Assembly (NCBI GenBank): GCA_013416795.1
Contig: RQSC01001337.1
Span: 16,864-55,898, forward strand
Reading direction: 5' to 3'
DNA length: 39,035 bases
From: Prasinococcaceae sp. CCMP 1430
Taxonomy: Eukaryota; Prasinodermophyta; Palmophyllophyceae; Prasinococcales; Prasinococcaceae
The position numbers and the translations under genes were made by a program. The notes under the pieces were generated by a model. That model saw only the letters and a program-made list of their open reading frames with translations. It ran no database searches and was not told the DNA's origin. This document shows positions 1-39,035 of this stretch, in pieces. Numbering within the stretch: position 1 is the stretch's first letter; each line of letters opens with the position of its first letter.

Positions 1-3000
1 GGGCCGCGCCGCTCGGGCCGCGTCGCGCTGTCCGCCGCGGCCGAAGCCGATGCCGCCGCGCCGCGGCCCAAGCGCCGCAAGAAGACGGCCGCCGGCGGGG
101 ACAGCGACGACGAAGACTACGACCCCGGCGCGGCGGAGGACGCGAACGGAGTGATAGTGCTCGACGACAGCGACGACGAGGACGACGCCGACTTCGTCGA
201 GGAGGAGGCGCCCCCGACGGGCAGGAAGCGCCGCACGCCCGCGTCGGCGAAGAAGGAGCGGGCCGCCAAGGCCAAGGCACAGAAGCAGGCGGAGAGGAAG
301 GCCGCAAAGCAGACGGCGGCCTCCAGGCGCGCGAGCGGTGGGAGCGCGGCCGACCCCGTCGAGATTGGCGACAGCGACGAGGGCGACGCGCCCGCGGATG
401 ACCCCCACGCGCTCTCGACGGCGCTCGAGGGCGAGCTGGGCGTGACGGCGCGCTCCGGTGGGCGAGCCGCCGCCGCGACCTGCGGTCCGCCGCCGCAGGC
501 CGAGCAGCCCAAGGACCTGCTGCTGCCGCTGCTGCCCTTCCAGCGCGAGTTCCTCGCGTGGGCGCTGGCGCAGGAGGCCGGCGAGGTCAAGGGGGGCGTG
601 CTGGCCGACGAGATGGGCATGGGCAAGACGCTGCAGTCCATCGCGCTCGTGCTCTCCAATCGGGGCGAAGTGGGTGCGGAGACCCAGGGCGCGTCCACCA
701 GCGCGGGCCCGGCGGCGACCAAGGGCAAGGGCAAGGGCAAGGGCAAGGCCAGCGCCTTCCCGGTGCGCAACCCCACGCTGGTCGTGTGCCCGACCGTCGC
801 CATCATCCAGTGGCGCGGCGAGATCGCGCGCTACGTGGCGCCCGGCGCCGCGAAGGTGCTGCTGTGGCACGGCTCGACGAAGACGCTCGACCCCGACGAG
901 TTGCGCTCGGCGGACTTCGTGCTCACCACGTATGGCACGCTCGAGGCCGAGTACCGCAAGCATCTCATGCCTGAGAAGGTCACGTGCACGTGGTGCAACA
1001 AGAAGTACTACCCGGACAAGCTGCCCCTGCACCTCAAGTACTTCTGCGGGCCCATGGCCGAGCGAACGGCCGCCCAGGCCAAGCAGGAGCGCGGCGGTGG
1101 CCACGGCGATGACGACGACGAGGGGGGCGGTCGCAAGGGGAAGAAGGTCAACTGGGCGCGTGCGACCTCCAAGGCCGAGAGCGCCAAGCTTGAGAACATG
1201 ATGAAGCGGGCGGCGGCGCGGGCGGGGCTTGAGGTCAAGGGCGACGCCGAAAAGGGCAAGGCCAAGGGCAAGACCAAAGGCAAGGGCAAGGCGGCGGACC
1301 CGAAAGGCAAGGGCAAGGCGAAGGGCAAGCGCAAGGCCGACGAAGCGGACGAGGACGACGATGACGACGAGGACGACCCGGTCAACAAGGCGGTTATGGA
1401 CCTGCTCGCGTGCGCGGCCAAGGTGGCGGCGCGCGCGCCCGTGAACGGCGGCGGGGACAGCTCCAAGAGCGTCATGCATTCGGTGCATTGGCACCGCGTG
1501 ATCCTCGACGAGGCGCACGCCATCAAGGACCGCTCGTGCAACACCGCTCAGTCCGTCTTCAACCTGCGCGCCACCTACCGCTGGGCACTCAGCGGCACGC
1601 CGCTGCAGAACCGCGTGGGCGAGCTCTACTCGATCGTGCGCTTCCTTCGGGCGGACCCGTACGCCTTCTATTTCTGCAAGAAGTGCGCCAAGGAGGGCAA
1701 AGAGTGCAAGAGCCTGTGGGAGATGGGGCCCGACGGCAACTGCCGACACTGCGGCTGCCACAAATTCAACCACTGGTGTTGGTGGAACCGCAAGGTGTCC
1801 AACCCCATCAAGTACCACGGCTACGCGGGCAAGGGGGCGGACGCCATGAACCTGCTGCGCGACGAGGTGCTGCCCGCCACGCTGCTGCGGCGCACCAAGG
1901 CGCAACGCGCGGACGACCTGGCGCTGCCTCCGCGCCAGACGGTGGTCCGCCGCCTGGCGATGGACTCGCGCGAGAAGGACTTCTACGAGGCGCTCTACAC
2001 GCAGTCGCAGGCGCGCTTCAACACGTTCGTGTCGGGGGGCACCGTTCTCAACAACTACGCGCACATCTTCGATCTGCTCGTGCGCCTGCGGCAATCCGTG
2101 TGCCACCCGTATCTGGTGGTGCACTCGGCGACCAACAGGGCAAGCAGCGAGGATGCGGACGCCGCGGCGGCGCCCAGCGAGAGCGCGCCTGCCGCGCTGT
2201 GCGGCATCTGCTACGACGCTGCGGACGACCCCGTGACCACGGCCTGCGGCCACGCCTTTTGCCGAGCGTGCATCCAGGGCATGCTCGAGATGCACGCGTC
2301 GCAGGCAGGTGCCGCCGGCCCTGCCAAGTGCCCCACGTGCTCCAACGCGCTCAGCGTGGACCTCAGCGGTGCGGACGCGGAGGACAGCCCCGGCAAGAGG
2401 GGGGGCAAGGGCAAGGCGAAGGCCGCACCGGCTCAAGGTGCGATGGGCGCTGGTGCTGCCGCGCGCGTGCGTGCGTGCGCGCTTGCGCCCTGGACCACTG
2501 TTTGCTGACTCGCGCGCTCTGCTTGGTCCGCATCCGCACGCGTGGCCGTGCGCCCCTTAGTCGCGTCGAGCGGGCGCGCGCGCAAGTCCATCATGACGCG
2601 CGTGGGTGCCACGGCCTTCCAGAGCTCCACCAAGATCGAAGCGCTGCGCGAAGAGCTCTTCGAAATGAAGCGCATCGACCCGAGCGCCAAGGCGATCGTC
2701 TTCTCGCAGTTCACGTCCATGCTCGAGCTCATGCAGCACCGACTGACGCTCGCAGGGCTCACGTGCCTCCGCCTCGATGGCAGCATGTCGCTCAAGAAGC
2801 GCGATGAGGCCATCGACCGCTTCACGAACGACCCGGACGTCAGCGTCTTCTTCCTCAGCCTCAAGGCTGGCGGCGTGGCGCTCAACCTCACGGCTGCGAG
2901 CCACGTCTTCCTGATGGATCCTTGGTGGAACCCGGTGCGTGTGCGCGCGCTTGTCCGCCGCGCGTGCGCGACGTCGTGCGCGGAGCTTGGTTCGCTGCTG

Positions 3001-3261
3001 GCTGACGCGTGCGCGCGCGTGCTTGCCCGGGCTCTCTCGCGCGTCCGTCAGGCGGTCGAGCAGCAGGCGAACGATCGCATCCACCGTCTGGGCCAGTACA
3101 AGCCGATCAAGTGCGTGCGCATCATCATCGCCGGCACCATCGAGGAGCGCATCATCGCGCTGCAGGACAAGAAGCGCATGATCTTCGAGGCCACCGTCGG
3201 CAGGGACGATGCTAGCCTCGGAAAGCTCACTGCGGAGGACATGGCCTTCCTCTTCAGCTGA
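1..3261 (+). CDS. RAD16: RAD16-like SNF2-family ATPase with RING finger (5' end outside window)
   Basis: Three exons: 1-2437, 2561-2934 and 3052-3261, giving 1006 residues in the window. The frame is open from base 1, so the N-terminus is missing. RAD16 in yeast is the Swi2/Snf2 translocase of the global-genome nucleotide excision repair complex and also carries a ubiquitin-ligase RING; this role is inferred by homology. An acidic, Lys-rich N-terminal region precedes the ATPase core: Walker A DEMGMGKT (about residues 203-210), DEAH box in ILDEAHAIKDR (about 501), and the C-terminal helicase lobe with VFSQFTSMLELM and DPWWNP. Two Cys/His clusters typical of RAD16 are present, one near CTWCNKKYYPDKLPLHLKYF and one near CRHCGCHKFNHWCWW. 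The C3HC4 RING begins CGICYDAADDP (about residue 734). Lys-Gly repeats interrupt the ATPase region. Intron 2 splits immediately after DPWWNP, and the join restores [20 protein letters not shown]. It is convergent with the next gene, 142 bp away. The RAD16 assignment over RAD5 rests on the two Cys/His clusters and the absence of HIRAN. Confidence 0.9.
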
Positions 3262-3403
3262 CTTGGTGTGCAGTGGCTTATATACAGTGTACCTTATACT
3301 CCCGCGGCCCAGGCGAAGGCGCGCGCGCGCGATAACACACCTGGAGTGTTTTTTTTTCTTGGCGTCTGCAAGCGTCGCGTGCGCGTCGAGCCCACCGCGC
3401 CGC

Positions 3404-5114
3404 TCACTCGCAGCACGCCTCCGCGACCACGTTGAGGGCAGCGCGCAGCTGGCGCGCCGCCGGGAACGACATGTCGCGCGGAACGCCCACGCGGTCGCGC
3501 AGGTAGAGCGCTGAAGCGACGGCCGCGTCGCCCGGTAGGGAGGCGGCCGCGTTGCCGGGGCGCACCGCTGCGGCGACGCCCGCGGGTGAGGCGTGCGTGC
3601 CGACGGTGCCGTCCGCGACGTCGGTGCCCGCGCCCTTGGCTGCCGCCGCGAGCAGGACGGCCGTCGCGTGCCGCAGGGCTGCGTCCGCGGCCCCTGCCTG
3701 CGCCTCGCTCGCGCCCCTCACATTCGCGCGCGGGTCGCACAGGCGCGCGCCCACGCCGCCCATGCCACTACCCGCCGCACCGCGCAGGGCAAACTTCGCC
3801 ACGTTCGCGTGGTTTCCCAGCAGCGAGCGTGCAGCTTCGAGGCGCGCGGCCACCGGGCCGCCTCCGGCGACGCCGCTGACGTCGCTCGGGTACACCAGGG
3901 CCTCCTTTGTTACCCCCACGAGCGCCGAATGGCCCTCCGCCTCCGCTCCCGCGGTCAGCTGGCCCCAGCCGAGCCCGGCACCGTCCACCTCGTCCCTGTA
4001 CTTCGCCCCGGCGTCGACGGCCGCGCAGCCGCCCAGCTGCGGCGGCAGGTCGTGCACGTGCGTGTAGTAGTCCGACTTCTGTCGACGATACGTGTCGCGC
4101 GACTCCATCGCCTCGAACCAGGCGTTGATGGCAGGCCAGCGGCCGTCGTCGCGGCCGCGCACCACCATGCCTTTGTAGTAGGGGACGCTGGCGGCGATGC
4201 GCTCCAGGAAAGGCGTGAAGGCAAGGTCGACGTAGCTGATCTCCTCGCCCAGGAAGTAGGGCCCCGCGCTCACGACGGTCAGCGCATCGTTGGTGGCGTC
4301 CATGACGTCCTCGAAGTCCTCCATCCCTTGCTCGTGCGCCCAGCCGCTCGTGAGCCACTGCAGCCACCTCCCGAAGAGCTGGCGCTCCAGCTTGAGCATC
4401 TGGTCCGCCAGCGCGCGCTGCTCGCTGCCGGGCGGCGGCAGCATGGGCGACTTGTCCGGAAAGGCCTCTTCGATCCTGCGCATGATGACGTCCGACTCGG
4501 TGACCAAGCGGCCGTCCAGTTCCATGACGGGCAGCATGCCGGAGGGCACCTTCGCCAAGAAGGACGCGGGCTTGTCGCCGTAGCAGCGCAGGGGCGCCTT
4601 GATCACGCGGTAGGAGATGCGCTTCTCCTCGAGCTGCAGCCAGACCTTCTGGCAGTACGGGCACCAGGCGGCGTGGTCACGGTACAGCGTGACGCGCACG
4701 TCTGACTCGCTGTCGCCGTCGAAGAGCCGCAGCATCGCGCGCGCCGAGAGCGGTCCGCGCGCGTCACCGTCGGCGTGCCCACCACCGGCCCCGACGCCCG
4801 CGGCGGCCTCGACGGCCTCGAGCGTGGCCTGGAGGTCGTCCCACGACGCCTCGGCATCGGCGATCGCTGTGGCTGCGTCGACGCCCGCGGGCGTCGCCGC
4901 GGTTGCGCCGCGAGCNCGTCTGCGCGTGCGTGCGTGCGTGCGTGCGTGCGTGCACTTCTGCCTCTGTGTGCGTGTGTGCGCGCGTACGCGCGCGCGAGCG
5001 CGTGTGGCGCCGCGCGGCGCGTGCCAAGCACGCCTGCGGCGCGCGCTTTTTCTCGGCTGGGGTTTCGGGCGATTTAATTTGGAAAATTATTTTGTTTCGT
5101 GCGTCAGATCGCAT
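3404..5114 (-). CDS. Glutathione S-transferase-like protein with glutaredoxin-type CPYC motif
   Basis: Main exon 4919-3404; a short 5' exon 5114-5032 is proposed because its GTGCTT donor and phase join cleanly (532 aa in total), but its AT-rich sequence could instead be promoter. After a leader containing SWDDLQATLEAVEAAA comes a GST_N thioredoxin fold with WCPYCQKVW, KVPSGMLPVMELDGR and TESDVI, then a helical GST_C domain containing GPYFLGEEISYVDLAFTPFL. The CPYC pair suggests an omega/DHAR/glutaredoxin-like redox enzyme rather than a conjugating GST. Plant and algal plastid proteins share this leader and these motifs, from memory of the family. The C-terminal third is an Ala-rich extension ending in LRDRVGVPRDMSFPAARQL, which looks conserved rather than random. 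Cellular location is unknown; the leader may be a transit peptide. One ambiguous base (4916) lies in codon 2-3 of the main exon. Confidence 0.75.
4916..4916. other. Ambiguous base or collapsed assembly gap
   Basis: A single n lies at the edge of the GST-like gene's intron, next to a TGCG tetranucleotide repeat. It may be one uncertain base or a placeholder for missing repeat sequence. Confidence 0.9.
4920..4953. repeat. (TGCG)n microsatellite in an intron
   Basis: About eight TGCG/CGTG units run without interruption, inside the proposed intron of the GST-like gene (4920-5031). Similar CG/TG-rich strings mark many introns in this window. Confidence 0.85.
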
Positions 5115-6100
5115 TGTAGGAAGGCGCGCCCGACGGATAAATGGGGCGAAAAGTGCCTTTTTTGGCGGTCCGACGAGGGCCGCCGGCGCACGCGCGGAAC
5201 AGAAGGCTCCTCGTGGTGACTCGTTCGCTGGAAATTGTTCTCCCGGCGTCTGCTGCGTCTCTCAGCCTTTCCGTCGCCCCGCGCTGCGCATTCAGGTGAG
5301 CTGCGTACACGCGCGCGACGCGCGCGTCGCGCTCAGCGCACGCGGCATCGAGCGCCGCGTCGTCCGCCGCTTGCGCCTCGGGCAGTGCGGCCGCCTACGC
5401 CGTTGCGACGCGCGCGACCGCAGCAGCGCTGCGCGCGTCCGCCACGCGCGCGGCGGCACCGGAAGGGTGGAATCGTTCCCGCAGCTCTCGCAGTCCGCGG
5501 CGCGGCCGCAGCGACAGCACGGCGCCGCACCAACGGCGGGTTGTACCTCTCCTCCCCGTGATAGTCGAAGGCGTTCGCGTCGTCCGCCTTGGACAGGACG
5601 ATAGTCGGGGTGGGCTCCGTAAGGTCACTAGTACAATAAGTGGCTGCACATCTTGCAGTAGTGACAGTAGTGCTTGCTTTCGCGTGAGTTCCTGTCATTG
5701 CCCCAGCTGCCGGCCAGGCCGCCCGAGCTGGCGCTGCCCCAGCTGCCCATGTGCCTGGTATTGTCGTCTTAGCCGTCGGTCACCGCCTGTGGGACCAACA
5801 TCATATAGGCGGTTAGCAGCCTCGCGGGTGCGCAGTCGTCCGCACGCATTGGGCGGAACGCGTGCGCACAATCTCCGCACACTGCTCCACGAACTGCTCC
5901 AAAATGTCTGGTGCGAACGCGGAGGTCGTGCGCCCGTACGTGCCATTTGTATCGTGCAAGCGGAGCAAGGGCGCAGTGGCCGCTGGCACTGGTCGGAAAC
6001 CTCGCAGCACGGAAATCTCGCGTACGGCCAATTCGCCATTCCCCTACATATACCTACCCCTATCAAAAAGTCCCGGCCGGGCCCCCGGCGCATCGCCCTT

Positions 6101-6133
6101 GCATTTTGATGGCAGCGCACGCATTTTGATGGC
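6101..6133. repeat. Short direct repeat GCATTTTGATGGC
   Basis: The 13-bp unit GCATTTTGATGGC occurs at 6101-6113 and again at 6121-6133, 20 bp apart start to start. It sits in non-coding DNA. A role in protein binding is possible but unproven. Confidence 0.8.
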
Positions 6134-6291
6134 GCCGCGCCGCCGCGCGTGACTTGGCGCGGGCCGCGGCTGGGAGGCGAGCTCGGCCGCGCAGGGAGGC
6201 CGGCAGCGGGTCCGCGCGCCGCGCGCGCATCCCGCCCATTCGGAACCCATGCATTGATAATTTGTAATACGCATGTGACGGAACCTTGAAT

Positions 6292-6318
6292 TGGATTCCA
6301 TTTTTGAAATGGAATCCA
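6292..6318. repeat. Perfect inverted repeat (12-bp arms, 3-nt loop)
   Basis: TGGATTCCATTT at 6292-6303 is followed by TTG and then its exact reverse complement at 6307-6318. The block is AT-richer than its surroundings. No flanking gene end is known, so it could be a terminator-like hairpin, a binding site, or a relic of a small mobile element. Confidence 0.85.
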
Positions 6319-6502
6319 TCCTTATCCGCGCGCGCGACGAATCTTTTGCCTCCGCGTGGCGCGCGCACCCGGGGTTGGGAACCTCAGAGTGGGTGATTTC
6401 GATCGGCACTCCGGATTATGAGAGGTCAAATATCAAAAAATCGATTGGAATAGTATGCCGTCGATTGGTGATATTCCGCGTCGGGGGCGCGCGGGCGCCG
6501 TG

Positions 6503-6566
6503 CGGGCGGGGGCGGGGAGGCTGGAAGGAGGGGGGGAGGGGGCAGCTGGGGATGAGGGGGGGGGCG
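6503..6566 (+). other. G-run cluster with G-quadruplex potential
   Basis: Many runs of three to nine G lie on the + strand within about 64 bp, satisfying the simple four-run G-quadruplex pattern. It lies upstream of the PsaN-like gene. Confidence 0.6.
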
Positions 6567-7116
6567 CGCCAGACTGCCATCTTCGCGCGGCGAACCCTTT
6601 CCCCCTCACACACAATGGCCTGCACCGACCGCGCCGCACCCACCATACGCCCTGTGGCACGCGCACCCCTCCTCCACCACCTCCCCCGCACGGCGTCCCC
6701 GCCACGGCAGCGGTTCGAATGCGAGCGCGAGGACGACACGCCGTCAAAAAAAAAAAAACTCCCACTGCCAGACGCATTGCGTTCCCACTTCTCAATCGTT
6801 TTTCGCTTGTGTGCCACCGTCCGTCGCAGGTGTGAGAGATTGAGTGTGGTCTCCCAAATCAAACTCCGGAACACATTTTTGGCTTTTTTTCCTTTTTTTT
6901 TGTTTTGCCCGCGTGGTGGTCGTCGGCAGGGCGGGCTGTTGCCGCGCGAACGGCGCTGCCGCGCTGCGCCCCCCGCCGCTGCGCCACAGAGCGCGCTCGG
7001 CGCGCGTGCCGGCGCCTGTCCGCCCCGCCTCGCTCGCCGGGATCCAGCGCGGAGGGACGGCGAGGGAAGAGGGCGGTGTCGGAGACGAGGGGGAAGTGGG
7101 GCAGGCGCGCGGCCGC

Positions 7117-7968
7117 ATGTCGGCCGACGGCCGCCGCGCGGCGCTGCTCGGCGCCGTCACGCTCGGCGTGGGTGCGCTCGCTGGCAAGGTGCGCGAGCGC
7201 GAGCGCGAGCGCGGAGCGGGGTTCGTGATCCGAAAGGGTTGAGGGGCGCGCGACGTGGGCTCGCGCGTCATAGGAACGCCCTCGCGCCATGGGGACGCCC
7301 TCGCGCCCGCGAGGCCTGGAGTGAGCGCGATGCGCCGACTCGCTGACGTGCGCTTGTGCGCTCCCGCTCGCTCGCGAAGGCGTCCGCCGAGGAGGAGGCC
7401 GCCGCCGCCGCCCCGGAGAACCCGCTCATCGCCGCGCTCCTCGAGCGCTCGGAGGCGAACAAGGCGCTCAACGACAAGAAGCGCCTCGCCACCTCGTACG
7501 CCAACCTCGCGCGCTCGCGCACTGTGACCGACGGTGCGTCTGCCCGCGCGCGGTGCGCGCCGCCACCGCCACACGCTGCAACGCGTGGACGCTCGTGCTC
7601 TGCTACCCGCCCACCCGCCAAACGCACTTCGCCGCATCCAGGCGCGCGAACACACTCGCGCACATGCTTTCGTCTCGCCGAGAGTCACGGCGCGCCGCTG
7701 ACGCTGCCCTGCCTCCTCCCGCCCCCAGGCACCTGCGCGTTCCCGGACAACCTCATTGGGTGTGAGAACATGGCTGAGATGGGCGGCGTCAAGTGGATCT
7801 CGGACGACCTCGCGCTCGAGTGCGAGGGTGTGCCGGAGGGCGAGATCTGCGCGTCCAAGGTGGGTGGCGTGCGCGCGTGCGCGCGTGCGCGAGCGAGCGA
7901 CTGCAGCGCACGCGCGGGCGTTTCTAGATGTGTCGTGTGAAGCCAAGCCGAGCCAATGCACACCAGCG

Positions 7969-8020
<52 letters not shown>

Positions 8021-8153
8021 TTCCCCTCCTTACGCGCTCGCTGACTCGTCAATGCTTCCAACCCCGGCGCCACCGCCACACACCATCGCCGCTGCCCTGC
8101 TCTACGTGCGTGCATAGGCCAAGGGCTCGTTCCCCAGCTTCCTGGGCGTGTAA
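7117..8153 (+). CDS. psaN: Photosystem I subunit N (PsaN)-like thylakoid lumen protein
   Basis: Four exons (7117-7188, 7380-7533, 7729-7859, 8118-8153) splice in phase to 130 aa. PsaN is a small lumenal subunit of photosystem I that helps plastocyanin or cytochrome c6 docking in plants. The N-terminus reads like a twin-arginine thylakoid signal: GRRAALLGAVTLGVGALAG ending in an A-x-A site just before EEE. Plant PSI-N is a known substrate of the Tat/delta-pH route. The mature part matches the PsaN core: SEANKALNDKKRLATSYANL, then TCAFPDNLIGCENM and ISDDLALECEG. The tail GSFPSFLGV differs from the plant tail. The ATG at 7117 would yield only the lumen-targeting part; a plastid (and possibly ER) targeting exon should lie upstream and was not found. 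Intron 3 contains a 52-nt C tract. Assignment is from motif memory, not a search. Confidence 0.68.
7969..8020 (+). repeat. 52-nt poly-C homopolymer inside an intron
   Basis: An uninterrupted run of 52 C lies in intron 3 (7860-8117) of the PsaN-like gene, followed by a pyrimidine stretch and the TAG acceptor at 8115-8117. It could serve as an extended polypyrimidine tract, form i-motif/G-quadruplex structures, or be inflated by sequencing error. Confidence 0.9.
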
Positions 8154-8838
8154 GACGTAGGCCAGGGAAACCCAAGTACCATAACACATACACATGCGTA
8201 CGCACTGATGGCGCGCGGAGCGGAGCATGCACGCACGCCAAGCATTTCGCGCGAGATCCCCCCACACTCTAGAGAGCGCAGCCACGGCGGCCCCTCGTGG
8301 CACTCCCGTGCCCTTGCCCTCCAGTCTCGCTGCATTTGCGTGCGCGATGTCGGCGCAGCTCGTCCAACCCTGGCTCGTGAGCTCGCGGTCCCAGCGCCAC
8401 TGGAGGCGTCGGACGCATTGACGCGTGGTGCGAAGGGCTGGGCGCGTTCCGCGTGGTCCAGCAATGCGACGCACCTGAAGCACGTTATCACCAGGAGGCA
8501 CGCCAGCGCCGGCGCGTCGCGTCGTCCGGGCACGGCACACCTCCGATACCCACGGGATACTAGAAATGCGTGCGTTTTAAGCTCACATTTTATCGGAATA
8601 ATTTAGCTTCACATACCGTTTTTATAGATGCAATTTTAGAGTCGATTTGATTTTTCCCGCAATTGTCCGCGCGGGCGCCGCGTCGTCGCGGCGCCCGGGC
8701 CAGCCGCCGGCGCAGCCGCCAGGCAGCAGCGGCGGCGGCAGCCGTTTCGGCGGCGGCACCGCCGGCGGCTGAGACAAAGGTCGACGCCGAGGGGGCCGCG
8801 GAGGCGGCGGAGGCGGGGGCGCCCTCTCGCGCGCCGCC
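8154..8838. promoter_or_regulatory. Intergenic region upstream of MAK16, with AT-rich block
   Basis: No gene is visible in these 685 bp. The stretch 8570-8665 is sharply AT-rich in an otherwise GC-rich region, about 175 bp before the MAK16 ATG, and is the best candidate for the MAK16 promoter. The PsaN-like 3' UTR must end somewhere before it. Confidence 0.45.
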
Positions 8839-10141
8839 ATGCAGCACGACGAGGTGATATGGCAGGTGATAAACCAGGGACACTGCTCTTTCAAGGTCAA
8901 GACAGTCACGCAGAACTTCTGCAAGAATGAGATGAACGTCACCGGTCTGTGCAACCGTTCGAGCTGCCCGCTCGCCAACTCGCGCTATGGTGCGTGCGCT
9001 CGCGCGTGCGCCGCACCACCTGGAGTGCACATCCGAGCGTCGTGCGTGCGTGTGTGTGCGGCGATGCCTCGTGGGGTCCGCAGAGCCACCCCGCGAAGCG
9101 CCCGTGCCGCGTCTGACGCTTCCGCGCCCTGCCGCATCCGCAGCCACCATCCAGGAGGACAAGGGCCGGCTCTACCTGTGCACCAAGTCCATCGAGCGCG
9201 CGCACCTGCCGTCGCGGCTGTGGGACCGCGTGCGCCTGAGCCGCAACTACGCCAAGGCGCTCGAGCAGGTCAGCGACGCGCTTGAGTTCTGGCCCAAGTA
9301 TCTAGTCCACAAGAACAAGCAGCGCCTGACAAAGATGACGCAGATGCTCATCCGCATGCGCAAGCTCGCGCTGCGCGCCATGCCCAAGCTCGTGCCCGTC
9401 AGCGCCAGCCGCGAGGCCAAGGAGCGCCGCAAGGAGGCCAAGGCACTCCAGGCGGCCAAGGTCGACAAGGCCATCGAGAACGAGCTGCTGCAGCGGTTGC
9501 AGCAGGGCACCTACGGGGAGATCTACAACTTCCCCATGCAGCAGTTCGGCAAGGTGCTCGACCGTGAGAAGGTTGCCGACAAGGACGCCGACGACCTCGC
9601 CCGACGCATTGCCGAGGAGGAGGAGGATGCGCAGGCCGAGCTCGATGCCGAGGAGGCGGAGGCAGGCGAGGGCGGCGAGGCGGGTGGCAGCGGCAGCGGC
9701 GGGGCGGACTTCTTCGAGGAGGCGTACTCGGACGAGGAGGACGAGGAGGACGACCTTGACCTGAACTTCGGCGGCGCCGACTCGGACCAGGAGCCCACCG
9801 ACTCGGACGACTACAACTACACCGATTCTGAGGAGGAAGACGCGGATAGCCAGAGCGACGAGGAGGGCGGCGTGTCGGGTGACAGTGACAGCGACGAAGA
9901 GGAAGAGGAGGACTTCGAGGCCGCGCGCAAGGGCAAGGGCAAGGGCAAGCGCAAGGCGCCCGCGCCCGCTGGTGACAAAGCCAAAGCCGCGGCACAGCCG
10001 GTCAAGGCCAAGGCAAAGCCTGCCAAGAAGAAGGCGAAGCGCACGGGCGGCGGGCGGCCGCACATGGAGGTCGAGTATGAGGAGGAGCGCGAGGCACAGG
10101 GAGCACGCGGCGGCGGCTCTCGGGGCTCGTTCGACTTCTAG
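8839..10141 (+). CDS. MAK16: MAK16 ribosome biogenesis protein
   Basis: Two exons, 8839-8989 and 9144-10141, give 382 aa. MAK16 is a nucleolar factor of 60S subunit assembly that works with RPF1 in 27S pre-rRNA processing. The match is strong from the first residue: [19 protein letters not shown], then the Cys-rich segment with [20 protein letters not shown], restored only after removing the intron 8990-9143. [19 protein letters not shown] and [20 protein letters not shown] complete the Ribosomal L28e/Mak16 core. The C-terminal half is a long acidic low-complexity region followed by Lys-rich strings including [10 protein letters not shown] and the conserved [10 protein letters not shown] near the end, typical of the family. 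The start is fixed by homology. It is convergent with the ABC1 gene, 115 bp away. Confidence 0.95.
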
Positions 10142-10256
10142 TCATTCGGGAAGCCTCAGGCGGCGTTGGGACGCGCGCTTTTCGCGACGTGTGAGCGCGC
10201 GCCGGAGACATAATAATTACACCACATTGATATTACCTGAGCCGCCGGCGCTCTTC

Positions 10257-11978
10257 TTAGAGGGGGCTGTGCCGCAGCATGTCGCGCGGGCGCACGCGCA
10301 GCGCGGAGCATTCGCAGCCCCCGCCGTCGCACTCGGCGCGCTCGCCCGCGCCCGCGCCCCACGGCAGCGCTCGTGACTCCAGGCGCGCGCGCGCCGAGCC
10401 TGCGAGGAGTCGGAGACGCGCGACAGCGCCACCGAGCGCATCGCGCGCGCTGGCTAAGCGAGGGCCCCACACGCTGCCGTCATCTGCTCGTTCGCGCGTG
10501 AGTGCTAGCGTGGGCGACGGTAGGGATGCCGGCTCGCTGGAATCGTTCGCACGAGCGGTGAGGGCAGCGCACATCAGCCCTCGAAGCCTCAGCCACTCGC
10601 CATCGGGACCTGCGCCAACGAGCGCTCCAACGGTGCCCCCAAGCAGCGCGTGTGCCTTGGCGACGTCTAGCAGCTCGCGTGCGGTGCTCGCGTGGAATGC
10701 GCGCAGGTCGGAGCCGACGCTGCCACGTTCCTCCCTCGCACGCACATCGGCGGCGAGTGCGGTGCGCACGGCCGGCTCGAGCGCGTGCCACGCGAGGCGC
10801 TTGGCGGCGCGGTCGCTCGCGAACAGCAGCGCGAAGTAGTCCAGCTCGTGGGCAGACACACCCAACTCAGCAGCGGCGCCACGCGCGCGCCCCGCATCTG
10901 CCTCGCCGAGAGCTGCCCACAGCGCGGCGTACGCACGCCTCACGCCGACTGGCAGCTCGCAGTATGCGCCGTGGTCCAACAGCACCACCTCGTGCGCAGC
11001 GTACGCGCGGCCGGCCTTGTCGCCCTCCCACCTGCGGTCCTCGCCCCCCCTGCGCCGCACGAGCACGTTCCCAGGATGCATGTCGGCGTGCAGTCGCCCG
11101 GTGACGAAGAGCATCTCGCCGAGCGCGCCGCACATTGTGCGCGCGACCGCGCGCGGGGAGAGCCCCGCGGCGCGCAGCGCATCCGCGTCGTCGGGCCGGG
11201 CGCCGGCGACGGCCTCCATCACCAGCAGCCGCCGCGTGGTGAGCGCGTCCATCACGGCGGGCACGGTCACGTTGGCAATCGCACCGCCCGCCCGCGCCGC
11301 GGCGCTCTCGAAGTCGGCCTTGCAGCGTCGGGCGTTGCGGGCCTCGACGCGGAAGTCGAGCTCCTCGCGGAGGCGCGCTCGCATCGCGCGCGGCACCCAC
11401 GCGAGCGCCGCGCGCTTGGTGTCGCCCCCCTTGCCGCTGTACATGAGCTTGGCGGCCACGTCACCGAGGAGCACCATCAGCGCAAGGTCGGCACCCATTT
11501 GGGCGCCGACGCCCGCGTGCTGCACCTTGATTGCGACCTTGCCGCCGCCGAGCGCGGGCGCGAGCGTGGCGAGGTGCACCTGCGCGAGGCTGGCGGAAGC
11601 GACGGGCGCCTCATCTATGTGCGCGAAGACGGCGTCCACCGACGCGTGGCCATGCGCGCGAAGCTCGGCGCGGAGTACGCGCTCGGCGTCGCGCCACGGG
11701 CGCGAGGGAGCTGAGTCGGTGAGCGGAGCGAGCGCCTGCGCCCACTCGGGCGGCAGCACGCCTGACGCAGAGCAGAACTGTGCAGCCTTGATCCACACGC
11801 CGCCGTTGGCTGCGCAGAGCTCCGCAGCGGCCGCAGCGCACCGCGCGTGCGACGCCGCGAGCGCAGAGGCTGCCGCCGCGTCTGCAGGGTCTCTCTCCAG
11901 GCGCGGCTCGTACTCCCTCGACGCCCGCGCGTGCGCCGCTGCCGTCGCCGCTGGGCGCCGACGTGATACTGAGCGCAT
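10257..11978 (-). CDS. ABC1/ADCK (UbiB-like) atypical kinase with altered KxGQ motif
   Basis: Single exon, 573 aa. Members regulate ubiquinone or plastid prenyl-lipid metabolism in mitochondria and plastids; they fold like kinases but act mainly as ATPases. Seen here: the N-terminal motif GGVWIKAAQF (Lys64, Gln67), the Ala-rich loop APVASASLAQVH (about 124-135), the ATP Lys in VAIKVQH (151), the catalytic segment HADMHPGN (297-304) and a DHG metal-binding motif (335-337) typical of the ADCK1/ADCK5 type. KxGQ is KAAQ here, so the Gly is replaced. Fewer than 60 residues precede the motif, so a targeting exon may be missing. The Met at 11978 is the furthest in-frame ATG I can defend. It is head to head with the coiled-coil gene. 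Confidence 0.88.
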   Translation of the reverse strand: MRSVSRRRPAATAAAHARASREYEPRLERDPADAAAASALAASHARCAAAAAELCAANGGVWIKAAQFCSASGVLPPEWAQALAPLTDSAPSRPWRDAERVLRAELRAHGHASVDAVFAHIDEAPVASASLAQVHLATLAPALGGGKVAIKVQHAGVGAQMGADLALMVLLGDVAAKLMYSGKGGDTKRAALAWVPRAMRARLREELDFRVEARNARRCKADFESAAARAGGAIANVTVPAVMDALTTRRLLVMEAVAGARPDDADALRAAGLSPRAVARTMCGALGEMLFVTGRLHADMHPGNVLVRRRGGEDRRWEGDKAGRAYAAHEVVLLDHGAYCELPVGVRRAYAALWAALGEADAGRARGAAAELGVSAHELDYFALLFASDRAAKRLAWHALEPAVRTALAADVRAREERGSVGSDLRAFHASTARELLDVAKAHALLGGTVGALVGAGPDGEWLRLRGLMCAALTARANDSSEPASLPSPTLALTRERADDGSVWGPRLASARDALGGAVARLRLLAGSARARLESRALPWGAGAGERAECDGGGCECSALRVRPRDMLRHSPL

Positions 11979-12247
11979 TGCGCGAGGGGGCGCAGGACGA
12001 TGCGGCGCTGCTGCCGCTGGCGGAGGAGCGCGCCGAGGAGGTCATCGCCGCAGAGGTGCTGCGGCGCGGCGCCAAGCGCATCGAGCGCGTGCGCCAGCAC
12101 GAGCTCGAGCGCGCGGAAAGCAAGGGCTTGGAGGGCGACGGAGGGGAGATCGTGGGCACAGAGGGCCCCGCGCCGCAGTACGCGGTCAAGACCGCCACCG
12201 GCCGCGCGCTGGACGCGTCATCGCACGACCTCGCCATCGCGCTCTAG
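11901..12247 (+). other. Possible exon: open frame in phase with the coiled-coil gene, closed by one TAG
   Basis: Frame 2 is open from at least 11882 to a TAG at 12245 and reads like real acidic/helical protein (for example LAEERAEEVIAAEVL and KRIERVRQHELERAE). It has no ATG. A pyrimidine-rich acceptor-like site ends at 11900. The frame is the same as that of the coiled-coil ORF starting at 12284, so a single stop and 12 codons separate them. It overlaps the 5' end of the ABC1 gene on the other strand. It may be a terminal exon of an unseen transcript, a broken N-terminal extension, or chance. Confidence 0.3.
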
Positions 12248-12283
12248 CACGCGTCGCTCTCGCGGAACGTCGCGGAAACGAGC

Positions 12284-15200
12284 ATGGCCGCCAAGGCCGC
12301 ATCGGAGACGGTGCTGGCGCGCGCCGAGGCGGAGCTCACGCAACTGCGCAGCGAAACCGCTGCGCAGGCAGAGGAGCTCGGCAGGTTGCGCACAGAGCGC
12401 GAGCACCTCACGGCGAGTATGGCCGAAGCCACCGCCGCCGCAAACGAGAGTGTGGCCGCCGCGCGCATGCAGGTGTCAGCGCTGACGCGCGAGCTGGAAG
12501 CCGCGCTGAAGGAGCGCGAGAGCGAGGCGGCGGCAAGCGCGGCCGCTGGCGCGCGTTCGAAGGGCCAGCTTCGCACCGCGCGGCAGGAGCTCGCGCGGCT
12601 CGATGCGTCGCTGCGCGCGAGCGAGTGTGAGCGGTCCTCCGCGCAGCGGAAGCTCGCCATCGTCAGCTCGCAGCTGGAGGCGCTGCTGGCAGATGAGGCG
12701 ACCTCGCGGGCCGAGGTCGAGCGCATCATCGCCGCGCTGCGCGCGCAGGTCGAGGAGAGTCAGACGCAAGGCGCTGCTGAGAGCAGCCGAGCCGCCGACA
12801 GGATCGAGGAGCTGGTGCGCGCCAAGGGAGCAGCCGAGGAGGCCCTGACTGCTTGCAAGGCCCAGGCCAGTGCCGAGCTCGCGAGGACAAAGGCAGACAT
12901 GCAGGCGGCGCACGAGGAAACGAAAGCGGAGGTGACCGCTGCGCGCAACGAGGCTCGGCGCGCGCGCGAGGAGGGTGCGTCCATGTCCGCCAGCTTTGCC
13001 CACCGTAACGCGGCCGCCGACGAGACCCTGCAGCGCTCCATGGATGGGCGCCTCGCGCTGGAGGCCCGGTGCACAAACCTTGAGGCCGAACGCGCGCGCT
13101 CGGCAGCCCTCGCCGATACCGCGAAGAGAGAGGCCGATGCCGCAAAGCGCAAGGCCGACGATGCAATGCACCGCGCCGAACAGTATCAGAATGATCTTCT
13201 CGCTGAGCGTCGCGCGCGGCAGGAAGAGGAGCTGCGGCGCCCGAATCCAGCCGAACTGTTCGATGCCGACGCGGTCGAGGCGCGAGTGCGCGCCGCCACC
13301 GCCGAGAAGGAGCTGCAACTAAAGGTCGCGCACATGGCCGAGCTGGCGACCACACGCAATGAGCTCGAGGCGCTCGTCCAAGAGAGGGTGAACGAGGCGC
13401 TCGAGACTGCAGGTGAGCGCCACGCGAAGGAGCTCCAGGCGGCCGAGGGACGCGTGGAGGAGGAACGCGCGCGGGTGCAGGAGGCGCACGACCGCATTGC
13501 GGAGGAGGAAGAGCGTGGGAAAAGGGGTCTGGAGGAGCTCCGCGAGCAGGCGAATGGGGAGCTCGATGCGGCGCGCGAGCGGCTGGCAGCTCAGGCAGCG
13601 ATGTCTGAGGAAAAGCTTGAGGTCCAGGCAAAGGCTTTTGAGGAGAAGCTGTCCGTTGCTGCCGCGGCGAGCTCAATCGAGCAAATTGAGCTACGCGACA
13701 CAAGGAAGGCGCTTGCGGACGCGCGGAGCGAGAACGTGCACCTGCGAGCGGAAGTTGCGAGCGTCACGCAAGCGCTCTCGTCTCTCGAAACGAAGTACGC
13801 GGAGAACACCTCGGCGTTCAAGGGGGAGTGCGCCGAGCAACGAAGCGAGCTGCAGCGGACGCGCAAGGAGGCACAGGAGGTTCTCGAACGCACGCGCAGT
13901 GTACTCGAGGATGACATGGCGCGTGTGCGCAAATCCCACTCAAGCGAAGTCGCGCGCGTGCGCGCTGATCACGCGGACGAGCTTTCACGGGTGCGCGATG
14001 AGATGGCCGAGCTGCGCGAGGCACTGGAGAGGGCGCGGCAGAGCGCGGAAACGCAGCGGAAGGACTTCGAGGCCGAGCGCAAGGTGATCGCCGCAGATGC
14101 CGAGGCAAAGGCGACGCACCTTCTCGAGGAGGCCGGCGAGAGGGAGGCGGACTTGCGTTCAGAGCTCAAGCACGCCAAGACGCAGCAGACTAGCGATGAG
14201 CTTACCAACTCGCAGCTATCGACGCAGCTCAGTGAACAGTTGGCCAAAACGCGCGAGGCGAAGGCTGAGGCTGACACTTTGAAGGCACGCAACAAGACGC
14301 TCGAGGCTCGCCACGTTCGCACTTCGAAGGCCCTGATGAAACTGAATGCTGGCATCGTCATCCAGCTCCGAGAGCTTAAGGCGCAGCTCGCCGAGCTCGA
14401 GAGCACGGTCCAGATTGAGGTCACGCGCGTCATGGCAGACTTTGAGCGGCAAATGGACGCCTTCAAGTGGACGTACAAGGGCATTCTCGAGCGCGAGACC
14501 GCTGATGCGGGAGAGGACGCACAGAGCGCCGCGCGCGACGCTGTGGCGTCCCTACGAGCACGCCACGAGCAAGAGACTGCCGAGTGCAAGGCCGAGTTTC
14601 ACCGCGCGATTTCCACCGCCACAGACGCGTTGGTCGTCAAAGAGAAGGAGCTCGAGGAGCTGCGGAGAGACTTGGATGTCCACAAGCTGCGCGTTGCGGA
14701 GTTTGAGCAGCGTGAAACCAGCCGTGCGCCTATGGATGAGAGCGTCAAAACGCTCAAGACGCAACTTCACGCCTCGGAGATGCAAGTGACTGAGCTCACG
14801 CGCTCGTTGGAGGGGAAGAACGAGTGCGTGGCGCTGCTTGGAACGGTGGTTACATCCTACTTCGAGGTGCCGGAGTCTTACGCGGAGAGCCTGAAGTTCG
14901 CCACCGACCGCACCGCTTTCATGATGGCAGTGCAATACCTCGGGCAGCGCATGGGCGAATCGGCCGATCAAGCATCTAAGGGCAAGGGGGTGGACAAACT
15001 CAAAGAGCGCGTGCTGGAGCTCTCAGAGGAGAACGCGGCCCTGCGTACGCGCGCTACAGTGCTGGAGGGCAAAGTCGAAGTGGCGACGCTCGAGCACGAT
15101 CGTGAGCTCGGGGCCGCGCGCGACGCGGCCGCTGCGCACATGGAAAATGTGCTCGCGGAGGCGCGCGAAGAGTGGCGCGGCACCTTGCTTGCGATGCGCG

Positions 15201-15307
15201 GCGAGCTCGCGGCGCTCGATAGCTCCGTCGCCATGGTTGCCGCGGAGGCGGCTGCCGAGGAGGTGGACGTGGCTGCGCAGGCCGTCTCTAGCGATGCACT
15301 AGCATAG
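12284..15307 (+). CDS. Long coiled-coil protein, function unknown
   Basis: An intronless 1007-aa frame starting at the ATG at 12284. Almost the whole length is heptad-like, rich in Glu, Ala, Arg, Lys and Leu, with very few Pro or Gly, so a long parallel coiled coil is expected. A less charged patch near residues 680-740 (RELKAQLAELESTVQIE, RQMDAFKWTYKGILERE) and a short non-coiled segment around residues 850-890 (CVALLGTVVTSYFEVPESY, FMMAVQYLGQRMG) break the coil and could be a conserved anchoring or binding site. No signal peptide or membrane segment is seen. Such proteins are often golgins, centrosomal, basal-body or tethering factors, but nothing here singles one out. Confidence 0.85.
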   Translation: MAAKAASETVLARAEAELTQLRSETAAQAEELGRLRTEREHLTASMAEATAAANESVAAARMQVSALTRELEAALKERESEAAASAAAGARSKGQLRTARQELARLDASLRASECERSSAQRKLAIVSSQLEALLADEATSRAEVERIIAALRAQVEESQTQGAAESSRAADRIEELVRAKGAAEEALTACKAQASAELARTKADMQAAHEETKAEVTAARNEARRAREEGASMSASFAHRNAAADETLQRSMDGRLALEARCTNLEAERARSAALADTAKREADAAKRKADDAMHRAEQYQNDLLAERRARQEEELRRPNPAELFDADAVEARVRAATAEKELQLKVAHMAELATTRNELEALVQERVNEALETAGERHAKELQAAEGRVEEERARVQEAHDRIAEEEERGKRGLEELREQANGELDAARERLAAQAAMSEEKLEVQAKAFEEKLSVAAAASSIEQIELRDTRKALADARSENVHLRAEVASVTQALSSLETKYAENTSAFKGECAEQRSELQRTRKEAQEVLERTRSVLEDDMARVRKSHSSEVARVRADHADELSRVRDEMAELREALERARQSAETQRKDFEAERKVIAADAEAKATHLLEEAGEREADLRSELKHAKTQQTSDELTNSQLSTQLSEQLAKTREAKAEADTLKARNKTLEARHVRTSKALMKLNAGIVIQLRELKAQLAELESTVQIEVTRVMADFERQMDAFKWTYKGILERETADAGEDAQSAARDAVASLRARHEQETAECKAEFHRAISTATDALVVKEKELEELRRDLDVHKLRVAEFEQRETSRAPMDESVKTLKTQLHASEMQVTELTRSLEGKNECVALLGTVVTSYFEVPESYAESLKFATDRTAFMMAVQYLGQRMGESADQASKGKGVDKLKERVLELSEENAALRTRATVLEGKVEVATLEHDRELGAARDAAAAHMENVLAEAREEWRGTLLAMRGELAALDSSVAMVAAEAAAEEVDVAAQAVSSDALA

Positions 15308-15522
15308 CCACAGAGGCACACGCGCGACACGTCCTCGCCTTGGCAGTGCCTCGGCCCCGTTCCCAGCGCCCTGCTCAGGTAGATGGGTGGGTGGCGACGT
15401 GCGAATTCAGCAACCCACGCCACAGCAGGGCGTGGGGATCGCATCGCAAAAATCACAATTGTTACAGTACATTTTTTATCCTCCACCGCTTGCTCTACCG
15501 ACGCCCAGCGCGACAGCTCGAG

Positions 15523-18500
15523 CTAGTCGCCTTGCTCACCGATCGAAAAGAGCCGGCGCAGGTCCTGTGTTCTCGCCTTGGCGGCTTCCGCGGGGGACAG
15601 CTTCCGCAACGCCCCGGAGCCGATAGCCGCCTTGGCCTCCTGCAGCTCCAACAGCTTCTCTTCGAGAGTGTCCTCGGTCACTGCGCGCCCGCGAGGAAAT
15701 ACGTCAGTGTGCGACCGGGGAGCGCCGAGCACGCTTTGCGGCGTGAATGGCTTGAGCGGCTAAGCGCCGTGCGCGCGCGCGCCCGAATGCGAAGGGCGCT
15801 GCATCAGGGATGACGCACCGAATCTCGTGACCGTGACTGGGAGCGTCTGCCCAAGGCGATGGACTCTATCCCAGGCTTGCGCTTCCACCGCCTCGTTCCA
15901 CCACAGGTCCATCATAAACACCCGATTGGCCGCAGTGAGGTTGAGGCCTTGTCCGCCAGCACGCGTAGAAACCAGCAGCACGCGCGCAGTACCGTCTTGC
16001 AGCGCATGCATCGCGGCTGCACGCTGTTCGGCAGTGCGCGAGCCATCGATGCGCGCCGTGGTCCAGCGCTCGGATTTTAGGCTGGCCTCAATGATGTCCA
16101 AAAAGCTAGTGAACTGGCTGAAAACCACAGCCCGCTTGTCAGGCCCCTCCGCACGCATGCCTTCTAGGCACTCGAGAAGCGCCGCGACCTTCGGCGGCGT
16201 GGTCTCGCTCGCCGCCGGAGGGCCTTCTGCTCCCGTCCCCGCCCCAGCGGAGCCGTCGTTGGCCACGCGTCGCTTCTCGAGCTCGGCAATAGATAGCAGG
16301 TCGCCGAGGCGGAAGTCCTGCCGGCACATTGGACAGCGCGCCGTTTGCTGCTTGCGGCGCGGGTCGACGTCCATGACTCTCATGATACAAGGCTTGCAGA
16401 ACGAGTGGGAGCAATTTCGCAAAATCCGAACCTCAACATCGGACTGCGGCTGCAGACAGATGGCGCACTCGAAGTCATCCTCGCCGTCATCGAGGGCGCT
16501 CTTAAGCCGCGTAAATAGGTTTGCTACTTCCTCTTTGGAGAGATCCGGGGCTCCACCGCTCGCGCGGCGTGCCTTACCTGCAGCGGCGAGCATTTTTGCC
16601 GCAACGTCCAGGCGCTCGGGAGGCACCAAAGAGCGCGCGCAGCACGCCTGGCGCAGTCGCATGATGCATTCGAGAATGGACATGTAGTGCTCTGTCGCAG
16701 TGCCCAACTCAATCGCAGCGGCGATGGCCACCCTCGCGCTGTCGAAGAGCGTCGAATAACTTTCGCGGTGCGGCGGGTCGAACACAACCTTCTGGACGAC
16801 GATGGTCTTTGGAGGCAGTTCAGCTCCCAGCACGCTCTTCGGCCTGCGCAGGCTGATGGTCTTAAGCAGGAGCCGCAGGCGCGCCAGTCCGGCTCGGTCA
16901 CCTTCGCGGATCGGGCGCGCAACCGCGCGATTGAAGATCTGAGGCTCGTTGAGTGGCTGAGCTCCAAGGAAGGCCAGAACGCCGTACACATCCCCCGCGC
17001 TGTTCTGAATCGGCGTTCCAGTGAGCGCCCACCGCAGGCGGGCGTGCAGGGCACAGACCGCCTTGAAAGCCTTGGTTTGCCTGTTGCGTACAGTATGCGC
17101 CTCATCGAGAACGGCTCGGTGCCAACGCACGGACAGAACGCCTGGTGGTGGCGCCGGCTTTGCGCCGAGAGAGCACGCGTCCAGGTAAGCCTCGTGGTCG
17201 GCCAGCTCTCCACTGAGGGTGCTGTACGAGGTGATCACCACGTCAGCTTCGCGCAGCCTAGGCGCGAGCGCATGCCTGCCCGGTCCGTGCCAGACCACAA
17301 CTGTCAGAGTACCGTGAGCGATGTGCTCCTCTATCTGCGTCGCCCAATTTTCCAAGACGGACACAGGCGCGACGATCAGCGTGCCTCGGGCACACGCAGC
17401 GGCTGGGGCTGTCGTAAGCCGTTTGGCCCTCCCCGTGCTTTGAGCGCTCGTCTTTCGTCGCTTTGCCGTCGGCTGCAGCTCCCTAAGCCGCGGCGCTACA
17501 GCATTGCCAGCGTAGAGCGCCGCCGTCCCCCCCGCCGCGTCGAGCGCGGCCCACGCACGCGCGGCGAGAGCGTCCTTGTTCCCGGATTTGCTCACGCACG
17601 ACACTACACACAATTCGCGTAGCTGATTCACCTTGAGCAAGAGCAGGTCACGCTCTGTAGAGAGCGCGCGTCCCCACAGTTCTCGCGCACGGTCAAGCAT
17701 CTGCACCCACGTTTTGATGAACGGGGCATTAGACTGACACTCAGATGCACCCTCGAGGAGCGACGCCGGCCCACCAACCTTCGCGAGGGCAGCCCACGCG
17801 CGCGCGGCCAGAGCGTCCTTGTTGCCAGACTTTGACACAGCCGACACCTGACAGAGCGTGCGAAGTTGCGCCAGCGTGAGTGCAGTCTGAAGGTCGCACG
17901 AGTCGGATGCCACTCGTCCACAAACCTCGCGTACTACTGAGAACATCTCGCGCCATGTGCTGGCAAATGCGGGCGCAAAATTCGAAAGAGCCAGCTCCGA
18001 CGAAGTCGTGGCAGTGGGCACAGGGGCATCTTCTTCGCTGCCCTTCGCGTCTGCGATAGCAGCAGCGTGACCAGGAGTCTGAGCGGCTTCGCTCAGAGTG
18101 GCCGAGGGGCACTCGTAGACCACACCTGTGGGCGGGTTGGACAGAATGACTGCAAGCGTTTGTAAGGTCTTGCCGTTGCCCATGTCGTCTGCGAGGAGAC
18201 CTCCAAATACCGGCGATGGCCGCGCTGTGGTCGAGGTACTGGTGACAGAGTTGTAAAAAACCTGCCTGCCCAACTCTAGTCGCTCTTCAAAGAATGTCGG
18301 CAGGACGCTCGGGGCCTGCCGCTCGCGTGAGAGCATCCAAGCAACGCCTCTTTTCTGGTGCTCTCGAAGGGATGACGTGAGTTGCGGGGGCTCGACGAAA
18401 CTGTCGGTGGATGCGCCCTCCTGCTCAGAAGCCAGCTTGTCGAAGAGTTCATCCAGTTCCCTTTGAGCACGGGCAGGGTTGAACTCGTACGAGACGCCCA

Positions 18501-19653
18501 AGGCGCCGCGCCCGCCGCCGCCCTCGGTGCTATCATATGCGCCGCTCCCGCTCGGCCCGCCGGGCAGTGCCGCGCCCCCCCTCCGCAACACATGGCCAGC
18601 CAGCCGTAGATTTTCCACAACCCACGACATATCGCCCGGCGTCCCGTACAGCGCGAGCGTGACGGGCATCGTGAAGATATTGCTCAGATCTCGCGGGATC
18701 GTGGCCTCCACCCGCGGCCCCCCGGACGCGGTATGGTCCAAAATCCGGCGCAGCGCCGCGGCGGTGCCGCGCTTGATGTGGCCAACCTGCTTTCCGTCGA
18801 AGTTATCCACGCGGACGGCATTCGGATCATACGGATTGTTCGGCTCTCTGACGAGGGTGACGTACTCACCCGCGTGGGCAATGCCCTCATAGTATCGGCA
18901 GCCTACCACAGCCGCTTCGAATTGCCCGTAGAAGACCTCGCGCGAGAACTCATCCCCGAGGTCGTCTGCAGCCATATGCTGCGTCTCGTTGACGGCGGCA
19001 TCCGCCCGCGCGCTCACGCCTGCAGCAAGCGCGGCAGGCGCAGGCGAGCGTAACGACGCCGAGGGCGGCAGAGCTGCGGGCGCAGGTGCAGGTGGCTCCG
19101 CAGGCTCCGCGCCAAAAGTGAGCGAGGAGCATTGGGGCGACCGCTGCCGTATGGCCTCGCGGATGGACGAGGGCAGCCGCCCGTACCCTGGATGTTGGCC
19201 ACGCGGAGCGCGCGCGTGTGCGAATTAGCGCGAAGGAGAGGCAGTGACATCGCGTGCGCGATCGAGAGCGTGTTCGCACGCATCGCACGCACCCTCGAAG
19301 TTCTTTGGGTTGCCGTTGCGGTGGCACGCAAAGTGCCGCCATTGGAAGTACTCGCCCCAGTCGCCATGCGCCTTCAGCAGCTCGCGCAAAAAATGGCGCC
19401 AGCGGTCAGCGTCGGTGCGCAGGGACGCCGTATGTGCGTGCGTGGCGGCGTTTCCACCCTATGCGTGCGCGCGTGTTTGTGTAGGTGTGCGGGGCGGTGT
19501 GGGATGGGGTAAGGGAGGGAACTCGCACAGCGTGCTCCCGGCCCCGCTACGCACCTCAGTGCCCACGCGCACCGAGCCGCGCGCAATATTGGACCCGCAC
19601 GAGCGGCAGCGCGCGCGGCCGCTCGCCGCGAGCTCCACGCGCTTGCGTGGCAT
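15523..19653 (-). CDS. RAD5/HLTF-like SNF2-RING ATPase with PARP-type zinc finger, HIRAN and two SAP-like repeats
   Basis: Four exons: 19653-19555, 19380-19293, 19187-15819 and 15680-15523; all junctions are in phase, giving 1237 aa. RAD5/HLTF proteins remodel stalled replication forks and polyubiquitinate PCNA. Domains: a PARP-type zinc finger (about 5-75) with VELAASGRARCRSCGSNIAR, WRHFACHRN and FEGYGRLPSSI; HIRAN (about 144-255); Walker A ADDMGNGKT (about 395-403); an insert with two SAP-like repeats (about 497-530 and 578-611), each containing SKSGNKDALAARAWAAL; motif Ia TLIVAPVSVLENW (about 665); DEAH in VLDEAHTVRNR; C3HC4 RING beginning CAICLQPQSD (about 970-1017); helicase C lobe with VFSQFTSFLDIIEASL and DRVHRLGQ; and the family C-terminus TLEEKLLELQEAK, reached only by splicing 15681-15818. 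The zinc finger spans two introns, so gene prediction could miss it. Head to head with XRCC2. Confidence 0.88.
17540..17897 (-). repeat. Tandem 243-bp in-frame repeat encoding SAP-like motifs
   Basis: Two copies offset by 243 bp (matching blocks start at 17549 and 17792) lie within the RAD5/HLTF-like gene. The protein copies share an identical 17-residue block SKSGNKDALAARAWAAL. The surrounding sequence has diverged, so this is an old intragenic duplication. The pattern L-x3-QLR-x-LC then SGNK then LxAR fits the SAP DNA-binding motif. Confidence 0.75.
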
Positions 19654-20110
19654 CCCTGCTGCCGCGCGCCGCCGCCACTGCGCAAGCGCCCCCGCCGTGC
19701 GCGGGGTGCGCGCGGAACGGGGTGGGGGTGGGGTGCGGGGGGGCGGGGGGAAGGGGGGCAGGGCACCCCGCCCAGCGTCTGGCAGTGCCACTCGCGCGTT
19801 GCTGCGCTGCTGCAGAGAGCTCGCCGTGAGCCGTTTCGAAAGCGCAATGCAATGTGATGGCGAACATCCATCCGGACGTCAAAATGCATTGAGGCGGAGA
19901 AAAGCCGCGGGCGCGCGCGAGCGCCGGCGCGACACACGGCGTGCGTGCGTGCGCCGCGTGGGCACAACTCCTCGTACTGGCGTCGCGCGACCTGCCCCAC
20001 GCCTGCGCCTGCTGCGGCGCCCGGGCGCTGGCTTCACGCGCGTGAGGCGCACGAGCTGGTGACGGGCCGGACGCCCTCGGCGTCCGCGTCCGCGTCGGCG
20101 TCGGCGCGAA
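19654..20110. promoter_or_regulatory. Divergent promoter region between RAD5/HLTF-like gene and XRCC2
   Basis: The two start codons are 457 bp apart on opposite strands, so both promoters must lie here. A block of G-runs at 19719-19763 (+ strand) fits the G-quadruplex pattern. No TATA box is evident. Shared regulation of two repair genes is plausible but is inference. Confidence 0.5.
19719..19763 (+). other. G-quadruplex-prone G-run block
   Basis: At least five runs of four or more G occur within 45 bp, just upstream of the RAD5/HLTF-like start codon and on the strand opposite its coding strand. Confidence 0.65.
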
Positions 20111-21345
20111 ATGCACGGCTCGCAGCGGCCCGGCCAGCAATCTGCGCAGCGAGCCACGCATGAGGCCCCATCGCAGCAGCCCACGCAGCAGCGGGCGCAC
20201 GCGCGGTTGGCGGCGCTGGCGAGGCCCGATGAGACCCTAGCAGATGCTAGGCGGCGAGCAACAGGTGTGTGGCACGCCCGTTCGTGCGCCCACAAAAACG
20301 AAAACATCATCTCGCCGGGACAAGCGCGTGGCGCTGTGCGCCGCAGCTCGGGCGGCTCGAGTGTGTGTGGGCGTTCACGCGCACCCCTGCGGCTGACGCT
20401 TCTGCGCACACTCGTGCATCACCAGCCGCGCGGCGGCCGCTTCCGCGCACGGGCTTGCCTTTTATCGACGGCGCTCTCTCGGGGGGTCTTCGCCCCCACG
20501 ACGTGCTGGAGATTGTCGCCGACGCGGGGAAGGGTGGCGCAGGCACCGGGGGAAAGGCGCGCGCCAGCTCTGCGCTCGGATCTGCGGCAGACTCGGCTGC
20601 GACGGCCTCGCTGCTGCATGCGGCGGCGGCCGCCGCCGTCGCTGGGGTCGTCTCGGTGTACATCGATTGCGCGGGTCGGACGGGTGCGACCTCCGTGGAG
20701 GGCGCCGTGCGTCGGAGGCTCGCGGAGGTTGGCGCGACGCACCTCTCCACAAGGCGCGTGACCTCACGCGTGCTCATGCAGCGCTGTCACAGCTCTGCGG
20801 CACTGCTGCTCGCGCTCAAGCGCCTGCCGCGGGTGGTTGCCGACGCCGAGGCGGTGCACGGCGAGGGCTGTGTCCGCATGCTGCTCATCGACTCGCTGGG
20901 CGCGTTCTACTGGACGGACCGCGCGGCGGCCGCGAGCGGCACCAGCGCGGCGGCAGCGCCCGGCGGCGGTGGCGCATACTTTCCGAGCGCCCAGACCGCT
21001 GCAGCAGCGCGCGCGTTCCCGCCACTTGCTCTCCACTCAATTTATCCGGCGTTGGCTCGAGAAGTGGGCGAGGTCGCCCGCATGCTTCGCCTTGCCGTGC
21101 TTGTTTCGCGTGTGGCCGTCTTCGCACGCAAGCAGCGCGAGATCGAGGGGGGTGCTCTTTACGCGGAGTACCTGCCGACACGCTGGCAGGAGTGCGTGTC
21201 GCATAGGCTAGTCATCAGCGAGACCGGCAGCGGGCCGGCTAGCGACGGCGACCAGGCGTACGTGGCGTCGTGGGAGCGCCCGACCCGCCTGCCACCGCGG
21301 CGCTTTGCCTTCGATGACCTTTCTGGGGCGGTGCGCATGCGCTAG
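20111..21345 (+). CDS. XRCC2: XRCC2, RAD51 paralogue for homologous recombination
   Basis: Two exons, 20111-20264 and 20426-21345, give 357 aa; the join is in phase. XRCC2 belongs to the BCDX2 RAD51-paralogue complex that promotes RAD51 filament formation and fork protection. The core begins TGLPFIDGALSGGLRPHDVL. Walker B is typical of XRCC2, LLIDSLGAFYWTDR (about 204-217), and the family motif EYLPTRWQECVSHRLVIS follows at about 299. The Walker A region reads GKGGAGTGGKARAS, where the final GK is not followed by S or T, so it looks degenerate. ATP binding by human XRCC2 has been reported to be dispensable, so this need not inactivate it. The N-terminal 50 residues are Gln/Arg-rich and not conserved; the start there is the only ATG that splices in frame. 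Confidence 0.87.
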
Positions 21346-21578
21346 TCGGCCTGGCCCTCGCCCCGGCATTGGCACGCGCGCACACACACACACATAATAT
21401 CGCGCACGCCCTGCCTGCGCGCAGGCGTGCGCAACCCTTCCCCCCAGCAAGGCGGTAGGCGCCGCCATAATGAGACGAGGGGTGCAGCCCGCTCCACGAG
21501 CGAGGAGTTCAGGTGCCGCTATGAGAGGAGACACGAGCGGCACTGGCGGGACGTAATGAGTTTGTTGCAACCGATTCG
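21346..21578. other. Short intergenic gap with a CA repeat
   Basis: A (CA)n run lies at about 21380-21394. The gap separates XRCC2 from the next gene on the same strand and must contain the XRCC2 3' end and the downstream promoter. No gene is visible. Confidence 0.6.
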
Positions 21579-22697
21579 ATGTTCCAAACGCGCCACAGAC
21601 CGCCCCGCGCGTGCGCTCCCCACAGCCTCCGCGGGGCCCCTCTCCGCCCCACCTCACTCCGCCCCCACCGCTGCGCCCGCACGCTGTCCTCGATGCGCTC
21701 TTTCCTCAAGGGGAAGGCCAATGAGGCGCGACGCGCGCTGGCGGAGCGGCAAGACGCCAAGGAGGTGGCGCGGCGTGCGCGCTGGCGCGAGCGGGTAATC
21801 GAGGGGGATGTGCCCGTGGCGCAGGCATGCGAGGAAGCCGTGCCGCCACCCGTCGCCTTCCTCGCGTTCGATGCATGGAAGGCGGCCTTCGAGCCACCGC
21901 TGGGCGCGCGCGCCGGCGTGGATTCGCACATTGAGCGCGCGGGCGACGCGGTGTTGCGGCGCGCCCTCGACATGGTGGCAGACGCGCTCGCTGCGGCGGC
22001 AGTTGCGGGCGCGCTCGAGGCGGCTGCACGCGCACTGCATACTGCTGGCCGTGGCACCGATGGGGACCTCGCCGGCGCCATCAACGCGCTCATGGGGCTT
22101 GTGTGCGCCTTCCGCTTCGGAGGCCGCCCCGGGGACAAGATCAAGGGCGAGACGGCCGCGCGCGGCGCGTACCTGCGCGAGCTCGCCGCCTCGGCGCTCG
22201 TGGCGCGCCTCGATGGCCTCGCAGCCGCAGGCGCTGGCAGTGACGTGCTTGCAGACGCGCTCGTCGCGCGGCTCGATGACGCAAGCGATGACGCCACTGA
22301 GGCACTGCGCGCACTCCCCGTCGCCACGCTCGCCAAGAGCGCCCTCGGCGAGGCCGCCACCGCCGCGGGGGGGCAGGCTGCTACTGATGCCGTCGACGTC
22401 CTGCTCCAGGCAGCGCGCGCCTACCTCGCCGGCGCGGGTAAGGCCCTCACGCGCCGTCTTGGCGCGGCCGTGCGGGCTGTGCTGGCGGCCTACGACGACA
22501 ATGCTGGGGGGGAGGGCGCTGAGACGGACGCAGAGAAGCGCGCAGCACGGGCGAACGCGCTCCTGGCAGCGTGCGAGGCGCAGCATGAGGCGGCATACAG
22601 TACAGCGCGCGCCGTGTCGGGAGCGGTCACAGGCTTCCTCGGCCACTTGGCGAAGGGGGGCGGGGATCGCGGCGGAGGCGGGGAGGAAGAAGAGTGA
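21579..22697 (+). CDS. Ala-rich helical protein of unknown function, possibly organelle-targeted
   Basis: A single-exon frame of 372 aa from the ATG at 21579, or 334 aa from the internal ATG at 21693. The first 38 residues are Arg-rich with no acidic residue (MFQTRHRPPRACAPHSL onward), as in a mitochondrial or plastid presequence, which favours the upstream start. The rest is helical and very rich in Ala: a basic start (FLKGKANEARRALAERQD), an aromatic segment VAFLAFDAWKAAFEPP, a central IKGETAARGAYLRELAASAL and a Gly/Glu-rich tail. I recognise no family, catalytic motif or membrane segment. Codon use resembles its neighbours. It is convergent with DapB, 97 bp away. Confidence 0.7.
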   Translation: MFQTRHRPPRACAPHSLRGAPLRPTSLRPHRCARTLSSMRSFLKGKANEARRALAERQDAKEVARRARWRERVIEGDVPVAQACEEAVPPPVAFLAFDAWKAAFEPPLGARAGVDSHIERAGDAVLRRALDMVADALAAAAVAGALEAAARALHTAGRGTDGDLAGAINALMGLVCAFRFGGRPGDKIKGETAARGAYLRELAASALVARLDGLAAAGAGSDVLADALVARLDDASDDATEALRALPVATLAKSALGEAATAAGGQAATDAVDVLLQAARAYLAGAGKALTRRLGAAVRAVLAAYDDNAGGEGAETDAEKRAARANALLAACEAQHEAAYSTARAVSGAVTGFLGHLAKGGGDRGGGGEEEE

Positions 22698-22794
22698 GGC
22701 CCCGGTTGGGGGGCTGGCACGATGTAATGAGTGACACGCACAGGCTACAGATGTAGTAGGAGATGAGATGCTGCGACATTTACAGACCGCCGAC

Positions 22795-24196
22795 CTACGC
22801 CATGGCGCCGGCCGCCAGCACGTCCATCATGTTGAAGACCTTCTTGTCGCCGCCCTCGGCCATGCGCGCTGCCAGGAACACGGCCGCGTCTACCGAGCCC
22901 TCGGCGTAGATGGAGCGCCCGCACACGTTGTGCTGGAACTGGAAAGTGACGGTGCCATCGGGTGCCGTGAGCTCATATGTGTGATACGCGTGGCCGGAGA
23001 GGGCGTCCTCGGGAACGCCCATGCGCGAGACCTGCTCGGAGGGCTCGCGCACCATCTCGATGTCGGCCACGTCGAAGCCAGCGCCCAGTCCGTTGAAGCT
23101 CTCCACGAGCGCCTTTGCCGTGCCGCTGGTGTCGACCTTGGTTGACTGGTGCGACTCCACGACCGTCATAGTGTAGCCCTTGAAGGCGTCGGGAAACGCC
23201 GACGCCATGTGCGCCAGCCCAGCCTGCAGCGCGACGATCTGCTTACCCATCTGTGGTGCGATGACAGCGTGCAGCCCCGCCGCGTCGACGTCGGCGAAGA
23301 GCTTGTCGCGGTCGCCGCCGGTCGTGCCCATCACGAAAGGGGCACCCGCCTCGCAGTACACCTGTGCCATGTCGTTGACCGCCTCGGGCAGCGTGAAGTC
23401 GATCACGATCATGCCCGGGTAGTCGGCCATTGCGCGTTTGAGCGCGCTCACGCGGTCCTCGTCAGCGCCGACCATCGTGACCTCCACCCCGCTCACGTCA
23501 ACGGCGGTGCCGCCGCGGCCAGCGCCCGTGAGCGCGACCGGCACCAGCGTCCCGCCACGCCCCATCAGCACCTCCACGATGGCCTCGCCCATCTGAAGAG
23601 GGCAGAGAACGGAGAGAGGGTCGCGATGGCGGGCGGCCGAGGGAGGGATGCGAGTGGGCGGTCGAGGGAGGGATGCGAGTGAGCTGCGGTCAGCGCAGCT
23701 GTTCGCATCGAGGCGGGCGAAGGCCCCGTGCACGATCACGCGTGCGCGCGCAATCACGCCTGCGCACGCGTGCACACAAGGGCCCGCGCGCGCGCGTGGA
23801 CGGGGCCAAGGCGCACAAATCCCTGCACGCGGCAATGGGTAGCTCGCTCACCTTGCCGCGGATGCCGTTGACCATGATGGGCGGCAGCGCCGCATCGCCG
23901 GCCATCACCGCCACCGCGCGTCCGCCGGTGCACGCTCGCTGTTGGCCGTGGCCCTCTACCACAGCCGCCGGCACGGCCGCTAGCGCAGCCGCCGGCGCGC
24001 ACGCGCGCCGCTGCCCGCGCACAGGCCATCGCTCCCTGCCCACCCACGCGCCTGATCGTGCAGAGGGCGCCCGGTGTGCCACGCCCGACCTGACGCGCCG
24101 CCGCCCCCTCCATCCCCCACCCTCTCTCGCGCGCACGCAAGCCCTCGCTGCCAGACGGGCCGCCGGCACTCCCGAATACGCGTACGTTACGTTCAT
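22795..24196 (-). CDS. dapB: 4-hydroxy-tetrahydrodipicolinate reductase, plant type
   Basis: Exons 23852 upstream to about 24196, and 23592-22795. This NAD(P)H-dependent enzyme reduces the dihydrodipicolinate precursor in lysine biosynthesis, in the plastid in plants and algae. The intron 23593-23851 splits the Gly-rich nucleotide-binding motif; joining restores MVNGIRGKMGEAIVEVL. Further motifs are VIDFTLPEAVNDMAQVY, GAPFVMGTTGGDR, the catalytic segment ESHQSTKVDTSGTAKA, and FQHNVCGRSIYAEGSVDAAV, all as in the plant enzyme. The second exon alone gives 265 residues. The first exon's start is uncertain: the ATG at 24196 gives an Arg/Ala-rich leader that could be a transit peptide, while a Met 18 residues before the splice would give no leader. 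It is head to head with the methyltransferase gene. Confidence 0.9.
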
Positions 24197-24508
24197 TTTG
24201 ACCTATTCTCCAGCATTCATACGCTTCAGTCTCCCGTTTTCCCATATTAGGAAGTATCAAATGAAGTATCCCGCAGATCCTAATGCCTTAGGGAGTGATT
24301 GAAAACGCTACAAAACCTTTTAAAACCGTAAATATATCCATGAAACCTTAACCTCAGCACTGCGCCGTCGGGGCGGCCGCCGGTGGCTGCGCGGCGCGCC
24401 GCGCCAGAGCCCCCCCCCCCCAGCCCGCGGGCGCACGGCTGCGCCCACGCCGCGCTCAGTGCGCGCGCTGCGCGCGGGCGCACGGCTGCGCCCACGCCGT
24501 GCTCGGCC
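24197..24508. promoter_or_regulatory. Bidirectional, AT-rich promoter region
   Basis: This lies between the divergent DapB and methyltransferase starts. The segment 24180-24360 is clearly AT-rich, unlike the GC-rich genes. It contains GAAGTATC twice, 12 bp apart (24251 and 24263), and an AATATAT stretch near 24330. These are the best candidate promoter elements. Confidence 0.55.
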
Positions 24509-25833
24509 ATGGTAGTCGGCGAGGGTGCAGGTGATGCAGGCGTTGCCTCGGCTGCAGGCGGCGACGGCGGCGGCGGCGGGGACGTCGGCTGGGTGCTAGA
24601 GGAAATGCGAGAGGTGTCCCCGGCGGTGTTCGATAGGTGCGATGAGCGCGCCTGGAGGGGCGCGGCGGGCCTCTGGACGCGCATGTGACTCACGTGCGAG
24701 TGTGTGCTGACGCGCCTGGCGCGCTCGCGCGCAGGCATGCCGAGCTGCTCGAGCGCTGCGCGCGCTGCATCCCGCGATGGAGGGAGCGCTACTGCGGCGT
24801 CGGCGACGCTGCCAGAGGCGAGCAAGGCGGCGGCGAGGACGACGACAACGGCACCAGGGGCGTGTGGCAGCGCCTTATGAAGAAGGGTCCCGGCGGCGTG
24901 ACGAAAATGCTCAAGGAGGTTGTCGAGTGCGCGCCCGTCATCGCCGCGGCGCTCGCCACCGTGGAGGCGCTGCCCGAGGGCGAGCGCGCGACCATCGTCG
25001 ACCTGTGCTGCGGCAAGGGCTTCATGTCCATGTTCCTCGCCGAGCTGCTGCCCGCGCACAAGGTGCGCCGCTGCGTGCTCGTCGACAAGTGCTGGCCAAT
25101 GCACGGCGAGGCACCCGGGCCTCGCCATATCTCGCCGGAGCACATCTACTTCGAGTCGCAGACAGGCGCGGGCGAGGCCGAGCCATCCGCCGCGACCAAG
25201 CCATGGCCGGTGCCCATGGAGTGTGTCAAGCGCAACCTCAAGAAAGGCCGCGAGCAGGAGCATTTACGTACTCACGTCATTGACTCGCCGGCAGACGATG
25301 CGGGGCCTACCATCCTGCTCGCGGTGCACCTCTGCGGGCGCCTGGCGGTGCACGCCGTGAGGCTCTTCAACGAGTCGCCGCATCGTGTTTCACTCCTTGC
25401 GCTCAAGCCCTGCTGTCTGCCCGCTGCACAACGCAACGACGACCGCGAGTTCATCGCCATCGGGGGGCATCGCTTCTGCGTCGGCGACGTCTCGTGCCAC
25501 GGGCGCTTTGTCAAGGGGCAATGGCGCGGCGAGACGCGGTCGCACCTGCGTGATCGCTTCGAGAGCTGGTGCGACCACCTGCTGGCGGGGATGGACGTCA
25601 CTGGCGAGCAGACGCTGGCGTCGGGGGACAGGCGAGCGGACGGCGATGGAAACGGCGCGTCGGAAAGTGGTGGTGAAGGTCAGACCGAAGGCGATGCCTT
25701 TGAGGGCGCACGGGGTGCCAAGGACATTGTGACCGAGCAGTTGCAGACGGATGGAGGCTATCAGAACGAGTACCTCTTTGCGAGGCGCACGCGTCTCGCG
25801 CCTCGGCGGCCGCCGGTGCGCCCGCGCGCATGA
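24509..25833 (+). CDS. Class I SAM-dependent methyltransferase of unknown substrate
   Basis: Exons 24509-24684 and 24735-25833 give 424 aa; the 50-bp intron is the shortest in the window, and without it a TGA stops the frame at the junction. The N-terminus is Gly/Ala-rich, followed by helical MREVSPAVFDRCDERAW. SAM-binding motif I is IVDLCCGKGFMSMFLAE. Downstream are ILLAVHLCGRLAVHAVRLFN and LLALKPCCLP, which fit the Methyltransf_32 group seen in GSTCD/METTL25-like proteins and in plant and fungal homologues; the Cys pair after LALKP is characteristic. The region with HRFCVGDVSCHGRFVKGQW and SHLRDRFESWCDHLL completes the domain. The acidic tail ends in Arg/Pro. A nucleic-acid or protein substrate is possible, but nothing visible decides it. 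Confidence 0.78.
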
Positions 25834-26050
25834 CGAGGCGTGGCTCAACAAGCCGAGCGCAGCGACTGGGAATAATAATAGGTTAATTGCGCATTTGATT
25901 CTACGCTCTCGCTCTCGCTCAGGTCTGGCGCTGTCGTGCACGACGCGTGTGCGATGAGTGGGGGCTGCTGGCGCAGGCGCGGGCGCGCGGGCGCGTCCAG
26001 CGGTGCGCGTCTGCGATCGTCACCGCGCCACTGCTGCCCGCGTCGTCGAC

Positions 26051-27071
26051 TCACTTGGTGCACTTGAAGCCGTTGCACGCAATCATGAAGATGACGAAAA
26101 TGACAGTGAGCAAGATGAGCGCAACGATGAGCTTCATCTTGAGGTTCTGCCACCACATCTTGCTGCGCAGGCGACGGCCCTGGTGGGGCCAGCGCGCGAG
26201 TTCGGCGCCATGCGCGCGGAAGAGTCAGCGGGCAGGCACGTGCACGGACGGGCCAGCTGCAGCGGCCATCCGCGGCGCGAGTTTGGCGCGCACGCACCGT
26301 GCGCTGGAAGGCGTCCGCCTGTGTGCGAAGGTTCTCGGTCTTGTCGACGAGCAGCTCGATCTTCTCGCCGCGGTCGAGCACCTTCTCAATGTTGTCCATC
26401 ATGACGTTCTTCACCTCCGACACCTGTTTCTGCACCATCGCCACCTTGGAGAGCTCTTCGGGCTTGTCTGCGGCAAACTGCATGTGGCGCTTCAGCTGTG
26501 GCCCAAAGCTCTGCTGCAGCGAATGCGAGCCCGCCGAGCCGCCAGCGCCGGCCATGGCGTTTGCCATGAAGTCGTCCCGGACGCGCTCCAGGAACGCGAA
26601 CGGCTACACGGGCGGGCGCGCGGGCGGGCGCGCGTGGGCGAGCGCAGCGGGCAGCAGCCGAATGGGCACGGCCCGTTCTGTCAGCACAGGCGCGCTCTCC
26701 CTCTTTCATTCGCGCGCGCATTCGCCTCCTCTCTGTGCGCATTGGCCCGACGCGTTGCGTCGCGGAGCCGACCGGGGCGCGGGCGGGCGGGCGCCCCGGC
26801 GCTGCCTGCGTGCGGCGCACCCGCATGCGCCACTCACCACCTGCCGGCCGTAATCCTCGTCCGCCACCGCCAGGAACGCAAACCCTCCGTGGCACAGATA
26901 GTTGAACGTGTGGCGGTCGCACGTGTACGTCATGCGGCAGGTCTCGCTCGCCGGCAGCTTCTCGAGGCACTGCAACGCCACCACGCTGAAGTTGCCGCTG
27001 TACGCCGTGTGGTCGCACAGGACCGTGCTGGGGCGGCGCGCCACAAAGGCATAGATGAGCCCCTGCGCCAT
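26051..27071 (-). CDS. VAMP7: R-SNARE of the VAMP7/VAMP72 (longin) type
   Basis: Three exons (27071-26838, 26603-26298, 26179-26051) splice in phase to 222 aa. It is a tail-anchored vesicle SNARE for fusion with endosome/lysosome or plasma membrane. The longin domain starts [18 protein letters not shown] and includes [19 protein letters not shown] and [19 protein letters not shown]; the first splice restores [17 protein letters not shown], as in plant VAMP72. The SNARE helix contains [20 protein letters not shown] with the zero-layer Arg. The C-terminus has a single membrane span [19 protein letters not shown] and ends in a short Cys/Lys lumenal tail. The plant-type sequence supports VAMP72 over animal VAMP7, but both belong to the same family. 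It is convergent with the methyltransferase, 217 bp away. Confidence 0.93.
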
Positions 27072-27294
27072 TGCGAGCTCCCCGAGGCGGGGTCGGCCGG
27101 GGTCGGCCGGGGGGTAAGGGAGGGGGACGGGGGTGTCCGAACGCAGCTCGCGCGTGCGGGGTGCGTGGCAAGCTCGCGGGGGGCCGCGCGTGCGCCCTGC
27201 TGCCCGCCCCGGCCCGTGCGCCTCGCTCGGAGCACGCAATTCAAATTTTTAGTGGCGGTGGGGCTTGGTGCGTGCGGGCCGCAGGCGGCGGGGC

Positions 27295-27587
27295 ATGAAG
27301 GACGCGCCGGCGCGTGCTAACTAGCGCCCGCGCCCCGGTACTTCACCCCCCCCTCTTCCCCCCCCGATCCTCCCTTCCCGCTTTCCGCCCCTGTTACAAC
27401 GCCCGTGCACTCGCGCTCCTGCAGGAAGGGCCCCCCGAAGCCCAAGAAGAAGAAGGCGAAGAAGGCCGCCAAGAAGCCCAAGAAGAAGAAGGCGAAGAAG
27501 GTCAAGAAGGCCAAGAAGGCCAAGAAGGCGAAGAAGGCCAAGAAGGCGAAGAAGGCCGCCAAGAAGCCCAAGAAGGCCAAGAAGTAA
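27295..27587 (+). CDS. Small lysine-rich H1-like protein without globular domain
   Basis: The secure part is an exon from 27425 (after an acceptor ending CTGCAG) to the TAA at 27585-27587: about 53 residues almost entirely of Lys, Ala and Pro in AKK and KPKK repeats. That resembles the tail of linker histone H1, or the whole short H1 of kinetoplastids and bacterial Hc1-like proteins. The 5' exon is not certain. A start at 27295 needs a rare GC donor (27312) to stay in frame; an ATG at 27055 with a GTAAGG donor at 27114 is also in phase but would overlap the VAMP7 gene by 17 bp. No globular H1 domain fits in the 220-bp gap. A hairpin lies about 100 bp after the stop. A chromatin role is inference from composition. 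Confidence 0.55.
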
Positions 27588-27688
27588 GCAGGACATCCCC
27601 GCACGTCCTTCTTCCAGCCGGCCGGCCAGCTGGCTGGCGGGCCGGCCCTCTGCGGGGCGCTCATATGCGGCGTCCCCGACTACAAAAC

Positions 27689-27707
27689 TGGTGTTTCAAA
27701 AACACCA
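27689..27707 (+). terminator. Candidate 3' hairpin downstream of the H1-like gene
   Basis: TGGTGTTT is followed by CAA and then its exact complement AAACACCA, 101 bp past the stop codon. An A-rich stretch precedes it and ACC follows, as around histone mRNA stem-loops; the loop does not match the usual UUUC form. It lies between two convergent genes, so it could also serve the other strand. Confidence 0.4.
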
Positions 27708-27849
27708 CCGATCCTCGAGAGCCCCCCTCCCTGCACGCCCTGCCCCGCACGCCGCCCGCGCCAGCTGCGCAGCGCTCGCGGCTCACGGCCGCGAAGCCAA
27801 GCCCCGCTCCGCTTCGTCTCGGAGGGTGCATTACTTCTCGCGCGCGCCC

Positions 27850-29182
27850 TCATTGGTAGTGCGGCCGTCGTCCACCGCGCTGCGCTGCGCGCAGGCGCGC
27901 GTGGCGCTGCTGATACTCCAGTGATTGCTGCTTGATCGCCGTGCGTAGCACAACGTACGCGCCGCCGGTCGCGGTGCCGTAGAGGGCGACCAACGCGAAG
28001 AGGATCATCGACAGCGCCGAGAAGAGTGCGACCACGTAGAAGAGCATGCCTGCGTGGTGCGGGGGGGCGAGGCGGCGGCGTGAGGACGCGCACCAGCACG
28101 GTCGCAGCGCGTGCGGCAGGCCGTCGGCGCGAGTGCGCGCGGGTAGGAACGCGCGCCGAGCGCGCGGGTGCGAATGCTCGCGCGTGGGCGTGGGCGCGGC
28201 TGGAGGCAGAGGCGGACGTACCCGTGACCACGTTCGGGTCATAGCTGGTGACAACGCCCCACAGCGCGAACGCGAAGTAGATCGCCGCGCCGAGCATCCC
28301 GAGCGTGAAGTTGATCGCGATGGTGAACATCCACTTGATCGCGAAGCCCACCCAACTTTCCTCCTGCCGGGAGTACAGCACGGTGTTGACAGCGTCCCAG
28401 AAGGTCTGCCGCTGTGCAAAGACCTTGCCTTTCTCGAACGATTGCTGCGGGACGGTGCGGAGCGGGCGTGAGCGCGGGCGCACGCATCCACGGGCGGGCA
28501 CGCCGCCGTCAGCGCTCGAGCGATTGGCGCGGGCAGGCCTCGCCCACTCAGCCACGGCAGGGGCGGCGCAGCGGCGTTGGCTGTGCGCTGCGCCGTACCC
28601 AGAAGGCATTTCGGCTCTCGGTGACGCCGTCTGTGCTGAAGATGCCCAACTCGCGCTTGGCAGCCGACACGATGGCCGCCTCCCGTTTGCGCATGCCGCG
28701 CAGGTCACGCAGCGCCGCGTCATGCTCGCGCTGCGCGGGCGGCACGAGCGAGCTGTACGGCGTGCGAAAGCGCCAGAACCAAACCTGTGGCCGCAGCGCG
28801 AGGCGCGGGAGGGCGAGAGCGAGAGCGTCGCAGGGTCAGCGGCGGCGATGGGGCGCGCAAACGGACACAGTGGTCGCGACGCAATACGCGTGCGCACCTT
28901 CACAGCTTCGAGGTCAATGCGGGCAGCCTCGTAGTTGCTCGTGACGGCCATGTATTCGTCGACAAAGGCCGGTGCATCGAGCCTGGCCATCTGCTCAGCA
29001 TAGGCTTCCTTTGCCGCTGCGCTAGGTTCGTACCCGCGCGCGCCGTAGCACGCGAGCACGCCAACGAGCCACAAGCCTACTGCCGCCTTCGCGCGTGGCG
29101 GAGATCGCTGCCACGCGCGCGCGACGACCGAGATTGCGCCGCCGCCGCCCGCGTGAGCGGCCACCTGGCCCCGCCGCGACAT
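27850..29182 (-). CDS. Four-exon membrane protein, conserved-looking, function unknown
   Basis: Exons 29182-28898, 28784-28599, 28444-28222 and 28049-27850 join in phase to 297 aa. A first membrane span (about 33-48, KAAVGLWLVGVLACYGA) follows a basic N-terminus. A soluble, charged middle region contains DEYMAVTSNYEAARIDLEAV and ESRNAFW. The third exon carries RQTFWDAVNTVLYSRQEESW and then a long hydrophobic stretch (about 193-222, FTIAINFTLGMLGAAIYFAF). The last exon has a further pair of spans (about 233-266) and a basic Gln/Arg-rich tail. I recall plant and protist proteins of unknown function with the same WDAVNTVLYSRQEESW signature, but cannot name the family. It is head to head with TerC and convergent with the H1-like gene. 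Confidence 0.8.
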
Positions 29183-29768
29183 GCCGCGCCTCGCTTCCTC
29201 CTGTCCTCCGCCCCGCTCCAGTTCCCCCGCCGCCGCCGCCTCCTCCTCCCTGCTTCGCGGCGCGGCGCGCAACGCCCTGAGCACCAACCGTGCCGTGGAC
29301 AGCCTGCCCAAGAGCGCGGCAAGCGACCCGCCCCTGGCTCTCTGGGCCCCCGACCCCCTGCACCGCACCGTCCCCTCCCGCGCGCGCTGTGGCGGCGGTT
29401 GTCGCGGAAGCGCGCCGCGCCGGCTGCCCGCTTCTTATGCATCATATAAAAACACATCACATGTAGCCACGGCGTAGCCATGCCTCTCAAGTGCCATGGA
29501 TGGCGACGCGCCACGCGAGGCGAGCCCATGAGCCCGGTCTGTGACGGGGAAGAACCGATTTAAATCCGTGATGGTGACGAGGTGTGCATACGGTTCCATG
29601 CGCGTCACCCGGGATTAGACCCGGGCGAAACTGGGGGACGGGTGGCAGGGTTTTTGCGTGTGGATAGCGCTGAGTCACTGCGCGCTCGCGAGGCGTGTGT
29701 GGGTGGCGGGCGTCGGCGTCGGCGCGTGGTGCCTCCGAGGGGAAAGCGCGTGCTCGGGGATCGAGACG
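29183..29768. promoter_or_regulatory. Divergent intergenic region, membrane protein gene and TerC
   Basis: These 586 bp separate two divergent start codons, so both promoters and 5' UTRs should be here. A less GC-rich stretch lies at 29430-29480. I see no tRNA, no further gene and no clear TATA box. Confidence 0.4.
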
Positions 29769-31057
29769 ATGGCGGCGATCGCTGCTGCGCCGCGCGCGGC
29801 GGCCGCCGCTGCTGGCGCGTGCGCACTGCCACCCACGCAACAACTCGCTCAGTCACTCTACAGGCCGTCCCGCGGCCGCGTCGCTCCCTCGCGTGCGAGG
29901 CCGCTCGGACGACCGGGCGCTCGACGGCGCCTCGCACCTCGCGTGGACCTCGCGTCGCGATGCCCAGCCACCGGTGGGGCGCGCGCGCGGTCACCCCCGC
30001 TGCCGCCGCCGGCAGCGCCGCGTGTGCGTCGCAGTGCCCGTGTGCGCGCTGGCGCACGCGACGATACCGACGTCGAGGAGCTGCCTGCAGGCGCCGCCGA
30101 AGCCGGCGCCACCGATGGCGCGCAATCGACTGAGCTGCTCTTGTGGGTTGGTGGCGCGGCGCTCTTCGGCGCGGGCATATTCGCCGTGCAGGGCGCTGAC
30201 CCCGCCGCCGAGTTCTTCGCGGGCTACGTCCTCGAGCAGGCGCTGTCGGTGGACAACCTGTTCGTGTTCATATTGGTGTTCTCGTACTTCAAGGTGCCGC
30301 CGGCCGCTCAGGAGGTCGCGCTCAAGTACGGCATCGTGGGTGCCGCCGTACTGCGCGGCGTGTTCGTGCTGGCCGGTGCGGCCGTGCTCGAGCGTTTCGA
30401 AGGCGCGCTGGGTGTCTTTGCGCTCATCCTCATCTACTCGAGCTACAAGCTGCTCACTGAGGAGGAGGACGAAGACGAGAGCCTCGAGGACAACGCACTG
30501 GTCAAACTCTGCTCCAAGTGCGTCCTTTGCTCGCCTTACGTGTGTGTGCCCGCGCTTTTCTCGTGCCATGCGCTCACATCTCGCGACCTGCCACCCTGCA
30601 TCACTCTGTCCGCGCCCACGTCTATTGCAGGTATATCGACACAGTGCCGGAGTTCGACGGCACCAAATTCTTCACTACGCTGTCCGACGGCGCACGCGCG
30701 GCCACGCCATTGCTGCTCGCAACCGCTGTGATCGAGCTGAGCGATGTTGTGTTCGCTGTTGACAGCATCCCCGCGGTCTTCGGCGTGACGCGTGATCCCT
30801 TCATCGTGTACACCTCCAACATCTTTGCGATCCTGTCGCTGCGCGCACTCTTCAGCTTCGTGCAGGGCGCGCTCGCCGAACTGCGCTATTTGCAGCCCGC
30901 GGTGGCCGTCGTGCTCGGATTCATCGGTGCCAAGATGCTCGCTGACCTCGCTGGCTACCACATCGATACCACCACCAGCCTCGCGGTGGTCGCGGGGCTC
31001 GTTGGCACCGGCGCGGGCGCCAGCCTGCTGCTGCCGGAGGAGGACGATGAGGCGTAA
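29769..31057 (+). CDS. TERC: TerC-family integral membrane protein, plastid-targeted
   Basis: Exons 29769-30517 and 30631-31057 give 391 aa. In plants the chloroplast TerC protein is needed for thylakoid membrane protein insertion and thylakoid formation; bacterial relatives are linked to metal export or tellurite resistance. The first 100 residues are Ala/Arg/Pro-rich without acidic residues, as expected for a plastid-targeting region. The TerC core then begins with AEFFAGYVLEQALSVDNLFV and continues with AALKYGIVG-like segments, DVVFAVDSIPAVFGVTRDPF and YTSNIFAILSLRALF. About seven membrane spans are visible. The intron splits the cytosolic/stromal loop, and splicing restores LCSKYIDTVPEFDGTKFFTT. 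An acidic tail ends the protein. The ATG at 29769 is the first in frame. It is convergent with NUP85, 209 bp away. Confidence 0.92.
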
Positions 31058-31266
31058 ATCCACAGGGCAAGCGCACAGGTGCACGGGGCGGCAATTGATG
31101 CATGCGATAAGAAAGTGTGTGCGCAGAGCGGCACGGGGGTCCCGCGCGCGAGCGAAAAAGGGCGCAACAGAGAAAGGGCGGTGTAGTTGCAGGTGATAGG
31201 AGGGCGCCCCCTTGTCCGCGATTTACATGCGATGACTGCCGCGGCGGTAGCGTGCACGGCGCGCAT

Positions 31267-32797
31267 TCAGTGCGTGCGCGTGGCCATGGCTTGGCGCAGG
31301 CCATCACAGACCGTGGGGCATTTCTGCAGGTATGGCTCAGCCAGCTCGCCGGCTGCGCCCGCTGCCCCAAGCGCGAGCACGTGTTGCGTGCGCAGGCATT
31401 CGGGCAGCGTGGCGCCCAATGGACCGTTGAGCGCGCGAGAGAGTATGACCGCATCCTGCCCGTCGCCAAAGGCGTGCAGCAGCTCTGCGAGGTGCACAGC
31501 GAACACTGGTGGGAACGCAGCACCCGCGACGCGGATGGCAGTTTGCCCGTCCTGCATGACGCACGCGCGCATGAACGACTCCAGCGCGCCCGCAACGCCG
31601 CGCTCCTCTTCAGAGCCTTTCGCGCCGCCCTGGCCAACCGCCCTGAGTACCTCCGCTGCGTGGGCAGGGAGGTCTGTGGGTGCTGCTAGCGCGGGCCACG
31701 CGTGCACCGCACTCGCGACCATCGCGTCGAGCCAGCCTCCGCCCCCCGCTGTTAGCAGGGCGTCGCGCTCGCCCGCCAGCACGCGCAACACAGCACGCAG
31801 ACCCTCGCGCTCGCGCTCGTCAAGCGCTCCCCAGCCATGGCTCGAAGCGAAGACACCTGCAACTTGCTGTCGCCACGCCTCGCGGTAGTGTGCGGCTTGA
31901 TGTGCGCGCGCGGCGGCGGTCGACTCATCGTCTGCGGGCGCCTCATCGTCTGCGAGCACACGGGGTGAGCGCCGACGTGTCAGCTGCGCGGCCGCCGCCT
32001 GGCCCGCAAGAGCACGCGCGCGACGCACGTGCGCGCGCACCTTCGAGCTTTGGCACGGCTGTGAGGAGCGTGCTGACCGGTTCGAGCGCCTCGAGGCGCG
32101 CGAGCACCTCCGGCGTGTGCGGCTGCTCCCACACCGAGTGCAGGCCGAGCAGCTCGAGCGCCTGCGCATGCCAGCCGAGCGCACAGCACGCACACACGGC
32201 CGGCCAGTACGACGCGTGTGCCTCCGCAGGCACGCCTGCATCCTTTTCAGCGTCCTCGGCAAACGCGGCGATCGAAGTGAGCGCGCGCGACTGCCCGCCG
32301 CGCAGCGCGGGTGCCCAGTCACGCAGCCAGGCGCTCAGGGCAGCGCGTACGCTGCCGGGCGCGATGCTCGCGCGTGCGAAGCATACATCAGCGAATGCCC
32401 ACGCCGCCGCAAGCGAGCGAAGTGTGGCGTGATCGTCGCCACGGCCTTGTGATCCTCCACCGCTGCCGATTAGCCACCTCTCCCCTCGCAGCGCTGCCGC
32501 GGCCGCGCGGTCAGCGCCGGCCGCGCCCGCCCACTCCGCGCTCAGCGCCTGCAGCGTCGCGCGGGAGAGCTCCGCCGCCGCTGCTGCTACGCCGCCGCCA
32601 CCTCCGCTGCCCCCCCCGCCGCCGGCGCGCGCGTGCACGGCGTACGCGTTGGAAAGCCCGCGCAGCACGCCTTCGGGCAGGGGCGCGCGCGCCGCCCCGT
32701 AGCTCAGCGCAACGGCTGCCGTGCCGCCCCCGCCTGCGATGACCTCGGCGGGCGCGCCGTACGCAGCGCGGAACGCGCCGCGTTTCACCGCTGCCAT
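31267..32797 (-). CDS. NUP85: Nucleoporin NUP85, apparently short at the C-terminus
   Basis: Exons 32797-32041 and 31949-31267 give 479 aa. NUP85 is an alpha-helical scaffold of the NUP107-160 (Y) complex of the nuclear pore. The start MAAVKRGAFRAAYGAPAEV is followed by a Gly-rich loop. The helical body contains ASYWPAVCACCALGWHAQAL and LLGLHSVWEQPHTPEV, then, after the intron 31950-32040, HYREAWRQQVAGVFASSHGW, REGLRAVLRVLAGERDALL and PVFAVHLAELLHAFG, which align in order with plant NUP85. Plant and animal proteins run to about 650-720 residues; here the frame stops soon after YLQKCPTVCDGLRQAM, roughly where 200 or more residues of helical tail should follow. Only 209 bp separate the stop from the TerC gene, so no further exon fits. 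The identification is from motif order, not a search. Confidence 0.75.
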
Positions 32798-33329
32798 CGC
32801 TCTCCCTTTCTCCCTCGTGCGCGTGCGCGGGGCCCGGGCCGGGGCGCGCGCACGTCGCCGCCGACGGCACCAACTCCTGCGGCCCCTCCGCCGCCCGCTG
32901 CCCCTCGCACGCTCCGCGCCCCGCCCCCCGCCTCGCAACTCCGGGCCCCATCCGCGGGCTCCTTCCCCTTGTTCTTGCCCTTGCCGCCGCCGCTCGAGTC
33001 GTCGTCCTTGCCATGCTTGGAGGACGCCGGCGCGCGCCCGCGGCCTGTGCCCCCGCCGCCGGCCGCCGAGCCCAAAAAGGCGCTGTTGTCCTTGTTGGNG
33101 CCGCGCGCGCGTGCCTGCGCGCGGCCGAGCCGCGCGCGCGCGGATCTCGAAGTGCGCGCAGCCACACGGGTCGGCGCAGCCGGTCAGCGCAAGTGAGCGG
33201 GTGGGCAGACAGCGCCGCGGGCGCGCCCTGTGAGCACATCTCGCGGCGTGCGCTGAGAGGCTGTGCCACCGACTGACCGCGCGGCACCTCTGCATCGCTT
33301 GCTCCTCCTCCTTCCCCTCGCCTGCGCAG
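32798..33329. other. Divergent intergenic region with an ambiguous base and an orphan coding-like stretch
   Basis: This lies between NUP85 and UBC12 and must hold both promoters and the missing UBC12 first exon. Reading leftward from about 33097 to 32935, the minus strand has protein-like sequence (NKDNSAFLGSAAGGGG, then GKDDDSSGGGKGKNKGKEPA) with the Lys-Gly style of the RAD16 and MAK16 proteins. It abuts the n at 33099. I cannot join it to a gene. Confidence 0.35.
33099..33099. other. Ambiguous base or collapsed assembly gap
   Basis: A single n lies in a CG-rich stretch upstream of UBC12. It may hide missing sequence, including the short first exon of UBC12. Confidence 0.9.
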
Positions 33330-33866
33330 CTCTTCAGCGTGAAGGAGAAGCAGAAGAAGGAGGCCGCGGCCGCCAAGGAGGGCGTCAAGAAGCAGAGCGC
33401 GGGTGAGCTCCGCGTGCAGAAGGACATCGGCGAGCTCAACCTCGCTTCGACTACCTCCATTGCCTTTCCAAAGGGACCCGACCACCTGCTTGACTTCGAG
33501 GTCACTATCAAGCCTAACGAGGGGTACTACCGGGGTGGCACCTTCCTCTTTTCGTTCAGCGTGGCGCCCACGTACCCCCACGAGGCGCCTAAGGTCAAGT
33601 GCCTGACGCAGTGCTACCATCCGAACATCGACCTCGAGGGCAACGTGTGCCTTAACATCCTGCGCGAGGACTGGAAGCCCGTGCTGTCCATCAACACGCT
33701 CATCTACGGTCTGCAGCACCTCTTCATCGATCCCAACCACGAGGATCCGCTCAACCAGGACGCGGCGAAGGTGCTGCGCGAAGACCCGCGGCAATTCGCG
33801 AGCAACGTGCGGCGCGCGATGCAAGGGGGATACGTGGGGGGCACACACTTTGCGAGGCACATGTAA
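33330..33866 (+). CDS. UBC12: UBC12, NEDD8-conjugating E2 enzyme (first exon not found)
   Basis: The visible exon starts after an acceptor ending TGCGCAG and encodes 178 residues to the stop. UBC12 (UBE2M) carries NEDD8 from its E1 to cullins. The sequence begins [15 protein letters not shown], which matches human UBE2M from residue 4, so only about three residues (MIK or similar) are missing, from a tiny 5' exon that I could not find between 32800 and 33329. The E2 fold shows [23 protein letters not shown], the HPN motif and catalytic Cys in [20 protein letters not shown], and the UBC12-type [19 protein letters not shown]. Phase 0 at the acceptor fits an exon ending on a whole codon. It is convergent with TAD3, 118 bp away. 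Confidence 0.95.
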
Positions 33867-33984
33867 CTGCGCGTGCACTCGCTCAATTGTTATCATACAG
33901 AGATTTTTACACGAGTGAGTCTTTGCCACGTGCCCCGCCTCAAGGCATGCGGGCGCGAGCCAGCGGGTCGCGTTGCTACGCCCA

Positions 33985-35487
33985 CTACCTCTCTCCCTCG
34001 GCCTGCCCAACATCTGGCGGCGGCGGTGCATCCATCTGAAACACTTCGTATCGGTGATTGATGGTCTTGGCGCCATGCAGCCGCACGCCTCCGCAGCTAC
34101 CACCGCTGAGCACGCCGTCGCCTCCAGCCGTGGGGTGCTCGAAGAACACGCGCCGCACTCGCGAGTGCAACAGCCCCATCGCGCACATGGTGCAGGGCTC
34201 GTGGACGACGTACAAGTCCAGGCCCGTGCAGAGGTACATGTTGCGGCCGACTGCAACCGAGGGCGCGGTGCTGCCGTCGATGCGCCGGCGCTTGCACGCG
34301 CCGTCGTCCACGCACGCGTCGGCGCACTCCTCCGCGCACGGTTCCTCGTAGTCCTCTCCAAGTGCTACTGCCGCCCCAGCTGCCACCACCTCCATGCACG
34401 CGTGGGCGAGCGGGTGCGGTGGCCGCCCACCCCGTCGTGGCAGCCGCGTGCAGTCAATCGCGCGCGCGATGGCGAGGCCGCTGGCCGGGTCGACGAGCGC
34501 TGCAGCGTTTGCGCGTCCGCCCCGAGCGCGCGCTGCCTCGGCGAGCGCGCGCACGCCCTCCATGTGCACGTCCGCAGTCGCGATTTCGGCATCGGTAAGC
34601 GCTGCGACGGCGTCCTCACCTGTGCCCTTGGCGGGCTTTAGGAACGTGAGCGGCCATGTGACGGCGGCGCTCGTGCTCCAAGCATCGAATACCGCGCGCG
34701 TGGGTGGGGGCTCGGCGGGCACGAGCTCGACGCGCGCGCGCAGGCCGAAAGACTGCATTGCGGCCACCACGGCGTCCGGGGGCGCATCGAAGGTGCTCAG
34801 GTCTGCGCCCAGCGAAGCCGACCAGCAGGTGGGCGCGCGACAGCACGAGCGTATGAGGAGAGAGATACGGGCATTAGCAGGCGTGGTCGGTGTCAGTGTG
34901 AGCGCAACGCGCGCAAGAGTGGGCGCGAGCGGGTGTAGCGCGCGTGGCAAAATCTGTGGAGTCTAACTATGAGCGCCGGCATACTGCGGGGAGGCGCCGA
35001 ATGAACTTCGGCGGCCTGCCGCGCCAACCCGGGCTCAACTCAATCCTCCAGTCGTGATGTGCACAGTGGCGGTGGCGCGTCCGCGCTCGCGGCGTATGCA
35101 TCCTCCCGTACGCCTGCACGACGCACCGATTGTGTCTGCCGGCGGGGCGTCCGCGGCCTCCCACACGCAACGCTCGCTGCCGCGCGAGAGCTCGCAGAGC
35201 AGCACGCGCAGCGTGGGACCACCGTCCCTCGCGCCACCCTGCTCCCTACGCACGCGCTTGAGGTGCTGCAGGTATTGCGGCAGCCGCGGCAGCTCGCGCA
35301 TGAGCGCGCCGCCGTCACGCGCGGCCGCGTCGGCGGCGAGCGCCGCGCACAGCGGCGGGGAGGGGTGTGTGCAAGGAGCTGGCGGCGGGCTTGGCGGCGG
35401 CGGTGGCGGCGACGGCCTCCGCCAGATCAGCAGGGCAAAAAAACACGACAAAATGCGTGCACTCCCATCACCATCAAACGCCTGCAT
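33985..35487 (-). CDS. TAD3: TAD3/ADAT3, non-catalytic subunit of tRNA A34 deaminase
   Basis: Exon 2 is 34802-33985; exon 1 ends at 35127 and begins at the ATG at 35487 (392 aa) or 35301 (330 aa). TAD2-TAD3 converts wobble adenosine 34 to inosine in tRNAs. Exon 1 has [20 protein letters not shown], as in ADAT3 N-termini; the splice gives [16 protein letters not shown]. The deaminase domain shows [14 protein letters not shown], where the catalytic HAE of TAD2 is replaced by HAC, consistent with the inactive partner, followed by [20 protein letters not shown] with the zinc Cys pair, and LNHRY-type [10 protein letters not shown]. The region before the 35301 Met is Pro-rich; human ADAT3 has a leader of similar length, but the conserved part of it is not seen, so the start is uncertain. 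A four-times repeated Pro string follows the AT-rich beginning. Confidence 0.88.
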
Positions 35488-35920
35488 GTCGTTCTCGTCC
35501 CCTGCGTCGCCTGGTCATTTTTTTCTGCGCTCCTCATCGGAGGCATTGAATGCTGGGTAGAGTCAGTGGGGCCGTCGTGGCCACGCTCGCCGGGGCGGCG
35601 TGTGGCGGGCACGTGCCAGTGTGGCCGCCACACCGCCGCAGGGGCGGGGAGGGGGCGCAGGCGAGGTCAGGCGCGGGCGCCGCGGGGGCGAGCGCGCGGT
35701 GGGGCCCGTGGGGGCGGATGGCGGTGAATGTCCCGTCCCGACCCGTGGGGGCGGCAGGCGGGCCGGCCGGCCGCCGCGGCGGCGGGCGGCGCGCTGCAAA
35801 AGGTCTGGGCCGTCCGGTCGAGCAGCAAGCTCGTAACGTAACGTCTCCGAGTCTGGTAGTTCTGTCTGCCTGGTGGACCTCGAGCCTCCGTCATCGGCGC
35901 CGGCTGCTGGGTGCGCCGTG
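35488..35920. promoter_or_regulatory. Divergent intergenic region, TAD3 and TTL-domain genes
   Basis: These 433 bp separate two divergent starts. The first part (35490-35560) is T-rich; the rest is very G/C-rich with many GGCGG and CCGGCC strings. No other gene is seen. An AT-leaning stretch at 35830-35870 precedes the TTL-domain start by about 60 bp. Confidence 0.4.
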
Positions 35921-37992
35921 ATGGGAAGTGGGCTCTCGCGCCTGTCGCTTCTACTGCTCGGGGCGCTGGCGCCGGCCATTGCGAGACTTGTCGTCGCTAC
36001 GGCGACGGATACTGACTCGGCGGCCAGCCACGTTCGTGGCATCCTCGCCCTGCGCGACGTGTCAGAGGTGAACCAGGCCGTGCGGGGGAGAGCCGTGAGC
36101 ATGGGCTGGGCCGTGTACAGCGAACGCCACGTCCTGCGCATGCTCGAGAGATGGAACGCCGCCCCAAACACAACAGGCACAGGTAGCGACGGCCTGGCGA
36201 GGATACCTCCGATCATCATGTGGTACGACAAACAACAACGTCATTTCAAGCACTACAGACACAGCCCGGACAGATACCTGCAAAATATGCGCCCGGGCGT
36301 CGACATGGTGCGCATTGGCATGATGACCGACAACGATTCAAGAGCTACACGCACGGCGCTCGCGTGGAACAAGGCGCGCCAGTACGCCGCACTTAACAGT
36401 TGGGCCAAGCGTCACCTGCCTGAGTGTCCAGATGACGGCACCACCTTCCAGACCTATTACCTGTACAACACGACCCAGTGTGGAGACTTCCTGGCCGATG
36501 TAGCTGCACACCCGCGAGGAAAGTGGTTGTTCAAATTGGTAAACGGCGCTGCTGGCAAAGGAATACAGATCTGGATGCCCTCCCAGGCCGCCGGGCACAA
36601 CGAGGATGAGAGCGGCAGGTTGGTCAACGGGAGCGTGGGCAGTGGGTCTGATCAGGACCCCAACGATCACACGTTGCCGGGCATCGCCGCGGCGATCGCG
36701 GGTAAGCAGAGCGCGAGGAACCTCAGCAGGAATGATGCTTTCCTGAGCATGCCGAGCTACATGCGGAAACGCTACTTCCACGGTCTGTCAGAGACGCTTC
36801 TGTGCCCAGGCAGAAAGTACCTGGCACAGTCGTACCTCGATCGTCCCCTGCTCATCAACGGCGGGCGCAAGTTCGACGTGCGCTACTACGTGCTGCTCGC
36901 GAGGTGGGACCCGCCTTTGGCATTCTACTGCCCTGGGTATACAAGGCAGACGCTGCATCCGTACGAGGTGCGTGTGGAGCTCGCTGAAGCAATCGCTCGT
37001 TGAAGCAATCGCTCCAGCATTGGGACAGCACGGTGCACGTGCAGCGTGTGCGGAAAGTGCCCGCCACCGCACCGCCCTCAACCGCTGACACCAACGCGCG
37101 CGCGCTTCGAACGCCGACGCTTTGTCGCCGCTTTCCGCCTACGCTCGCCAACGTGTCACGGCGCCGCGTCTCATGTCACGTTAAAGGGGCCAGACAGCAC
37201 GGCGCTGGACTCAGGGTTGACAAACGTGCACGTTCAGAAGAAATTGCCTAGACCGGATGGTACCTTCGCGGCCAACAGCTCAGATTATGGCAACCAGTTT
37301 TGGTCCATGGACCAGCTGCGCGCGCATCTGCGCGAGCGCAGTGTGCAGGGCGACGTCTCTGCGGGGCGCGTTGCCGCAAAGCTGGAAAACGACGACGCCC
37401 TAAAGCGGGTCCAGGCGAGGGCGATTGCGGCGATGTTGCCGCGAGGCGGCGGCGACGAAGCTGACTTCGAGCCCGTGCCGGGCGGCTTCGACGGTGCGTG
37501 TGTGGTTTAGCGCGGGATGCAGGTACATGTGTGACACGCGAACTGCTTAATTATTAGAGACATGACACATGCGTGGGGAGGAGAGTGCTGACACTCGCCC
37601 GGATCTCACTGCCCTCGCTCGGATCCGCATGCGCGCTGGCTCTCTGCAAACGCGCTCCCCGGGTCGCCTACTACGTGGGGCGCTCGAGCGTATTGGCAGT
37701 GCTTGGGTGCGACCAGATGATCTCCGAGTCGGGCGACTTCTATTTCCTCGAGTGCAACAAGCGCCCGATGACCAGCACGATATTTCAGCATCCATTTCAC
37801 AACCGTTGCATGGCGAGCATGGTCGATGTGTTGGCGCGCCTGAGCGAAGCGCGCGCGGTCTCGGGGGCTGGCGCGGGTCACGGCGAGCTGGCGGGCACGA
37901 AAAATGACAGCCTCACGCCCATCGTGGACGGCGACTGGTTCTACCCAGGTACGTTCGAGTGCGACGGCGCCTCGGTGGGGGCGTCGAGGTGA
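35921..37992 (+). CDS. TTL-domain (tubulin tyrosine ligase-like) protein with N-terminal signal sequence
   Basis: Exons 35921-36967, 37187-37493 and 37700-37992 join in phase to 548 aa. TTL-family ATP-grasp ligases add Tyr, Glu or Gly to proteins, usually tubulin. ATP-grasp features in order: KWLFKLVNGAAGKGIQIW, LAQSYLDRPLLINGGRKFDV, RYYVLLARWDPPLAFYC, LTNVHVQKK (the LTN motif), and, restored by splice 2, FDVLGCDQMISESGDFYFLE followed by CNKRP with the metal-binding D, E and N. The N-terminus MGSGLSRLSLLLLGALAPAI is a hydrophobic signal peptide or anchor, and five N-x-S/T sites occur along the chain (NTT twice, NGS, NLS, NSS), which is unusual for a cytosolic tubulin enzyme. Exon 2 could start at other AG sites; the AAG at 37184-37186 fits best by phase. 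The true substrate is unknown. Confidence 0.82.
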
Positions 37993-39035
37993 GGGCGTGA
38001 GGCAGGGCGGATGGCGCCGATGGGCGGACGACAAGTCACAAGTGGGCGTGGGCGGACAGACGGGGCAGCTACGCGCGCAATGCGAAGGTGCCGTAACCAT
38101 TCGCGTCGTCACGCCCGCGCACGTGCGCGTCCCCTCGTCCGGGCGCCGGCGCAGCAGTGCAGGCGCGCCCACACACCGCCGCGAACTGCCGCGCAGACCC
38201 TGCGCCGATACCCTTTTCGGGGCGTCGGCGCAGCGCGGCACGCGGCGTGTCCCCGGCGGGTGAACGCCGACCGGCCGACCCCGGTGCGTGCGCGCAATGA
38301 CCGGGGACACTCCGGCGCACACACCCGTGTTCGCGGGCGGCGCTGCATCCCCCGAACCGGGGTCTCCCGGTTTCGCGCGGGGCCGCCCCCAGCCCGCGCG
38401 GCCCGCCCCGGCCGGCGGCTGGCGCCGCTCGGCGGAGGATTGTGCGCGCCGCCCGATCCGCCGTCGCCCGTCTGAGCCCTTTTTTTTAAAACTCGCTCGC
38501 CGGGCACCGCACAAATTTCATACCCGTAAAATGTGCGCGACCTCAAGGCACTCGCAACGAATGCCTCATCGAAAATGTCACGCGCCTCAGCACCAATGTG
38601 ATGAAATGCGCATCGCGCGGCGCACAAAACGGCAACCGCGCGCGAATGTTTCATGGGGTGCGGCAGACGTGCGGAAGTCCTTCGGTTGGGATGGCCAATC
38701 TGCGAATTTTCTTCCTGTTTTTCTTCCGCTTTTTCCGTGGTGGCCGCACTCAAAATCGAAACCTTTGCGAAGCTTGCCTCGTTTTTTTTTTTTTTTAAAC
38801 GCCGCGCTAGCGGCGCCTGCGCGCGTGACCTCGCCCACCCCCCTTTCCCCACCGCCCAAGTCTAAATCTACGTGCGCATGCATGCAGTGACCGAATTTCA
38901 GACAATTCCAAGTGCAAACCTGAATCTGCATCCGCGTTGGCCTCCGGGCGTGTGGCACACGCCCTGCATGCGCCACACCGCGCGCGCGCGCGCGGCGGGC
39001 CTCGCCGGCGCGGGGCGCTGCGGTGGTCGCCCGAG
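37993..39035. other. Right-end region without a recognised gene
   Basis: Both strands have only arginine-rich frames typical of GC-rich non-coding DNA. The block 38480-38800 is markedly more AT-rich, with T-runs at 38480-38487 and about 38785-38797, and looks like promoter DNA of the kind seen between other divergent genes here. By the alternating pattern, a minus-strand end or a plus-strand start could lie just past the edge. Confidence 0.5.

Follow-up and report, generated by a model that had tools for sequence, protein, structure and literature searches.

Human HLTF joins a HIRAN domain with a 3′-OH-binding pocket to an SNF2 ATPase whose two lobes are separated by a RING finger, and carries a long basic insert between ATPase motifs I and Ia in which we know of no SAP motifs. 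Its motif I reads GLGKT, the usual form in the family, and it is without a PARP-type zinc finger. Yeast Rad5 (K. lactis, PDB 6l8n) has the same order of domains and likewise no PARP-type finger, but its HIRAN is of a different type. Two further E3 ligases offer partial likenesses: SHPRH is an SNF2-RING protein with an accessory domain placed between motifs I and Ia, and RAD18, of the same pathway as HLTF, is a SAP-carrying RING protein with neither an ATPase nor a HIRAN domain. The fingers of PARP1 (finger 1), DNA ligase III, and AtZDP form one CCHC family that binds nicks, gaps, and DNA ends, and the enzymes that carry them are a polymerase, a ligase, and a 3′-phosphatase. In animals, PARP1 and HLTF are separate proteins at stalled forks.

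In the alga Prasinococcaceae sp. CCMP 1430 (genome, 24.5 Mb), a finger of this family appears to sit instead on an SNF2 remodeler. The genome codes for green-type chlorophyll a/b proteins, in line with a small green alga. The gene is predicted on the minus strand (19653-15523) of the window, the 39,035-nucleotide stretch of DNA analyzed here (68% GC), as four exons (Table 1). All introns have GT-AG borders and the frame is kept at each join, so that the exons reproduce exactly the 1237-aa splice-corrected product proposed in the first-pass annotation. Pfam searches of the spliced protein confirmed the proposed domain order of PARP-type finger (zf-PARP), HIRAN, SNF2, RING, and Helicase_C, and this profile check, suggested in the first-pass annotation, did not refute the proposal. 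SNF2 (230.3 bits) aligned, with an interruption, across residues 339-915; RING covered residues 969-1018 (28.7 bits; cut-off, 27.3), and Helicase_C covered residues 1062-1175 (76.4 bits). The ATPase motifs, the RING, and all zinc ligands are intact by sequence, and motif I reads GNGKT, in contrast to GLGKT or GMGKT in the genome's other RAD5/16-group proteins. A separate scan of the genome in six frames, which made no use of the gene model, placed zf-PARP at 19546-19635 and HIRAN at 18661-18930, detected no second HIRAN anywhere in the genome, and returned an SNF2 match at the locus; given this agreement, we regard the finger and the remodeler as real and correctly placed. The ADP-ribosyl transferase domain (PF00644) had no Pfam match in the protein, and the two matches in the genome lie elsewhere.

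Table 1. Features of the HLTF-type gene (window positions; residues refer to the spliced 1237-aa protein)
Feature	Position	Strand	Remarks
Exon 1	19555..19653	-	start Met and first finger half, residues 1-33; ligands Cys16, Cys19
Exon 2	19293..19380	-	second finger half, residues 34-62; ligands His49, Cys52
Exon 3	15819..19187	-	finger tail GYGRLPSSIREAIRQ, HIRAN, SNF2, insert, RING, most of helicase C lobe
Exon 4	15523..15680	-	C-terminal end of helicase lobe (VTEDTLEEKLLELQEAKAAIG...) and stop
zf-PARP			residues 7-57; 42.4 bits on whole protein (cut-off 39.3)
HIRAN, HLTF type	18661..18930	-	residues 149-232; 69.2 bits
SNF2 lobe 1, first part	18142..18360	-	contains motif I ADDMGNGKT, 18192-18166
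Insert between motifs I and Ia	17392..18141	-	about 250 aa
Repeat unit 1	17761..17967	-	N-terminal helix and SAP-like motif; SAP match 17883-17800
Repeat unit 2	17515..17721	-	N-terminal helix and SAP-like motif, about 17640-17557
KRRK basic cluster	17452..17463	-	possible nuclear localization signal (putative function)
SNF2 lobe 1 and linker past insert	16630..17385	-	motif II DEAH, 17106-17095
C3HC4 RING finger	16321..16470	-	CAIC ... CSHSFCKPC ... CPMC
Helicase C lobe	15850..16191	-	motif VI QAWDRVHRLGQ

A RING between the two SNF2 lobes together with an N-terminal HIRAN places the protein in the Rad5/HLTF subfamily, and its best whole-protein relative in the PDB is K. lactis Rad5 (6l8n; E, 2e-73). 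The earlier label, RAD5/HLTF-like, therefore holds for the subfamily but not in the sense of a yeast-type Rad5, since the HIRAN domain is of the HLTF type. Compared with the PDB, this domain matched human HLTF chains only (E, 8e-24) and not yeast Rad5. It shares 45 of 111 aligned residues with human HLTF, keeping all of R71, Y72, Y73, N90, N91, Y93, D94, and H110, with R in place of K113. In HLTF, Y72 and Y93 make stacking contacts with the bound dinucleotide, and N90 and N91 have been studied by mutation (PMC4666394), whereas the HIRAN of yeast Rad5 keeps 2 of the 10 HLTF contacts to single-stranded DNA and shows no 3′-OH preference (PMC7804152). Because the HLTF pocket is kept here and Rad5 retains only those two contacts, 3′-end binding is predicted more strongly than for a Rad5 protein, and the residues expected for the binding of 3′ ends, as previously suggested, are in place. 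Our best reading is that the protein is the alga's single HIRAN-bearing HLTF ortholog, a PCNA-directed fork remodeler and E3; like human HLTF, it would thus be a likely ligase for PCNA and would be predicted to reverse forks.

The zinc finger resembles those of PARP1 in ligand spacing and probable DNA contacts. The N-terminal 107 aa gave zf-PARP at 48.0 bits (cut-off, 39.3), with C16, C19, H49, and C52 as the CCHC ligands, and the closest solved chains are those of PARP1, finger 1 giving the best single-finger matches, followed by DNA ligase III. Conserved DNA-contact residues of the second PARP1 finger (F2) include Ser120, Arg122, Lys134, Arg138, and Trp157 (PMC3094755); their equivalents here are Ser11, Arg13, Arg25, Arg29, and Trp47, and Ala10 stands in place of F2 Lys119. 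Elsewhere in the genome, PARP-type fingers are found in a PADR1-bearing PARP1-like protein on contig C37 and in a candidate protein combining DnaJ-like, PARP-type finger, and BRCT segments in adjacent frames (C76:263500-269000, positions 3793-2527 of that interval, minus strand), which scored 25 bits for the finger and 31.5 bits for BRCT.

A search of the open literature found no paper naming a PARP-type zinc finger together with SNF2, and related searches there did not turn up the fusion. Unremarked copies in other algae are nevertheless quite likely. Searches of viral and prokaryotic collections with the main exon, the finger, and HIRAN yielded no more than three distant viral SNF2 matches; because these collections contain no algae, the result says nothing of how frequent the fusion is. 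It is plausible, if short of probable, that many green algae or other protists share the fusion and that it is simply an ordinary, lineage-typical architecture that has gone unremarked in print: domain shuffling is frequent in the HLTF-type SNF2 group, and the DnaJ-finger-BRCT candidate suggests that PARP-type fingers move between proteins in this very genome, although the silence of the open literature on any pairing of finger and SNF2 argues the other way.

The first-pass annotation also drew attention to the splitting of the ATPase between motifs I and Ia. The insert is present, with 261 residues from motif I (ADDMGNGKT) to motif Ia (TLIVAPVSVLENW) as against about 43 in the alignment of yeast Rad5, but such a split is normal in this SNF2 group: the corresponding slot spans 48 residues in a RAD16-like protein of this genome, 199 in an SHPRH-like protein, and 305 in a CHR27-like protein (L019), where the names RAD16-like and CHR27-like are our own reading of the sequences. 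The SHPRH homolog (L020; C59:358479-361958), in which SHPRH_helical-1st scores above its cut-off, carries a PHD finger inside the slot rather than SAP-like cargo and has no HIRAN in the pieces examined. As a split ATPase is ordinary in the HLTF/SHPRH group, the SAP-like cargo alone is distinctive, and the motif I-Ia slot may be viewed as a site where different proteins of the group take different modules (PHD, SAP-like). The window holds a second SNF2-RING protein (1-2508, plus strand), RAD16-like by its zinc-binding insertion FYFCKKCAKEGKECKS...CRHCGCHKFNHWCWWN, which lies inside a 6456-aa open frame on contig C47.

The cargo of the insert consists of two repeats of ~70 aa, offset by exactly 81 residues and about 55% identical over 75 aa, with SKSGNKDALAARAWAAL common to both. 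Their local alignment score of 173 compares with a best of 68 among 2000 shuffles, and the synonymous changes that separate the copies indicate that the duplication is not recent. The repeats proposed earlier, and their offset, are thus real; their assignment to SAP is less firm, as the insert as a whole reached 23.0 bits over two stretches with the SAP profile (PF02037), under the cut-off of 23.9, and structure prediction lent it no support. Single copies scored 14.6 and 13.3 bits against the same cut-off. A prediction for the insert from its single sequence had a mean pLDDT of 42, too weak for use; a model of one repeat from a two-row alignment placed helices at 35-47 and 53-66 around SKSGNK, at a mean pLDDT of only 60. 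In view of the sub-threshold score and the poor structure predictions, we call the repeats SAP-like. They may not be SAP at all; a helical repeat specific to the lineage, serving structure or protein binding in the manner of the family-specific elements by which HIRAN is packed onto the motor, is an alternative that we take seriously while leaning against it. Consistent with such an origin, and in addition to the low SAP scores, Foldseek gave no significant fold match for the repeat model, a profile of the repeat compared with the PDB returned no solved SAP chain and nothing else of use, and the only other example of the unit in the genome is an assembly copy on contig C105. Against it, the two copies align with one and the same part of the SAP profile (positions 4-31), their predicted layout of helix, loop, and helix is that expected of SAP, including glycine and lysine where they should be at the end of the loop (SKSGNK; compare PMC9399289), and the basic KRRK cluster follows the repeats.

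The finger is divided among exons 1, 2, and 3, and the joins between these exons are predicted. Three in-frame acceptors are candidates for exon 2 (19380, 19371, and 19459), and all of them bring the finger above the zf-PARP cut-off (48.0, 46.8, and 42.1 bits, respectively), so that the identity of the finger does not depend on which is used. PARP-type fingers have 26 to 37 residues between the second and third ligands (PMC3094755). This spacing would be 29 residues with acceptor 19380 and 26 with 19371, but 55 with 19459, a TAG site that we disfavor because it falls outside the published range and that also has the lowest finger score, even though the extra codons it adds look coding-like. 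Acceptor 19380 is preferred, and 19371 is also possible. Exons 1 and 2 together gave zf-PARP at 47.7 bits, rising to 49.5 bits with the exon 3 tail GYGRLPSSIREAIRQ, which carries the match to profile position 71; this gain lends modest support to the predicted join of exons 2 and 3. At the other end of the gene, exon 4 is in register with K. lactis Rad5 in the alignment. Codon scores are similar in exon 1 (-0.08), exon 2 (+0.10), and the start of exon 3 (-0.09), and non-coding-like both in frame ahead of the ATG (-0.46) and in intron 1 (-0.59). Intron 2, however, is coding-like in one frame (+0.08); for this reason we treat the codon test as supportive only, and for the same reason a product retaining intron 2 may exist. 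With its score above the Pfam cut-off, its PARP1-like spacing, and its unbroken frame, the PARP-type finger first described, and its predicted coding over three exons, are supported.

These data also bear on whether the finger exons could form a small gene of their own or belong to a minor isoform, with an ordinary HLTF starting within exon 3 as the main product. Exon 3 is indeed open upstream to 19224, exons 1 and 2 are short, and the preferred acceptor of exon 2 (GAG) belongs to a weaker type than the CAG acceptors of introns 2 and 3. We nonetheless find this arrangement improbable, for exon 1 alone or exons 2 and 3 alone would encode an incomplete domain, whereas the three exons together make up the finger, with the exon 3 tail raising its score; the codon scores of exons 1 and 2 look coding-like, no join breaks the frame, and the ATG at 19653 is the first of its frame. 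It is very improbable that the assembly has joined unrelated pieces, since the only N in the window are at 4916 and 33099, outside the gene, the reading frame is unbroken from end to end, and the finger is <350 bases away from exon 3, even if the assembly does hold one chimeric copy of part of the locus. That copy (C105:478-1446), which at first appeared to be a second gene with motif I and SAP in one frame, is a truncated assembly copy, 969 bases long and 99.9% identical to window positions 18765-17797; the start of its contig (C105:1-7000) is chimeric, with single-N joins and an exact 1076-base internal repeat, and copy-number claims from this assembly accordingly need care.

Taken as a single chain, the protein is likely to be the alga's HLTF-type fork remodeler and E3, bearing an N-terminal PARP-type finger and two SAP-like modules and acting much as outlined below; our doubt is mostly over the SAP-like units and the predicted splice joins. 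From domain function we infer break sensing, fork remodeling, and PCNA ubiquitination. HIRAN would capture the unwound 3′-OH end at a stalled fork or gap, while the PARP-type finger would grip a neighboring nick, gap, or double-strand end and the SAP-like modules would contribute duplex or single-strand contacts beside the motor. Translocation by the ATPase would then regress the fork, and the RING, with an E2 of the Ubc13-Mms2 type, would lengthen ubiquitin chains on RAD18-marked PCNA. The finger may in this way add gaps and nicked duplex to forks as substrates. A bolder proposal, which we consider doubtful, is that the protein is a one-chain postreplication repair factor whose PARP-type break sensor, 3′-end reader, two SAP-like modules, fork-remodeling motor, and PCNA ligase are physically coupled, so that recognition of a break or gap directly triggers fork reversal and PCNA chain formation, bypassing the separate PARP1 signaling of animals. 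A natural fusion of finger and remodeler would imply that both recognition steps belong together on one DNA structure, and it would offer a single chain in which the coupling of 3′-end capture, gap recognition, and PCNA ubiquitination can be tested.

Two proteins of the pathway in which it would act have counterparts in the genome. A separate RAD18-like gene on contig C115 has a RING exon and a distinct SAP exon, with a RAD18-like stretch at its end, and PCNA keeps the acceptor lysine (equivalent to K164) within TKDGVKF. In the window, the downstream neighbor of the HLTF-type gene is a 1019-aa open frame (12248-15307, plus strand) rich in coiled-coil-like sequence, whose Fez1 match is sub-threshold. 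The divergent upstream neighbor (20251-21345, plus strand) had weak PDB matches, all of them to chains of XRCC2 (E, 0.003), a RAD51 paralog, and it may share with the HLTF-type gene a promoter region no longer than about 1 kb.
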